From assembly GCA_905181685.1 (NCBI GenBank), contig CAJIYK010000001.1, positions 1-64,000 of the forward strand: a stretch of 64,000 bases of DNA, in the 5' to 3' direction. Every line of letters starts with the position of its first letter. The stretch's first letter is position 1. The position numbers were made by a program, and so were the translations under genes. Shown here piece after piece: positions 1 through 64,000 of this stretch. Origin of the DNA: Methylophilales bacterium BACL14 MAG-120910-bin43. GTDB lineage: Bacteria > Pseudomonadota > Gammaproteobacteria > Burkholderiales > Methylophilaceae. The notes under the pieces were generated by a model. The model was not told where the DNA came from, ran no database searches, and saw nothing but the letters and a program-made list of their open reading frames with translations.

Positions 1-186
1 GATTCTTCCATTACCAGATTTTGAAGATTCCTGAATTAAGAGTTGATTCTGCTCGTCCTTTAAATCAATAGTTTTTCTTTTTTCTATTTCTAGAGCATGA
101 TGATTTACGCGATATAAATGATGGGCATTAATTTTCACTAATGCGAATACAATTAATAAAGAAAAAAGTATTAGATTCAACTTCAC
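1..186 (-). CDS. ftsL: Cell division protein FtsL, 5' part only
   Basis: This is the N-terminal part of the small bitopic divisome protein FtsL, which works with FtsB and FtsQ at the septum; the rest lies beyond the window edge. The visible 62 residues start MKLNLILFSLLIVFALVKIN, a short cytoplasmic end followed by one membrane span. A charged helix beginning HHLYRVNHHALEIEKRK comes next, typical of the periplasmic coiled coil. I chose a GTG start at 186 because it overlaps the TGA stop of rsmH (GTGA), as is common in this cluster. Position directly after mraZ and rsmH supports the name more than the sequence does, since FtsL is poorly conserved. No frame break is seen in the visible part. 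Confidence 0.8.
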   Translation of the reverse strand, partial: MKLNLILFSLLIVFALVKINAHHLYRVNHHALEIEKRKTIDLKDEQNQLLIQESSKSGNGRI

Positions 187-1115
187 CCTTCCTCCGAAAT
201 TTTTTCTATCACTCGTAACTTTGAACTTCTTGATCTTTTATTTTTTAATACTTCACCCTCTGAGGGTGTTTGCAGTTTTTGAATAACTTTAATAGGGGTT
301 GATTTAATTTGTTTTTGAATAATTGGAATTTTTTTTGGGACTGTGTCCGTATTCAATTTATCTTTAATGAAATTTTTAATAATTCTATCTTCAAGTGAAT
401 GAAAACTAATTACAGCTAGCCTCCCATTTTTTTCAAGAGCTTCGAATGCTGCAGGTAAAACCTGTTCAATCTCTAAAAGCTCTTCATTTACCTTTATTCT
501 TATCGCTTGAAATGTTTTTGTTGCTGGATTTTTTTTGAAATCAAATTTTGGGATAGCTTTTTTTACTAATTCTGCTAATTCAGTTGTTCTTGATATTTTT
601 CCCTTTTTCCTCTCTGTATTTAAAAATTTCTCTGACAATTTTTTTTGCAAATTTTTCCTCGCCATAATCGTATAAAATCTTAACTAGTTCATCATATTCA
701 AAATTATTGATAATTTCTGAAGCAGTTAATTTTTGACTTTGATTCATCCTCATATCAAGATTTGAATCTAAATTAAAACTAAAGCCACGATCTGCTTCGT
801 CAATTTGTGGTGATGAGATCCCTAAATCCATAAGAATTCCATTAGGTTTTTGGAAATTTTTTTTTTTAGAATATCCTTTAAGTCTTTAAAGGAGGCATGC
901 ACTATCTCAAAGCGCTTATCTTTAATGGTCTCTCCTTCTTTAACAGCCTCTAAATCTTTATCTAGTGCTAACAGTCTTCCGTCATCATTTAATTTCTTTA
1001 GTATTTCTTTTGAATGACCACCTCTTCCGAAGGTGCAATCTATATAAAAACCATTCGGAATAATATCTAGTGCTTTTATCGACTCATGAAGCATTACAGG
1101 AATGTGTTTGCTCAT
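183..1115 (-). CDS. rsmH: 16S rRNA m4C1402 methyltransferase RsmH (frame broken twice)
   Basis: RsmH methylates N4 of C1402 in 16S rRNA using SAM. The N-terminal piece (822-1115) reads MSKHIPVMLHESI and carries the SAM-binding motif DCTFGRGGHS. The middle piece (580-831) has MDLGISSPQIDEADRGFSF, and the C-terminal piece (183-665) has the conserved AVISFHSLEDRIIKNF. Together they cover about 310 residues, the usual family length. The frame shifts at the poly-T run near 853-863 and again near 598-608, so this is probably one intact gene with two base-count errors. The ATG overlaps the mraZ stop (ATGA) and the TGA overlaps the ftsL start, which indicates translational coupling. It pairs functionally with RsmI (3071-3915), which modifies the same nucleotide. 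Confidence 0.93.
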
Positions 1116-1558
1116 AATGAAAAACCCTTAAGCTCTTCAGGGAAATCATTCTCTTCAGTGATATTTATTTGGGCTAAGTGTTCATAGTAATGATCGCAAT
1201 TCCAAATTTCAAAATGACTCCCCTGGCCAATGAAAATTGCATTTTTATCTATTTCAGCATAATTTTTTAATTCTGCGGGGATTAGAAATCTATTTGCTTT
1301 ATCAAGAGTGATGTCTTCTGCAAATCCCACTAGCAGTCTCTGAAGTCCACTAGATTTTTTTTCAAAGCTTGATAGATTCATTATTTTTTCTTGAATCGGC
1401 TCCCATGCAAACTGAGGATATAAGAGTAAACATTTGTAAATATGTGCTGTTAGGACTAGTAAGCCTGATGACTCTATAAGAATTTTTTCACGATACTTTG
1501 TAGGGATCGCAATCCTATTTTTTCCATCTAAGTTTATTCGTGTTGCGCCTCTATACAT
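1112..1558 (-). CDS. mraZ: Transcriptional regulator MraZ
   Basis: MraZ is a DNA-binding protein of the AbrB-like swapped-hairpin fold that represses its own division/cell wall operon. The protein begins MYRGATRINLDGKNRIAIP, the first of the two MraZ repeats. The second repeat carries DITLDKANRFLIPAEL. Length is about 148 residues, normal for the family. I chose the ATG at 1558, which follows an AAGAGG-like ribosome binding site; an in-frame GTG three codons upstream is possible. The gene opens the mraZ-rsmH-ftsL transcript on the minus strand. Three TGGGN-type boxes at 1627-1651 upstream fit the known MraZ operator, so autoregulation is likely. Confidence 0.95.
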   Translation of the reverse strand: MYRGATRINLDGKNRIAIPTKYREKILIESSGLLVLTAHIYKCLLLYPQFAWEPIQEKIMNLSSFEKKSSGLQRLLVGFAEDITLDKANRFLIPAELKNYAEIDKNAIFIGQGSHFEIWNCDHYYEHLAQINITEENDFPEELKGFSL

Positions 1559-1626
1559 AAGTAGCACCTCTTTACCTGAGAAAAAGGTGAGAAATTACTT
1601 AATACCCTTAGCCTTACTAAGCAATT

Positions 1627-1651
1627 TCCCACAAATTACCACTTTTTCCCT
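1627..1651 (-). promoter_or_regulatory. MraZ operator: three direct repeat boxes
   Basis: Read on the minus strand, three five-base boxes AGGGA, TGGTA and TGGGA lie at 1651-1647, 1641-1637 and 1631-1627. They are separated by exactly five bases each, giving a 10-bp period. This matches the known MraZ binding pattern (TGGGN direct repeats on one helix face). They sit about 70 bp upstream of the mraZ start, between the rnpB terminator and the gene. Repression of the mraZ operon by MraZ here is inference from the pattern. Confidence 0.8.
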
Positions 1652-1670
1652 TACAAGGACACTATAGGCA

Positions 1671-1700
1671 AAAAAAAAGCGCTTTGCAAGCGCTTTTTTA
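1671..1700 (-). terminator. Intrinsic terminator of rnpB
   Basis: A near-perfect hairpin (AAGCGCTT, three-base loop, AAGCGCTT) is flanked by A runs and T runs. On the minus strand it comes about 40 bases after the RNase P RNA 3' end and is followed by a run of T. Its symmetry means it could act on either strand. It separates rnpB from the mraZ promoter region. Confidence 0.8.
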
Positions 1701-1736
1701 ATTTTTCTTTATTCATCAATGAGTTAAGAATAAGGT

Positions 1737-2020
1737 AAGTTGACCGATAAGCCGGGTTCTGTCTTGGACAGTCATTCATCTAGGCATATAATTGCTCATA
1801 TGCTCAAGCAGCCTACCCGGTAGCAACACGAGCCGTGTCAATGCTACCCTATTTGGCCTTGCTCCGAGTGGAGGTTACCGCGTTTCACCGTAACTAAATA
1901 CGCTCGTCTCTGTGGCCCTATTCCTCATCTCACGACGTATGGCTGTTAGCCATCACTCTGCTCTATGGAGCCCGGACTTTCCTCTACTACAAAAGATATA
2001 GCGACTGTCTAGGTCAACTT
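1737..2020 (-). ncRNA. rnpB: RNase P RNA (type A), compact
   Basis: This is the catalytic RNA that processes tRNA 5' ends. On the minus strand the 5' end (AAGTTGACC) pairs perfectly over nine bases with the 3' end (GGTCAACTT), forming P1. Hallmark conserved blocks are present in order: GAGGAAAGTCCGGGCTCC near the 5' end, GGAGCAAGGCCAAATAG in the 3' half, and GAACCCGGCTTATCGGTC at the end. The length of about 284 nt is short for this class (E. coli is 377 nt). By eye the shortening is in the specificity domain, between the conserved ACAGAGA and GGTAA...CTCC blocks, where P13/P14 would be expected. No frame or strand ambiguity remains. Confidence 0.96.
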
Positions 2021-2045
2021 AATTGTATTTTATCACTGAAATTTA

Positions 2046-3081
2046 TTAAATATTAGAACAATTCCAACCAATTTCTTGACCTGCCATCAAGGGCACAACA
2101 TCGCCATTATCAATTTTTATAACGGTTGGAACTTTATTCTTAGATCTAGTTAATTTTAATTTCTCTTTACTTTGATTGAGCTTATAAAAATCAGCTCCAA
2201 ATTTACTACAAAAATTTTCTAACTTTTCAATAGCATTATTTTGATCAAATATTTCAGCATAAATCTCCATTGCATTAAATGCGGAATATATTCCTGCACA
2301 CCCACAGCTACTTTCTTTTTCAGCTCTTTTATGAGGGGCGCTATCTGTCCCTAGAAAGAACTTTGGGTTACCTGATATCGCTGCATTTAGAACTGCAACT
2401 CTATGTTCCTCTCTTTTCAATACTGGCAAACAAAATGCATGTGGCTTAACCCGCCTAAAAATAATTCATTTCGATTATAAAGCAGGTGTTGTGGGGTAAT
2501 AGTGCTGCAATTTTATTGCTTGAATCTTCACAAACTCTAGTAGAATCTTTTGTTGAAATATGCTCTAACACTATTTTAAGATTTGGAAATTCTTTATGGG
2601 CTCTTGATAAATGCTTTTCAATAAATATTCTTTCTCGATCAAATATATCTACACTTTTGTCATTTACCTCCCCATGAATAAGTAGAGGGATCTCCAATTC
2701 CTCCATCATTTCAAAAATATTATATCCTGACTCGAAAGAATCTATGCCCTTATTTGAGTTTGTCGTAACACCTTTAGGATAAAGCTTAATACCAATGATT
2801 TTTGAAGATGCTTTGATTTTTTTTAATTCTTCTAAAGTGAGTCCTTCATTGAAATAAATAGTCATTAAGGGTTCAAATTGATGAGTTTTAGTATGTTTTT
2901 TAATTTCATCATAATATATGTGTGCTAACTCAGTATTTATAACTGGGTTTTTTAAGTTGGGCATAATAATAGCTCTTCCAAACTGGCTTGCGGAGTGTTG
3001 GCTTACTACCTTTAACATTTTTCCTTCCCTGAGGTGAAGGTGCATATCATCAGGTCTTGGAATAATTAACTCATTTATCAT
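2046..3081 (-). CDS. pyrC: Dihydroorotase PyrC (frame broken once)
   Basis: Dihydroorotase makes dihydroorotate from carbamoyl aspartate in pyrimidine synthesis. The N-terminal piece starts MINELIIPRPDDMHLHLREG, with the zinc-binding HLH pair, and includes GIKLYPKGVTTNS with the lysine that is carbamylated in this family. Histidines in LLIHGEV and VLEHISTKDS follow. The C-terminal piece (2046-2429) has FLGTDSAPHKRAEK with the catalytic aspartate. Total length is about 345 residues, normal for the E. coli-type PyrC. The frame shifts near 2500, where ITPQHLLYNRNEL is recovered in the alternative frame, so one base appears to be missing. The start overlaps the rsmI stop by 11 bases. Confidence 0.93.
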
Positions 3082-3915
3082 TATTTTTTATTCCTAAAGC
3101 TAAGTTATATATTTCATTTTTCTTCATTTTAAAAATCTGCGATACAAGCTTTACAGACTGGTTCAAACTTAATTCATTAAGCATTATTCTTAGCGCATTT
3201 TCTGCCTCCATATTGCTTGAGTTTTTTTGTTCTTGCTCTACACCCTCTATAATAATCACAAACTCACCCTTAAGGTTATGTTTTTCTTTTCTGAATTTTA
3301 TTAATAAATCGTTCAAATTTTCTTTATAAATAGTTTCATATAACTTTGTTAATTCACGACCAATAAAAATCTCTGCATCGAGCCATAAATTTCTGCAAGT
3401 AACCCTAAGGTTTTAAGAATCCTATGCGGTGAAACAAAAAAAACTGAGGTAAATTGACTCCTATGAAATTGTTCAATAACTTTTCTACTTTTACTGTCAG
3501 TATTTGGTAAAAATCCGTAGAAATTAAATTGAGTTGCCACTATGCCGGCAGCTGAAAATGCTGTAGTAATTGATGAGGCTCCTGGTATTGGTACTACTTT
3601 AATTTTAGATTCTAAAGCCTTTTTTACTAAATAAGCTCCTGGATCACTAATACCTGGCGTACCTGCGTCAGAAATATAGGCTATTGCTTTACCGCTCTGT
3701 ATTTCTTTGATTAATAAACTGGCCTTTTTTTCTTCATTGTGCTGATGTAAGGAGACAAGTTTCTTATTTATAGAAAATTTAGATAGCAAATGCTTAGAAT
3801 GCCTTGTATCTTCACAGGCAATTACATCAACACTTTTTAAAATCTTAAGAGCTCTTGATGAAATATCATCTAGATTTCCAATTGGTGTCCCAACAATATA
3901 AAGAGTTGAACTCAT
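3071..3915 (-). CDS. rsmI: 16S rRNA 2'-O-ribose C1402 methyltransferase RsmI (frame broken once)
   Basis: RsmI is a tetrapyrrole-methylase-fold enzyme that methylates the 2'-OH of C1402 in 16S rRNA. The N-terminal piece carries LYIVGTPIGNLDDISSRAL, ACEDTRHSKHLL and ISDAGTPGISDPG, all family signatures. The C-terminal piece (3071-3316) contains KGEFVIIIEG and the helical tail. The frame changes near 3373, and the other frame reads through GRELTKLYETIYKENLNDLL, which joins the two halves. The product is about 280 residues, as expected. It sits opposite a DolP-like lipoprotein gene, echoing the rsmI-dolP neighbourhood of enterobacteria, and shares its target nucleotide with RsmH. Confidence 0.92.
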
Positions 3916-3974
3916 ATTAAAGATTTAAATATAATTTTTTATAAAATTTGTTTAACAAGTATATAATTTATTTT

Positions 3975-4577
3975 ATGTATCCCAAATCAAATTATTTTTT
4001 AACCTCTTTAATTCTATCAATTACATTTTTTTTATCTGGTTGTGCTGTTGGAATTCTTGGCGGACCAACTTCATATTCAGATAGAAGAACCACTGAGTCA
4101 CAAATTACTGATGAAAAACTGGAATGGCAGACAGTATTAAAAACACAAGATATCGAAGGTGAATTTAGGGCAAATTTTGTTAGTTACAATCAGGTAGTAC
4201 TTATTACTGGGCAATCGCCAAATCAAGAAATTATAGATAAAATATTTAGCATCGTTACCAATATGGAAAATGTAAAGAAAGTTGATAACTATATGACTGT
4301 AGGCCCTGAAAATACAGTGAGAGGAATTGCAAATGATATCGCCATCACAAGTAATGTTGTATCGAGAGTATTTGCTGAAGATGAAAAGGACCAAACTCCC
4401 CTTTCAATTATTCATTTGAAAGTATTCACTGAGGAAGGAGCTGTATACTTAATGGGTATTTTAAATCAACAGGAAGCAGATAAAGCTATATCAATTGCAC
4501 AATCATCAAGGGGTGTAAAAAAAGTTGTTCCTTTATTTGAAATTGATAGCTCCTACAAATCAAACGCTGTAAAATAA
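3975..4577 (+). CDS. BON-domain outer membrane lipoprotein, DolP-like
   Basis: This is a predicted lipoprotein with two BON domains, like DolP (YraP), which helps maintain the outer membrane and BAM function. I chose the ATG at 3975, giving a hydrophobic signal ending in the lipobox LSGC (cleavage before C), rather than an in-frame ATG nine codons upstream. BON 1 spans roughly residues 60-120 (VVLITGQSPNQE, NVKKVDNYMTVGP). BON 2 covers roughly 130-190 (IIHLKVFTEEGAVYLMGIL, GVKKVVPLFEI). Length of about 200 residues fits the family. It diverges from rsmI, a neighbour of dolP in many proteobacteria. I infer function from domain order and context only. Confidence 0.85.
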   Translation: MYPKSNYFLTSLILSITFFLSGCAVGILGGPTSYSDRRTTESQITDEKLEWQTVLKTQDIEGEFRANFVSYNQVVLITGQSPNQEIIDKIFSIVTNMENVKKVDNYMTVGPENTVRGIANDIAITSNVVSRVFAEDEKDQTPLSIIHLKVFTEEGAVYLMGILNQQEADKAISIAQSSRGVKKVVPLFEIDSSYKSNAVK

Positions 4578-4701
4578 AACACTGATAACTGAGGAAATAA
4601 ATTAGTTATTGATAAACCTTATAGTTTCAATTATCATTACATATTCTGAGAAACAACTCTTAATACTTAAATCAAACCTTAGTAATAAAATTCAATAAAT
4701 T

Positions 4702-5026
4702 ATGAGCAATATTATTCACGTTACAGATGACCAATTTGAAGAAAAAGTTCTTCAATCAAAAATACCTGTTTTAGTCGATTTTTGGGCTGAGTGGTGTGGT
4801 CCCTGTAAGGCAATTGCACCTAATACTTGATGATATTTCAAAAGATTATGATGGCAAGTTAATTGTTGCAAAAATAAATATAGATGAGAATCAAAAGATT
4901 GCTGCCCAGTTTGCAGTTCGAGCCATACCTACTCTAATCATTTTTAAAGATGGTAACTTTGAAGCTGATAAAAAAGGGGCTCTGTCTAAATCACAACTAA
5001 CAGCTTTTATTGACAGTACAATCTAA
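4702..5026 (+). CDS. trxA: Thioredoxin 1 (frame broken once)
   Basis: Thioredoxin is the cytoplasmic dithiol reductase. The start [17 protein letters not shown] and the active site [16 protein letters not shown] (WCGPC) are in the first frame, and the rest runs in another frame from about 4825. That second part includes [18 protein letters not shown] and the cis-proline loop [13 protein letters not shown]. Removing one A near 4822 restores the family sequence APILDDIS, so an extra base is likely. Repaired length is about 108 residues, normal. It lies directly before rho, the arrangement seen in E. coli and many other proteobacteria. Confidence 0.95.
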
Positions 5027-5032
5027 AAAAAT

Positions 5033-6292
5033 ATGCATTTATCTGATCTAAAACACCTACCTGTAACTGAACTAGTTGACCTAGCAAATTCTGACAAAAT
5101 TGAAAATGCGGGAAGAATGCGTAAGCAAGACTTAATTTTTGCGATACTTAAAGAATAAAGCTAAAAATGGGGATAAGTTAATTGGTGATGGCACTTTAGA
5201 GGTATTGCAAGATGGATTTGGCTTTTTAAGATCTTCCGATTCTTCATATCTAGCAGGTCCAGCAGATATATACGTTTCACCTTCACAAATTCGAAGATTT
5301 AATCTACATACTGGAGATACGATTGCTGGTGAAATTAGAACACCAAAAGATAGCGAACGTTACTTTGCTCTCGTCAAGGTTGATAAGGTAAATAATGACG
5401 CGCCTGAAAATACAAAAAATAAGATTCTGTTTGAAAACCTTACACCTATTCACCCAACAAAACCTCTCACTTAGAAAGAGATTCTAATGTTGAGGAGAAT
5501 AATACAAGTAGAGTGATTGATATGGTTGCGCCTATTGGAAAAGGCCAAAGGGGTTTAATCGTAGCAAGTCCTAAAAGTGGTAAAACAGTCATGTTACAGA
5601 ATATTGCTCATGCAATAACAGCTAATCATTCCGATGTTTCCCTTATTGTCTTACTAATAGATGAAAGGCCAGAAGAAGTTACAGAAATGTCTAGATCTGT
5701 GAAAGGTGAGGTAGTAGCCTCTACTTTTGACGAGCCAGCTACAAGACATGTTCAAGTAGCAGATATGGTTCTAGAAAAAGCTAAAAGATTAGTTGAGCAT
5801 AAAAAAGACGTTGTTATTCTTTTAGATTCAATTACAAGACTTGCAAGAGCTTATAACACTGTTATTCCATCATCTGGAAAAGTTTTAACTGGTGGTGTTG
5901 ATGCAAATGCACTTCAAAGACCGAAACGTTTCTTTGGTGCAGCAAGAAACGTAGAAGAAGGTGGTTCACTTACAATTCTTGCCACTGCTCTTGTTGAAAC
6001 TGGCTCAAGAATGGATGATGTGATTTATGAAGAATTTAAAGGTACAGGTAATATGGAAATTCACCTGGAAAGAAAGATGGCTGAAAAAAGAATTTATCCT
6101 GCTATCAATGTGAACAAGTCAAGTACCCGAAGAGAAGAGCTGCTTATTCCTTCTGACGTTCTGCAAAAAATATGGGTTTTAAGAAAATTACTTTACCCTA
6201 TGGATGACCTTGAGGCGATGGAATTCCTTCTAGATAAAGTTCGGTCAACAAAAAATAACTCGGATTTTTTTGACAGTATGCGAAGAAGTTAA
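5033..6292 (+). CDS. rho: Transcription termination factor Rho (frame broken twice)
   Basis: Rho is the hexameric RNA-DNA helicase that ends transcription at unstructured C-rich RNA. The first piece (from the ATG at 5033) reads [15 protein letters not shown], the Rho N-terminal helix bundle. The second (5139-5474) is the RNA-binding OB fold with [17 protein letters not shown] and [12 protein letters not shown]. The third (5513-6292) is the ATPase with Walker [12 protein letters not shown], Walker [14 protein letters not shown] and the Q/R loops. Length is about 419 residues, the same as E. coli Rho. Shifts lie near 5150 and 5467. Since Rho is usually essential and all parts are conserved, these are best read as base-call errors. 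Confidence 0.95.
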
Positions 6293-6371
6293 GGAATCAA
6301 TTAAATATTGATTTTTATAAAACTTTCTATAAAATACGAGCATTATTAAAGATTAAAGTAATAAATAAATT

Positions 6372-6572
6372 ATGAAAAAAGATTTACACCCAAATTATCC
6401 TGAAATAACCGTAACTTGTAGTTGTGGTAATTCATTCAAAACAAAATCAACCATGGCAAAAGATACAAATATTGAAGTTTGTTCTAAATGTCACCCTTTT
6501 TATACTGGTAAGCAAAAAATATTAGATACTGCTGGCCGTGTAGAAAAATTTAAACAAAAATATGGAATGTAA
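6372..6572 (+). CDS. rpmE: 50S ribosomal protein L31 (zinc-binding form)
   Basis: This 66-residue protein begins [20 protein letters not shown] and has the four-cysteine zinc site of the C+ form: C16, C18, C37 and C40 (CSC and CSKC). The C-terminal [12 protein letters not shown] is typical of L31. It belongs to the large ribosomal subunit, bridging towards the small subunit head. The gene stands alone after rho and is followed within 25 bases by a strong intrinsic terminator at 6593-6619. No zinc-free paralogue is present in the window. Confidence 0.97.
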
Positions 6573-6592
6573 TAGTTTTAATATGATTTAAT

Positions 6593-6619
6593 AAAAGGCA
6601 GTTATCTGCCTTTTTTTTT
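6593..6619 (+). terminator. Intrinsic terminator after rpmE
   Basis: A hairpin AAAAGGCAG / TTAT / CTGCC is followed directly by nine T residues, about 20 bases downstream of the rpmE stop codon. It is a textbook intrinsic terminator on the plus strand and isolates the next gene at 6638. Confidence 0.88.
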
Positions 6620-6637
6620 ATGTCATAATTTGTAAAT

Positions 6638-8272
6638 ATGAAATTTGAATTAAATCATGATTGGCAGGGAAATATGTCATCACCTCGTTCAACACTTGGT
6701 GACAAAACAAAAATTCATTTATTCCTAATGCTTGCAATTATATGGGTTTTTACTGGTCTTGTTGGCAATTCTCCTTGGATTCCTGCCGAATCTGAAAATG
6801 TAAGCATGGTAATGGATATTGTTTCAAGTAATTCTATAATAGCTCCCTTAGCTGCCAGTCAAGATTCAATTAATAATCCACCCTTATATCCTTTCATTGG
6901 CGCAACTTTTGTTAAGATTTTTTCATCGATACTTGCTCCACATGATGCAATTAGATTATCAAATTTTATATGGATAAGTTTAACTTTAGTAAGCATAGGT
7001 CTTATGACAAGAGAGTTATGGGGGACTGGTTTTGGTAGGCAAGCAGGATTAATCTTTATTGCTTCTATTGGGCTTATTTTCAATGTTCATACTATTCGGC
7101 CAGAGGTTTCTGCTCTATTAGGTTTCGCTCTAGCGCTTTATGGTTTTTCACTTTACTATCGAAGACCCTTTAGGGCTAGTTTAGTCCTAGGTTTTGGTAT
7201 ATCAATAATCTTCTTATCGAATGGAATTTTGTCCCTTTTAAGTATTTTTATAACTTCACTAACTTTATTATTTATAAAGCAATGGAGAAATAAACGTTAT
7301 TATTTATTTTGCTTAATTTCATCGATAGTAGCTTTAAGCATCATAAGTCCTTGGGTCTATCTTTTGTATAATTCCAATCCTGAAATTTTTTTTTCTTGGA
7401 TAAATAAGGTAAATGCTCCAAATGGTGAAGAATTCTTTTTTTATATTAAGAATTTATTGTGGTTTACTTGGCCTGCTCTTCCACTTTTTTTATTCGTTTT
7501 AATTAAAAATTATCAGAACATATTTCAACTTAAAAAAATTCATTTACCTTTATTTTTCTCAATATCTATCTTATTTACGCTTTCTCTTAACGCTAAAATA
7601 GATCAAATAAATCTAATGCCAATTCTATTGCCATTTTCAGTTGCAGCTGCAGGTGGAATTGATTTACTGAGAAGGAGTTCAGCAAGCGCTCTCAATTGGT
7701 TTGGTATATTGATATTTGGTTTTTTTGGTTTTATTATTTGGTTTTTTTGGTTTGCAGCTATAACAGGCTTTCCTGAAATAATTTATGATCGAATTTTCTT
7801 TCTATCCGGAAGCTATGAAGTTAAATTTGAATTCTTAAGTTTTATTTTTGCATTTTTAATAAGTATTTTATGGCTTTACATCATCTTTAACCTAAAGATC
7901 TCAAATCGGTCAGCAATTTCGAATTGGGCAATTGGTATCACTATGGTGTGGGTAACATTTATTATGCTTGTGAGCCCTCTTATTGATAATAGAAAAAGTT
8001 ATGCGCCTGTTTTTCAAGATGTAAAACAACAATTATCCCAGAGCTCTAGTTGTTTATACACATACAACTTCAGTCCTAATGAAACAAATTTACTTCATTA
8101 CTATTCGGGAATAAAAGCATTTGATTCTAATAAGGACATTCAGTGCAGAATGATATTGTTATCACTTAATAACGAATCCAAAATGCCTTCTGAGTATGAA
8201 TCATGGAATCAAATATGGTCAGGAAAAAGAATTGATCGAGATAAAACATACTACATCTTACTTTCGAAATAG
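6638..8272 (+). CDS. GT-C family membrane glycosyltransferase, PMT/ArnT-like
   Basis: This 544-residue protein has a hydrophobic profile with about eleven or twelve probable membrane spans, followed by a soluble tail of about 90 residues. After the first span comes PWIPAESENVSMVMDI, where the acidic residue resembles the conserved catalytic position of the first outer loop in GT-C enzymes of the PMT/ArnT group. NPPLYPFIGATFVKIF and HTIRPEVSALLGFALALYG also fit that superfamily. Such enzymes move sugars from a lipid carrier to protein, lipid A or polysaccharide; acceptor and sugar cannot be told here. The gene is intact and sits between the rpmE terminator and the convergent fds operon, six bases from fdsD. 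Confidence 0.7.
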   Translation: MKFELNHDWQGNMSSPRSTLGDKTKIHLFLMLAIIWVFTGLVGNSPWIPAESENVSMVMDIVSSNSIIAPLAASQDSINNPPLYPFIGATFVKIFSSILAPHDAIRLSNFIWISLTLVSIGLMTRELWGTGFGRQAGLIFIASIGLIFNVHTIRPEVSALLGFALALYGFSLYYRRPFRASLVLGFGISIIFLSNGILSLLSIFITSLTLLFIKQWRNKRYYLFCLISSIVALSIISPWVYLLYNSNPEIFFSWINKVNAPNGEEFFFYIKNLLWFTWPALPLFLFVLIKNYQNIFQLKKIHLPLFFSISILFTLSLNAKIDQINLMPILLPFSVAAAGGIDLLRRSSASALNWFGILIFGFFGFIIWFFWFAAITGFPEIIYDRIFFLSGSYEVKFEFLSFIFAFLISILWLYIIFNLKISNRSAISNWAIGITMVWVTFIMLVSPLIDNRKSYAPVFQDVKQQLSQSSSCLYTYNFSPNETNLLHYYSGIKAFDSNKDIQCRMILLSLNNESKMPSEYESWNQIWSGKRIDRDKTYYILLSK

Positions 8273-8278
8273 TATTTT

Positions 8279-8503
8279 TTAATCTTTTAGATATTTATTA
8301 ATAGCATTAAAAACAAAAGGATTTAATTGACTATTTTTTTCTGGGGTATCAGTAACATATTCTTTTATTTGTTTTCTCATATCTCGGCCCCAAAACTTTT
8401 GAATATGCCCCGCAGTATCTCTCTTAGCTTGTTCTTCATCTGGGTAACTTACAAAGAAACTACCAATGTCGTTTGCCATTCTGATTAGATTTTTTGTTTC
8501 CAT
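8279..8503 (-). CDS. fdsD: NAD-dependent formate dehydrogenase delta subunit
   Basis: This 74-residue protein reads METKNLIRMANDIGSFFVSY and HIQKFWGRDMRKQI, characteristic of the small FdsD subunit found at the end of fdsGBACD operons. Its exact role is not settled; it is associated with the soluble formate dehydrogenase and affects its activity or assembly in other proteobacteria. It is the last gene of the operon, about 10 bases after fdhD. Its stop lies only six bases from the stop of the convergent glycosyltransferase gene, leaving no room for a terminator between them. The reading frame is intact. Confidence 0.93.
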   Translation of the reverse strand: METKNLIRMANDIGSFFVSYPDEEQAKRDTAGHIQKFWGRDMRKQIKEYVTDTPEKNSQLNPFVFNAINKYLKD

Positions 8504-8512
8504 ATCGTAATT

Positions 8513-9324
8513 TTACCCGATTAATTGCTTGGAATGCGTATAACAATTATATCGATTATTTCGAGCAAACCCGATTAATGTTATTTCAAGTTGATCAGCT
8601 AACCTTAATGCTAATGCCGTTGGGGCAGAAATAGCTACCAATAACTTGAGATTAAGATATGCAAGTTTTTGTACCATTTCATAGCTGGCTCTACTTGAAG
8701 TAATTACAAAGGAATCCTTTAAGAATTTTGAATTAAAGGAAGCTCCAATTAATTTATCAAGCGCATTATGTCTTCCTACATCCTCTTTTAAGATTATCAT
8801 GTCTCCTTTAGAATCAAATAATGCACAAGCATGAGTTGCCCCAGTTTTTTTTTGTATTTTTGTTGCCTGAAAAGTTCTTTAATGCTTTCAATATACTGTT
8901 TGTAGAAAATTTAGATTCATTTTTTTTATTTTCAGGAATTTTAAGCACCTGATCTAGGGACTCAGCCCCACACAATCCACAGCCTGTCCTTCCAGTTAAA
9001 TTTCTTCTTATCTCTTTTAAGCGAGTAAATTTTTCAGTCGAAATCTCTACATTAATTTCAATACCATTATCTTTTTTTATAACTTCAATTGAATAAATTT
9101 CTGAAAGACTTTTTATAATGCCTTCGGTTATTGAAAATCCTCTTGCAAAGTCTTCCAAATCACATGGGCTAACCATCATTACCACATGAGATACTCCATT
9201 GTAAATAATAGCTACAGGAGTTTCTTCAGCCAATATTCTTTATTACTTCTTCAGGATGATTATTTTTTTGAATTAATACTTCTTTGCAAGTGTGGCTTGT
9301 TTGAATTAATTTTTCTTTAGCCAC
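8513..9324 (-). CDS. fdhD: Formate dehydrogenase sulfurtransferase FdhD/FdsC (frame broken)
   Basis: FdhD (FdsC) passes sulfur from IscS to the molybdenum cofactor so that formate dehydrogenase becomes active. A GTG at 9324, overlapping the end of fdsA, gives a start [10 protein letters not shown]. The main N-terminal piece (8814-9233) reads [35 protein letters not shown] and the cysteine loop [13 protein letters not shown], which is the sulfur-carrying site. The C-terminal piece (8513-8800) has [15 protein letters not shown]. Frame changes lie near 9235 and between about 8815 and 8870, mostly at T-rich runs. Total about 270 residues, normal. Its place between fdsA and fdsD is the standard fdsC position. 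Confidence 0.9.
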
Positions 9325-12174
9325 TTTGATTTAGATTTACTTTTTCCTCACCATTTTTTACAAAATCAATTTGTTTTTCACTAAATTTTTGATATTTGAT
9401 TGCCAGTTTGATGGTTGTGTTACTTTAGTTACTTGAACAGCTGTTACTTTAAACTCTGGGCAATTTGTAGCCCAATCAGAATTATCTGTTGTAATAACAT
9501 TTGCCCCTGAAACAGGGTGATGGAAGGTTGTATAAACAACACCGGGTTGAACTTTGTCTGTTATTTTTGCGCGAAGGACAGTGTCGCCTGACCTACTATT
9601 TATCCCGACCCAATCACGCTCATTTATTCCTCTTTCTTCTGCGTCATGGGGATGTATTTCAATTAAATCTTCATCATGCCACTCAGTATTTTTTGTTCTT
9701 CTTGTTTGAGCCCCAACATTATAATGAGCCAAAATTCTTCCAGTTGTCATTATTAATGGAAATTTACCATTCACTTTTTCAACAGTTGGTACATATTCTG
9801 TAATAAAGAATTTACCTTTACCTCTAACAAACTCATCTACATGCATAGTAGGTGTTCCTTCTGGATACTCATCATTACAAGGCCATTGAATACTCTCAAG
9901 CTTATCTAATTTTTCGTAGCTCACCCCTTTAAAGGTTGGGGTTAGCTGAGCAACTTCATCCATAATTTCACTAGCATGTTTATAATTCATTGGATAACCC
10001 AATGCATTTGATAACATTTGTGTAATTTCCCAATCCTCATAACCATTTTTAGGGGCCATTACTTTTCTCACCCTTGAAATTCTTCTCTCTGCATTCGTAA
10101 AAGTACCATTCTTTTCTAAAAATGATGACCCTGGTAAGAATACATGTGCATACATAGCTGTTTCATTTAAAAATAAATCTTGAACAATGACACATTCCAT
10201 AGATTCGAGTGCATGAGTCACATGTTGTGTATCTGGATCTGACTGAGCTATATCCTCTCCCTCACAATAAAGTGATTTAAATTTACCTGATATTGCTTCA
10301 TCAAGCATATTTGGAATTCTAAGTCCTGGCTCATCATAAATTTTTGCGTTCCATGCTGACTCAAATAAAGCTCGAGTAGCCATATCTGAAACATGTCTAT
10401 ACCCAGGGAGTTCATGAGGGAATGAACCCATATCACATGCACCCTGCACATTATTTTGGCCTCTAAGTGGATTGATACCAACACCTTCTCTACCTACATT
10501 TCCAGTTATCATTGCCAAATTTGCAATACCCATAACCATAGTTGAGCCTTGGCTATGCTCTGTTACACCTAAACCATAATAAATAGATCCATTCTTTTCC
10601 TTTGCAAATAATCTAGCTGCTTTTCTAAGTAAGTCCGCTGGAATACCTGTTTCTGATTCCATTGATTCTGGAGAATTTTTTGGGTCTTTAATAAAATTTA
10701 ACCAAATTTTGAATGACTCATCTTCACAACGCTCTTTCACAAAATTTTGATCGCTTAGTCCTTCTTCTACAATCACATGTGCAATTGAATTAATTGTCGC
10801 AACATTGGTACTTGGTCTGAGTTTTAGATGATAATCAGCTTTAATATGAGGTGTATTATCCAACTAAATCAATTTCTCTTGGATCAACAATAATTAATTT
10901 AGCACCTTCTCTTAGTCTTCTTTTCATCTGAGATGCGAATACTGGATGACCATCCGTTGGATTTGCACCAACAATCATAATCACATCTGACTTCATCACT
11001 GAATCGAAATTTTGTGTTCCTGCTGATTCACCAATAGTTTGTTTGAGCCCATAACCGGTGGGTGAATGGCAAACTCGTGCGCAAGTATCTATATTATTAT
11101 TACCAAAGCCTGCCCTAACAATCTTTTGCATTAAATAAACTTCTTCATTCGTACACCTTGAAGATGAAATAGCACCTACAGAATTAGAGCCATATTTCTT
11201 TTGTATTCTTTTTATCTCTGAGGCGGCATAATTAATTGCCTCTTCCCATGATACTTTTTGCCAAGGATCTTTAATGCTTTTTCTTATCATGGGTGTAGTA
11301 ATTCTGTCCTTGTGTGTTGTGTACCCCCATGCAAATCTTCCTTTGACACAAGAATGCCCGTGATTAGCGCCACCATCTTTATTAGGTGTCATCCTGACGA
11401 CCTTATCTCCTTGTAGTTCAGCATTAAAAGAACAACCTACGCCACAATATGCGCACGTAGTTTTTACTTTTCTTTCGGGTGTCCATGCTCTTCGATGCTT
11501 TTTTCAATTAATGTAGCTGTAGGACAGGCTTGAACACATGCGCCACATGAAACACATTCTGAATCTATAAAATCTTTATTTCCAGCTGAAACTTTTGATT
11601 CGAAGCCTCTTCCATCTATTGTTAAAGCAAATGTACCTTGCGTTTCTTCACATGCTCTTACACATCGAGAACAAACAATACATTTTGATGGATCAAAAGT
11701 GAAAGTATGGATTTGATTCATCTTTTTTAGAATCTAAGATGATTTTCTCCCTCATAGCCGTAACGAACATCTCTTAAGCCAACTGCCCCTGCCATATCTT
11801 GTAATTCACAATCACCATTCGTTGAACATGTTAAGCAATCAAGTGGGTGGTCGGAGATATATAATTCCATTACACCTTTTCTTAATTCAGCTAATTTAGG
11901 TGATTGAGTGGAAACACTAATCCATCAGCAGCTGGAGTCGTGCAAGATGCTGGATAACCCCTTTTACCCTCAATTTCTACCAAACAAAGACGACATGAAC
12001 CAAATGGCTCGAGACTGTCTGTTGCACATAATTTAGGTACACTAAAACCTGCAACTGAAGCTGCTCGCATCAAAGAGGTTCCTTCAGGAACAGTTACATC
12101 TACGCCATCAATATTAAGGTTACAAGTTTTTCAGAGTTTGCTGAAGGTGTACCGAAGTCTTTTGTATCATCCAT
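9317..12174 (-). CDS. fdsA: NAD-dependent formate dehydrogenase alpha (molybdenum) subunit FdsA (frame broken repeatedly)
   Basis: FdsA is the catalytic subunit that oxidises formate to CO2 at a bis-MGD molybdenum centre. From the ATG at 12174, the order is a NuoG-like 2Fe-2S domain (VPKLCATDSLEPFGSCRLC), a His/Cys 4Fe-4S segment (HPLDCLTCSTNGDCELQ), two ferredoxin clusters (CIVCSRCVRAC, CVSCGACVQAC) and the Mo domain (TTCAYCGVGC, then GRFAWGY). The metal-ligand position is a cysteine (ARVCHSPTGYG), not selenocysteine. The MGD-binding C-terminal domain follows. Frame breaks lie near 12115, 11900, 11725, 11468, 10860 and 9410. The last one restores an ending in [12 protein letters not shown] with a stop at 9317. 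About 950 residues, normal for this family. Confidence 0.93.
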
Positions 12175-12264
12175 ATTTTTTAGCTTTTGGCGTATTTAAG
12201 TTTGAATTTTGTTCAATCTTTTAAATTTTCTTAAGTTATTGTTTATTCGTCTATTATTCTATGC

Positions 12265-13815
12265 TTAAGTTTCAGTTTTTTCAAGTCCAAAATCTTTTGG
12301 AAAGAAATTTAAAGCGCTAATCACAGGAAATGGAGTCATTCCACCCATAGCACATAATGACCCATGAACCATAGTCTCTCCTAAGTCTTTAAGAACTTCC
12401 ACATTTTTTTCTTGATCAATCCCATCCTTAATTTTATCGATTACTTCCATACCCCTAGTAGATCCAATTCTGCATGGAGTACATTTTCCGCAGGATTCTA
12501 TTGCACAAAATTCAAATGAATACCTTGCTAATTTTGACATATCAATCGAATCATCAAATGCCACAATACCGCCGTGACCAACAACGGCGTTAATTTCAGA
12601 AAATTTCTCATAATCAAGTGGTGTATCAAATTGATGTTCTGGGAGAAACGCACCTAATGGTCCACCTACTTGAACAGCTTTAATATTTTTACCTGTTGCT
12701 GACCCCCCACCAAAATCATAGAGCAATTCTCTTAGCGTAATTCCAAAAGCTTTTTCGATCAGACCGGTTTGTTTTAGATTACCAGCGAGTTGAATAGGAA
12801 GTGTGCCTTTTGAACGCCCCATACCAAAATCTGCATAAAATTTTGATCCTTTATCTAAGATAATCGGAATTGTTGCCAGTGAAATTACATTATTCACTAC
12901 TGTTGGTTTTCCGTACAAACCTTCAATCGCAGGTAGTGGTGGTTTATACCTTACAAGCCCTCTTTTTCCTTCTAAACTTTCAAGTAATGAAGTTTCTTCG
13001 CCACAAATATATGCACCTGCTGCTCTGGTAACTTCTAATTTGAAAGAAAACTCACTATCCAAAATATTTTTACCTAAGAATCCATTTTTCTCTGCAATAC
13101 TAATTGCTTCATTAAGAATAGCTTGAGCATGAGGGTATTCTGACCTTAAATATATATAGCCTTGATCAGCACCAACAGCTAACCCCGCAATAATCATGCC
13201 TTCTATTAAAACAAAAGGATCATTTTCCATAATCATTCTGTCAGAAAAAGTACCTGAATCACCCTCATCTGCGTTGCATACAATATATTTTTTTTCAGAG
13301 GGTGCATTTAAAACAGTTTGCCATTTTATTCCAGTTGGGAAAGCAGCGCCTCCCCGCCCTCTCAATCCAGAGTCTGTAACCTCATCAACAATTTCTTGAT
13401 TTGTTAACTTTAAGGCTTTACGTAACCCTTTAAAACCATCATGTGCTTCATAATCAACTAAGGATACAGGGTCTGTAATACCTACCCTGGCATATGTTAG
13501 TCTTTCCTGATTTTTAAGCCACTCAATTTCACTTGTAATTCCTAGGGATAAAGAATGATCTTTACCTAAGAAAAATTCTTCATCAAACATTGAAGGTACA
13601 TCGCTAGGATTAACGGGTCCGTAAGCAACTCTTCCTTTAGCGGTTTCTACTTCTACCATTGTTTCAAGCCAAAAAAGACCACGTGAACCGTTTCGAATAA
13701 TTTCTATTTCTATCTTACGATTACTTGCCTCAACTTTTATCGCTTTAAATACCTCTTCAGCCCCCAATGAAAGCGCACTTGAGTCTCTAGGTATATATAT
13801 TTTATGAGTTGTCAT
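12265..13815 (-). CDS. fdsB: NAD-dependent formate dehydrogenase beta (flavin/diaphorase) subunit
   Basis: FdsB passes electrons from the iron-sulfur chain through FMN to NAD+. It resembles a fusion of a thioredoxin-like domain with NuoF. The FMN/NADH fold carries [19 protein letters not shown] and [14 protein letters not shown], then [19 protein letters not shown]. The C-terminal 4Fe-4S site is [16 protein letters not shown] plus a later cysteine in GSLCAMGG. I chose the ATG at 13815 ([13 protein letters not shown]), inside the end of fdsG. An upstream in-frame ATG at 13833 would add six residues. The frame is intact over about 516 residues. A gap of about 90 bases separates its stop from fdsA. 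Confidence 0.95.
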
Positions 13816-14281
13816 TATTTTTAGCTTTTTCAATTAAGTCATCAATTTTATCTTCGTTAACTCTACCTATAACATCGTCATCAATCATTACAGCTGGCGA
13901 GCAAGCACAATTGCCTAAACAGTAGACAGGTTCTAAAGTTATCGATTTGTCTTCTGTAGTTTGATGATAATCAATGCCTAACTTTTCTTTGCAATAAGCT
14001 TCAATATTCTCACTGCCCATTGATTGGCATGATTCAGCTCTGCAAATTTGCAAAATATGCTTTCCGGAAGGTTTTGTCCTAAAATGGTGGTAAAAAGTGA
14101 CAAATCCGTGCACTTCTGCCACCGAAAGACTGAGAGCTTTTGATATAGGCTCATAAGACTCTTCAGGTATGTAACCTAGATCATCTTGAATTGCGTGCAT
14201 AAGAGGCAATAGTGCCCCAGGTTTGTCTTTAAGCACTGTTAGGTGCTCTTCAATTTTTTGTAATTTAATTTCGGATAACAT
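13802..14281 (-). CDS. fdsG: NAD-dependent formate dehydrogenase gamma (2Fe-2S) subunit
   Basis: FdsG is a NuoE-like thioredoxin-fold protein with one 2Fe-2S cluster that links to FdsB. The 159-residue protein contains [20 protein letters not shown] and the four cluster cysteines in [10 protein letters not shown] and CLGNCACSP. It is the first gene of fdsGBACD on the minus strand. Its end overlaps the fdsB start, suggesting coupled translation. It diverges from moaA with 119 bases between the start codons, so the enzyme and its cofactor genes may share a control region. Confidence 0.95.
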
Positions 14282-14400
14282 TTTGTCTATATTATTTCTT
14301 TAAAAAAACCTAAATTTTTCAACATACTATACATTAAAGTAATTGTTTTTTTTTAAGTAAAATTATTAAATTTTTAACTTTTTATTATATATTAGTGACA
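14282..14400. promoter_or_regulatory. Divergent control region between fdsG and moaA
   Basis: This very AT-rich stretch of 119 bases separates two divergent operons. On the plus strand a TATTATATAT block lies only a few bases before the moaA start, so moaA mRNA may have little or no leader. On the minus strand TATAGT at about 14324-14329 is a possible -10 for fdsG. I see no clear -35 pair, repressor dyad or molybdenum-cofactor riboswitch. Confidence 0.35.
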
Positions 14401-15387
14401 ATGCAACTTATAGATCAGTTCAATAGAAAGGTAGACTATATAAGAGTATCTGTCACAGATAGATGTGATTTTAGATGCGTTTATTGTATGTCAGAAAAAA
14501 TGACTTTTCTTCCTAAATCTACTGTGCTTTCACTTGAAGAAATTGAAAGGCTAATTAGAGTTTTTTCTGAGTTAGGTGTGAAAAAAGTCAGGTTAACCGG
14601 GGGTGAGCCGCTTGTTAGGAGAGGTATTGATAATTTATTCAAGTCAATTGGAAAAATTAAAGCGCTTGATGAAATTACGCTAACAACTAACGGAAGCCAA
14701 CTTCAGAGTAAGGCACAAATGTTAAAGGACGCTGGTGTTGAGAGAATTAATGTCAGTTTAGATAGCCTAGATCCCCTTACATTCAAAAAGATGACTAGAA
14801 CGGGTGATATAAATAAAGTTTTAGATGGTATTCACTCTGCCATTGAAGTTGGATTTAAAAAAATTAAAATAAACACCGTTTTAATGAAACAAATAAATGA
14901 AAAAGAACTATACAATTTAGTGGATTACGCTATTAAATACTATCTTGATATTTCTTTCATTGAAGAGATGCCACTTGGCGACACTGATTATGACAGGCAA
15001 TCTACCTCAGTGAGTAATGATGATATTTTATTGAAGTTAAAAGAAAAATATTTATTGTCAAAAGCAGATGTAACTACGAGCGGTCCTGCTGAATACTTTT
15101 ATATTAAAAATACACAAACAAAAGTTGGCCTAATCTCCCCTCACAGCCATAACTTTTGTGAAAACTGTAACCGAGTGCGAATCTCATGCAAGGGTGAACT
15201 TTTTTTATGCTTAGGCCAAGATACAAAAATTGAATTAATGCCTCTGATTAGAGAGAATCCTCATAATGACGAACCTCTCAAAGAGGCCATATTAAACAGC
15301 ATGGCAATCAAACCAAAATCTCATAATTTTAATTTGGCAGACCAGAAACCCTCCGTCGTACGATTTATGTCTCATACGGGTGGTTAA
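14401..15387 (+). CDS. moaA: GTP 3',8-cyclase MoaA (molybdenum cofactor synthesis)
   Basis: MoaA is a radical SAM enzyme that starts molybdopterin synthesis by rearranging GTP. Counting from the ATG at 14401, the SAM cluster is C22, C26 and C29 (DRCDFRCVYC), followed by KVRLTGGEPLVRRG. The second, C-terminal cluster lies in NFCENCNRVRISCKG. The protein ends in the conserved Gly-Gly tail (SHTGG) that enters the active site. An in-frame GTG two codons upstream is possible, but there is no clear ribosome binding site for either. It leads a moaA-mobA-mobB-moeA run. The frame is intact at about 328 residues. Confidence 0.96.
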   Translation: MQLIDQFNRKVDYIRVSVTDRCDFRCVYCMSEKMTFLPKSTVLSLEEIERLIRVFSELGVKKVRLTGGEPLVRRGIDNLFKSIGKIKALDEITLTTNGSQLQSKAQMLKDAGVERINVSLDSLDPLTFKKMTRTGDINKVLDGIHSAIEVGFKKIKINTVLMKQINEKELYNLVDYAIKYYLDISFIEEMPLGDTDYDRQSTSVSNDDILLKLKEKYLLSKADVTTSGPAEYFYIKNTQTKVGLISPHSHNFCENCNRVRISCKGELFLCLGQDTKIELMPLIRENPHNDEPLKEAILNSMAIKPKSHNFNLADQKPSVVRFMSHTGG

Positions 15388-15947
15388 TTGAATAACGAAG
15401 TAGAGGGCGTTATATTGGCTGGCGGTAAATCTTCTAGAATGGGAGAAAATAAATCGTTGGTTTTGTTAGATAAAAAACCGTTAATAGAACATGTTTTTAA
15501 TCGAATGAAAAAACAGGTAGGCAAGCTCAGTATTAATTCAAACGAGTTTTTGAGTATTTTTCCGCAATCTCTTCAGTTCGCAGATGCATTACCCGGACAG
15601 TTAGGACCTTTATCAGGGATATTTTCGGGTCTAGTTAAGGCAAATACTGACTGGGTGCAATTTTGTCCAAATGATACCCCTTTTTTCCCAACAAATTTAG
15701 TTGAAGATTAAGTAGCCACATTGATAAAAAAAATCCTAAAATTATCTTGCCAACAGCAAACGATAAACTCGAACCCGTTTTTTTGCTCTGCCCTAAAAAT
15801 TTAGCAAGTAACTGTGAAGAATTTCTATCTTCAGGAGAGAGGAAGCTTGAAACATGGATCAAGTCTAATAATTTTCAAACTGTCGACTTTGAAGAAAAAG
15901 ATGCTTTTTTTAATATCAACAGCATCGCTGATTTAGGTAAGATATAA
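15388..15947 (+). CDS. mobA: Molybdenum cofactor guanylyltransferase MobA (frame broken once)
   Basis: MobA attaches GMP to molybdopterin to make MGD, needed by formate dehydrogenase. The N-terminus VEGVILAGGKSSRMGENKSL is the nucleotidyltransferase signature, and ADALPGQLGPLSGIFSGL and FCPNDTPFFP follow. The frame changes near 15710. The second piece contains LPTANDKLEPVFLLCPK and ends FFNINSIADLGKI, typical of the MobA C-terminus. The start is TTG at 15388, immediately after the moaA stop codon, with no alternative nearby. Total about 186 residues, as expected. The lost frame at an A-rich stretch is probably a sequence error. Confidence 0.92.
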
Positions 15948-15956
15948 ATCCTAGTG

Positions 15957-16481
15957 ATGAATAAAAAACCATATATTCTAGGCATTTGTGCAGCAAATAG
16001 TGGCTCTGGTAAAACATATGTCATTGAAAATCTTATACCTGAATTAAAAAAAAGAGGTTATTCATCTTCCGCTATTAAACATGCGCATCATAATTTTGAT
16101 ATTGATAAGCCAGGAAAGGATAGTTTTAAAATAAGGGAGTCTGGTGCGAAACAAACATTAATTTTTAATGCTGGCCGGTCCGCATTAATTACTGAAAACA
16201 AAAAAAATGATTTCGACTTAAATAAAGCGCTTGAGCAAATTAATCAACCAACAGATATAATTTTAGTAGAGGGATTAAAAACAATGCAAATTCCTAAAAT
16301 TGAGGTTTATCGAGAAAAAATATCTAGTGAGTTACTTCATAATAAAGATAAAAATATAATTGGGGTGATATCAGATGTAAGCATTAAATGTGATATTCCA
16401 TGTTTTAATTTTATTAATATAGATAAAATTACTGAATTTATAATTACACTTATAGAAAATGAAAAAAATAATCTCACTTGA
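15957..16481 (+). CDS. mobB: Molybdopterin-guanine dinucleotide biosynthesis adaptor MobB
   Basis: MobB is a GTP-binding P-loop protein that assists MobA. The Walker A motif is ANSGSGKTYVIENLIP near the N-terminus, and AIKHAHHNFDIDKPGKDSF is a family signature. DIILVEGLKTMQIPKIEVYR is the Walker B and partner region. I prefer the ATG at 15957, but a GTG one codon earlier is equally placed. The gene overlaps moeA by 23 bases. The intact frame of about 174 residues has the usual length. Confidence 0.93.
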   Translation: MNKKPYILGICAANSGSGKTYVIENLIPELKKRGYSSSAIKHAHHNFDIDKPGKDSFKIRESGAKQTLIFNAGRSALITENKKNDFDLNKALEQINQPTDIILVEGLKTMQIPKIEVYREKISSELLHNKDKNIIGVISDVSIKCDIPCFNFINIDKITEFIITLIENEKNNLT

Positions 16482-17733
16482 AAACTTAGTCAACGATCCA
16501 GGTTGCTTATCAGAATATGATCCTAATGCAATGACCATTGAGGTCGCGAGAAAATATATACACAATTTTTTAAAGGTTAATTTAGAAACTGAATTCGTAA
16601 ATACTGAGGATGCACTCGATCGGATTTTAGGTGAAACAATCATTTCAAAGATTAATGTGCCAAATTATAATAATTCAGCAATGGATGGTTTTGCCTTTAA
16701 TTTGGATTCCTTAATAGAAAAAAATACACTTAAAGTCGCGACTACAATTTTGGCTGGAGATCTCTCTAAACAAAAAATTAAACCAGGCTTTGCGGCACAG
16801 ATCATGACAGGCTCTAAAATTCCAGATGGCACTGACACAGTTTTACCTTTCGAGTTAGTCAAACAGGAAAATGATTCTATTGTTGTAAATGAAATCCCAA
16901 AAAAAGGCGTCAATATCAGAAGATTGGGAGAGGATATAAAAAAAAATGGTGAAGTCCTTAAAAAAGGAGTGTTCTTAAGGCCTGCAGAAATAGGATTAAT
17001 TGCATCGATTGGAATAAGTAGAGTGAAAGTATTTAAAAAATTAAAAGTCTCTTTTTTTTCGACTGGTGATGAGGTGGTCAAAGCAGGTCAACCCATCAAA
17101 TCTGGTCAAGTCTATGATAGTAATCATTTTACAATTCAATCCATGTTAAGAAGAATAAATGTTGAATGTGTCGATTTAGGAATCATCCCTGATGATAAAA
17201 AATTAATTGAAAAAACATTTAAGAATGCTGCAAAAATATCTGATGCAATTATCACAACAGGTGGTGTTTCAGTCGGAAAGGCTGATTATATGAAAGATAT
17301 TTTAAAAAAATTAGGTAAAGTATTATTTTGGAAGTTATCAATCAAACCCGGAAGACCAATGGCTTATGGTGCTTTTGAAAAAACTCCCTATTTTGGTTTA
17401 CCTGGCAATCCAGTGGCTGCAATGATTACATTTTATCAATTGGTGCAACCAGCACTTAAATACCTCATGGGTCATGATGGCTATAAACTTCCCACACTGT
17501 TGAAAGCAAAATGTGCCGCACCTATTACAAAACGGCCTGGGAGAATGGAGTTTCAGAGAGGCTTTTACAACAGTCGTAATGGTGAATTATCTGTTAAACC
17601 AACACCTCATCAAGGTTCTGGAATTTTAAGCTCAATGAGCAAAGCAAACTGTTTGATAGTTTTAGATATGGACCAAGAATCAATTAAGGTTGATGATTAT
17701 GTCAATATCCAATTAATGGAAGGTTTAGTCTAA
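16459..17733 (+). CDS. moeA: Molybdopterin molybdenumtransferase MoeA
   Basis: MoeA inserts molybdenum into adenylylated molybdopterin. The 424-residue protein has the MoeA domain I-II region (NVPNYNNSAMDGFAF, QIMTGSKIPDGTDTVLPFE). The MoCF-binding domain follows (FFSTGDEVVKAGQPIKSGQ and TTGGVSVGKADYMKDIL). The C-terminal beta barrel carries FGLPGNPVAAMITF. It begins inside mobB and ends the Mo cluster. The cluster lacks moaC, moaD, moaE and mogA in this window, so those must lie elsewhere if the pathway is complete. Context points to the Fds formate dehydrogenase as the main client. Confidence 0.95.
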   Translation: MKKIISLENLVNDPGCLSEYDPNAMTIEVARKYIHNFLKVNLETEFVNTEDALDRILGETIISKINVPNYNNSAMDGFAFNLDSLIEKNTLKVATTILAGDLSKQKIKPGFAAQIMTGSKIPDGTDTVLPFELVKQENDSIVVNEIPKKGVNIRRLGEDIKKNGEVLKKGVFLRPAEIGLIASIGISRVKVFKKLKVSFFSTGDEVVKAGQPIKSGQVYDSNHFTIQSMLRRINVECVDLGIIPDDKKLIEKTFKNAAKISDAIITTGGVSVGKADYMKDILKKLGKVLFWKLSIKPGRPMAYGAFEKTPYFGLPGNPVAAMITFYQLVQPALKYLMGHDGYKLPTLLKAKCAAPITKRPGRMEFQRGFYNSRNGELSVKPTPHQGSGILSSMSKANCLIVLDMDQESIKVDDYVNIQLMEGLV

Positions 17734-17813
17734 ATAGCCCATCTCTAGGCTATAATTAATAAATATTTAAGTCTTTTTTTTAAACTTCAAAAAAAACAAA
17801 AGGTCGGATTAAT

Positions 17814-18272
17814 ATGAGTAAATTAGAAATAAACCACGTTGTGCCAAATTTTGACTTACCAGGAACCAGTGAGACAAACTTCTCATTGAAAAACTATCTT
17901 GGAAAATTGGTTGTTTTATATTTTTACCCAAGAGATTCAACACCAGGTTGCACGAATGAAGGAATTGATTTTACAAACCTTTACCAAGATTTTAAAAAAA
18001 AGAATGTTGAAATCTTTGGGATATCTAGAGATAGCATTAAATCACATGAAAAATTTAAGGAAAAATATAATTTTCCTTTTGAATTATTAAGTGACTCTGA
18101 AGAAATCGCTTGCAGCCTATTTGATGTCATAAAATTAAAAAATATGTATGGCAAACAAGTTCAAGGCATTGAGAGAAGTACCTTCTTAATTGATACAGAG
18201 GGTAAGCTCATCAATGAGTGGAGAGGCTTAAAAGTCCCTGGACATGCTGAAGAAGTTCTAAATTCAATCTAG
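17814..18272 (+). CDS. bcp: Thiol peroxidase Bcp/PrxQ-type peroxiredoxin
   Basis: This 152-residue peroxiredoxin reduces hydroperoxides using a thioredoxin-type donor. The peroxidatic site is FYPRDSTPGCTNEG, with C46 as the attacking cysteine. The resolving cysteine found five residues later in many PrxQ enzymes (CxxxxC) is absent here, where the sequence continues EGIDF. The enzyme may therefore use the 1-Cys mechanism or another cysteine, such as the one in IACSLF. The C-terminal GIERSTFLID is typical. It sits 80 bases after moeA, probably with its own promoter, and 15 bases before the PhoH-like gene. Confidence 0.92.
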   Translation: MSKLEINHVVPNFDLPGTSETNFSLKNYLGKLVVLYFYPRDSTPGCTNEGIDFTNLYQDFKKKNVEIFGISRDSIKSHEKFKEKYNFPFELLSDSEEIACSLFDVIKLKNMYGKQVQGIERSTFLIDTEGKLINEWRGLKVPGHAEEVLNSI

Positions 18273-18287
18273 TAAATATGTCGCTTT

Positions 18288-19677
18288 ATGGCTAAAAAAA
18301 ATAATAAGAAAGTTTTTGTTCTTGATACAAACGTTCTACTTCATGATCCTTCGAGCTTATTTAGATTTGAAGAACATGATATCTACCTTCCAATGGTTAC
18401 AATCGAAGAGCTAGACAATAATAAAAAAGGTAGTTCAGAGGTTGCCAGAAATGCTCGACAAACACATAGGTATTTAGAAGAAATCATAGCTCCTGCTTCA
18501 GACTTAAAAAATGGGTGTGCCCTAAAATCTGAAACAAATCCTCATATAGATGGAAAGCTTTTCTTACAGACTGAAACCATCAGCTACGATCTTCCTATTT
18601 TAGCTGGGGTTAAAGCAGACAATCAAATACTAAGCGTTGTTGTGAACCTCAAAAATCAACTTAAAAATACCGATGTCATTTTGGTATCAAAAGATTTTAA
18701 TATAAGGATTAAAGCGCGTGCCCTAGGTATTTCTGCTCAAGATTATTTTAATGATAAGGTCATGACCGATGCAGAGTTACTCCATACAGGGATATATGAA
18801 TTACCAGAAAATTTTTGGGAAAAGCACAGCAAGGCTATGGAGTCTTGGCAAGAAGAAGGAAAGATGTTCTATAAGATAACGGGGCCATTATGCAAAAGTT
18901 TTTTTGTCAATGCGTTTGTATTTTATGATTTTGATAAGCCATTCTATGCCATAGTTAAAACTATAAGTGGTAATTCAGCTACCCTTCAAATTGTTCAAGA
19001 TTACACCTTACCTAAATTTAATATTTGGGGAATCAAAGCAAAAAATAAAGAACAAAATTTTGCCCTCAATCTTTTAATGGACCCAAATATTGATTTTATA
19101 TCGCTATTAGGTCAAGCGGGAACTGGGAAAACCTTATTAGCCTTAGCTGCAGGTCTTGTTCAAACTTTAGATAAAAAAATATATTCAGAAATAATTATGA
19201 CAAGAGCAACAGTTTCTGTTGGTGATGATATCGGTTTTCTCCCTGGTACTGAAGAAGAAAAAATGACGCCTTGGATGGGTGCCTTAGAGGATAATCTAGA
19301 TGTTTTAAATGAATCTGATGATAGCTCAGGTGATTGGGGTAGAGCTGCTACACAGGATTTAATTAAATCTAGAATAAAGGTAAAATCATTAAGCTTTCAT
19401 GAGAGGAAGAACATTTTTAAACAAATATTTGATTATTGATGAGGCCCAAAACCTCACGCCTAAGCAAATGAAAACATTGGTAACAAGAGCTGGTCCAGGG
19501 ACTAAAATAGTTTGTTGTGGCAACATAGCACAAATAGATACGCCCTATTTAACTGAGGGAAGCTCTGGGTTAACCTATGTTGTCGATCGCTTTAAAGGCT
19601 GGGATCACAACGGGCACGTGACTTTAATGAGAGGTGAAAGATCGAGGTTAGCAGATTATGCAGCAGACACACTTTAA
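18288..19677 (+). CDS. PhoH2-type PIN-domain/PhoH ATPase (frame broken once)
   Basis: This is a fusion of an N-terminal PIN ribonuclease domain (KVFVLDTNVLLHDP, with further acidic residues in TIEELDNNKKG and VSKDFNIRIKA) and a C-terminal PhoH ATPase. The ATPase has Walker A LLGQAGTGKTLLALAAG, TRATVSVGDDIGFLPG and Walker B LIIDEAQNLTPKQMK. Such PhoH2 proteins act as RNA helicase/ribonucleases. The frame shifts near 19400, where SFMRGRTFLNKYLIIDEAQ is recovered, so one base is probably extra. Length is about 463 residues, normal. The end overlaps the start of lplT by 20 bases. Confidence 0.9.
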
Positions 19678-20848
19678 TATAGATTCCAAAAAAGGTTTTT
19701 ATCCCTACCTTTCCGCACAATTTTTATCCGCTTTAGCTGATAATGCATTACTTTTTGCAGCAATCGCCTTATTGGCTGAAATGAATGCACCCACATGGCA
19801 CCAACCTCTTTTACTTCAATTTTTTGTTCTTGCATATATATTACTTGCCCCTTTTGTTGGTGCTTTCGCAGATTCCAGACCAAAAGGTCAGGTCATGTTT
19901 TTGTCAAATGGAATAAAGCTTTTTGGATGTTTAGCAATGTTTTTTGGTATGGAACCTTTATATGCATATGGAATTGTCGGGATTGGTGCTGCAACATACT
20001 CGCCTGCTAAATATGGCATATTGACAGAGTTGTTACCTAAAGAATATTTGGTTGCCGCTAATGGATGGGTAGAAGGCTTAACTGTTGCAGCGATTATTTT
20101 AGGTGCAATTGTTGGGGGATTATTAGCGAAGTTTGATGTGCAAATGGCTATCTTAATTATTGCCGTTTTATATCTTTTGGCAGCAATTTTCAATCGCTAT
20201 ATTCCCACCCTTCCAATCAACCATAAAATAAAATCAAAAAACCCTTGGTCTTTATTAAAAGATTTTTATTTTTCATTTGCTAAACTTGCCAAAGATCGCT
20301 TAGGACAACTCTCACTTGCTGTAACTACACTTTTTTGGGGAGCTGGCGCAACGTTAAGATTAGTCATTATTGCATGGGCAGCTTTTGCCCTTAGCTTTGA
20401 GATTGATAAAGCAACCCAACTTTCGGCGGTTGTTGCATTCGGTGTTGCAATCGGTTCTGTCATTGCTGCTCGCTATATATCAATGAAAAATTCAGTTAAA
20501 GTACTACCTCTCGGCGTATTGATGGGAATATTTGTTTGTTCGATGGTATTTGTTTCAAGTTGGGAATATGCAGCCCTTTTACTTCTATTTATTGGTATTT
20601 TTAGCGGCATGCTTATCGTTCCGCTTAATGCACTCCTTCAGCATAGAGGTCATATTTTAATTGGCTCGGGACACTCAATTGCAGCTCAAAACTTTAGTGA
20701 AAACCTAGGGATATTAATTCTTAGTGGTACTTATACGCTTATGGTTAAATACGGCCTACCTATAATTGGAATTGTGTTTATATTTGGCTTATTTGTCCTA
20801 ATGGCTATGGTGATTGCCAGCATTTACTACTCACAAGATAATAAATAA
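19658..20848 (+). CDS. lplT: Lysophospholipid transporter LplT
   Basis: LplT is an MFS carrier that flips lysophosphatidylethanolamine and related lipids inward across the inner membrane for reacylation. The 396-residue protein has about twelve spans. Family signatures include YLSAQFLSALADNALLFAA, VGAFADSRPKGQVMF and TYSPAKYGILTELLP. The usual partner, the acyltransferase Aas, is not next to it. It overlaps the end of the PhoH-like gene and is convergent with ndh, with only four bases between the stop codons. The frame is intact. Confidence 0.88.
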   Translation: MQQTHFNIDSKKGFYPYLSAQFLSALADNALLFAAIALLAEMNAPTWHQPLLLQFFVLAYILLAPFVGAFADSRPKGQVMFLSNGIKLFGCLAMFFGMEPLYAYGIVGIGAATYSPAKYGILTELLPKEYLVAANGWVEGLTVAAIILGAIVGGLLAKFDVQMAILIIAVLYLLAAIFNRYIPTLPINHKIKSKNPWSLLKDFYFSFAKLAKDRLGQLSLAVTTLFWGAGATLRLVIIAWAAFALSFEIDKATQLSAVVAFGVAIGSVIAARYISMKNSVKVLPLGVLMGIFVCSMVFVSSWEYAALLLLFIGIFSGMLIVPLNALLQHRGHILIGSGHSIAAQNFSENLGILILSGTYTLMVKYGLPIIGIVFIFGLFVLMAMVIASIYYSQDNK

Positions 20849-20852
20849 TTTT

Positions 20853-22178
20853 TTAATGCAATTTGACTCTAGTCTCTGTTCTTTGGCTGACTAATTTTCC
20901 TAAAAACCTAAATAAAGTACTAGAAAACCCATGAAGTGCGACTAGATGCATTTGATAAAGTGAGAGATACATCATTTTTGCTATCAAGCCTTCAATAAAC
21001 ATACTTCCACCTAAAATTGAGCCCATTAAATTTCCCACTGTAGAATATCGCCCAAGATTCACAAGTGACCCGTAGTCTTTGTAGACATAATTAGGAAGTT
21101 TATTTTTACCACTAACGACTTTCTTAATTGTTTTATATAACAGTGAAGCTTGTTGATGAGCGGCCTGTGCTCTGGGGGGGACATTCTCAATTGCACCTGG
21201 TGCAATAGGACAGGCAGCACAATCACCAAATGCAAAAATATTTTCATCTAATGTAGTTTGCAATGTAGATTTTACTTTTAATTGATTAATGTTGTTCGTT
21301 TCTAGCCCCGCGATATTAACTAGGAAATCTGGCGCCTTTATTCCAGCCGCCCATACAACGAGACGAGATAAAATTTCTCTGTCTTTGTGTGTTTTAATTC
21401 CATCAGCTGTTACCTCAGTTACTCGCTCTCCTAAAAATAAATTAACTTTTAATTTTTTTAATTCATCAGCAACAGCTTGGCTTATTCTTAGTGGAAGTGC
21501 AGGTAAAAGTCTAGAACTGGCCTCAATTAAGTTAATATTAATATCCTTATCTGGATCAATATTCTCTAATCCATAAGCAGTCATTTCTCTTGTTGCTTTA
21601 TGTAACTCTGCAGCAAGCTCTACACCTGTAGCGCCTGCTCCTACTATAACTACTTCAAGTTGACCAGGTTGAATTTCTGAATTTTGTGTTTGTGCTTTAA
21701 CAATGGCATTGTGCAAACGATTATGAAAGAGCTCTGCTTGGTTCTGGTTATCAAGTGCAATTGAAAATTCAGCTGCTCCGCTAACAGAAAAATCATTGAC
21801 GGTGCTTCCGATTGACATTACTAAAGTGTCATACTTGAAAGTTCTTCTGGATATGATTTCATTACCTTGATTGTCAAAATAGGGTTCAAGTGATACTTCT
21901 TTTTTCTCACGATCTAAATTATCCATTTTACCTAAGCGAAATTTAAATCCATGCCAAAACCCTTGAGCTAAATAATCTAATTCATCTTTATGTGGATTAA
22001 TGCTCCCCGCTGCAATTTCGTGTAAAAGTGGCTTCCAGATATGTGTTTTTTTTGCATCAATGAGTGTAATTTCAGCTTTTTTCTTTTTACCAAGAGAATC
22101 ACCCAGTTTAGTAGCGAGTTCCAATCCTCCAGCTCCACCACCAACAATTAAAATTTTATGTAATTGATTATTTTCCAT
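20853..22178 (-). CDS. ndh: Type II NADH:quinone oxidoreductase
   Basis: Ndh is a non-proton-pumping, FAD-dependent enzyme that oxidises NADH and reduces quinone at the inner membrane. The FAD site is near the N-terminus (ILIVGGGAGGLELATKLG). The NADH-binding Rossmann motif is EVVIVGAGATGVELAAEL, and the second FAD contact is DENIFAFGDCAACP. The C-terminal amphipathic region (IAKMMYLSLYQMHLVALHG) would attach it to the membrane. The intact 441-residue frame has the normal length. Upstream is the xoxG terminator, so it is a separate transcript. In this methylotroph it may drain NADH made by formate oxidation. Confidence 0.93.
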   Translation of the reverse strand: MENNQLHKILIVGGGAGGLELATKLGDSLGKKKKAEITLIDAKKTHIWKPLLHEIAAGSINPHKDELDYLAQGFWHGFKFRLGKMDNLDREKKEVSLEPYFDNQGNEIISRRTFKYDTLVMSIGSTVNDFSVSGAAEFSIALDNQNQAELFHNRLHNAIVKAQTQNSEIQPGQLEVVIVGAGATGVELAAELHKATREMTAYGLENIDPDKDININLIEASSRLLPALPLRISQAVADELKKLKVNLFLGERVTEVTADGIKTHKDREILSRLVVWAAGIKAPDFLVNIAGLETNNINQLKVKSTLQTTLDENIFAFGDCAACPIAPGAIENVPPRAQAAHQQASLLYKTIKKVVSGKNKLPNYVYKDYGSLVNLGRYSTVGNLMGSILGGSMFIEGLIAKMMYLSLYQMHLVALHGFSSTLFRFLGKLVSQRTETRVKLH

Positions 22179-22232
22179 ATTTAGATTCTTTCGATTTATA
22201 TTTTTGGATTTTCTTATTGACTTTATTCGGAC

Positions 22233-22266
22233 AAAAAAAACGACTAGGACATTATATCTTAGTCGT
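22233..22266 (-). terminator. Intrinsic terminator after xoxG
   Basis: On the minus strand ACGACTA and TAGTCGT form a seven-pair stem around a loop of about 13 bases, followed by a run of eight T residues. It lies about 30 bases beyond the xoxG stop and separates the xox cluster from ndh. Confidence 0.75.
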
Positions 22267-22295
22267 TAAGATTTTTTATTTCAGAGTTGTAACTG

Positions 22296-22817
22296 TTATT
22301 TAACTTCCTCGTTACCAGTTAAACCTTTACCATTTGTCCTGACCCAAGCGATTGTTTTTAATAACTCATCAACCGTCATACCATCATCAGGCGCCATAAC
22401 TCCATAACCTTTACCACCCATACCACCGTTTGTTCCAAACCATATTGTTTCAAACATGCCTACGTTGGTAGCATCTTTTGGGTACTTGAAAGTCGGTCCT
22501 ACTAAACCGGGTCCAACTTGTCCCTTTGCTGTTGGTCCATGACATTGAGTACATGACCAGTAACCAAATCTCTTTTTACCTCTTTTTTCAGCTTTAGCAT
22601 CACCGACATAGATATTTTTACCTGTCTTAAGGAACTCTATTTCAGCGGCTGTCTTTACATTATCCTTCTTCTTCGTATCACCGAATGCTTTTGGATCTGA
22701 AATCTCAAATTTTGTACCATCTGTTGTTTTCGTAAATACAACATCTGCTTGTGCAAACCCTGCAAAACTTACTGCTGCTCCAACTAGTGCAGAAGCGACT
22801 ATTTTGTTAATTGACAT
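22296..22817 (-). CDS. xoxG: XoxG, c-type cytochrome electron acceptor for XoxF
   Basis: This 173-residue periplasmic cytochrome starts with a clean signal peptide ending SFAGFAQA. One haem c site is CTQCH (C89, C92, H93). A methionine in GYGVMAPDDGM is a candidate axial ligand. It takes electrons from the lanthanide-dependent methanol dehydrogenase, going by its place as the third gene of xoxF-xoxJ-xoxG and by similarity to cytochrome cL. It has its own terminator downstream. The gap of about 90 bases to xoxJ contains no obvious hairpin. Confidence 0.92.
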   Translation of the reverse strand: MSINKIVASALVGAAVSFAGFAQADVVFTKTTDGTKFEISDPKAFGDTKKKDNVKTAAEIEFLKTGKNIYVGDAKAEKRGKKRFGYWSCTQCHGPTAKGQVGPGLVGPTFKYPKDATNVGMFETIWFGTNGGMGGKGYGVMAPDDGMTVDELLKTIAWVRTNGKGLTGNEEVK

Positions 22818-22908
22818 TTACTGCTCCTATCTTTTATTAAATTAACTCCCATATGTACAATTTTACCAGCTCTTAATTGATATGTGTCATGTTTTAGTTA
22901 AAAAAAAT

Positions 22909-23793
22909 CTATTTTTTATGTCTCTTATAACCATCTAATCTATCAACAAATATTGGTTCCGTATGCGGAATTCCATACTCATCCATAATGGCATAAATCT
23001 TATCTAGGTTTCTAAAAATCGCTCCTTCAACCATCTCTCTTCTTTCAACTTCTCTTTTCCTAACACCTGCCGAAATATTCCAATATGTTTTTCCTTGAAG
23101 TTTTTTATTCCCCTTAGAGTATTCTGGGATTTCAACTACAACCAAGTCCACATCTGATTGCTTTGCGTAATAGCCACCTAATGGTCCCCACATTATTGCA
23201 ACATCAATTTTTCCACTAATCACATCTTCTACTGGCTCCCCAGGAGATCTAGTTAGGTCTCGTTGAATTCTATAAGGCCTCGCATTTGCCATCAGACCAT
23301 TGGCGTTAAGTGCTTGTGTGACAGGACTTTTATCAACTAAACCAATTACCCCTTTTTTTAAGTCAGGTGAGTCCCAGCTACTTATGTCATATCCACTATC
23401 TTCACGGTAAATCCAAACATGGCCAGCTCTGTAGTAAGGTTTTGTTGTGTCTAGGGCATCATAAGTCGTATTCGTTCCAATAATTACATCACATCGCTTC
23501 GCATTTAATGTATTTCTCAAAAACCCGAACCGATCATGCCAAAATTGATAACTTAATTCCTTACCTAAGTCTGCTGCTAAGACTTCAGCAATTTTATTTT
23601 CAAAACCTTCACCCTTATCATTTGAATAAGGCAGATTATCTTGGTCAGCACAAACCTTAAATTCATCATCCTTTGGAACTCTAGTTGGTTCACCAGGTTT
23701 ACCCATATCTGGGTTCACAGCAATTGTATCTGCCGCATGAACTGAGAAGCTTATTAACAATATAAATAGACTTCGTGATAAATTTTTAAACAT
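22909..23793 (-). CDS. xoxJ: XoxJ, periplasmic binding-protein-like partner of XoxF
   Basis: XoxJ (related to MxaJ) belongs to the solute-binding protein fold and is needed for, or stimulates, XoxF activity; its exact role is debated. The signal peptide ends SFSVHAAD. The mature part reads FKVCADQDNLPYSNDKGEGF and AKRCDVIIGTNTTYD, typical of the group, followed by IDVAIMWGPLGGYYA. Length 294 residues, intact frame. It lies between xoxF and xoxG. A strong terminator between xoxF and this gene implies lower expression than xoxF or a separate promoter. Confidence 0.92.
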   Translation of the reverse strand: MFKNLSRSLFILLISFSVHAADTIAVNPDMGKPGEPTRVPKDDEFKVCADQDNLPYSNDKGEGFENKIAEVLAADLGKELSYQFWHDRFGFLRNTLNAKRCDVIIGTNTTYDALDTTKPYYRAGHVWIYREDSGYDISSWDSPDLKKGVIGLVDKSPVTQALNANGLMANARPYRIQRDLTRSPGEPVEDVISGKIDVAIMWGPLGGYYAKQSDVDLVVVEIPEYSKGNKKLQGKTYWNISAGVRKREVERREMVEGAIFRNLDKIYAIMDEYGIPHTEPIFVDRLDGYKRHKK

Positions 23794-23900
23794 TTTAAAT
23801 AATCCCTTTAATTAATTTTTTGCAATTATACCTTCAAAGAATGCTTTATTCCCTAATGATAATCTCTATTTTTTTACACACTTAAAAATTATTCATATAA

Positions 23901-23932
23901 AAAAAAACACCCTACCGAAGTAGGGTGTTTTT
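23901..23932 (-). terminator. Strong UUCG-loop terminator after xoxF
   Basis: On the minus strand CACCCTAC - TTCG - GTAGGGTG forms an eight-pair stem capped by a C(UUCG)G tetraloop, one of the most stable RNA loops. It is followed by a long T run. It stands about 36 bases beyond the xoxF stop and before xoxJ, so most xoxF transcripts should end here. Confidence 0.92.
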
Positions 23933-23967
23933 AAGACTAACTAACTAGTACTAAGTTCTATAAAAAA

Positions 23968-25847
23968 TTATAGAGCAAATACTGTTAATGCACCGCCGCC
24001 AGGAGCCGCGTTGTATTTTGTTAGTTCTTTATAACCACCAGCAGCACCAAGTGCGTCTGTGTCATTAGTTAGACCAAGGTTCATAGCCACACCAGCCCAA
24101 CCACCGATGCCTGATAGGACACCAACGTGTTGTTTACCTTTGTGTGAGTATGTGAATGCATTACCAATCACACCTGAACCAACTTGGAATTTCCAAAGTT
24201 CTTTACCGCTTTTCGCGTCAAGAGCTTTGAACCAACGATCTAAAGTACCGTAGAAAACTAAGTCTGAAGCAGTAGTTAAAGCACCACCCCAAGCAGAGAA
24301 TTTCTCTTTGTTGTACCATACTTTTTTGTTAGTCATTGGATCATAAGCAGCAAAACCGCCCATTACGCCATCAGGACCAGCAAACATAGTAAGTGTCGCA
24401 CCAACCCAAGGCTGACCTGCAACATACTTAGACTCAACTGGTTCGTATGTCATACATACGTGGTTAAGTGGTGAGTATATTAAGCCAGTTTTAGGTGAGT
24501 ATGCAGCAGGCTGTTGGTCTTTAGTACCAAGAGCAGCTGGACATGTACCTTTAGTGTTGTAATCTTGGTGTGTTGAATGTGCAGCTTCTTTTTGTGGCAC
24601 ACCAGATTTAAGATCAATACCAGTTGACCAGTTAACGAATGGATGCACTTTTTCAGCTGAAACTAAAGTACCGTTACTAGCTACCCAAGTGTATGCAAAA
24701 CCGTTTCTGTCATGGTGCCATGCGTATGTTTTTCCACCTTTGTCAAAAAGGATAACTTCGTTAATACCGTCATAATCCCATTCGTCATGTGGAGTCATTT
24801 GCATGCCCCAACGTGCCATACCTGTATCTAAATCACGAGCAAAAACAGTCATAGACCATTTGTTGTCACCTGGACGTACGTCTGGGTTCCAAACTGATGG
24901 GTTACCTGTACCGTAGTACACTAGGTTTGTTTTTGCATCATACGGCCACCAGCCCCATACAGAGCCACCGCCATGTTGCCAACCATCTTTAACTGCTTGT
25001 GGTTTTAGCCATGTTTTAAGACCTAGGTCTGCAACACCGCCTTGTAATTGATCGTTAGGAATTCTTTTGAAAGAACCACCTTCAACGTTACCACCGTTTA
25101 CATCTTCGTAAACTGATAGAGCTGAATATAATGGGTTTTCTTTGTTGAAGTCCGCACCGATTAGTACTTCTGAATCAGGTCCAGTAGACATAGCTTTCCA
25201 TGCTAGTGAACCGTCTTCGATGTTGTATGCTGCAATAAAGCAACGAACACCAAATTCAGCACCAGAACAACCAGTCAATACTTTGTCTTTGATCACGTGA
25301 GGAGCGTTAGTATTTGTAGCGCCAACTTTAGGATCTGTGTTTAAAGTAGACCAAACTTTAGCACCTGTTTTTGCGTTTAAGCGCAACTAGGTTACCATCG
25401 TTTTGTTGTAGGAAGATTTTACCGTTACCGAAACCAAGACCACGGTTAACGTTATCGCAACATAGAACTGCTTGAACGCTAGGATCTTGTTTAGGGAAGT
25501 AAGACCATACAACTTTTTGGTTGTTGTTTAAGTCTAAAGCATATACGTTATTTGGAAATGCTGTATGTACATATAGCATGTTACCAATAACTAGAGGAGA
25601 ACCTTCATGACCACGGTTTACACCAGTAGAAAGTGTCCAAGCTGCTTTAAGGTTTTTTACATTACCTTTGTTGATTTGTGTCAGCTTTGAGTAAGCCTGG
25701 TTGTCATGTTGACCACGAGGATGAGCCCAGTTAGCTGCAGTTTTTCATAGCTTTTTCTTGGTCAGCAGCAGCTGAAGCAACAATAGGCATAGCCATTGCA
25801 GCAGCAGTTACAAAGCCAAGAGCTAATTTGATTTTATTTAATTTCAT
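23968..25847 (-). CDS. xoxF: Lanthanide-dependent methanol dehydrogenase XoxF (frame broken twice)
   Basis: XoxF is a PQQ enzyme that oxidises methanol in the periplasm. From the ATG at 25847 there is a signal peptide ending IVASAAA. The vicinal disulfide is in AVLCCDNVNRG, and PQQ-propeller tryptophan motifs recur. PHDEWDYDGINE carries the Asp-x-Asp pair; the second Asp is the lanthanide ligand that separates XoxF from calcium-type MxaF. Frame changes at about 25740 and 25380 are each cured by removing one A. Repaired length about 626 residues. Codon use is visibly less AT-rich than in neighbours, as expected for one of the most highly expressed proteins of such cells. No pqq genes are in the window. 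Confidence 0.96.
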
Positions 25848-25890
25848 TATAAATCTCCATAGTTTTAACTAAGGGTTTAAAAAAGAAGCA

Positions 25891-25978
25891 AGTACTCCCC
25901 TACCTTATCTCGTAGCTTAAAAAACTCTTTAATAAAATAAGAAATTTACCTACTTTTAGTACTGATATTTCTAGTACT
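25891..25978. repeat. Three AGTACT palindromes in the xoxF leader
   Basis: The six-base palindrome AGTACT occurs at 25973-25978, 25958-25963 and 25891-25896. The first two start 15 bases apart and lie at or just after the predicted transcription start. They may be parts of an operator or arise by chance in AT-rich DNA. Confidence 0.35.
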
Positions 25979-25985
25979 TGAAAAG

Positions 25986-26014
25986 ATTTTATACCCCTAA
26001 ATTTCTATTTGCAA
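25986..26014 (-). promoter_or_regulatory. Candidate sigma-70 promoter of xoxF
   Basis: On the minus strand TTGCAA (26014-26009) and TAAAAT (25991-25986) are separated by 17 bases, the ideal spacing. Transcription would start near 25979, giving a leader of about 130 nt before xoxF. This is inferred from sequence only. Confidence 0.55.
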
Positions 26015-26028
26015 CAATTTTGTTACAA
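26009..26028. promoter_or_regulatory. 20-bp dyad overlapping the xoxF -35 element
   Basis: The plus strand reads TTGCAACAATTTTGTTACAA. The two nine-base arms are inverted copies except for one mismatched pair. One arm contains the predicted -35 hexamer of xoxF, so a bound dimeric regulator would directly affect promoter use. The protein that binds is unknown. Confidence 0.45.
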
Positions 26029-26195
26029 TTTCTTTACATTTATTGATTTATTTTACTTATCAAAAAACACCCCATTTCAACCCTAAAAGTTTGTTAAACT
26101 AAAGCGGTATTTACAATACAACTAAGATGTATAAAAATTAAGACTTAAAAAAAACCTTAACTAAATTCTAAATTTCAGAAAGTTGAATCGAAATT

Positions 26196-27158
26196 ATGTC
26201 CAATACAAATAATAGAGAGCTTTATCCAGAAATCCATCCATATAAAGAATCATTTATTACAGGGGACGATACACACGAGATCTTTATAGAGGAGTCAGGA
26301 AACCCTGATGGACAGCCTATCCTTTTTTTACATGGAGGCCCAGGCGGTGGAACGGGTGCTAAGCAAAGGAGGTTTTTTGATCCTAGCCATTACCGAATCA
26401 TATTATTTGATCAAAGAGGTTGTGGAAAAAGTAAACCACTAGGTGAGACAGAAAAAAATACAACAGATAACCTGGTAAATGATATTGAGCTAATAAGAAA
26501 AGAGTTGAATATCAAGGCCTGGATTCTTTTTGGAGGCTCGTGGGGAAGCACACTCGCTTTAGCATATGCAATAAAATATCCTGAATTGGTTCAAGGATTA
26601 ATATTAAGGGGTGTTTTCTTAAGCAGAAAACATGAACTAGATTGGTTCTTAAAAGATGTTGATATATTTTTCCCTGAGCTTCACCATAATCTTTTAAAGC
26701 ATATTCCAAATACGAGTAAGAAGAATTTATTAGAGAAATATACTGAGTTAGTTTTTTCAAACGATAAAGATTGTGCATACAAGGCCGCAATTTCTTGGAA
26801 TCAATTTGAGGGAAGTATCTTAAAATTATTACCCCCTGCTATAAGTTCAGAAACAATAGAGATAGATAATGAATTTGAGCTTGCTCGTGCAAAAGTCCAG
26901 CTCCACTATATAAATAATAATTGTTTTGTTGACGGCGAGGATATGCTGGAGAAATCAAAAATACTTAAGGATATACCCATCACCATAATTCAAGGGCGTT
27001 ATGACATGGTATGTCCTCCAAAGACAGCTTATGAGCTCCATCAAGCAATCCCCCAGAGTAAACTTATTATCGTTCCAGATGCGGGACATTCTGCTTCAGA
27101 AGCAGGGACATTAAGTTCACTCTTAGATGCAACTGACGAATTTAAAACAATCATCTAA
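26196..27158 (+). CDS. pip: Proline iminopeptidase (alpha/beta hydrolase)
   Basis: This enzyme removes N-terminal proline from peptides. The 320-residue protein has the oxyanion region LFLHGGPGGGTG, the nucleophile elbow GGSWGSTLALAYA with S115, an aspartate in IQGRYDMVCPP and the histidine in VPDAGHSASE, which complete the triad. FDQRGCGKS is a family signature. The start MSNTNNRELYPEIHPY fits the usual N-terminus. It lies divergently from xoxF and 34 bases before the membrane fusion protein at 27193, so the two may be co-transcribed. No frame break. Confidence 0.92.
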   Translation: MSNTNNRELYPEIHPYKESFITGDDTHEIFIEESGNPDGQPILFLHGGPGGGTGAKQRRFFDPSHYRIILFDQRGCGKSKPLGETEKNTTDNLVNDIELIRKELNIKAWILFGGSWGSTLALAYAIKYPELVQGLILRGVFLSRKHELDWFLKDVDIFFPELHHNLLKHIPNTSKKNLLEKYTELVFSNDKDCAYKAAISWNQFEGSILKLLPPAISSETIEIDNEFELARAKVQLHYINNNCFVDGEDMLEKSKILKDIPITIIQGRYDMVCPPKTAYELHQAIPQSKLIIVPDAGHSASEAGTLSSLLDATDEFKTII

Positions 27159-27192
27159 TTACTTCTCTAACTCTAGGATTTTTATATAACTG

Positions 27193-28422
27193 ATGCTTCA
27201 AAAAATTTTAAATTTATTAAGGGATAAAAGAGGAGCAAAATATTTTACGTTTAAAGAGGTGCTTGATGGCTGTATCAGGCACAACTTTATCGCACTAAAT
27301 GCTTCAATTGCTTTTTTTACTTTGTTTGCAATGGTGCCCTTAATACTGCTCATTTTTTTTATATTGAGTCAGTGGCTTGCTAATTCAGATTTTGCGTTAT
27401 CTCAACTTGAGATTGTAACCTCAAGACTTCTCCCTCAAATTAGTGACCAACTTCTCTCCGAGGTTATCGATATCTCAACAAAACAACTATCTTGGGGTTT
27501 AATCTTATTCGGCATTCTTTTTCTTGCAACGACTCCCCTGACTCAAGCCCTTCGATTGAGCTTTATACAGATATTAGGTTTAACAAAAAAAAATACATAT
27601 TTAAAAAATAAACTGAAAGATATTTTTTCCGTTGTCGCCATTATGTTTTTTTTCTTTGCCTATATTTTTATAGACCTATACCTTCAAAAAACAACTTTAT
27701 TGGTTAATGAATATGTCCCTATATTTAAATACAGTATCGTCACATTCTCATTATCGTTAATCTTAATGACGCTAATCATGACTATATTTTTTAAATTTTT
27801 TATGCCGACACGTATAAAAAAAATGCACCTAATACTTGGTGGGCTAATAACCAGTTTGCTTTGGTTTACCTTAAACGATGCTTTTGGATTCTTTATTAGC
27901 TTAAGTCAGCCATTAGGTTACTTCTACGGTAGTTTGAGAAATTTATTTATTTCATTGATATGGCTCTATCTCAACACGGGAGCCATACTTATCGGTGCTG
28001 AATTGATCGCTGCACTTCATAAACAAGAATTACTGATATTAAAACAATTATTCTTGCTAAAGAATATTCATAGACACCCCATTATTAATAAATTAATGGT
28101 GCTGTATGGGAAAAGATATAAGAAAAATAAAGTTATTTTTAGTGAGGGTTCTCAAGATAACGATTTATATTTTGTGATTGAAGGCGAAGTTGAAATAAAA
28201 AGAAGTGAGGAAGTCATCTTTACCGTCAATCCCGGTGAATATTTTGGCGAACATGCTTTATTACATAAAAACCCTCGTTTAATGTCAGCAACCATTTGTT
28301 CTGATTGGGCAAGATTAATTAGGATCAAGGATATTAAAGTAAGAGAGATGTTAGCCGAAGATCCAAAGATTGCTCAAATATTTATGTTCAATATGGCAGA
28401 AAAATTACAAAAGCTTCTATGA
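27193..28422 (+). CDS. YihY/BrkB membrane protein fused to a cyclic-nucleotide-binding domain
   Basis: Residues 1 to about 280 form the YihY/BrkB (formerly RNase BN-like) integral membrane domain. It has about six spans, with ALNASIAFFTLFAMVPLILL and LFISLIWLYLNTGAILIGAEL as family signatures. Residues from about 300 to 409 form a cNMP-binding fold. It contains FSEGSQDNDLYFVIEGEVEI and the phosphate-binding cassette GEYFGEHALLHKNPR. The Glu-to-Arg spacing of nine matches the cassette of PKA-type domains, although two extra residues follow the Arg. The function of BrkB proteins is unknown. The fusion suggests control by a nucleotide or another small ligand. The end overlaps the convergent TPR gene by six bases. 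Confidence 0.85.
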   Translation: MLQKILNLLRDKRGAKYFTFKEVLDGCIRHNFIALNASIAFFTLFAMVPLILLIFFILSQWLANSDFALSQLEIVTSRLLPQISDQLLSEVIDISTKQLSWGLILFGILFLATTPLTQALRLSFIQILGLTKKNTYLKNKLKDIFSVVAIMFFFFAYIFIDLYLQKTTLLVNEYVPIFKYSIVTFSLSLILMTLIMTIFFKFFMPTRIKKMHLILGGLITSLLWFTLNDAFGFFISLSQPLGYFYGSLRNLFISLIWLYLNTGAILIGAELIAALHKQELLILKQLFLLKNIHRHPIINKLMVLYGKRYKKNKVIFSEGSQDNDLYFVIEGEVEIKRSEEVIFTVNPGEYFGEHALLHKNPRLMSATICSDWARLIRIKDIKVREMLAEDPKIAQIFMFNMAEKLQKLL

Positions 28423-29994
28423 CGGTTTAAGATCAAATGCAATACAAATTCTTTCCTCATCAGACTCAAAAGGAATTGTTCTGTGAAAAACAGATGAAGG
28501 AAAGAAGATTACGTCACCTTCTTTGGGTTTAATCACTTTTTTGGGAAAGTCATCATTTATAATTGGGTAGTCATCTCCATGAGTGCTGAGCTCAATGGCT
28601 CCCTCATCTTGAGTTTTAGTTTTTTTAGGAATGGATAAATATATTGCGCCACTTATCCATCCATCTTCATGGATATGTGATGTTAAATGTCCGCCCGATT
28701 GCATCTTCACAAACCAAGAGCTACTAAATTCAATTTGCTTTGGGAATAATTTTATAAATTCACAGTCCTCATTTTTATAAAGATCGTAATATTTGCTAAT
28801 AGCCTCTTTAAGGCCCAATTCTAATGCCTTAAAAGAGCTCTCATTTCTTTTAAATAAGTTTCCAGCTGATTGCGTTCCATAAAATAAACGACTTTGTTTG
28901 CGATCATTGATATCCGCATTATTAATGTCTTCTAATAACTGAAGCCTGAGTGCTTCATTATTTTCTAACAAACAAGGTATGGATTGATGTGATACAAAGT
29001 CTAAGGGTTGGGGACAAAATTTATATGTATCTATCTCATTATAGTTTTTCGCGTAGTGCCCAGAGAGTGTTGCTAAGAAAGGGGAGTTGTGTTTCAAATG
29101 CTCAATATTAGCAAACTCTTCTTTAAACAAATCAAATTGCTTTGATTTATAAAGACAATAAAGGATTCTCTCTTGCCAATCCTCGAACTTAGAAACTTTA
29201 AAATAATTAATAGCCTCTTCAAGGGCATTGTTATCATATAAAAAGACTGCTAACTGATAATTTGCTCTTGGGTGCTGTGAGTCAACTTCAACTGCCATTC
29301 TTAAAAATCGATTGGCTTCCGAAATATTTCCTTCGTGCCATAGCGCATCTCCAAGATCAGAATAGAATTCTGCCTCCCCTGAGCCAAGCTCAATCGCTTT
29401 ACGATAATGATTTATTGATGTGGACAGATTACCTTGGTTTCTCAGAACATTTGCAAGATTATAGTGCCCCCTCCCATCCTCTCGAATACTTAACGACTTT
29501 CTAAAAAAATCTGCTGCCTCATCAAGATGTCCTTGAAGCTGCTTTATTGTTCCCATATTCGTAATTGCTTCAAAAAATCCAGGTTGTATTTGAATTGCTT
29601 TTTGATAGCACTGAATCGCGTCATCAAATCGTCCAGCACTCTGAAAAGCAATCCCTAAGTTAAAATGTGCCTCAGGGAAACTATTATTTAGTTGAATTGA
29701 TTTTTCATAAAATTTAATCGCTTCTTCAACTTTATTTTCAGAAAAAAGAATAGCCCCTAAGTTGAAATTCATTTCAGGAATATTTGGGTTTATTTTTAAA
29801 GCGCTTTTGTAGGCCTCTGCTGCATTTTTAAGAGAGCCCTTTCTCTCAAAACTAATCCCCAATAAATTAAATAAGATAATTTCTTCTGGGTATTCCCTTA
29901 CTAGAGAGGTCGCTTTATTGATTAAATCGTCATCCAGACCCCTTTGATGAAGAGCCATTAAGTTTTGTATCTCTGTTTGCGAAATTTTTTTCAT
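28417..29994 (-). CDS. TPR-repeat protein with C-terminal 2OG-Fe(II) oxygenase domain
   Basis: The first 300 or so residues are tandem TPR units (for example NFNLGAILFSENKVEEAIKF and HFNLGIAFQSAGRFDDAIQC), about seven to eight copies. The C-terminal part is a putative 2-oxoglutarate/iron oxygenase. Its metal site probably uses the histidines of TSHIHEDGWISGAIYL and FFPSSVFHRTIPF, with the arginine of ERICIAF as 2OG contact. Such proteins are thought to hydroxylate proteins or small molecules; the substrate is unknown. The frame is intact (525 residues). It has no operon partner: its end overlaps the convergent BrkB-fusion gene, and upstream is a 177-base gap. Confidence 0.8.
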   Translation of the reverse strand: MKKISQTEIQNLMALHQRGLDDDLINKATSLVREYPEEIILFNLLGISFERKGSLKNAAEAYKSALKINPNIPEMNFNLGAILFSENKVEEAIKFYEKSIQLNNSFPEAHFNLGIAFQSAGRFDDAIQCYQKAIQIQPGFFEAITNMGTIKQLQGHLDEAADFFRKSLSIREDGRGHYNLANVLRNQGNLSTSINHYRKAIELGSGEAEFYSDLGDALWHEGNISEANRFLRMAVEVDSQHPRANYQLAVFLYDNNALEEAINYFKVSKFEDWQERILYCLYKSKQFDLFKEEFANIEHLKHNSPFLATLSGHYAKNYNEIDTYKFCPQPLDFVSHQSIPCLLENNEALRLQLLEDINNADINDRKQSRLFYGTQSAGNLFKRNESSFKALELGLKEAISKYYDLYKNEDCEFIKLFPKQIEFSSSWFVKMQSGGHLTSHIHEDGWISGAIYLSIPKKTKTQDEGAIELSTHGDDYPIINDDFPKKVIKPKEGDVIFFPSSVFHRTIPFESDEERICIAFDLKPS

Positions 29995-30171
29995 ATCTTT
30001 AATTAATTTTTATTGCGTCACATGGTATTAACTACATTATAAAACAGCTCTGATCAAATCGTTTATACAAATATAAAAGCATAAGCCAGCAAACCCTTAC
30101 AAATTTAATATCAGGAATCCTGAGCCAATGCTAAAATATCGTTTTTAAATAATTAATAACTAGGAAATAGA

Positions 30172-31433
30172 ATGGTCCCCTACACAACAATCGAATTAAT
30201 CGGCGCTTCTTTATTCCTTATCGCAATTATTCACACCTTTTCAACTAAATACTTTGAACATTTAGCTCATGTCCACAAACGATTTTCAGGCATTCTTCAT
30301 TTATTGGGAGAGGTAGAGGTTGTTTTCGGTTTTTGGGCTATGGTACTAGTGTTATTTATTTTTGGTATTGAGGGCGGTGACATAGCTGTTAATTATGTTG
30401 ATACTCGAAATTTTACTGAGCCGATGTTTGTTTTTGTCATCATGGTAATTGCTGGTACTCGGCCTATTCTTGAGTTATCAAAAAAAATTGTTTTACTTAT
30501 TTTCAAATTTCATTCCTTTAAATAAAGAATTAGTCATATATTTTCTACTTTTAAGTTTCGTTCCTTTATTGGGTTCATTCATTACAGAGCCTGCTGCCAT
30601 GACTTTAGCTGCACTTTTGTTAAGCCAAAATTATTTTGGAAGTAAGGTAAGTCATCGTTTTAAATATGCTACCTTAGGTGTGTTATTCGTCAATATATCA
30701 ATAGGTGGAACCTTGACGCCCTACGCTGCCCCTCCTATTTTAATGGTCAGCAGTACATGGAATTGGGATATTTGGTATATGTTGGAAAATTTTGGTTGGC
30801 GAGCAGGTATTGGTGTTCTTAGCAAATGCTCTTATTATTACTTTTTTATTTAAAGAGGACCTAGCGAAAGATAGTATTTAAAGATAATGCTAAATCAGAC
30901 GTATCCTGCTCTTATTGATCCTGATTCATTTGTTCTTTTTGATAAATGTTGTTTATTTTGCACACCATCCATCAGTATTTATGGGAATCTTCTTGTTTTT
31001 TATTGGGTTTACCTCAGCCTACAAGCATTATCAAAATCCACTTATTATTAAGGAAGCATTACTGGTAGCTTTTTTCCTAGCCGGACTAGTTGTTTTAGGT
31101 GGAATCCAAGGTTGGTGGATAACCCCTGTCCTCTTATCTATGGATTCTAGCGCTGTTTATTATGGTGCAACTGCTCTGACTGCCCTTACAGATAACGCAG
31201 CCCTGACTTATTTAGGATCGCTTGTGGACGGACTCTCAGATGAATTCAAGCTAGCCTTAGTAAGTGGTGCTGTCACTGGTGGTGGACTGACTGTGATAGC
31301 AAATGCCCCAAACCCTGCTGGTATCTCTATTTTAAGAAAACATTTTTCTGAAAAAAATATCAGCCCGCTTGGTTTATTGATAGCCGCTATCCCACCAACA
31401 CTTATTGCAATCATTGCCTTTAGGTTTTTATAG
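30172..31433 (+). CDS. Putative Na+/H+ antiporter, PF07399-like (frame broken)
   Basis: Three overlapping pieces in different frames together make an integral membrane protein of about 420 residues. Piece 1 has LAHVHKRFSGILHLLGEVEV. Piece 2 has SFITEPAAMTLAALLL and GGTLTPYAAPPILMVSSTW. Piece 3 has GATALTALTDNAALTYLGSL and VTGGGLTVIANAPNPAGI. These repeated TEPAAMT/TDNAALT helices are typical of ion-transporter-type antiporters, and the set matches the putative Na+/H+ antiporter family PF07399. Shifts lie near 30500, 30820 and 30890. The ion specificity is inferred. The gene ends four bases before the rodZ-like gene. Confidence 0.78.
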
Positions 31434-31437
31434 TTAG

Positions 31438-32372
31438 ATGGAAAAATATATCTACCACAATAAAAAACTTATCAATAAGAGAAAAAAGTGGCGTCTCAGT
31501 ATAGGTGATGCTGCTAAAGCATTGACTTTAAGTACTACCCAGATTAAATCATTAGAAAATAATTTAGATATCGGTTTTGCGTCACCTAAATATAAATTAA
31601 TTTTATTAAAGCGCTATGCAAAGTTTCTAGATATCAAGCTCGATGACTCTTATCGAGGAAAAACCCAAATCAATTTCAAAGAAAAAGAAGATGAACTCGC
31701 ATTACAAGATAATAATTCAGCCCTTCACAATAAAGTAAATTATTCTGTTTTAGCCATTATTATTTTTGGATTCATCATTTATTTATTTGATGCGGATTTA
31801 CCTAAAGTCAAACGATCAAATACCAGACTTAAATGAGGTCTCTCCTGAACCTGAGACTATCTCTATTGAAACTCATAAAGAGAGAAAGTTGAAGTTGCAG
31901 ATAATTTACTAAAAGTTTAGGTAGCTCAGAAAAAATTTCTGCTAATGATGATGGATATAATGAATCAGATTCACAGCTCAATGAAGAGTCTTTTGCCACA
32001 GCAGATGATGTAGTCGCTCCAACTGAACCCGATAGCCCTCCTGAAGTTGTAGCTTTTAATTCTGTTGAGGATTTTGTATGCGAAGTCGGTACCACGCCGT
32101 TGAAATCATTTTCAACAAGCAAACCCTGAAAAATCCTCATACTATTTTTATATTCATCTCTATATGATTCCCAGAAAATATGTGTAGTCGACTCTTTAGG
32201 CGCCCTAAAAGAATATGATTTTAAAAAAGGAGCTAAGCTAAGTCATCATGGTTCACCTCCTTTCAAAATCCAACTCAATCCCAATATTAGTGAGATTTAT
32301 TTTGAAGGATGGAAGGTCAATCTTCAAGATAATGATTACTTCATACAACTCAATCCAACACTAGCGCCTTAG
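31438..32372 (+). CDS. rodZ: RodZ-like cytoskeletal protein (frame broken several times)
   Basis: The first piece (31438-31836) has an N-terminal helix-turn-helix of the Xre type (INKRKKWRLSIGDAAKALTL, TTQIKSLENN). A single membrane span follows (NYSVLAIIIFGFIIYLF). Downstream, other frames encode an acidic linker and a C-terminal domain reading VVDSLGALKEYDF, GSPPFKIQLNPNISE and FEGWKVNLQ, which matches the DUF4115 domain of RodZ. RodZ anchors MreB to the membrane for rod shape. At least three frame changes lie between about 31815 and 32150. Repaired length about 311 residues. RodZ is often followed by ispG, but here the convergent umuC follows. Confidence 0.75.
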
Positions 32373-32383
32373 GCTCAATATTC

Positions 32384-33631
32384 TCATTGAGCAACCAATA
32401 ATTCATCCCAAGAAGTCGTAAATGAACGGCTTTTATTTAATTGCCTCATCTGCCATTCTGGACTCAATGGCTCTGTTCCCAAGCGAACACTTTTCTTATT
32501 AAATTTATTATTAATTTTATCGACTATCTCCATAGAACTATTGCCAACGTCCGGCCAAAGATTTTTTTGTTGTATTGATTCACTGATAAGTCCCGATAAT
32601 AAGACCCCACACTTTGTATATTTAATATTTGGTTTAAATATTGCTCTAAGTCCTTCTAAGGCTATGGGTGTGACTAAATTGTGATGGTTTGTTGGAAAGG
32701 CCAAGGGAATTCTAATAGCATTTGCATAATAATTATCCCTACCTTTGTGGGGGCTACTTCTAATAAATAACGTAACACTGGTAGCAAGCATTTCTTGCTG
32801 TCTTGCTTTATATGTAGCCCTAGATAAGAAAGTGGTAATGGCTTCTGAAAGCATTTCTATAGTACTTACTGGCCTACCAAAACTTCTCGACGATAAAATC
32901 TCATTTTTTTTTGGAGCTTCTGTAATAATTGGAAAGCAAATAGATCGATTTAATTCCACAACAATTCGCTCTATATTCACATTAAAGTAAAAGTTAATCT
33001 TGGCTGGGTTAGTCAATTTTAAATCTAGTACGGAATTGATATCCATCTTTTTTAATTTAGCTGATGTCTTGGCCCCCACCCCCCATACCTTACTTACATC
33101 AACATTAGCCATTATTTGGTTTATCTCATTCTCTTTCATCTTGCTAAAGTCACAAACACCCTGCCAACTATCTTGAGTCTTTGCACAGTGATTAGCGAAT
33201 TTAGCTAATGTTTTTGTAGGGGCTATTCCAACACACACAGGCATACCTAGCCACCGTGATAATCTTTTCCTTATCAGACTACCAAGTACATTCAGGTTTT
33301 TCTGTCCACTTAAGTCCAAGAAACATTCGTCAATAGAATAGATTTCTTGAAGATCGGCAAAGGCTGAAAGTACCTGCATAGTACGAAAGCTCATATCAGC
33401 ATAGAGCGGGTAATTTGATGAAAGGATATTTACTTTATTGTCATTTAAGAGTTTTTTAACTTTAAATAAAGGTACACCCATCTTAATACCTAATTTTTTA
33501 GCTTCGTTACTTCGGGAAATAATACAACCATCATTATTGCTTAATACAACGACGGGCTGATTTATAAGGGTTGGATTAAATAATCGTTCGCAACTAACAT
33601 AAAAATTATTGATATCAATTAGCGCTATCAT
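32384..33631 (-). CDS. umuC: DNA polymerase V catalytic subunit UmuC
   Basis: UmuC is a Y-family translesion polymerase. The N-terminus MIALIDINNFYVSCERLF has the first catalytic aspartate, and EIYSIDECFLDLSG has the second acidic pair. VWGVGAKTSAKLKKM is the helix-hairpin-helix thumb region, and the little finger follows. Length 415 residues, intact. It starts in a TAATG overlap with the umuD stop codon, so the two are translationally coupled. It is convergent with the rodZ-like gene across an 11-base gap. Confidence 0.95.
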   Translation of the reverse strand: MIALIDINNFYVSCERLFNPTLINQPVVVLSNNDGCIISRSNEAKKLGIKMGVPLFKVKKLLNDNKVNILSSNYPLYADMSFRTMQVLSAFADLQEIYSIDECFLDLSGQKNLNVLGSLIRKRLSRWLGMPVCVGIAPTKTLAKFANHCAKTQDSWQGVCDFSKMKENEINQIMANVDVSKVWGVGAKTSAKLKKMDINSVLDLKLTNPAKINFYFNVNIERIVVELNRSICFPIITEAPKKNEILSSRSFGRPVSTIEMLSEAITTFLSRATYKARQQEMLATSVTLFIRSSPHKGRDNYYANAIRIPLAFPTNHHNLVTPIALEGLRAIFKPNIKYTKCGVLLSGLISESIQQKNLWPDVGNSSMEIVDKINNKFNKKSVRLGTEPLSPEWQMRQLNKSRSFTTSWDELLVAQ

Positions 33632-34218
33632 TATTTAAATTTTCTAACGGCGCCCGTGACTACCCCCCATAATTCAAACTGTGTATTATCGTCAATCTCA
33701 ATCGGCTTATATTTTTCATTGGCTGGTAACAAACGAGGCTTCAATTTATATTTAGAAAGCGTCTTGATCGTAAAATTTCCATCAACGGAAGCTAAAACGA
33801 TATCTCCTACTTTCGCCTGCATGGAACGGTCAATGATTACAATATCCCCATCATTGATACTTGCATCAATCATAGAGTCTCCTTTGATTTTCACAAAAAA
33901 AGTAGCATCACTTTTTTTAATTAAATATTCATTTAAATCTAAACGCTTTTCGACGTGATCATCTGCAGGTGAAGGAAATCCAGCAGGTACTTTATGTTCA
34001 AATAGGACAAGGGGGTTATAGGTGGTCTCTTTTAAAGCTAGACTAATTTCATCGATATTATTTATCCTGGATAAGTTGAGATATTTTTTAATATTACCTA
34101 GAGAGCTACGTGGAACTCTTATTACTTTAGTTTCTTCTCCATACAATCCACTACCAGATTTTCTTCCAGCTCCCAATCTAACACCACCTCGATTATTTTT
34201 ATTCTTGACGATTTTCAT
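33631..34218 (-). CDS. umuD: DNA polymerase V autoproteolytic subunit UmuD
   Basis: UmuD is a LexA-like protein that cleaves itself and then joins UmuC. The cleavage site is Ala79-Gly80 (HKVPAGFPSP). The catalytic dyad is S115 (KGDSMIDAS) and K152 (NFTIKTLSK). A longer N-terminal part (RGGVRLGAGRKSGSGLYGEE then TKVIRVPRS) resembles the extension seen in many non-enteric UmuD proteins. Length 195 residues compares with 139 in E. coli. SOS control is expected, but I find no CTGT-N8-ACAG box upstream, so the inducer is uncertain. Confidence 0.9.
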   Translation of the reverse strand: MKIVKNKNNRGGVRLGAGRKSGSGLYGEETKVIRVPRSSLGNIKKYLNLSRINNIDEISLALKETTYNPLVLFEHKVPAGFPSPADDHVEKRLDLNEYLIKKSDATFFVKIKGDSMIDASINDGDIVIIDRSMQAKVGDIVLASVDGNFTIKTLSKYKLKPRLLPANEKYKPIEIDDNTQFELWGVVTGAVRKFK

Positions 34219-34390
34219 TTGAATATTGTAACATTAATCAAATATATTATCGGTTAAAATTATTTACTTTTTTTATTGACAACAAAGTTCAAAGAAGGCA
34301 AAGTAGTTTTAACCTTTGCCTGTACAGCAGTAAGCGTAGGGGTGGTAGAAGACAGTGACAAAAAATAATTTATAAACAAACGGAGGTTTT

Positions 34391-34663
34391 ATGAATAAAG
34401 GTGAATTAATCGACGCAGTAGCAGCAGCAACAGACGACACAAAAGCAGGCGCTGGACGTGCCGTTGACGCAGTAATCGAATCTATCACTGGAGCATTAAA
34501 AAAAGGTGACACTGTTACCCTAATTGGCTTTGGTACTTTTAAAACAGCTAAAAGAGCTGCTAGAACAGGGCGTAACCCTCAAACTGGTGCGGAATTAAAA
34601 ATCCCAGCAAGAACAGTACCTTCTTTTAAAGCTGGAGCAGCATTAAAAAGCGCAGTAAACTAA
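34391..34663 (+). CDS. hup: DNA-binding protein HU
   Basis: This 90-residue histone-like protein bends and compacts DNA. It begins [20 protein letters not shown] and carries the arm sequence [40 protein letters not shown] is the HU/IHF signature region, and the family assignment to HU (not IHF) follows from it. A strong ribosome binding site (CGGAGG) precedes the ATG. Codon use is richer in G and C than nearby genes, consistent with high expression. TTGACA at 34276-34281 is a possible -35. A bidirectional terminator follows. Confidence 0.95.
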
Positions 34664-34680
34664 GAATTAACTTATAGTTA

Positions 34681-34710
34681 AAAAAAATGCCCTTAGACGG
34701 GCATTTTTTT
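34681..34710. terminator. Bidirectional terminator between hup and the pentapeptide gene
   Basis: AAAAAAATGCCC, a six-base loop TTAGAC, and GGGCATTTTTTT form a symmetric hairpin with A and T runs on both sides. It can end hup (plus) and the convergent gene at 34710 (minus), whose stop codon touches it. Confidence 0.88.
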
Positions 34711-35648
34711 TACATGCCGCAATTCCGACATTTTCCTAAAACTTTGTCAAAGCCTTTAGTTTTACTCAAACCTATTACATCCTTAAAATTCGCATCTTCA
34801 ACATTCGCCCCCGTTAAATCTGCGCCAGTTAAATCTGCGCCCGTTAAATCCGCTTGAATTAATTCAGCTCTATGCAAATTTGTATTTCTTAAATTAGCAC
34901 CACTTAAATCACCAAAAATAAAACTCGCAATATTCAGGTCAGCATCTTCAAAGTCAGTCTCTTTAAAATTACCTCCGGCAGAATCAAACTTCATTTGTCC
35001 CATTGGCTGATTGCCAACATCCAAGCCAAAGCGCCCATTCTTTACTAAAGCTTTTGACATATTAACTTTGCCAAGGGTGCCGATCATACGTGCATTAGTT
35101 AGGTTTGCACCCATAAAGTTGGTATCACCAAAAATAGGTTGAAAGATAGTCGCCTCAATTAAAATAGCTCCAGCAAAGTTTGCCTTTTCTAGTCTGGCAA
35201 GATTTAGATAAGCTCTTTGTAAATTAGCTCCAGAAAGATTTGCATCTCTTAAATCAGCACCAAAAAAACTAGTATTAATCATTACGCAGTGAGTTAAATC
35301 TTGACCTTTAAAGTTTAAATACCCCAAATCTTTGTTAGAAAAATCACAATCCGGGTCATCTAAAATTTCATTAGCTTCAGCTTGAGAAACCTTAACTCTC
35401 TCTACATTATTTTTTTTATAAAAAGCAACCGCGCTTGAAAGAGTTTCTTGGGGGTTTTCTAAGAAAATAGATTTTGATTTTTTATTACCAAAACAGTATT
35501 TTTTACCCTCGAACGTACTATTGATATCACAATCTGTTTTGTGAAAATTGCCCTCAGCTAGGCTAGTAGTACAATATTGTTCGAGTTCAGCAGAATGAAG
35601 CGGGGAAAAAACAAATGCTAAAAGCAGTAAAAAAAAATTTATTTTCAT
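34710..35648 (-). CDS. Secreted pentapeptide-repeat protein with C-terminal CxxC
   Basis: The 312-residue protein has a signal peptide ending FSPLHSAE. An N-terminal cysteine-containing domain of about 85 residues follows. From about residue 95 come pentapeptide repeats of the A(D/N)LxG type, which form a right-handed square beta helix, for example GADLRDANLSGANLQRAYLN and three successive ADLTG units. The last residues CRNCGM hold a CxxC pair, and other cysteines (YCTTS, CDINS, YCFGN, CDFSN, HCVMI) suggest disulfides in the periplasm. The function is unknown. It is a single-gene transcript with hup convergent. The frame is intact. Confidence 0.8.
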   Translation of the reverse strand: MKINFFLLLLAFVFSPLHSAELEQYCTTSLAEGNFHKTDCDINSTFEGKKYCFGNKKSKSIFLENPQETLSSAVAFYKKNNVERVKVSQAEANEILDDPDCDFSNKDLGYLNFKGQDLTHCVMINTSFFGADLRDANLSGANLQRAYLNLARLEKANFAGAILIEATIFQPIFGDTNFMGANLTNARMIGTLGKVNMSKALVKNGRFGLDVGNQPMGQMKFDSAGGNFKETDFEDADLNIASFIFGDLSGANLRNTNLHRAELIQADLTGADLTGADLTGANVEDANFKDVIGLSKTKGFDKVLGKCRNCGM

Positions 35649-35732
35649 AATAGTAACCCTCCAATTAATATATAAATTATAGACTTAATAATATATATTA
35701 GGTTTATATTTAATTTTTAGGATTATTGTTTA

Positions 35733-36419
35733 ATGAGCACAGTTTTTATTACAGGAGCTAATAGAGGGCTCGGTTTAGAATTTGTTAAAGAATTTACAGA
35801 AAAAAAATATGAGGTGATTGCGACTTGCCGAAACTTAAATTCGTCTGATGATTTAAGTAATTTCGCTAAAATAAATTCATCGGTACAATTACTTCAGTTA
35901 GACGTAAGCAATACAAACAATATTCAAGAGTTAGCAAATCAGTTAAAAAATACGCCTATTGATATTCTTATTAATAATGCTGGGATATATCGATCAGGGA
36001 ATTTTAGCTCAGTTAATAAAGACAGTTGGATAGAGAGCTTTATTACAAATACCATTGGTCCTTATGAGGTTATTGAGAACTTTTTGCCTAATTTAATGCA
36101 GGGGCATGAAAAAAAAGTTGTCTCTGTAACCAGTAAAATGGGAAGTATTGATGACAATACTAGCGGTGGCTCTTATATCTATAGGTCTAGTAAAACGGCT
36201 CTCAATAGTATGATGAGAAGTCTTACTCATGATCTAAAAAGTCATAATATTGCTACTATGACACTTCATCCTGGATGGGTAAGAACAGACATGGGTGGTC
36301 CTGGTGGCTGGATTGATGTCATTGAAAGCGTTTCAGGAATGATTCAACAAATTGAAAATTTATCAATTCAAAATACTGGACAGTATATTGATTATGCCGG
36401 CAAACTTATTAAGTGGTAA
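35733..36419 (+). CDS. Short-chain dehydrogenase/reductase, C-factor-like
   Basis: A classical SDR of 228 residues. The cofactor motif is FITGANRGLGLEFV (TGxxxGxG). The NNAG motif is in DILINNAGIY. The catalytic set is S in VVSVTSKMGS and Y-x-x-x-K in YIYRSSKTALN. The C-terminus (HPGWVRTDMGGPG) resembles the C-factor/CsgA group. An acidic residue after the Rossmann strand is not obvious, and CRNL near position 32 suggests NADP preference, but this is uncertain. The substrate is unknown. It is followed by a DNA glycosylase gene that starts within its 3' end. Confidence 0.85.
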   Translation: MSTVFITGANRGLGLEFVKEFTEKKYEVIATCRNLNSSDDLSNFAKINSSVQLLQLDVSNTNNIQELANQLKNTPIDILINNAGIYRSGNFSSVNKDSWIESFITNTIGPYEVIENFLPNLMQGHEKKVVSVTSKMGSIDDNTSGGSYIYRSSKTALNSMMRSLTHDLKSHNIATMTLHPGWVRTDMGGPGGWIDVIESVSGMIQQIENLSIQNTGQYIDYAGKLIKW

Positions 36420-37041
36420 TTATCAAAAAAAATGTATAAAAGGATCTAAGTTTTTATCTTCCCTAGATCAAGATTGGAATTCATTAGTATCCTCAGTTGG
36501 TCCATGTAAGCTTAATTTAAGTATTGAATTAGAACCTTATCAAGCTTTAATTAAGTCCGTGATATTTCAGCAACTACGACCGGCCTCAGCAACTGCTATT
36601 TTTAATAGATTTAAACAGAATTTTGATAATAATTTTCCTACAGAAGAAAAAATTTTAGCTTCTCCTGAAAGCAAATTAAAAGAAAGTGGACTTTCTTTTA
36701 ATAAACGTAAAACAATTATCGAAATAGCAAGGCATGTACAAAAAGGGGAATTAGAAAATCGTCAAGATTTTTTGATGATGAATGATAGTCAAATTATAGA
36801 GAAACTTACAAAGATTAAAGGAATTGGTGAGTGGACAGCACAAATGCTAATGATATTTAATTTAGGAAAGCTCGATGTATTTCCTGCAGGTGATTTTGCA
36901 TTAAGAAAAAATTATTCTCTTTTTAAAAGTATTGCTTCACCTCTTACCATGAGAGAGTTATCTAAAATTTCAGAAGAATGGAAGCCTTTTAGGTCAATTG
37001 CAGCATGGTATCTTTGGAGATATAGAAATATACTTAATTAA
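36394..37041 (+). CDS. DNA-3-methyladenine glycosylase II-like (AlkA family)
   Basis: This is a helix-hairpin-helix base-excision repair enzyme that removes alkylated purines. The HhH motif is TKIKGIGEWTAQMLMIF, followed by FPAGDFALRKNY with the catalytic aspartate. YQALIKSVIFQQLRPASATA is the family N-terminal helix signature. The protein is about 215 residues and lacks the N-terminal beta domain of E. coli AlkA, like many short bacterial homologues. I chose the ATG at 36394 in the overlap with the SDR gene; an in-frame ATG at 36352 would overlap more. Start choice is uncertain. Confidence 0.85.
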   Translation: MPANLLSGNYQKKCIKGSKFLSSLDQDWNSLVSSVGPCKLNLSIELEPYQALIKSVIFQQLRPASATAIFNRFKQNFDNNFPTEEKILASPESKLKESGLSFNKRKTIIEIARHVQKGELENRQDFLMMNDSQIIEKLTKIKGIGEWTAQMLMIFNLGKLDVFPAGDFALRKNYSLFKSIASPLTMRELSKISEEWKPFRSIAAWYLWRYRNILN

Positions 37042-37158
37042 AATTTCAACTGTTTATGGGTAGATTTGATTCGACTTGCTACACCTAGAGATTTCTCAAA
37101 GGAGGATTTTGTTAACAATGTGGCAATGAGAATCACAAAGTTAACGAAGCGTATTTAT

Positions 37159-37235
37159 TGGTGGGCCCACCAGGACTCGAACCTGGGACCAAAGGATTAT
37201 GAGTCCTCTGCTCTAACCAACTGAGCTATGAGCCC
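37159..37235 (-). tRNA. tRNA-Ile2 (anticodon CAU, lysidine type)
   Basis: A 77-nt cloverleaf on the minus strand starts GGGCTCATAGCTCAGTTGG and ends with an encoded CCA. The anticodon loop is CTCATAA (CAU). CAU tRNAs may be Met or Ile2; the body (GAGGA / TCCTT anticodon arm, GGGCCC-type acceptor stem) looks like the isoleucine form in which TilS turns C34 into lysidine. The location just after rpoD matches E. coli ileX, also an Ile2 tRNA. It is not an initiator, since position 1 pairs normally. Confidence 0.85.
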
Positions 37236-37242
37236 GTTATTT

Positions 37243-39194
37243 TTAATCTTTATCTAAAAAGGTTTTAAGTCTTTCAGATCGAGTAGGATGTCTTAATTTA
37301 CGAAGCGCTTTAGCCTCAATTTGCCTAATACGCTCTCTCGTTACATCAAACTGCTTACCAACCTCTTCTAATGTGTGGTCTGTATTCATCTCGATGCCAA
37401 ATCTCATTCTAAGGACTTTTGCTTCTCGAGGAGTTAGACTTTCTAAAATATCAGAAGTCACATGTCTTAGATTCCCATATATAGCAGAATCAGCAGGAGT
37501 TAATGTACCCTGGTCTTCAATGAAATCTCCTAGATGTGAATCTTCATCGTCTCCGATTGGAGTTTCCATTGAGATTGGTTCTTTTGAAATTTTTAAAATT
37601 TTACGTATCTTCTCTTCAGGCATTTCCATTTTTTCTGCTAACTCTGACGGTTCTGGCTCTTCTCCAGTTTCCTGTAATATTTGTCTAGAAATACGATTCA
37701 TTTTATTAATTGTTTCAATCATATGTACGGGAATTCTAATTGTTCTGGCTTGATCAGCAATTGATCTTGTAATTGCTTGTCTAATCCACCATGTCGCGTA
37801 AGTTGAAAACTTATACCCTCGTCGATACTCAAACTTATCGACTGCCTTCATTAGGCCAATATTCCCCTCTTGAATTAAATCTAAGAATTGAAGGCCTCTA
37901 TTGGTATATTTTTTTGCTATTGAAATAACAAGTCTTAAGTTTGCTTCAATCATCTCTCTCTTAGCAACTTTTGCCTTGAACTCACCCTTAGTCATTTGTT
38001 TATTTATTTCTTTAAAATTCTTAATTATCAAGCCTGTTTCTTCTTCAATTTCAATAAGCTTATTCTGCTGATCAGTAATTGAATGCCTAAGCTCTTTCAT
38101 TCTTTTTACATAAGGCTTATCAGCTTTTAATTCAGTCTTTAACCATTTGAGGTTAGTTGAATTCTCAGCAAAGCTTTTTATAAAATGTCCCCTTGGCATT
38201 TTTGATTCAAAAACACAGAATTCCATAATTTCTTTTTCATGGTGTCTAATGTTCTTAATAAAAATTCTAATCTTGTCACACAAAACTTCGACAAATTTTG
38301 ATGAAAATCTAAAATTTACTAAGCACCTTTACTATAGAGTCTTGATGTTTTTTATACTCAGGATCGTCCATCCATTTTTTTTGTTTTCTTAAAGCTTCTA
38401 ATTTATTATGTGATCTCTTTATTGAACTGAAACGTTTTAAAACTTCTTTAGTAAAGATTTTAAGGTCTTCCTCTGACATCCCACTTGCTTTACCTGTATC
38501 GTCTTGATCATCTTCATCTTCCATTCATCGTCTAGCTACGTTTCTAAAGCCGCTGCGACTTTTGCTAATTCTTTTTCAGCTTCGACATCAATCAATCCAT
38601 CAACAAACTCATCAACACCTAATTCATTTTTACGAACCTTGTCAGCCATTTTCATCAAGTCGTTTATAATCCCAGGGGAAGCAGAGATTGCTTGAACCAT
38701 CAACCTTAGACCCTCTTCTATTCTTTTGGCAATTTCAATTTCGCCGTCTCGCGTCAATAAATCAACAGTGCCCATTTCTCTCATATACATTCGAACTGGA
38801 TCTGTTGTTCTTCCAAAATCAGAATCAACTGTCGTTAATGCTTGTTCAGCTTCCTCTGCAGCTTCCTCATCCGTAACGGGAGCGGGGGCATCTGACATTA
38901 ATAAAGCTTCTGCATCAGGAGCTTCATCGTAAACCATAATTCCCATATCATTAATAATGCCAATAATTCCTTCTACCTGCTCACTTTCAGAAACTTCATC
39001 AGGAAGGTGATCATTGATTTCCGAATGTGTAAGATAGCCTCTTTCCTTACCCATTATAATGAGGGCTTTTAGCTGCATTCTGCGGTTTTCAGCTTCTTGA
39101 GGGGTGGTTTGACCTGATACAGATCTTTTAATTTTTTTACTCGGGTAACACTTTTAGTTTTTTTATCAGCGGGGTTCTTTCTAGGTCTTGCCAT
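37243..39194 (-). CDS. rpoD: Primary sigma factor RpoD (sigma-70, frame broken three times)
   Basis: RpoD directs RNA polymerase to housekeeping promoters. From the ATG at 39194 the N-terminus reads [15 protein letters not shown]. Region 1.1 ([20 protein letters not shown]) and region 1.2 ([20 protein letters not shown]) follow. Regions 2 ([33 protein letters not shown]), 3 and 4 ([20 protein letters not shown]) are in the longest piece. Shifts lie near 39130, 38540 and 38300, all in A/T-rich or repeated bases. Total about 650 residues, normal. It ends the rpsU-yqeY-dnaG-rpoD macromolecular synthesis operon, just before tRNA-Ile. Confidence 0.95.
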
Positions 39195-39342
39195 GGTTAC
39201 CTCTAAGTAAATTTAGGAATGATATTGCAAATAAATTTGAGTGATGGATTTTATCAAAATATCTTATTTAAATCAATTACTCATTACTTCAATAAATTTA
39301 AAAATATATTAAAATTAATCACTTACCTCTTGGTGAACTCTT

Positions 39343-41043
39343 TTAAAAACTCTTTTTCTTCAGAGTTAATGTATCAAAACTTTTATGTTTAATCGCATCT
39401 AGTTTTGATTTATTTGAAGCCTGTAATTTTGATTGTTTAATTTTTTTTCTTACAGCAACAAATTCATCTTTTGGACTTATTTCTTCATCAAAGTTCAACG
39501 CTTGTGATTTAATTTCATCAATAAATTCATTGTCGAATCGATTACTCAAATAGTGGAAGATAGATGCTGTGTTATGGTTTTCATCAACTAATATCTTTGA
39601 AATGCATGCTTGAGCTAGTTGCTCATCTAATGACTCCCCCCAAGAGATGTCTTTATCCGATTTTTCTATTAATTTAGGATTCAAAATTAATAATATTACA
39701 AACCTTTTTACCACCGAAATTGTTTGTCTCTTTAATTGCTGCATTGGAGCTTTCAAAGTTTTTTTATTTTTAACTTTAATGAGATTATCAATCTCGTTTA
39801 ATGTTAAATCCAGCAAAACAGATATTCTTTTTTTAAACAAAAAAGCTAATTTTGAGGAAGCCATTTCATCCATTATGGGTTCCACTTCGTTAAGAAATTT
39901 GACACGTCCTTCTTGGCTGGTCAAATCATTATTTTGTGTTAAATATTGAATGACATATTCTGTTAGTGGTGTTGCATTTTTTGCTAAACCTTCAAATTGC
40001 TCTTTGGAGTTTTCTCTTACATAAGAATCTGGATCATGTTGATCACTAAGAAATAAGAACTTTAATTGCACTTCATCGGTAACAGATGTCAATGAATTAT
40101 TCATTGCTCTCCAGGCAGCAGATTTTCCAGCGTTATCGCCATCAAAGCAAAATATTATCTCAGGCGTATATCGCATTAATTTTTTGATGTGGAAGTTTGT
40201 TGTTGCAGTACCTAATGTTGCTACAACATTACGAATATTGTGTTGAGCTAAACTAACTACATCCATATAACCTTCAACGACAAGAACGTAACCTTTTTCT
40301 CTTATAGCCTTTCTTGCGGCAAGCAATCCATAGAGCTCATAACTTTTTTGGAATAGTGCTGTTTCTGGAGAGTTATAATACTTCGGCGTATCATTTTCAT
40401 CTATAACACGACCTCCAAAGCCAACTAGTTGTCCTTTTGCATTATAAATAGGAAACATAATTCTATTTCTAAAGCGATCATATCTTTTCCCTTTGTCATT
40501 TTTTACGATAAGACCTGACTTAATTAATGCATCGTTATCATAATCTTTAAATACCTCATTTAAATTATTCCATCCTTCAGGAGCAAACCCGATAGAGAAT
40601 TCTTTTGCAATTTCTCCTGTTAACCCTCTCGATTTTAAGTACTTAATTGCAAGAGGTGAGCCCTTAAGCTTTGTTTGGTAATATTTTTTAGCTAAAATTA
40701 ATGCATCTTCTAGGACAAGATTTTCTTTCTTTTTTTCTGGCTTTTCATCAATCTGATTTGGGACTGTCAGGCCAGCAACTTTTGCTAATTCGTGAACCGC
40801 ATCAATAAAATTAAGGCCATCATGATCTATTAGGAAACCAATAGCAGAGCCATGTGCACCACAACCAAAACAATGATAAAACTGTTTTGATGGGCTAACA
40901 GAAAATGAAGGGGTTTTTTCTTGGTGAAAAGGACAGCAAGCGACAAAATTTGCACCTGCTTTTTTTAAGGGCACCCTTTTATCAATAATATCAACAACGT
41001 CGACTCTATTTAATAATTCATTGATGAAGGATTCTGGGATCAT
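39343..41043 (-). CDS. dnaG: DNA primase DnaG
   Basis: DnaG lays RNA primers for DNA replication. The N-terminal CHC2 zinc site is C37-x-x-H40 and C58-x-x-C61 (ACCPFHQEKTPSF, YHCFGCGAHG). The TOPRIM core has LVVEGYMDVVSLAQ and IIFCFDGDNAGKSAAWRA with its acidic residues. A C-terminal helical DnaB-binding region follows. The intact frame of 566 residues is typical. It is followed by rpoD after about 150 bases, in which an additional sigma promoter could lie. The preceding gene is yqeY. Confidence 0.95.
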   Translation of the reverse strand: MIPESFINELLNRVDVVDIIDKRVPLKKAGANFVACCPFHQEKTPSFSVSPSKQFYHCFGCGAHGSAIGFLIDHDGLNFIDAVHELAKVAGLTVPNQIDEKPEKKKENLVLEDALILAKKYYQTKLKGSPLAIKYLKSRGLTGEIAKEFSIGFAPEGWNNLNEVFKDYDNDALIKSGLIVKNDKGKRYDRFRNRIMFPIYNAKGQLVGFGGRVIDENDTPKYYNSPETALFQKSYELYGLLAARKAIREKGYVLVVEGYMDVVSLAQHNIRNVVATLGTATTNFHIKKLMRYTPEIIFCFDGDNAGKSAAWRAMNNSLTSVTDEVQLKFLFLSDQHDPDSYVRENSKEQFEGLAKNATPLTEYVIQYLTQNNDLTSQEGRVKFLNEVEPIMDEMASSKLAFLFKKRISVLLDLTLNEIDNLIKVKNKKTLKAPMQQLKRQTISVVKRFVILLILNPKLIEKSDKDISWGESLDEQLAQACISKILVDENHNTASIFHYLSNRFDNEFIDEIKSQALNFDEEISPKDEFVAVRKKIKQSKLQASNKSKLDAIKHKSFDTLTLKKKSF

Positions 41044-41081
41044 TATAGAATATTATCTTAATAATGATGAAATGGAGATAA

Positions 41082-41531
41082 TTAGGCGTTTGTTAATTTT
41101 TCTTTAATTTTTTGAGAGACTTCTGCCATATTCGCTCTGCCTGAAACTTTTAATTTGACTGCGCTCATCACTGTCCCCATATCTTTCATGCTTTTTGCAT
41201 CTGCAGCCTTAATTGCGCTATCAATTTCTTTTTCAACATCTTCTGAGGAAAGAGGTTCGGGCATATAAGTTTGCAAAAGCTTAACTTCAAACTCTTCTTT
41301 AGCAACTAAATCATTTCTATTCGCTTTTTTAAATGCTTCAATCGAATCACGACGCTGCTTCAGCATTTTTTCGATGATATTAAGTATCATCGTATCGTCT
41401 ATTTCAACACGATCATCAACTTCTTTTTGTTTAATTGAGGACTGGAGTAGCCTGATTGCATTTAACTTTTCAGAATCTTTACTGCGCATAGCATCTTGCA
41501 TATCCACAGTAATTTTTTCTTTTAATGCCAT
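41082..41531 (-). CDS. yqeY: YqeY/GatB-tail-like protein
   Basis: This 149-residue protein belongs to the YqeY family, which resembles the C-terminal tRNA-binding part of GatB. Its function is not firmly known. Signatures are MRSKDSEKLNAIRLLQSSIK, LLQTYMPEPLSSEDVEKEI and MKDMGTVMSAVKLKVSGRAN. It lies between rpsU and dnaG, a position very common in beta- and gammaproteobacteria. The start is 12 bases after the rpsU stop, so co-transcription is nearly certain. Confidence 0.92.
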   Translation of the reverse strand: MALKEKITVDMQDAMRSKDSEKLNAIRLLQSSIKQKEVDDRVEIDDTMILNIIEKMLKQRRDSIEAFKKANRNDLVAKEEFEVKLLQTYMPEPLSSEDVEKEIDSAIKAADAKSMKDMGTVMSAVKLKVSGRANMAEVSQKIKEKLTNA

Positions 41532-41543
41532 GGTAGGACTAGA

Positions 41544-41756
41544 TTAGAATAGTTTAGGAGGTAGCATTTGATTTCTGAGTCTGCGGTATTGTCTTTTTAC
41601 AGCTGCAGCAGATTTACGCTTTCTGACCCATGTAGGCTTCTCGTAAAATTCTCTTGCCCTCAAATCATTTAATAGACCAGTTTTTTCAATAAGTCTTTTA
41701 AATCTTCTCAAGGCTACATCAAATGGTTCATTTTCTTTTACTTTTATTGTTGACAT
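41544..41756 (-). CDS. rpsU: 30S ribosomal protein S21
   Basis: A 70-residue basic protein, [20 protein letters not shown], ending [13 protein letters not shown], typical of S21. It is needed for initiation on the small subunit. It opens the rpsU-yqeY-dnaG-rpoD operon. A possible promoter lies at 41835-41863 upstream, giving a leader of about 70 nt. The frame is intact, and the ATG at 41756 is the only reasonable start. Confidence 0.97.
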
Positions 41757-41834
41757 TAATTATCTCTTAAATATAAAGTTGTAATTTGAACAGAGTTATT
41801 AAGATATTTAACCTTAGTAAAACTGAAAGGCGTA

Positions 41835-41863
41835 AGTTTAATGCTAATATGCTTTTTTTTCAA
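41835..41863 (-). promoter_or_regulatory. Candidate promoter of the rpsU operon
   Basis: On the minus strand TTGAAA (41863-41858) and TAAACT (41840-41835) are 17 bases apart, upstream of rpsU. It is the best sigma-70-like pair in this gap, shared with the divergent tsaD gene. Confidence 0.4.
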
Positions 41864-41895
41864 CTAATATCAATCAAAAAGTGATAACTTGAATC

Positions 41896-42900
41896 ATGCT
41901 CATCTTAGGTATTGAAACATCATGTGATGAAACTGGCGTTGCAATTTATGATTCTGAAAAAGGATTATTAGGACATAAACTCTATTCACAAATCAAACTT
42001 CATGCAAAGTATGGAGGTGTAGTCCCTGAACTTGCGTCGCGTGATCACATAAATTATATAATCCCCTTAATTCATGATTTACTTAGTGATTGTAAAATTA
42101 ATATTCAAAATATTGAGGCAATCGCTTACACATCTGGGCCTGGTTTATCTGGTGCGCTATTAGTTGGAAGTAGTGTGGCTGAGTCTCTTGCATGTGCATT
42201 AGGGATTAGATCTATTCCTATTCATCATCTTGAAGGCCATTTACTGGCACCTATGCTCGAAGATAGAAAGCCTAAATTTCCCTTTATTGCCTTACTAGTT
42301 TCTGGCGGCCACTCACAATTAATACATGTGAAAGAACTGGGTAGCTATAAAATTATAGGTGATACCCTTGATGATGCTGCGGGGGAAGCCTTTGATAAAA
42401 CAGCTCAACTTTTGGGTTTAGGCTACCCTGGTGGAGCTGCTCTATCAAAATTAGCCGAAAAGGGATTAAAACATTTTGAATTACCAAGGCCACTCTTGCA
42501 TTCAAATGGTCTTGATTTTAGTTTTAGTGGTCTCAAAACAGCTGTTTTATACCTAGTTAGAAAACAAAAAAAATTAACAAAAGAAATAAAAGCTGACATC
42601 GCATACGCGTTTGAGGATTCAATTACAGATGTTTTAGTGAAAAAGACAATCCAAGCATTAAAACAAGAAGGCTTAAAAAGAGTAATTATTTCTGGAGGAG
42701 TTGGGGCGAATAAAACTTTAAGAAAGAAAATCATAGCCGAATGTAACCAAAACGAATTTGAGTACTTTTTTCCCGATTTAACTTTTTGTACGGATAACGG
42801 TGCAATGATTGCACTTGCTGGGTCACTTAGATTAAATATGCCTCCTAAAGAAAATTATTCATTTTCAGTTAAACCTAGATGGAAGCTCACTGAAATTTAA
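41896..42900 (+). CDS. tsaD: tRNA t6A37 threonylcarbamoyltransferase TsaD
   Basis: TsaD transfers threonylcarbamoyl to A37 of ANN-reading tRNAs. It is an ASKHA-fold metalloprotein. The N-terminus [20 protein letters not shown] is diagnostic. The metal ligands H111 and H115 lie in [11 protein letters not shown], and VSGGHSQLI and [10 protein letters not shown] follow. The last ligand aspartate is in [13 protein letters not shown]. The intact frame of 334 residues matches the family. It diverges from rpsU, the usual arrangement, and its stop codon abuts the plsY stop with no spacer. Confidence 0.96.
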
Positions 42901-43491
42901 CTATTTTTTAAATTTTAATTCCGTACCAGATAGTAATTTTTTAATATTTGCCTGGTGCTTGAAAAGAATTATTATTGTGATGAACGTGAAAGCAATACAG
43001 TATAAAGATTGATCCCTCAATATAAAGATTGCAATGATAGGAGCTGAAATGGCTGCCACAATTGCTGCTAATGAGGAGTAACGCCAAATACCAAAAACTA
43101 ATAGCCAAATACTAGCTACGATTAGAGCTAATTTAAAATTTAAAGCAATTAAAATTCCTATTGCTGTTGCAACTCCCTTACCGCCACGAAATTTATAAAA
43201 AATAGGATAAATATGTCCAATTAAAACTGCCAGTGCGACGCATACAATTATTAAATCATTGAAGCCTAAATATTCTGCAATAGCCAAAACTAATATAGCT
43301 TTTAATAAGTCTCCCAATAAAGTAAAAATCGCTGCTTTTTTATTTCCGCTTCTCATCACATTAGTAGCACCAGGATTTTTTGATCCTATTGTTCTTGGGT
43401 CAGGTAAGTTAAAAATTTGACTGACAATAATTCCAGAGGAAACAGAACCCACTAAATAAGCAAACAAGATTATTAATAACTGATTTATCAT
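42901..43491 (-). CDS. plsY: Acyl-phosphate:glycerol-3-phosphate acyltransferase PlsY
   Basis: PlsY makes lysophosphatidic acid from acyl-phosphate at the inner membrane. The 196-residue protein has about five spans. The conserved loops are GSVSSGIIVSQIF, GSKNPGATNVMRSGNK and FRGGKGVATAIGI. It is convergent with tsaD (stop codons adjacent) and divergent from folB, a neighbourhood seen in many beta- and gammaproteobacteria. The frame is intact, with start MINQLLIILFAYLVG. Confidence 0.95.
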   Translation of the reverse strand: MINQLLIILFAYLVGSVSSGIIVSQIFNLPDPRTIGSKNPGATNVMRSGNKKAAIFTLLGDLLKAILVLAIAEYLGFNDLIIVCVALAVLIGHIYPIFYKFRGGKGVATAIGILIALNFKLALIVASIWLLVFGIWRYSSLAAIVAAISAPIIAIFILRDQSLYCIAFTFITIIILFKHQANIKKLLSGTELKFKK

Positions 43492-43526
43492 ATAAACTAT
43501 TATATTTCAAAAATCATAATCCATTA

Positions 43527-43874
43527 ATGACTAACCATATTTTTCTTCAAAAACTAAAGGTAAATACTAAGATAGGTTACTTTGAATGGGAAAGAGCTAC
43601 CGAACAAGAATTAATTATTGATATAGATATAGAGCTGAGTGGTAATCAAATTTTTGACTCGGATGATATATCAAAAACAGTTGATTATGCGCAAGTTAGG
43701 GAATCTATAGTGACAATAGCAAATAATCATAAATTTCATCTTTTAGAACCATTTGGTGAGGCAATTATTAAGAAACTCAAACATGATTTTCCATTCAAGA
43801 AGATTAGACTTAGAATAGCAAAACAGAAAATACTTCCTGATGCTGATCAAGTTGGCATTATTCTTGAGCGCTAA
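43527..43874 (+). CDS. folB: Dihydroneopterin aldolase FolB
   Basis: FolB cleaves dihydroneopterin in folate synthesis. The 115-residue protein begins MTNHIFLQKLKVNTKIGYFE. The active-site pattern includes WERATEQELIIDID, KTVDYAQVRESI and FHLLEPFGEAI, and the C-terminal lysine lies in RLRIAKQKIL. Length is normal. It diverges from plsY by 35 bases, and its stop is directly next to that of the convergent xerD gene. Confidence 0.93.
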   Translation: MTNHIFLQKLKVNTKIGYFEWERATEQELIIDIDIELSGNQIFDSDDISKTVDYAQVRESIVTIANNHKFHLLEPFGEAIIKKLKHDFPFKKIRLRIAKQKILPDADQVGIILER

Positions 43875-44784
43875 TTACCCTCTTGGATGATGAGACTTAT
43901 GAATTGCTTTTAATCTCTCTCGTGCTACATGAGTATATATTTGTGTTGTAGAAATATCGCTATGACCTAACAACATTTGAACTACTCTTAAATCTGCCCC
44001 ATGATTTATTAAGTGAGTAGCAAATGCATGTCGCAAGATGTGTGGAGAAATAGATTGTTTAATATTAGCAATAATAGAATATTTTTTTAATGAGTGCCAA
44101 AAAGTTTGTCGAGTCATAGACTGCCCATGGTGAGTTACAAATAAATATTTTGATTTTTTATTTTTTAAAATATTTTCCCTTGCTGATGAAAGATATCTCT
44201 GAATATGATCCATTGCTTCCTCACCCATAGGAACCAAACGAGTTTTATCTCCTTTACCAGTAACTCGAATAACGCCATCAACAAGATTTAACTCTGTTAA
44301 TTGAATATTAACCAGCTCAGTCACCCTAAGTCCACAGGCATATAAAAGTTCAATCATAGCCTTATCTCTCAACCCAATATCGATATTGACATCAGGAGCA
44401 TCTCAATAAACTTTCTACCTCATCCTCACTTAAGCTTTTAGGTAGTGACTTTGGAATTTTTGGTTTTTGTATTTGCAAGGTGGGATCACTAGTTATCTTT
44501 TTCTCTCGATATAGAAACCTATAAAACCTTCTCAAAGTTGAAAGCAGTCTTGAAATACTTCTGGCTTTTGAAAATGGGAACTTGAATGACAGATATTGTT
44601 GAATATCTGATCTAGTAACACTTTCTAAATCTAATGTTTTATTTTTATTTAGCCAATCAATAAAATTATACAAATCAAATCTATAACTATTTAGCGTATT
44701 CTTTGATAAGCCATCCTCAAGCCATAAATGATCAATAAATTCATCAATTAAGACATTCTTTTTTTTATCTGGTTTATCGAGCAA
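43875..44784 (-). CDS. xerD: Tyrosine recombinase XerD (frame broken once)
   Basis: XerD resolves chromosome dimers at dif together with XerC. The N-terminal SAM-like DNA-binding domain has EDGLSKNTLNSYRFDLYNF. The catalytic domain has the arginine in LLYACGLRVTELVNI, the HxxR set in SPHILRHAFATHLI, and LLGHSDISTTQIYTHV with the nucleophilic tyrosine. The two parts are in different frames, joined near 44400. Repaired length is about 302 residues. XerD rather than XerC is my reading of GLSKNTL and the N-terminus; no XerC is in the window for comparison. The dif site is not seen here. Confidence 0.9.
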
Positions 44785-44860
44785 TGAATTTCTTCCTTGT
44801 ATCCTTTAACGTCAATTTTACTTAAACCTATCTAATTAGAATACTTTATTACGGAACAAA

Positions 44861-44885
44861 AAAAAGCCCCTTTAGGGGCTTTTTG
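44861..44885 (-). terminator. Terminator of the rpsP-rimM-trmD-rplS operon
   Basis: On the minus strand AAAGCCCC - TAAA - GGGGCTTTTTTTT forms a stable GC stem with a T run. It lies about 20 bases after the corrected rplS stop at 44906 and upstream of xerD. Confidence 0.88.
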
Positions 44886-44905
44886 AGAGAATAGTTTTTT
44901 TATAA

Positions 44906-45423
44906 CTATGCTTTATCTTCTGACGGAGCACTTTCATCTACTTTTGCTTCGGTTTCGACTTTATCTTCTGACGGAGCACTTTCATCTACTTTTGCTTCGG
45001 TTTCGACTTTATCTTCTTGTGGAAGGTCTACTTCAGGGATAGCTTCAAACTCATTATCACTCTCGCGAGCCTTTAGCGTTCGCTAATTCTTGCAGATTTA
45101 CCTGAACGATCTCTGAGATAAAATAATTTTGCCCTTCTTACATCACCTCTTCTAACAACTTTAATATTATCAATCAAAGGTGAGTGAAGCTGAAAGGTTC
45201 TTTCAATCCCTTCACCAGAAGAAATCTTTCTAACAATAAATGATGAATTTAGACCTCTGTTTCTTCGTGCGATTACAACACCTTCAAATATCTGTATACG
45301 TTTTCGATTTCCTTCAACCACCTTAACACCAACAGCTACTGTATCTCCTACATCAAATTTTGGGATTGATTTTCCAAGTTTGGCAATCTCTTCATTTTCA
45401 AGTGTTTTAATTATATCTACCAT
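44906..45423 (-). CDS. rplS: 50S ribosomal protein L19 with repetitive acidic tail (frame broken once)
   Basis: L19 lies at the subunit interface. The normal domain begins [20 protein letters not shown] and includes [14 protein letters not shown] and [20 protein letters not shown]. The frame first stops at 45073, just after ARISER. One base of correction there continues into an open frame, [20 protein letters not shown], and then two perfect 16-residue repeats with core [16 protein letters not shown], ending EDKA at 44906. The terminator right after this end supports the longer reading. The tail of about 55 residues is rich in Glu, Asp, Lys and Ala and probably disordered. Normal L19 lacks it. 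It is the last gene of the operon. Confidence 0.85.
44912..45017 (-). repeat. 48-bp tandem repeat in the L19 tail
   Basis: Two perfect 48-bp copies occupy 44912-44959 and 44960-45007, followed by the beginning of a third. Since 48 is divisible by three, gain or loss of a unit would change tail length without breaking the frame. Confidence 0.92.
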
Positions 45424-45445
45424 AAACCTTTTTCCTTTTTATTAT

Positions 45446-46215
45446 TTAGCCTTGTTCCTGCTCTTGTTCGATTTCTTTAAGCAGCCGAGACTCTTCTTTT
45501 GTAAGTGATTTATTAATTAATAAATCGGGTCTTTTTAACTTCGTTTCTTTAAGTGACTCTTTTAATCTCCAAATTCTAATTTTTTCATGATCACCAGACA
45601 ATAAAATATCTGGTACCTTCAATCCTCTTACTGACTCGGGCCTTGTAAAGCTGGGGTGGTCAAGCAATCCATTTACAAAGGAGTCTTGATTTACTGACTC
45701 TATATCATTTAATACCCCAGGGATTTGCCTAATCAATGCGTCCATTAATAACATTGCCGGAAATTCTCCCCCACTTGTAACAAAATCTCCAATCGAAATC
45801 TCTTCATCAATCCATTTATTTAGACGCTCATCTACGCCTTCATATCTGCTAGCTATCAATATTAATCCTTCTTCATTCGATAGCTCTTTTACTTTTTCAT
45901 GTTTTAATCTAGAGCCTTTAGGTGTTAAATGGATTACCTTACGCTTTTTATACCTAAACTTTTTTCTTTAGCTCTTGCTGATTCAATTGATTTAATCAAA
46001 GGGTCAGCCATCATTACCATTCCTGGACCACCACCATAAGCTCTATCATCTACGGTCTTATGGGTATCTGTTGCAAAATTTCTAGGATTTATAAAATTAA
46101 TATCAACAAATCTTTCTTTAAATCCCCTACCAACAACACCAAAATTAGTTAATGCCCCGAACATTTCAGGCATTAGCGTTACTAAATCTATTAAAAATAT
46201 TTTAGAAGCTTTCAT
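45446..46215 (-). CDS. trmD: tRNA (guanine37-N1)-methyltransferase TrmD (frame broken)
   Basis: TrmD makes m1G37 in tRNAs to prevent frameshifting. It has the SPOUT trefoil knot. The N-terminal piece reads FLIDLVTLMPEMFGAL and DDRAYGGGPGMVMMADPL. The C-terminal piece has ASRYEGVDERLNKWI, EISIGDFVTSGGEFPAML and the conserved PSFTRPESV. The frame changes near 45940, right where PKGSRLKHEK would be. I chose the ATG at 46215, inside the end of rimM. Length about 256 residues, normal. The gene ends EIEQEQEQG, 22 bases before rplS. Confidence 0.94.
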
Positions 46216-46704
46216 CCCAATCAACAATTATCTGTTGTTGCTTCAATTCTATTTTTTTAACAGTCATTTTTGTGTAGGGAATTAATCTTTTTTTTTCTCC
46301 CTCAACAACAAGAACATCATTTGCGCCTGTTTCTATAAACCCTGTTAATTTTCCAAATAATAATCCATCGTATTATGGACTTCGCATCCAATTAAATCAT
46401 CCCAATAAAATTTATTATCAGTTAACTTTGGTAGAGAATTTTTTAAAACGCCTACCCAATAATTCCTATATCCGTCTGCTACTGTTCTATCATTAATACC
46501 TTCAAACTTTACCATCATTCTATTTTGACTAACTTTGATGCTTTCAACAGATAAACTAGACCAATTTTTCTCATCAGATGATATAAACCATTGTTTATAA
46601 TTTTCTAATGTTTCAACTAATTCTGTGAAGACTTTTACTTTAATCCAACCTTTTATTCCAAAGGATCCAACCAGCTGCCCCATTACTAAATAATCTTCTT
46701 TCAT
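46202..46704 (-). CDS. rimM: Ribosome maturation factor RimM (frame broken once)
   Basis: RimM helps assemble the head of the 30S subunit. The first piece reads MGQLVGSFGIKGWIKVKVFT and DNKFYWDDLIGCEVHNT, the RimM N-terminal and PRC-barrel signatures. After a shift near 46365 the other frame continues GKLTGFIETGANDVLVVEGE and IPYTKMTV, ending DWDESF at 46202. Length about 167 residues. It lies between rpsP and trmD in the standard order, overlapping trmD by 14 bases. Confidence 0.92.
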
Positions 46705-46726
46705 AAAAAAGATTACATCAATTTAA

Positions 46727-47316
46727 TTATTTATCATCAGCCTCTTTTGGAGCCTCTTCCTTAGGAGCTTCTTCTTTTGGAGCTGCGGCTTCTTCTTTTG
46801 GAGCCTCTTCCTTAGGAGCTTCTTCTTTTGGAGCTGCGGCTTCTTCTTTTGGAGCCTCTTCCTTAGGAGCTTCTTCTTTTGGAGCTGCGGCTTCTTCTTT
46901 TGGAGCCTCTTCCTTGGAGCTTCTTCTTTTGGAGCTGCGGCTTCTTCTTTTGGAGCCTCTTCCTCAGCTGATACTGCCTCTTCTACTTTAGCTGCTTTGT
47001 CAGCGGCTTTCTTATTTTTTCTTGCCAATGCTTTAGCTTCATCTTTCTTTTTCATGGCAACAAGTCCATCAGGACCTTTTGCATTTAACTTTACTATTCT
47101 ATTAACAGTCTCAGAAAGTTGCGCGCCGTTTGATTGCCAATATTCAATTCTTTCAGACTCTAACCTAAGCGTTTCAGACCCTTCTCTAGCACTAGGATTA
47201 TAAAAACCTACCCGCTCAATAAATCTTCCATCTCTTTTTTTGCTTGACTCAGCAACTACAACATTAAAGTAAGGTCTTTTTTTGGATCCACCTCTTGAAA
47301 GTCTAATAACTACCAT
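46727..47316 (-). CDS. rpsP: 30S ribosomal protein S16 with long tandem-repeat tail (frame broken once)
   Basis: S16 is an assembly protein of the 30S body. The first 80 or so residues are ordinary S16 ([36 protein letters not shown]). A lysine/alanine helix ([20 protein letters not shown]) follows, then a long tail. With one base restored near 46914, the tail is four near-identical 17-residue units with core [17 protein letters not shown], ending EADDK at 46727. Without it, the same DNA encodes basic units ([17 protein letters not shown]) to 46723. Both frames are open through all units. The acidic reading matches the sequence before the shift, so I prefer it. Confidence 0.88.
46750..46952 (-). 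repeat. 51-bp tandem repeat, four copies, in the S16 tail
   Basis: Copies run 46750-46800, 46801-46851, 46852-46902 and 46903-46952. They are identical except that the last has 50 bases, lacking one A at CCTT(A)GGAG, which causes the frameshift. A degenerate partial unit follows to about 46965. Confidence 0.95.
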
Positions 47317-47358
47317 AATCGAAATCTCTTTATTTAATTTATTTACAGAAAGGCGGAA

Positions 47359-47388
47359 ATTTTACGCTATTTTAGCTATATTTGGCAA
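47359..47388 (-). promoter_or_regulatory. Candidate promoter of the rpsP operon
   Basis: On the minus strand TTGCCA (47388-47383) and TAAAAT (47364-47359) are 18 bases apart. Transcription would start near 47352, about 35 bases before the rpsP ATG. It lies in the only gap between queC and rpsP. Confidence 0.5.
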
Positions 47389-47405
47389 ATTAAATTATTG
47401 ATTTT

Positions 47406-48077
47406 TTATAAATATTTCGTTGGGTCAGGAAGACCTGCATTTTCAAACCCAGCCTTTCTCAAACGACAAGAATCACATTTACCACATGCCAAACCTTCAG
47501 AACTTACCTGGTAGCATGAAATTGTAAGAGAATAATCAACACCCAACTCAATTCCTTTAAGAATAATTTCTTTTTTTGAAAGCTTAATTAATGGAGTATG
47601 TATTTTTACTAAATCTCCCTCAACCGCTTTTTTTGTTGCTAAATTCGCCATTTTTTGAAAACTACTGATGTATTCTTCTCTACAGTCAGGATAGCCTGAG
47701 TAATCTACAGCGTTCACACCAATAAATATATCGGTACAGTCTATTGACTCTGCCCAAGCCATAGCAAGTGACATCATAATAGTATTTCTTGCAGGCACAT
47801 AAGTAATAGGTATACCGGTGGATAAATTTTCAGGGATACTAAGAGAATTATTCGTTAGTGCCGAATTATTTAACCAACTTAAATCAATTTCAACTTCTTT
47901 TAAATCCTTAACAGAAAAATATTTTGCAATTTTTTTTGCCGCTATTAATTCATAGTTATGACGTTGATGATAATTTATACTTAGTGCATAACAATCATAA
48001 TTATTTTCTTTCGCGATTGCTAAAGTTGTCGCTGAATCTAGACCTCCAGATAACAATATTATCGCCTTCTTAGACAC
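47406..48077 (-). CDS. queC: 7-cyano-7-deazaguanine synthase QueC
   Basis: QueC converts carboxy-deazaguanine to preQ0 on the queuosine pathway, using ATP. The PP-loop is AIILLSGGLDSATTLAIAKE. The zinc site at the C-terminus has cysteines in SCYQVSSEGLACGKCDSCRL. The 223-residue intact frame is normal. It overlaps the queE end by eight bases. Together with queE it hangs on the end of the tol-pal operon, a common linkage. Confidence 0.95.
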   Translation of the reverse strand: MSKKAIILLSGGLDSATTLAIAKENNYDCYALSINYHQRHNYELIAAKKIAKYFSVKDLKEVEIDLSWLNNSALTNNSLSIPENLSTGIPITYVPARNTIMMSLAMAWAESIDCTDIFIGVNAVDYSGYPDCREEYISSFQKMANLATKKAVEGDLVKIHTPLIKLSKKEIILKGIELGVDYSLTISCYQVSSEGLACGKCDSCRLRKAGFENAGLPDPTKYL

Positions 48078-48711
48078 CTTTTTTTTCTCCCCAAATTATT
48101 TTATGTAGTTGCACCTGAAATCTAACAGTTAGATTATCCTCTAGAATCCACTCTGATAGATTCTCATAAGATAAATTTTCGTACACAGGTGAAAAAATTA
48201 TTGGTGCTTTATCAATTAAATTTTCTTCTTTAATAAATGTTTTTGCCCATTCATAGTCTTCTCTACTTGAGAGAACAAATTTTATTTCGTCCTTATTATT
48301 TATTAAAGCAAGATTTTTTCTATCGTTTTTTAAGTGCTCGCCAGAATCTGGCGTTTTGATATCAAGAATAACTTTTGTCCTTTCATCAATACCTTCAATA
48401 CTTAAAGCCCCTCCAGTCTCTAGTGAAACCTGATAATCATTATCACAAAGTTTTTTTAAAAGCTCCCAACAAGGCTTTTGAGCAAGAGGCTCACCCCCTG
48501 TCACTGTTACATATTTAGTTTTATATTGAGAAATATCTTTAAGTATTTCATCAAGTGACATATTTTTTCCACCATGGAAGGCGTAAGCAGTATCACAATA
48601 TTTACACCTCATTGGGCACCCAGTTAAACGAATAAATATAGTGGGGAAACCTATACGCGAGCTTTCCCCCTGAAGTGAAAAGAAAATTTCGTTTATTTTA
48701 AGAGAGGTCAC
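48070..48711 (-). CDS. queE: 7-carboxy-7-deazaguanine synthase QueE
   Basis: QueE is a radical SAM enzyme that rearranges carboxy-tetrahydropterin. The cluster motif is C-x3-C-x2-C in TGCPMRCKYCDTAYAF. The glycine-rich VTVTGGEPLAQKPC follows, and the N-terminus INEIFFSLQGESSRIGFPT is diagnostic. Length 213 residues, intact. It starts 18 bases after the cpoB stop region and overlaps queC. queD is not in the window. Confidence 0.94.
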   Translation of the reverse strand: MTSLKINEIFFSLQGESSRIGFPTIFIRLTGCPMRCKYCDTAYAFHGGKNMSLDEILKDISQYKTKYVTVTGGEPLAQKPCWELLKKLCDNDYQVSLETGGALSIEGIDERTKVILDIKTPDSGEHLKNDRKNLALINNKDEIKFVLSSREDYEWAKTFIKEENLIDKAPIIFSPVYENLSYENLSEWILEDNLTVRFQVQLHKIIWGEKKGV

Positions 48712-48729
48712 TTGATTAAAACCCAGAAT

Positions 48730-49626
48730 TTATAATTTAATTGATTCTAAATCCTTAAGTCTCTTTTTAGCACTCAGAATAATATCAGCATTTGGATATT
48801 TTTTTATCAAAGTTCTAAGGGTTTGTTTTGCTTTTGTGATTCTTGTTAATTGGATTTGAGAGTTTGATACTTGGTATAAGCTGTTGGGTGCTATCGGATT
48901 ATCAGGGTACTCCAAAACTATTTTATTAAATGTATTGATTGCTGCTTTATAGTTTCTTAATGCAAATTGTGTATATCCTAAATTATACTTAGCCTCAGGT
49001 AATAATTCTGAACTAGGATAGTTAACAACAAATTTATCAAGCGCGTCAAAGGCTTCTTTGTATTTGGTAGCTGTTATAAGCTTTTTCGCATCTTCAAATT
49101 CCTGATATTCTATATTTTTATCCACTAGTGGTGGGAGATCAGCTGCCTGCGGAATTGGTTCAGGAGCGATTTCAGGAAGTACTTCTTCTTCTTGAATAAG
49201 AAGGTTATTTTGAGATAAGGGTTCGTTGGTTGGCGCAGAATCAGATGAGTTTACGTTATTTTCTATTTTCAGCGCACTATCTTCAATTTTTTGTAGACGC
49301 TCATTTAATTCTTTATATAAAACTTTTTGGCGCTCTTCTGATGTTTGTAATGCATAAGTTAAGACTTCAACTTCACCTCTTAACTTAGAAAGGTCATCAA
49401 AAAGGGTATTTATTCGTTCGGAAAGGCTATTTATTAACTTCGGATCTACCTTGTTACTTTTCTCGAAATTTGTAAATTTTTCTTTTATTTCAAACTCAAT
49501 TGAGCTTTGAAGCGCATTGAGTTGGTCTTGTATTTCATTTAATTTTTTTCTTGCTCCCTCATCCTCAAATAATGCGTAAACAGAATTTGAGAGCAATAAA
49601 AGACCAACCCATAAATAGCGTTTCAT
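48730..49626 (-). CDS. cpoB: Cell division coordinator CpoB (YbgF)
   Basis: CpoB is a periplasmic protein linked to Tol-Pal and to peptidoglycan synthesis at the septum. The signal peptide ends LLLSNSVYA. A coiled coil runs from about residue 25 to 125 (KLNEIQDQLNALQSSIEFE, LSERINTLFDDLSKLRGEVE). A glutamate/proline-rich linker follows, then three TPR units (KEAFDALDKFVVNYPSSELL, YKAAINTFNKIVLEYPDN-type). The 298-residue frame is intact. It is in its standard place after pal. Confidence 0.92.
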   Translation of the reverse strand: MKRYLWVGLLLLSNSVYALFEDEGARKKLNEIQDQLNALQSSIEFEIKEKFTNFEKSNKVDPKLINSLSERINTLFDDLSKLRGEVEVLTYALQTSEERQKVLYKELNERLQKIEDSALKIENNVNSSDSAPTNEPLSQNNLLIQEEEVLPEIAPEPIPQAADLPPLVDKNIEYQEFEDAKKLITATKYKEAFDALDKFVVNYPSSELLPEAKYNLGYTQFALRNYKAAINTFNKIVLEYPDNPIAPNSLYQVSNSQIQLTRITKAKQTLRTLIKKYPNADIILSAKKRLKDLESIKL

Positions 49627-49635
49627 TCAGTACTT

Positions 49636-50170
49636 TTACTCTACTGTGTAGACAATGTCTGCTCGTCTATCTTCTCCACATGAGTTTTGTTCAACACAAT
49701 CTAAGTTAGCATATTCTTTACCATAGCTTACTGTTTCGATTTGAGAATCATCCACTCCAAATGAATTAAGTGCTTCTTTTACAGCAACAGCTCTTTTTTG
49801 TCCAAGAGATAGATTATATTCATGAGAGCCACGGTAATCTGTATTCCCTTGGATTTTCATATTAGCTGCAGGTGTTTCATTTAAGTATTTAGCATGCGCT
49901 TGAATAACTTCCATATATTCTTGCTTAACTACGATACTTATTAAAGTCAAAGTAAATACCTCTTTTATCTTTTGCTAAAAGTGGATTTCCTCTTAATTCT
50001 AGAAGATTTAAATCGGTGATGTATATGCTGTTCCTTGATTATCATCAGCTTGCATTGACTGTAATTCTGGTTGTGGTGGATTTAATGGTTGTGACTCTTG
50101 AAGCTCTGTCGAAGCTACAGCCAGCAAGTAGTGAGCCTAAAAGTGCTGTTAATAATATTGATTTTTTCAC
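49636..50170 (-). CDS. pal: Peptidoglycan-associated lipoprotein Pal (frame broken)
   Basis: Pal anchors the outer membrane to peptidoglycan and works with TolB. A GTG at 50170 after GGGGAAAAAAG starts a lipoprotein signal VKKSILLTALLGSLLAGC. A proline/glutamine-rich linker follows in a second frame (QPLNPPQPELQSMQ). The C-terminal OmpA-like domain (49636-49950) contains NTDYRGSHEYNLSLGQKRAV, in which the conserved Asp and Arg bind diaminopimelate. Shifts lie near 50130, 50025 and 49945. Length about 178 residues, normal for Pal. Confidence 0.9.
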
Positions 50171-50194
50171 CTTTTTTCCCCTTTTTTTATATAT

Positions 50195-51482
50195 TTAATT
50201 TTTAATTGGTCCCCAAGCAGGTTCTTGAACTTGTCTGCTGCCTAATGGCAAGGGATCAATTTTTAACCCATTTATTGATACTGTACCAATTTTTGTGGTT
50301 TTTCCATAGTTTTTATAAACAAATAATACCATATGTCCGTTTGGAGCAAAAACTGGTGCCTCATCTAAGGGCCTTTTGTTAACTTGAGTACTTGGTTAGA
50401 TTGAAGATTTTGAAGAGCCACTTTAAATTTACCCTGATCCTGAGTTAAGTACAAAAGTAGTTTTCCATCATAAGATAAGCTCGGATATAAATTATATTTT
50501 CCTTCGAAAGTCACTCGACTTACTTCAGATGACTCAAGATTAAACTTATATATTTGAGGTCCACCCCCCTGATTTGAGGTGTAATAAATTTCTTTTCCAT
50601 CAGGTGACCATGATGGCTCAGTAGTAATTGACCTTGATCGAATTAACCTCTTAACATCAGAACCGTCTGCATTAATCAAATAAATTTGTGAATTTGTGCT
50701 GTATGTCAAAACAATAGCTAATCTTTTTCCATCAGGTGACCAAGCAGGTGCGCTATTGTTACCTTTAAAATTTGCGAGAAGCTTTCTTTTACCCGTTGCA
50801 ATTTCCTGAATATAAATAACTGGCTTTTCTTTTTCAAAAGAAACATAAGCAATCTTTTTTCCATCGGGAGACCACCTTGGTGAAATAATTGGCATTTTTG
50901 AATCTAATAAAGTTGTAATGTTGTAGCCATCATAATCAGCAATATTGAGTTTAAATTTTTGATTATTATATTTTTCAACAAAAGCAATTTTTGTATGGAA
51001 AACACCCTTACTACCTGTCAATCTTTCATAAACCTTATCTGATACTTTGTGTCCAATAGCGCGAATTTGATTGTTTTTACCTACATACTCACCACTTAAT
51101 ATTGTTTGTTGTTTATAAATATCAATAAGGCTCCAACTAACTTTAATTTTTTCTTTTTGAACAAAATCAATCCTACCGATGATTAAAAACTGTGCCTCTA
51201 AACTCTTCCACTGTGAAAAATTTACCTCTTTATCGCTATTGGGGAGGCAGCTACTCCACGAGTATCAAGTGGATAAAATAAGCCTGATCTTCCTAAATCA
51301 CCTTTGATGACTGAGTTGATTTTGCCAATATCTTTTTGTGCTCCAAAACTTTTGAATGGCATCACTGCAATTGGAATTTGGCTAGCCTTACCACCCAAAA
51401 TTTCAATTACTTCAAGCGCATGAATAACGCTTGATGAAAAAAATAAAAATCCAGCAAAAATAATGTGTAAAAACTTATTCAT
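50195..51482 (-). CDS. tolB: Tol-Pal system protein TolB (frame broken)
   Basis: TolB is the periplasmic beta-propeller that links Pal with TolA. The signal peptide (MNKFLHIIFAGFLFFSSSVI) is followed by IAVMPFKSFGAQ. The propeller contains repeated SPDGKKIAYVS-type blades (ISPRWSPDGKKIAYVSFEKE, APAWSPDGKRLAIVLTYST). The last blade, DEAPVFAPNGHMVLFVYKNY, is in another frame and ends WGPIKN at 50195. Shifts are near 51225 and 50370. Length about 429 residues, close to the E. coli protein. It lies between tolA and pal as usual. Confidence 0.93.
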
Positions 51483-51487
51483 TTAAT

Positions 51488-52335
51488 CTATTCGACTCCG
51501 TTTGGATGAAATTTCAACTCTAAATTTTTCAATTTACTAAATAAACCACTATCTTTTGGAAGAGGGAGTGGTTGTGACTGGATAATTGCTCTTTCAACAG
51601 CATCATCACAACTTTTTATTTTACTCGATTTGGTCATTTTAGGTTGTCCAAGTAACTCACCTGTCGGCATTAAACTTATTCTAAATTCTAAAGTAATATA
51701 ATCCAACCCACATAGTTGTTGATTTACATTTTGTTGAATTTTTTGTTGAATAAGAAGTTTATACTTATTCAATTCACCAGTATTTACTCCTCCCTTGACT
51801 TCATTTTCGCCTTCAAGAGCAGGTTTTTTTTGTTGCTTTAGTTCACTTTCTCTTAATTCAGCCTGCATCTTTTCTATCTTTTGTTGTTCATGATCTGTTG
51901 TTGTAAGCGCTCCACTTTTTCCTTTTCAAGCATTTCTTTTTTTAATTTGTCTATTTTTTCTTGTTTTAATACCTTTTTTTTAAGCTCTTTAATTGCCTTT
52001 TGTTTTTTTAATTTTTTTGCTTTTTTCTTTCAGCAGCTTTCTTTTTCTTTAATTTAATATCTGCTTCCTTTTGAGCCTTTGCTTTTGCTTTTGCTTCAGC
52101 AGATTTCTGAGCTTAGTATTTTGTTTTTGTTTAATTTTTTTCTTAGGGGTTGCTTGAGTTTTATTTATTTTTTTTTGACCGGAACACTATCCCAGAGCTC
52201 TACCTCGCCATAGTATGGTGTTTTTGTTTGCCATCCGACAGAAAAAATCATAACTAAAAAAAGTGCTAGGTGAATTGCGAATGAAAATAAATTAGCCTGC
52301 AATTCATCATTATTTTCCAACTTTAAAAATTTCAT
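51488..52335 (-). CDS. tolA: Tol-Pal system protein TolA (frame broken several times)
   Basis: TolA spans the periplasm between TolQR and the outer membrane. The N-terminal membrane helix is FSFAIHLALFLVMIFSVGW, followed by the SVGWQT-type region. The central part is a very lysine-rich helix, here broken into several frames by long A runs between about 51870 and 52190. The C-terminal domain (51488-51868) has YKLLIQQKIQQNVNQQLCG and KSCDDAVERAIIQSQPLPLP. Length about 282 residues. A-rich DNA coding for poly-lysine is where sequencing miscounts are most likely. Confidence 0.88.
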
Positions 52336-52339
52336 TTAA

Positions 52340-52723
52340 TTATTCAGGTTTAAGTAGTAAACCTACTTTGTTAAATTCATTTTGCTTTAATAAGTCCATT
52401 AGTGAAATTACTGCGCCATATTTAACTTTCTCATCTGCAGCGATAACAATAGATTGAGCTGGATCTTTCTCTAATTTCTGTTTCAACAGAACTAATAATG
52501 AATCTTTTTTGTATGACTTGCCATTGACTTCAATTTTTGAATTTTTTTTAATGGATATTACGATTGGATTACTTTTTTGCTTCAAAGACTGTCCCACTTT
52601 TGGTAGCTCAACAACGCCTGGATTTGTCATGGGTGCTGTGACCATAAAAATAACTAATAAAACTAACATTACATCAATGTATGGCACCACATTGATTTGA
52701 TCCATCATCCTTCTTTTTCTCAT
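52340..52723 (-). CDS. tolR: Tol-Pal system protein TolR
   Basis: TolR is part of the proton-driven TolQR motor. I chose the ATG at 52723 (MRKRRMMDQINVVPYIDVML), which places the single span with its key aspartate (D in PYIDVMLVLLVIFMVT) correctly; a longer in-frame opening into tolQ is not real. The periplasmic part follows (SIVIAADEKVKYGAVISLMD). Length 127 residues. It starts just within the tolQ stop region and ends five bases before tolA. Confidence 0.94.
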   Translation of the reverse strand: MRKRRMMDQINVVPYIDVMLVLLVIFMVTAPMTNPGVVELPKVGQSLKQKSNPIVISIKKNSKIEVNGKSYKKDSLLVLLKQKLEKDPAQSIVIAADEKVKYGAVISLMDLLKQNEFNKVGLLLKPE

Positions 52724-52727
52724 GAAA

Positions 52728-53402
52728 CTATCCTTTACGATCCATGATGTTGATAAATTCCTCCATAAAACTTTCATACCTAATTGAAATTCTATCGACT
52801 TTAGAGGCAAACTTGTTGTATGCGATGACTGCAGGTATTGCTGCAAATAATCCAATTGCTGTCGCAATTAATGCTTCTGCAATCCCCGGGGCGACTTGAG
52901 CTAAAGAGGCTTGTGCAACATTTGCTAGCCCAATAAATGCATTCATAATTCCCCAAACTGTTCCAAAAAGACCTATATAGGGGCTGACTGATCCAACGGA
53001 TGCCAAAAATGGTAAATGTCTGTCTAGTGTATCAACCTCTCTGTTATATGTCGCACTCATTGCTCTCCTGACACTTTCAACGCTTTTTTTATCAAGAGCA
53101 CCTGTATTTTTATTTGACATATACTCTTTATAACCAGCTTTAAATATGACAGGTAATCCAAGTATGTCTTTTGGTGGTTTGACACTAACTGACTCGTATA
53201 GGTTACTTAAGCTGCCGCCTGACCAAAAAATTTTCTCAAAATCATCCGTATTTTGCTCTGCCATTTTTAACGTTTTAATCTTAAGATAAATAATTTTCCA
53301 GGAAGCCATAGATGCAATTACTAAGATAAGCATGACAGCTTGAACAGGGAGACTTGCATCCCAGATTAATGAAAAAAAGGATAAGTCACTACCAATAGTC
53401 AT
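52728..53402 (-). CDS. tolQ: Tol-Pal system protein TolQ
   Basis: TolQ forms the pentameric proton channel subunit with TolR, related to MotA and ExbB. The 224-residue protein has three spans. The first is VQAVMLILVIASMASWKII, followed later by LPFLASVGSVSPYIGLFGTV and EALIATAIGLFAAIPAVIAY with the conserved threonine. Its ATG overlaps the ybgC stop (ATGA). The frame is intact. It is the first inner-membrane gene of the tol cluster. Confidence 0.95.
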   Translation of the reverse strand: MTIGSDLSFFSLIWDASLPVQAVMLILVIASMASWKIIYLKIKTLKMAEQNTDDFEKIFWSGGSLSNLYESVSVKPPKDILGLPVIFKAGYKEYMSNKNTGALDKKSVESVRRAMSATYNREVDTLDRHLPFLASVGSVSPYIGLFGTVWGIMNAFIGLANVAQASLAQVAPGIAEALIATAIGLFAAIPAVIAYNKFASKVDRISIRYESFMEEFINIMDRKG

Positions 53403-53807
53403 AATATCTCCATTTGTTGTTTTATTAATTTTGGGATTCTTTGGGGTTTAAAAGTCTCAGAATGTATACACGCAATGCTTACTTTGGCTGAAGTATAAAG
53501 TCTGAATTCTTCATTATATTTTGAGTTAAATCTACCTTGATGCGCCAATATTATCTAGAGAAGTTTCAATGTCAAGTTCATCGTTAAAGCTTGCTGCTTT
53601 TTTATAATCTATATTAACTTTGGCTACCACAAACATTATTTTATCCTTTTTTTTCAAGTCTGCTTGGTTTAAATCAAGACTTCTAAGCCATTCTGTCCTT
53701 GCACGTTCCATAAACTTTAGATAATTTGAGTGATAAACAACACCCCCACTGTCTGTATCTTCAAAGTAAATTCTTACACTCCATTTAAATGGTAAATGGC
53801 TTACCAT
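53399..53807 (-). CDS. ybgC: Acyl-CoA thioesterase YbgC (frame broken once)
   Basis: YbgC is a hotdog-fold thioesterase of the tol-pal operon. The N-terminal piece has [20 protein letters not shown] with the active-site aspartate, then [15 protein letters not shown]. After a shift near 53540 the other frame reads [20 protein letters not shown] and ends at the TGA overlapping tolQ. Length about 136 residues. The start overlaps the ruvB stop by seven bases. The cognate acyl-CoA is not known here. Confidence 0.92.
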
Positions 53808-54832
53808 AAGTTCTCATTATTATTATTTTTAGGCATCGTAATTCCAAAATGTTTATACGTTTGTGGTGTCGCCACTCTTCCTCTTGGCGTTCTCATCAAG
53901 AAACCCTGCTGAATAAGATAAGGCTCTATCACATCCTCTATTGTCTCTTTTTCTTCTCCAATAGCAGCAGCTAAATTATCTAAACCCACAGGCCCTCCAG
54001 AAAACTTTTCAATAATCGCCTTTAAAAAAGTACGGTCCATAAAATCTAACCCAATTAAATCAACATCTAACATTTTTAATGCTTGGTTAGCTATTTTTTC
54101 TTGATTTCACCCTCTGCTTTAATATCTGCATAATCCCTTACTCTTCTGAGCAATCTATTCGAGATTCTAGGCGTTCCTCGAGAGCGTTTTGCTAACTCTG
54201 AAGAGCCTTTTTTATCAATAGTTGTTTCAAGTAGCCCAGCACTTCTTAAAACAATTTTAGCTAACTCATCATTTGTATAAAATTCAAGACGAGAAACAAT
54301 CCCGAATCTATCACGAAGAGGATTAGTTAACATTCCAGCTCTTGTTGTCGCCCCAATCAGGGTAAATGGAGGTAATTCTAATTTAACAGACCTTGCAGAA
54401 GGGCCCTCACCAATCATAATATCTAATCGATAGTCTTCCATTGCTGGGTAAAGAATCTCTTCTATAACAGGAGAAATACGATGTATTTCATCTATAAACA
54501 GAACATCATTAGCTTCTAGATTTGATAATAATGCCGCTAAGTCACCTGTTTTCTCTAAGAACAGGACCTGAAGTTTGTTTAAGATTCACACCCATCTCAT
54601 TTGCAATAATATGTGCTAAGTTCGTTTTTCCTAGTCCAGGAGGCCCAAATAAAAGAAGGTGGTCTAGGGGTTCTTTTCTTTTTTTTGCAGCTCCAATGAA
54701 GATTTCTAATTGTTCTCTTATTTTCTCTTGACCAACGTAATCTACTAACTCTTTAGGCCTTAATGCGCGCTCAAAATTTTCTTCCTCACCGCTTACAGCT
54801 TCACTATTTTTAAACTGATCAGGTTCAATCAT
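53801..54832 (-). CDS. ruvB: Holliday junction helicase RuvB (frame broken at least twice)
   Basis: RuvB is the AAA+ motor of RuvAB branch migration. The N-terminal piece (54542-54832) has [19 protein letters not shown] and Walker [16 protein letters not shown]. The middle (54091-54441) includes [20 protein letters not shown] with sensor 1 and [20 protein letters not shown] with sensor 2. The C-terminal winged helix (53801-54073) has [20 protein letters not shown]. Breaks lie near 54540-54450 and near 54085. Length about 343 residues. It follows ruvA by about 20 bases. Confidence 0.94.
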
Positions 54833-54852
54833 TTTTTACCTATTTTAATAAT

Positions 54853-55428
54853 TTAATTTGATAATAATTTTAAAGCCTGTTTGATCCCATCATTTACTGA
54901 GACATTTTCATCTAAATCTTTTGTTACAGTTAATATATCTTTCTGATTATATCCCAGAGCCAATAAAGCATTTTGAATGTCACTTAACTCAGATGATCCT
55001 TGATTTTTTGAAGCCGCAAACTCTGTATCTGAGAATTTATCTTTAAGTTCCAAAATTAATCTTTCCGCTGTTTTTTTCCCAACACCAGGTATCTTTGTTA
55101 ATGAATTTACATCTTGGGTTTGAATCGAATGCGTCAACTCATTGACTGTCATTCCACCTAAAATTGATAATGATGCTTTTGCACCAATACCATTAACTTT
55201 TAGCAATTTTCTAAAGATAATCCTTTCTTGATCTGTTGCGAAACCAAATAATAATTGTGCGTCTTCTCTTACAAGAAAATGTGTCAGCAACACTACTTCG
55301 CTTCCAACTTCTGGCAAATCATAAAAGGTTGTCATCGGGACCTCTATTTCATAACCTACGCCATTACAGTCAATTAAGATATGTGGGGGAATTTTTTCTA
55401 AAATTTTACCTTGAATACGTCCAATCAT
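54853..55428 (-). CDS. ruvA: Holliday junction protein RuvA
   Basis: RuvA binds four-way junctions and recruits RuvB. It starts MIGRIQGKILEKIPPHILID, the OB-fold domain. Two helix-hairpin-helix motifs follow, LLKVNGIGAKASLSILGG and LTKIPGVGKKTAERLILEL. The C-terminal RuvB-binding domain (NALLALGYNQKDI) is complete. The 191-residue frame is intact. It overlaps ruvC by four bases. Confidence 0.96.
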   Translation of the reverse strand: MIGRIQGKILEKIPPHILIDCNGVGYEIEVPMTTFYDLPEVGSEVVLLTHFLVREDAQLLFGFATDQERIIFRKLLKVNGIGAKASLSILGGMTVNELTHSIQTQDVNSLTKIPGVGKKTAERLILELKDKFSDTEFAASKNQGSSELSDIQNALLALGYNQKDILTVTKDLDENVSVNDGIKQALKLLSN

Positions 55429-55949
55429 ATTATTCTGCCTGATTTCATTCGGTTACCTACCCCTAGCCTTCCAAGTGAATCACTAATATTAGCATGACAA
55501 ATAGCACAAGCGAGTGCATCTCCTGAATCTGGTCCAGGAAGTGAAGGTAACTTTAGTAACCTTTGAACCATAGTCTGAACTTGAAGTTTATCTGCATGGC
55601 CATTCCCTACTACAGATTTTTTGATTTGTAGGGCTGTATACTCGAAAATATTAATGTCTTTAGATACAGTTGCTGCTATTGCAGCACCTCGAGCCTGACC
55701 AAGTAAAAGCGTAGACTGAGGGTTAGTATTTACGAACACTTTTTCAATTGCAACAATACTAGGGCTAAACTTTTCAATCACCTCATCAATCCCTTGAACT
55801 ATAATTTTAATCCTTGCGGCTAAATCAAGATCTTGTTTAGTCGTTTTGATTGTTCCACTTGATTCATATATAAAATTTTGTTTTTCCTGATGAATAACAC
55901 CATAGCCAGTGACTCTTAAACCTGGATCAATGCCTAAGATCGTAATCAA
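55425..55949 (-). CDS. ruvC: Crossover junction endodeoxyribonuclease RuvC
   Basis: RuvC cuts Holliday junctions. The RNase H-like fold carries the catalytic acids in ILGIDPGLRVTGYGVI, VAIEKVFVNTNPQSTL and PDSGDALACAICHA. The length of 174 residues is normal. The gene overlaps the ruvA start and follows yebC after seven bases. yebC-ruvC-ruvA-ruvB-ybgC-tol is the standard order. Confidence 0.96.
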   Translation of the reverse strand: MITILGIDPGLRVTGYGVIHQEKQNFIYESSGTIKTTKQDLDLAARIKIIVQGIDEVIEKFSPSIVAIEKVFVNTNPQSTLLLGQARGAAIAATVSKDINIFEYTALQIKKSVVGNGHADKLQVQTMVQRLLKLPSLPGPDSGDALACAICHANISDSLGRLGVGNRMKSGRII

Positions 55950-55956
55950 GGATCAG

Positions 55957-56682
55957 TTATTCTTCAAAATTTGCATTAGTATAAACTTCCTGAACATCAT
56001 CTAAATCTTCTAAAATATCCAATATTTTTTGCATCTTCAAAGCATCATCGCCTTTTAAATTTATTTCATTTTCTGCTTTCATTGTTAGCTCAGCCAATTC
56101 TTTTTTAAAGCCTAATTTTTCAAGCCCTTCATTTATTTTAGTAAAATCATTGGGAACAGTAATAATTTCTACACTTTTGTCATCATTAATAATCACATCA
56201 TCAGCACCTAAATTAATTGCTTCATCCATCAGTACTTCACTATCATCTATAGGAGCAAAGAAGATGCTGCCACAATGCTTAAATAAAAATGAAACACATC
56301 CATCAGTACCTAAGTTACCTCCATTTTTTGATAAAGCATGTCTCACATCAGCTACCGCACGCACTTTATTATCTGATAGGCAATCAATAATAATTGCTAC
56401 TCCACTGATACCATAACCCTCATATCTTATCTCTTCATAATTAACACCTTCCAATTCTCCAGTTCCTCTTTTTATTGCCCTTGTAATATTTTCGGCAGGC
56501 ATACTTTGTTCTTTAGCCGCCGTTACTGCAGATCTTAATCTGGGATTAAAATTTATATCTCCTCCACTCATTCTTGCAGCAACAGTAATCTCCTTTACTA
56601 ATTTAGTAAAAATTTTTCCTCTCTTAGCATCTTGCCTTCCTTTGCGATGTTGAATATTTGCCCACTTTGAATGCCCTGCCAT
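55957..56682 (-). CDS. yebC: YebC/PmpR family protein
   Basis: This 241-residue protein begins [20 protein letters not shown], the family hallmark. YebC-type proteins have been described as DNA-binding regulators, and YebC2 members help translation at polyproline stretches. Which applies here is not settled by sequence. [14 protein letters not shown] is also conserved. It is the first gene of the ruv-tol run and has 156 bases to the divergent CBS gene. Confidence 0.95.
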
Positions 56683-56838
56683 ACTTAATCCTAACTAAAT
56701 ATTTTATTAGATGTAGTTTAGCAGTAAATATAGTGCTCTTTGTTAGTAGATTTATTCTAATTAAATAAGTTAAGTCGTTTTGCTTAAAGTTAAAAATTTA
56801 GTTATGCTAATTTTTTAACTTTGTTGAAATACATTTTA

Positions 56839-57270
56839 ATGAAAACATTAAAGCAAGTAATTGATACAAAAAATATTAAAGAGCTACTGACAATATCTCC
56901 GAATCAAACGGTTTTAGAAGCACTAATAGTTATGGCGGAATATAAAATTGGTGCCTTGTTAGTGACAGACAAAGAAAAGATGGTAGGAATCGTTTCCGAA
57001 AGAGATTATGCTCGTGAAATCATTCTCCACAAAAAATCGTCAAACGAAACGCTAGTTAAAGACATTATGACCAAAAAAGTTTTATTCTTAGACCCATCGG
57101 ACTCATTTGAAAAAGGCTTAGAAATTATGACAGAAAAAAAAGTTCGTCATATTCCAATCCTTAAAGGAAATAAAATTATTGGGATGGTTTCTCAAGGAGA
57201 TCTTGTGAAAGAAATGATTAGCCACCAAAAAGATTTAATCAGTCAACTAGAAATTTTTATTCAAAATTAA
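56839..57270 (+). CDS. CBS-pair domain protein
   Basis: This protein of about 143 residues consists almost entirely of two CBS domains. The first has LTISPNQTVLEALIVMAEYK and LLVTDKEKMVGIVSERDYAR. The second has LFLDPSDSFEKGLEIMTEKK and GNKIIGMVSQGDLVKEMI. Such stand-alone pairs bind adenosine nucleotides and regulate partners that are unknown here. I chose the ATG at 56839 over a TTG at 56821. It is convergent with yjbQ, one base apart. Confidence 0.88.
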   Translation: MKTLKQVIDTKNIKELLTISPNQTVLEALIVMAEYKIGALLVTDKEKMVGIVSERDYAREIILHKKSSNETLVKDIMTKKVLFLDPSDSFEKGLEIMTEKKVRHIPILKGNKIIGMVSQGDLVKEMISHQKDLISQLEIFIQN

Positions 57271-57271
57271 A

Positions 57272-57691
57272 CTACTCACCGATTATTTTAACTAAGGCTC
57301 TTTTCTTTCTTCTTCCGTCAAATTCACCATAGAAGATTTGTTCCCATGGACCAAAATCTAGCTTTCCTTCTGTAATGGCAACAACTACCTCTCTGCCCAT
57401 TACCTGTCTTTTAATATGTGCATCCGCATTATCTTCACCAGTATCATTATGTCTATAATGATTCAAAGGCTCATGGGGGGCTAATTCCTCAAGCCATTTT
57501 TTATAGTCATGATGTAAGCCTGACTCGTCGTCGTTAATAAAAACACTCGCCGTAATATGCATTGCATTAACTAATACAAGCCCTTCTTGAATTCCACTTT
57601 CAGCTAAACATGAATTTACCTCTGGGGTAATATTAGTAAAGTGCATTCTTTCTGGTGCATTAAACCACAATTCCTTTTTATAACTTTTCAT
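57272..57691 (-). CDS. yjbQ: YjbQ/UPF0047 family protein
   Basis: This 139-residue protein belongs to the YjbQ family, annotated elsewhere as secondary thiamine-phosphate synthase. The conserved residues are in [40 protein letters not shown] and [20 protein letters not shown]. The family activity is weak and its physiological role uncertain. It is the last gene of the run beginning at the MFS transporter, 12 bases after the corrected VOC gene end. Confidence 0.88.
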
Positions 57692-57703
57692 ATCAACCTC
57701 TCT

Positions 57704-58086
57704 TTAAGATTTATCTAAAAAAATTAATTCAATCCCGTTGCCAGCAGGATCTTTAAAAAATAACTGTTCAATATTAATTTCAGGTATGTATCTCTCTTTA
57801 AAAATAATATTATTTCTTGCAAGATTTCTGTAAAAAAAACTTTATCACTAGCAGAAAATGAAACGTGGTCTAGCGTTGAATTTACATTTGTTAAGTTTTT
57901 AACGTTGTCTTTTGAAGAACTGAGATGAAGCACATCTTTCTCTTTTGCATAAAGCCAATATCCTTTGCTTTTAAAAGGAGGTCGATGGCCTAACTTCAAT
58001 CCTACGATATTAATATAGAAGTCTTTTAGAGTCTCAATCATCTTTTCATCTGAACGAAGATTGTAATGATCAATACCGTTAATCAT
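57704..58086 (-). CDS. VOC/glyoxalase-fold protein (frame broken)
   Basis: The N-terminal part [20 protein letters not shown] starts with a metal-binding-type histidine. [20 protein letters not shown] and a second histidine in [13 protein letters not shown] follow. After a shift near 57840, the other frame gives [20 protein letters not shown], the classic VOC C-terminal strand with its glutamate. Total about 127 residues. Family members include glyoxalases, dioxygenases and resistance proteins, so no function is assigned. It overlaps aspS by eight bases. Confidence 0.78.
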
Positions 58087-59867
58087 TTTTTTGAGAAGCT
58101 GTTAACCTTTTTTTAATATGGAGCTCTCTTAACTGTTTGTCATCTACTTCATTTGGCGCGTTTGTTAATAAACACTGTGCTTTTTGAGTTTTTGGAAAAG
58201 CAATCACATCTCTAATTGAATCAGCACCTGCCAAAAGTGTCACGATTCTATCGACTCCAAAAGCTATTCCACCATGAGGGGGTGCGCCATATTGAAGTGC
58301 TTCTAATAAAAAACCAAATTTTTCCTGTGCTTCATCCTTAGAGATATTTAAAGCCTTAAACACCTTTGATTGAACATCGCTCTTATGGATACGTATAGAG
58401 CCGCCTCCAACTTCAGAGCCATTAATAACCATGTCATATGCTTTTGATAAGCATTTACCTGGATCTGAATCAAGAAGATCCTCATGTCCATCTTTTGGTG
58501 CAGTGAAAGGGTGGTGCAGGGCATTCCACCTTTTATTCTCTTCGTCAAAATCAAACATGGGGAAATCAACTATCCATAAAGGTGCCCAAACTAAATCATT
58601 TACAAGACCTTTGTCATGTCCAATTTTTTCTCTCAACGCACCTAATGCCTCATTAACAACTTTCTCTTTATCAGCGCCAAAGAAAATCAAATCTCCATTG
58701 GATGCTTTAGTTTTATCCATGATTGCTTTTAATGCATCAGGATTAATATTTTTTACAATTGGACTCTGAAGACCCTTTTCATCAAGCTGTGAAACATCAT
58801 TGACCTTAATATAGGCTAAACCTTTAGCGCCATAAATCTTTACAAATTCGGTATATGCATCTATCTCAGATCTTGAAAGCTCTGATCCACCTGGTATTTT
58901 AAGGGCAGCCACTCTACCATTTGTCATATTTGCTGCTGAGGAAAATACTTTAAACTCAACCTTCTTGAGCTCTTCAGTTAAATCAACAAGTTCAAGAGTG
59001 ACTCTTAAGTCAGGCTTATCGGAGCCATACTTATTCATTGCTTCAGCATAAGTAAGCTGAGGGAAAGTTTTTGGAAGCTTTATATCCATGGTGTCTGAAA
59101 ACATTTGACGAATCATGCCTTCATTAATCTGCATTATTTCTTTTTCATTCGAAAAAGAAAGCTCAATGTCTAACTGAGTAAATTCTGGCTGTCTATCGGC
59201 TCTCAAGTCTTCATCACGAAAGCATTTAGCAATTTGAAAGTATCTATCAAACCCAGAAATCATTAACATTTGTTTAAATAATTGAGGGGATTGAGGCAAT
59301 GCAAAAAATTCACCTTGGTGGACTCTTGAAGGCACTAAATAATCTCTAGCTCCCTCTGGGGTACTCCTTGTTAAGATTGGGTTTCGATCTCCATAAAATC
59401 ATTTTTATCAAGATAAGTTCTAAAATTTTTGGAAATATCGTATCTCAGGCGAAGATTCTTTTGCATCACATCTCTTCGAAGATCAATAAAACGGCTTTCT
59501 AACCTAACTGACTCTGAAATTGTTTCATCATCAAGCATAAAAGGTGGGGTTAGAGAAGGATTAAGGATTGTAACTTCCGATGCTAGCATTTCAACTTCTC
59601 CTGAGGGCAGATTTTTATTAACAGTGCCTTCAGGTCTAAGCCTTACCTTACAGTAACTTGTAAAACAAATTCATTACGAACTGATTCTCCAGCTTTAAAG
59701 GCTTCAGGTGTATCTGGGTCTATTACAATCTGAGCTAGCCCCTTCTTGTCTCTTAAGTCAATAAATATAACGCCGCCATGATCTCTTCGTCGATGTGCCC
59801 AGCCACATAATGTTACTTCGTTATCCACATGGGATTTATTTAATTCACCACAAAAATTTGTTCTCAT
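58079..59867 (-). CDS. aspS: Aspartyl-tRNA synthetase AspS (frame broken twice)
   Basis: AspRS charges tRNA-Asp. The N-terminal OB fold reads [20 protein letters not shown]. Class II motif 2 is [20 protein letters not shown] and motif 3 is [16 protein letters not shown]. The bacterial GAD insertion is present between them. Pieces join near 59640 and 59360. Length about 596 residues, matching bacterial AspRS. Whether it is discriminating or also charges tRNA-Asn cannot be decided here. It is in a run with DUF502 and fmdB genes, a known neighbourhood in betaproteobacteria. Confidence 0.95.
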
Positions 59868-59875
59868 TTAACTTT

Positions 59876-60502
59876 CTACTTTCTTTTCTTTTTATTATTT
59901 TTAATAAACTCTTTATCTGTTGTTGAAACACCCATAGAGATGACATACTTTAAAACCTGATCAACACTAAGATCAATCTCGATAATTTTTTTCGTAGGCA
60001 CGATCAATGTATATCCAGAAGTTGGGTTTGGTGTCGTTGGAACATAAACATTAACGAACTTACCTTTTAAATATTTAGCAATTTGATCATTTGGAACACC
60101 CGTCACAAAGGCAAATGTATAGGTACCAGCATTTGGAAATTCAATTAAAACTGCTTTAGAGAAAGCTTGTCCAGAGTTGGATAAAAGTGTATCCGATACT
60201 TGCTTAATGCCCTTATATATAGAACTTATGACTGGTACCTTATTTAGCACATACTCATAAATAGTAATAATCTTTTTCCCAAAAAAATTATTAGCAATCA
60301 CCCCTGTAAGAAAAACCACTATCAGAGTTACGATAACGCCATATCCGGGAATCGCTCCACCAAAAAAGATATCAGGCTGAACCTCTTTAGGAAGGAATAA
60401 TAATACTTGATCTAAAAATTGGGTGAGCGTGACTAGTACCCATAAAGTTAAAACAATGGGAATTAAAACTAAAAGACCCGTAAGTATATTTTTTTTAAAC
60501 AT
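59876..60502 (-). CDS. DUF502 family membrane protein
   Basis: This 208-residue protein has two N-terminal spans (ILTGLLVLIPIVLTLWVLV and IPGYGVIVTLIVVFLTGVIA). A soluble domain follows with NKVPVISSIYKGIKQVSDTL and FVNVYVPTTPNPTSGYTLIV, the core of the DUF502 family. Its function is unknown. It overlaps fmdB by eight bases and precedes aspS by eight bases. Its conserved link to fmdB and aspS is seen in many proteobacteria. Confidence 0.88.
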   Translation of the reverse strand: MFKKNILTGLLVLIPIVLTLWVLVTLTQFLDQVLLFLPKEVQPDIFFGGAIPGYGVIVTLIVVFLTGVIANNFFGKKIITIYEYVLNKVPVISSIYKGIKQVSDTLLSNSGQAFSKAVLIEFPNAGTYTFAFVTGVPNDQIAKYLKGKFVNVYVPTTPNPTSGYTLIVPTKKIIEIDLSVDQVLKYVISMGVSTTDKEFIKNNKKKRK

Positions 60503-60755
60503 TTGGCTTCTCGGTTTTCTTTGTTATTGATTTTTTTGTCGTATCATTTTTTTTTGAATCTTTTGCATCATTTTTATTCTTAAAATCCGTCTCATACCAG
60601 CCCGACCCTTTTAGCTTAAAATTTGGAGCTGAAACTTGTTTAATAAAATTTTGACCATTACATTTAGGACATGAAATTATTGTTGGCTCACTAATTTTTC
60701 TGATTAGATCTTCCTTGTAATTACAGTCTTCACATATGAATTCATAAATTGGCAT
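60495..60755 (-). CDS. FmdB-family zinc ribbon protein
   Basis: This 86-residue protein begins MPIYEFICEDCNYKEDLIRK. It has two C-x-x-C knuckles (CEDC and CPKC) forming a small zinc ribbon. APNFKLKGSGWYETDFK is the family C-terminal signature, followed by a lysine/asparagine-rich tail. The FmdB family was named as a putative regulator, but its role is uncertain. It lies between ssb and the DUF502 gene. Confidence 0.9.
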   Translation of the reverse strand: MPIYEFICEDCNYKEDLIRKISEPTIISCPKCNGQNFIKQVSAPNFKLKGSGWYETDFKNKNDAKDSKKNDTTKKSITKKTEKPNV

Positions 60756-60774
60756 AAAATTTATTTAAATATTT

Positions 60775-61236
60775 TTAAAATGGAATATCGTCTTCCAATT
60801 GATCAAAGGATTCAACTGCAGGAGAGGGAGCTTTCGTCGGCTCATTAGATGATTGACTTTTTTGTTGCTCAAAATTTCCTGATGAGTCACCCCCACCTGA
60901 AGCGTTATCTTTAGAACCAAGCATCTGCATCGTCGCAGCAACGACCTCCGTCGTATACCTATCCTGGCCATCTTTTGTTTGCCATTTTCTTGTTTGGAGT
61001 CTTCCCTCCACAAATATTTGACTTCCTTTTTTAAGATATTCTTTAGCAATTTCTGCTACTTTTCCAAACATTACAATTCGATGCCACTCAGTTTGATCAA
61101 CTTTTTCTCCTGTTTTATCTTTATATGAACTACTCGTAGCTAAACTAAAGTTACAAACTGCAGTTTCGTTTGGCATATAACGAACGTCAGGATCTTGTCC
61201 CAATCTTCCAACTAAAATTACCTTATTGACTGACAT
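60775..61236 (-). CDS. ssb: Single-stranded DNA-binding protein SSB
   Basis: SSB coats single-stranded DNA and recruits repair and replication proteins. The OB fold starts [20 protein letters not shown] and includes [21 protein letters not shown] flexible Gly/Ser/Gln linker leads to the acidic interaction tip DQLEDDIPF. Length 153 residues, intact. The gene lies between an MFS transporter and fmdB. uvrA diverges one gene away, similar to the ssb-uvrA linkage in other proteobacteria. Confidence 0.97.
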
Positions 61237-61250
61237 AATTAATAATCCCC

Positions 61251-62454
61251 TTAAGTATTTTTTAAACCCTTTTTTAATTCAGGCATTTTTATTGATAGAG
61301 AAAAAATAAACCAAATAGATATCATAATTCCACAAAAATAAAAAACACCTACATAACCAAAATTCTTAGCAGCGAGACCTCCAAGAATGCCGCCAAAAAA
61401 CATTCCTAATGACTGACATGTATTATACACCCCTAAAGAAAATCCTTTTCTATCAATCGGTGCAATTCTACTCACCAAGCTAGGGAGTGAGGCCTCTAAA
61501 AAGTTAAAGCCTATAAAGTAAATCAATAAGGCCAAGCTTATATTTAGTATTTCATTAGAATAATTGATGAATAAAAATTGAGATAAAAATAAAAGAATGA
61601 TTGAGAATAAAAAAGTTTGTTTGGATAGCTTCCACCTTTGTGAAAAAATAATCATAGGCACCATAAAGACAAATGATAAAAATAATATGGGGAGGTAGAT
61701 GCTCCAATGCTCTTCTAGTGGCAAGCCTCCCTTTGTGATTAAGTAATAAGGAATTGTAATAAACAAAGCAATCTGAGTTGCGTGCAAAACAAATATACCT
61801 AGGTTAAGTCGATTTAAATCCCATCTTTTTAGAATAAATAAAAAATCACTAAGGTCGTATGAGGTTTTATTTTTATCAGAAGCTTCGGTTATAAAAAATT
61901 TAATGACAAGTATGGCAATAATCGACAAAATTCCCATTAAAATAAAAATGCCTGGATACCCCTATTAATTCATTAATTAAGGGGCTTAGCACAAGCGATA
62001 AAGCAAAGGTTAGGCCGATGGATACACCCACAATACCCATTGCTTTTGTTCGGCTTTCATCAGAGGTTAAGTCTGCTAATAATGCACTTAAAACTGCTGA
62101 AATTGCGCCAGCACCCTGAATCGCCCGACCTAAAATTATCAATTCAATATCATTTGTTAGTCCAGCACATAATGAGCCTACAATGAATAGTACTAAGCCA
62201 AAATAAATGACCTTTTTACGTCCTATAACATCAGATACCATCCCAAAAGGAATTTGAAAGATTGCCTGAGTAAGCCCATAAATACCCAGTGCTAAACCTA
62301 TTTGAAAGATCGATGGTTGACTTGGGAGTTCTGCAGCATAAATAGAAAAAATAGGTAGTATTAAAAAAATACCCAGCATTCTTAACGCATAGATAGAGGC
62401 TAAAATTGAGCTGGCTTTTATTTCATTGGGGGACATTCTGTCTTTCTGAACCAT
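61251..62454 (-). CDS. MFS transporter, YajR-like (frame broken once)
   Basis: The N-terminal piece (61900-62454) has [20 protein letters not shown] and the MFS loop [40 protein letters not shown] follows. The C-terminal piece (61251-61937) has the remaining spans with [20 protein letters not shown]. They join near 61945. Length about 401 residues, twelve spans. The substrate is unknown. YajR-like proteins often carry an extra C-terminal domain that is missing here. It leads the run to ssb and aspS and diverges from uvrA. Confidence 0.85.
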
Positions 62455-62530
62455 AAGAGTTGAATACGAGTCACATTAATCATAAATAATCCGTTATATT
62501 ATCAGGTTGCGCATAATTAAATAAAAATTA

Positions 62531-64000
62531 ATGAATTATATAAATATTAAAGGGGCGAGAACCCATAACCTAAAAAATATCTCTCTTAACCTTCCTCGAA
62601 ACAAATTGATTGTGATCACAGGTCTATCTGGATCGGGAAAATCATCACTAGCTTTTGACACACTTTATGCTGAAGGACAAAGAAGATATGTCGAGTCATT
62701 ATCTGCCTACGCTAGACAGTTTCTTGACCGTTTAAATAAACCTGACGTAGACCTTATTGAGGGACTTTCGCCCGCAATATCTATCGAACAGAAATCCACT
62801 TCTCATAATCCAAGATCTACTGTGGGAACAGTAACTGAAATACATGATTATTTGAGGCTTTTGTTTGCAAGAGCAGGTGATCCTGTTTGTCCAGAACATA
62901 ATATTAAATTAGAAGCACAGACGATTTCGCAAATCGTTGATCAATTATTAGAACTTCCTGAAAATACAAAAGTAATTATTCTTGCCCCTGTCATAAATAA
63001 TCGTAAAGGGAGCCATACAGATTTAATAAACGAACTTAGAGCTCAAGGATTTATTAGAGTCAGACTAGATGGCACGATCTACGAGATAGATAATTTGCCT
63101 GAAATAGAAAAAAAAATAAATCACCAAATCGATGTTGTCATTGATCGGCTAAAAATAAATCAAGAAATAAAACAACGCATTACAGAATCTATTGAAACTG
63201 GTCTTAAATTAACCGATGGAAAGATTTTAGCGCTTGATATGGAAACAGAAGAAACGCGCTTTTTTCATCTAAATTTGCATGTCCCCATTGCGACTATGCT
63301 ATCCCAGAATTAGAACCTCGACTTTTTTCCTTTAATAACCCGATGGGCGCATGCCCCGATTGTGATGGGTTAGGCCATAAAAGTTTTTTTGACCCAGAAA
63401 AAGTGGTGGCTTTACCACAACTTTCATTAGCTGCAGGTGCAATTAAAGGTTGGGACAAAAGGAATCAATTTTATTTTCAAATTCTTTCAAGCTTAGCTAA
63501 ACATTATAATTTTGATTTAGAGACGCCATATGAAAATTTATCTCCTGAAATACAGTCAGTCGTTTTGTATGGGAGTAAAAAAGAAGTTATTAATTTTTCA
63601 TACCTTAGTGAGCAAGGAAAGATTTATTCAAAATCACATACTTTTGAAGGCATTTTAAATAACCTAACGAGACGTTATCAAGAAACTGAATCTGGCATTG
63701 TCAGAGATGAAATTGCTAAATATCTAAATGTACACACCTGCCCGACTTGTGAGGGAGCTAGATTGAGAGAGGAAGCTAGGCATGTTTTAGTTGGTGATAA
63801 AAATATTAATTTTATTTGTGAGCTTGCCTTAAGAAAAGCTTTTGATTTTTTTGAAAACCTTGAATTAAAGGGGGCTAAAGCTAAGGTAGCTGAAAAAATT
63901 ATTCAAGAAATAAAAAATAGAATTTTTTTTCTTATCAATGTCGGCCTAGATTATTTATCTCTTTCAAGGACGGCTGAAACCTTATCAGGAGGTGAAGCAC
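62531..64000 (+). CDS. uvrA: UvrABC excinuclease subunit UvrA, 5' part (frame broken once)
   Basis: UvrA recognises DNA damage in nucleotide excision repair. The start reads [20 protein letters not shown]. Walker A 1 is [20 protein letters not shown], followed by the UvrB-binding domain and [20 protein letters not shown]. After a shift at the T run near 63260 it continues [20 protein letters not shown] (zinc finger region), CPDCDGLG and [18 protein letters not shown]. The last visible residues ([13 protein letters not shown]) are the first ABC signature. The gene runs off the end, with about half of UvrA visible. It diverges from the MFS-ssb run. Confidence 0.95.

Follow-up and report, generated by a model that had tools for sequence, protein, structure and literature searches.

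Our analysis makes it very probable that this organism, a marine methylotroph, produces a single S16 form (bS16) with one acidic, disordered C-terminal tail, that the basic tail read from the assembled sequence is an erroneous reading that results from one deleted base in an assembly rich in indels, and that the repeat array encoding the tail grows and shrinks in frame, by replication slippage or unequal recombination. The window, by which we mean the whole 64,000-nucleotide stretch of DNA that was analyzed, was compared with genomes of the same genus, of other Methylophilaceae, and of other Pseudomonadota.

Results

The rpsP gene and its repeat array

The features of the window to which the text refers are as follows.

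46723..47316 (-): rpsP (bS16) open reading frame as assembled, 197 aa, with the off-frame basic reading at its end
46993..47091 (-): Lys-rich linker, residues 76-108, after the S16 fold; net charge +7 in the close relatives L002, L003, and L022
46743..46964 (-): 51-bp tandem array at the 3' end of rpsP (Tandem Repeats Finder: period 51, 4.4 copies)
46915..46916 (-): site of the single lost base at which the acidic frame gives way to the basic frame, seen in one copy against three others and as a one-base gap against genome G012 at 46916
46727..46729 (-): stop of the acidic frame, TAA, with the protein ending ...EADDK
46723..46725 (-): stop of the off-frame basic reading, TAA
46205..46704 (-): rimM, one-base frame change near 46370
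45446..46227 (-): trmD, one-base frame change near 45945
44909..45423 (-): rplS (bL19), one-base frame change near 45077
44911-45017 (-): 48-bp array in the acidic tail of rplS, 2.2 copies (Tandem Repeats Finder)

The protein is identified as bS16 by the PF00886 profile, which is matched over its full length (positions 1-62 of 62) at 47113-47295 with a score of 87 bits (cut-off 27). Same-strand frames that read as rimM, trmD, and rplS, each of them frame-changed, accompany the gene, and from the gene order and gene names we take rpsP-rimM-trmD-rplS to be one operon. Past the fold the protein carries a C-terminal extension of at least 30 residues. An earlier note on this DNA had described S16 as having a tail of about four copies of a 17-residue repeat, and this is borne out by the 51-bp array, whose 99% matches and score of 437 make it the top-scoring array of the window (Tandem Repeats Finder) and place it far beyond chance. 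The array is composed of the words EEAPK (15 bp) and EEAAAPK (21 bp), both of which are also found in relatives.

On the coding (-) strand one copy of the array reads GCTCC-AAGG, whereas the three other copies read GCTCCTAAGG; the statement of the same note that the repeats are alike save for one lost base is therefore correct, with the base absent between 46915 and 46916 in one copy of four. Upstream of the lost base the open reading frame encodes the 17-residue acidic unit, and downstream of it the acidic reading persists in another frame. The two frames are both open, as had been claimed, to TAA stops lying four bases apart.

bS16 tails in the genus

S16 was found in 26 of the 31 genomes of the genus. 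Leaving out 5 duplicates and 8 loci that were cut, masked, or frame-changed reduced the 31 loci to 18 distinct sequences (one of them, L005, without a start), which range from 123 to 256 aa in total length. The net charge of the tail is negative in all 18, each of which has a complete 3' end, with values of -3 to -34, and in the 17 sequences whose start is intact the linker carries +5 to +7. Relatives in the genus that reach the tail do so in the acidic frame, with the exception of G027; L008 (genome G024) departs from that frame only past a masked stretch of N, and the sequence of L016 stops short of the tail. The earlier note had pointed to related genomes as the place to compare the tail, and there a tailed bS16 is indeed common, with 18 of 18 counted tails acidic. 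The S16 of G002 is identical to that of strain HTCC2181 (L006, L027), an OM43 strain.

Tandem arrays are present in 24 of the 26 distinct rpsP sequences of the genus, a count that includes cut, masked, and frame-changed ones. Their period is a multiple of three in 23 of 24 cases, the exception being L015, a masked sequence from which the Ns were removed, and tail length differs among relatives, both of which agree with the earlier suggestion of a multiples-of-three repeat able to vary in length. Close relatives with just 6-11 base differences in their first 75 codons have very different tails nonetheless: the array is 57 bp x 6.5 in L002 and 51 bp x 3.7 in L022, and L003 has a short mixed tail. 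The tail repeat of G012 was sought elsewhere in five genomes and matched in four, each time in rpsP only (in G005 weakly, E=0.27); there was no match in G002, the tail of which has a different repeat text. That the periods are multiples of three probably reflects the loss of off-frame products and the retention of a Glu/Ala/Pro(/Lys) composition.

Neighboring copies within 20 arrays of the genus differ 18, 19, and 32 times at codon positions 1, 2, and 3, respectively (P=0.017; copies not independent), and the corresponding figures for 29 arrays from other genera are 64, 95, and 185 (P=5e-15; copies again not independent). Such an excess at the third position favors selection on the protein text, if weakly in the genus. 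In an AlphaFold model of the homologue L003 a helix spans residues 82-116 and no structure follows it; the model, made from 3 sequences, is poor, with a mean pLDDT of 55.7 and values of ~65-72 for the ten-residue blocks as far as residue 110. The tail had been called repetitive, disordered, and acidic, and of this the repetitive and acidic parts hold, with disorder only probable.

The second, basic frame

Enumeration of the codon pairs available to E/A/P/K text (or E/A/P/K/D/Q text) gives 0 stops in the +1 frame and 8 stop-giving pairs in the +2 frame. No stop arises in +1 because a stop starts with T, but the second codon base of Glu, Ala, Pro, and Lys is A or C. Without weighting for codon usage, the +1 residues from such pairs are R, L, P, K, Q, N, S, and H, and the +1 frame of Glu/Ala/Pro/Lys text is mostly Arg/Leu/Pro/Lys/Gln. 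When the intact acidic tails of relatives are read in +1, 16 of 18 contain 0 or 1 stops (3 and 4 in the remaining two) and all 18 acquire a positive charge, as in L022, where the +1 reading carries +48 and the real tail -18. Openness and charge reversal therefore accompany any tail of this kind. A biological meaning of the basic second frame is not supported, its openness being forced by composition, and the charge-flipping second frame of the earlier note has to be given up, the off-frame tail reading being confined to two indel-rich assemblies, those of the window and of G027.

One-base indels in the assembly

The indel load was measured for the window and for G027 against G012, G022, and G019. 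G012, a genome in one contig, has a completeness of 96% and shares 95.0% identity with the window. In tblastn searches 64 of the 67 open reading frames of at least 100 aa given from G012 matched the window, as did 65 of the 68 given from G022. Frame changes in the window affect 23 of the 64 G012 matches (31 changes in all, 0.52 per kb) and 23 of the 65 G022 matches, and the control pair G012/G022 has 0 of 65 in both directions. rpsP itself is absent from the 23 frame-changed G012 matches. Alignment of the window with G012 contains 114 gaps that are not a multiple of three, 105 of them single-base gaps that divide into 53 insertions and 52 deletions. More than half of these one-base gaps (56/105) lie outside homopolymers, as does the lost rpsP base, and 94 of the 105 are in runs no longer than three bases; the gaps are therefore not chiefly a homopolymer effect. 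Coding gaps that are not a multiple of three occur at 1.36 per kb between the window and G012, compared with 0.17-0.19 per kb between G012 and G022, which is the more diverged pair (~88.5%) despite its lower rate, and whose raw alignment still has 8 and 11 coding gaps though no frame change was detected by tblastn.

The genes broken by one-base frame changes next to rpsP, namely rimM, trmD, and rplS, are important core translation genes, and the density of breaks, these genes included, points to assembly errors. The window's own assembly (G000) has a completeness score of 50.9% for 795 kb. Indel errors in long-read assemblies are described as breaking genes and depressing the completeness score (PMC8103633). 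From these sequence comparisons the base missing at 46915/46916 is most likely an assembly error. One-base indels are found across the window (1-64000), and its gene calls and short open reading frames need to be treated with care.

In G027 (L026) S16 runs off-frame through the tail in a basic/Gln reading, and this genome is scored 47% complete. Frame changes were found in 14 of 36 matched G019 open reading frames and in 21 of 47 matched G012 open reading frames, against 0 of 33 in the control comparison of G012 with G019. Comparing the raw gaps of G027 and G019 is uninformative, the values for G012 and G019 being high as well (12.2 and 8.3 per kb, with 72% identity). Gene models of G027 are likely to be unreliable given this heavy indel load.

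Two alternative readings take the break in rpsP to be real. Contingency loci are phase-variable genes with an intragenic repeat tract of changing length, and rpsP shares with them an in-gene repeat tract able to change length. A genuine phase-variable switch, in which single-base slips would flip the tail between acidic and basic, could draw on the two readings being open to close stops and on G027 as a second genome with an off-frame basic/Gln tail, but it is hardly credible: the openness is explained by composition, G027 carries the same indel signature as the window, and no other locus of the genus is off-frame through the tail, L008 being so only past its masked N run. In addition, the slip site is neither a homopolymer nor a short unit, and the nearby rimM, trmD, and rplS carry the same type of break. 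Unlike contingency loci, rpsP has periods that are multiples of three (23 of 24) and switches frame only in two indel-rich assemblies, and it was not classed as a phase-variable locus with frame-switching repeats in real genomes. A frameshift that is real and fixed in the lineage, its basic tail tolerated since the tail does no work, is very unlikely. It would fit with a break that leaves the S16 fold and linker intact and with a tail of variable length that is perhaps dispensable; against it, the base is gone from just one of four otherwise matching copies, the assembly has ~1.4 coding indels per kb relative to G012, and the counted tails of the genus are acidic without exception. Programmed ribosomal frameshifting was also considered and rejected: CTCC-AAGG is no slippery heptamer by eye, the off-frame reading is reached only via the lost base, and relatives other than G027 are without the shift.

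bS16 tails outside the genus

In other genera of the Methylophilaceae 34 of 47 counted loci extend at least 40 residues past position 85 and the other 13 by fewer than 10, the sample being non-random (the 30 best-scoring loci plus 20 chosen for long frames). Arrays were detected there in 29 of 35 rpsP sequences of at least 100 codons; in contrast to the window's genus, where matches are 94-100% in 21 of 24 arrays, the repeats of these genera are diverged (64-94% in the 29 arrays) or not found. Among 22 counted loci from other Pseudomonadota, drawn from the best 30 of 191 genomes with a match, 14 have at least 40 residues past position 85, 7 have 10-39, and 1 has fewer. Many of the bS16 sequences from other Methylophilaceae and Pseudomonadota (L046-L125) resemble that of the window in having an acidic A/E/P end preceded by a stretch rich in Lys and Ala. 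Among the 60 bS16 chains listed of 67 matched in the PDB, 33 are of 76-91 aa, and at least six chains of 147-192 aa are found among the matches listed.

Tailed bS16 also occurs in Methylophilaceae with genomes of 2.5-3 Mb. In C. acnes a 65-residue bS16 extension is reported to bind uS4, with its end not resolved (PMC10085706), and in M. smegmatis part of the extension is reported to reach uS4 (PMC6133939). The tail had been regarded earlier as an oddity of a streamlined genome, a view that the larger Methylophilaceae genomes and these extended actinobacterial proteins do not support. What the window's bS16 shares with the actinobacterial ones is tens of residues past the S16 fold that are partly disordered; what sets it apart is a distal Ala/Glu/Pro/Lys repeat from near-perfect DNA arrays, and any contact with uS4 is putative. 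No title concerning repeat-built bS16 or bL19 tails was found among the matches listed in the open-access literature, which is weak evidence of absence. PMC3460923, considered as a possible report of an rpsP repeat, concerns an intergenic SNP instead.

The acidic tail of bL19

The product of rplS was also identified as bL19 by PF01245. L19 was found in 27 of the 31 genomes of the genus; three loci cut at a contig end, two masked ones, and the frame-changed locus of the window were set aside, leaving 21, two of which share one tail. A tandem array is present in 19 of these 21 (weak in L143, with 64% matches) and in neither L133 nor L144, and the tail is net negative in all 21. In 20 loci from other genera bL19 ends are shorter, with ~33 residues past the last core motif in five and 12-21 in fifteen.

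In G012 (472 kb) the last 30 residues are at least 70% A/E/P/K/D/Q in 3 of 482 open reading frames. The acidic tails among them are those of bS16 and bL19; the third end is net-neutral and fold-like and belongs, by its sequence, to what we take to be bL12. The length of bS16 shows no correlation with that of the bL19 tail (Spearman 0.04, 14 genomes), an argument against matched lengths. Two further arrays were observed in G012: one of 27 bp x 5.3 at L158:19823-19964, open in 2 of 6 frames, one of which gives KPAEPVKEV repeats, and one of 66 bp x 2.6 at L171:13795-13967, open in one frame with HSDPKFKEKLNKQRAANQLKQY-like repeats. With other coding arrays present in a 400-kb sample of G012, array formation is not limited to this operon.

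Discussion

The single acidic tail that we favor for S16 leaves two views of what the tail does. By analogy with the actinobacterial ribosomes, the Lys-rich linker would lead off the S16 fold, probably along the 30S body toward uS4, and the acidic part would be loose in solvent, its length being of little consequence and perhaps nearly neutral. A definite ribosomal job, with 16S rRNA or uS4 bound by the linker and the acidic part acting as a shield for the subunit surface, the mRNA entry, or assembly intermediates, is a serious candidate, if somewhat short of an even prospect. The bipartite layout, with a linker of +5 to +7 in 17 sequences and a negative tail in 18 of 18, argues for it, as does the reach of the bS16 extension to uS4 described for C. 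acnes and M. smegmatis (PMC10085706, PMC6133939); the variable length of the acidic part argues against it, as does the end of the C. acnes protein, which was not resolved (PMC10085706). The tail may instead be purely neutral low-complexity text, kept since slippage in multiples of three is harmless, a possibility that we hold only tentatively. The wide range of total length (123-256 aa), its lack of relation to the bL19 tail, and the tail missing from part of the family (13 of 47 counted loci outside the genus, in a non-random sample) are consistent with neutrality, but clades with different DNA units retain a negative charge and an A/E/P composition, third-position differences make up more than one third of all differences (with a strong excess in other genera), and only bS16 and bL19 among the 482 G012 open reading frames have such a tail by the last-30-residue criterion.

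For the annotation of such genes the analysis carries a caution: when the assembly of a Glu/Ala/Pro/Lys tail is wrong by one base, the frame stays open as a long basic reading instead of being truncated, and the error can therefore pass for biology. The real part of the finding is modest, with extended bS16 C-termini already known in Actinobacteria. It is a puzzle that in G012 the only acidic low-complexity C-termini among 482 open reading frames belong to two ribosomal proteins encoded in the same operon; the tails of both bS16 and bL19 change length and repeat unit freely throughout the genus. That the two proteins, bS16 belonging to the small subunit and bL19 to the large one, have independently evolved hypervariable, disordered, functional acidic tails, varying in length within populations and acting as a tunable electrostatic brush on the ribosome surface, is unlikely. 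Were it true, the ribosome surface of a streamlined OM43-type cell would be a fast-tuned electrostatic brush.
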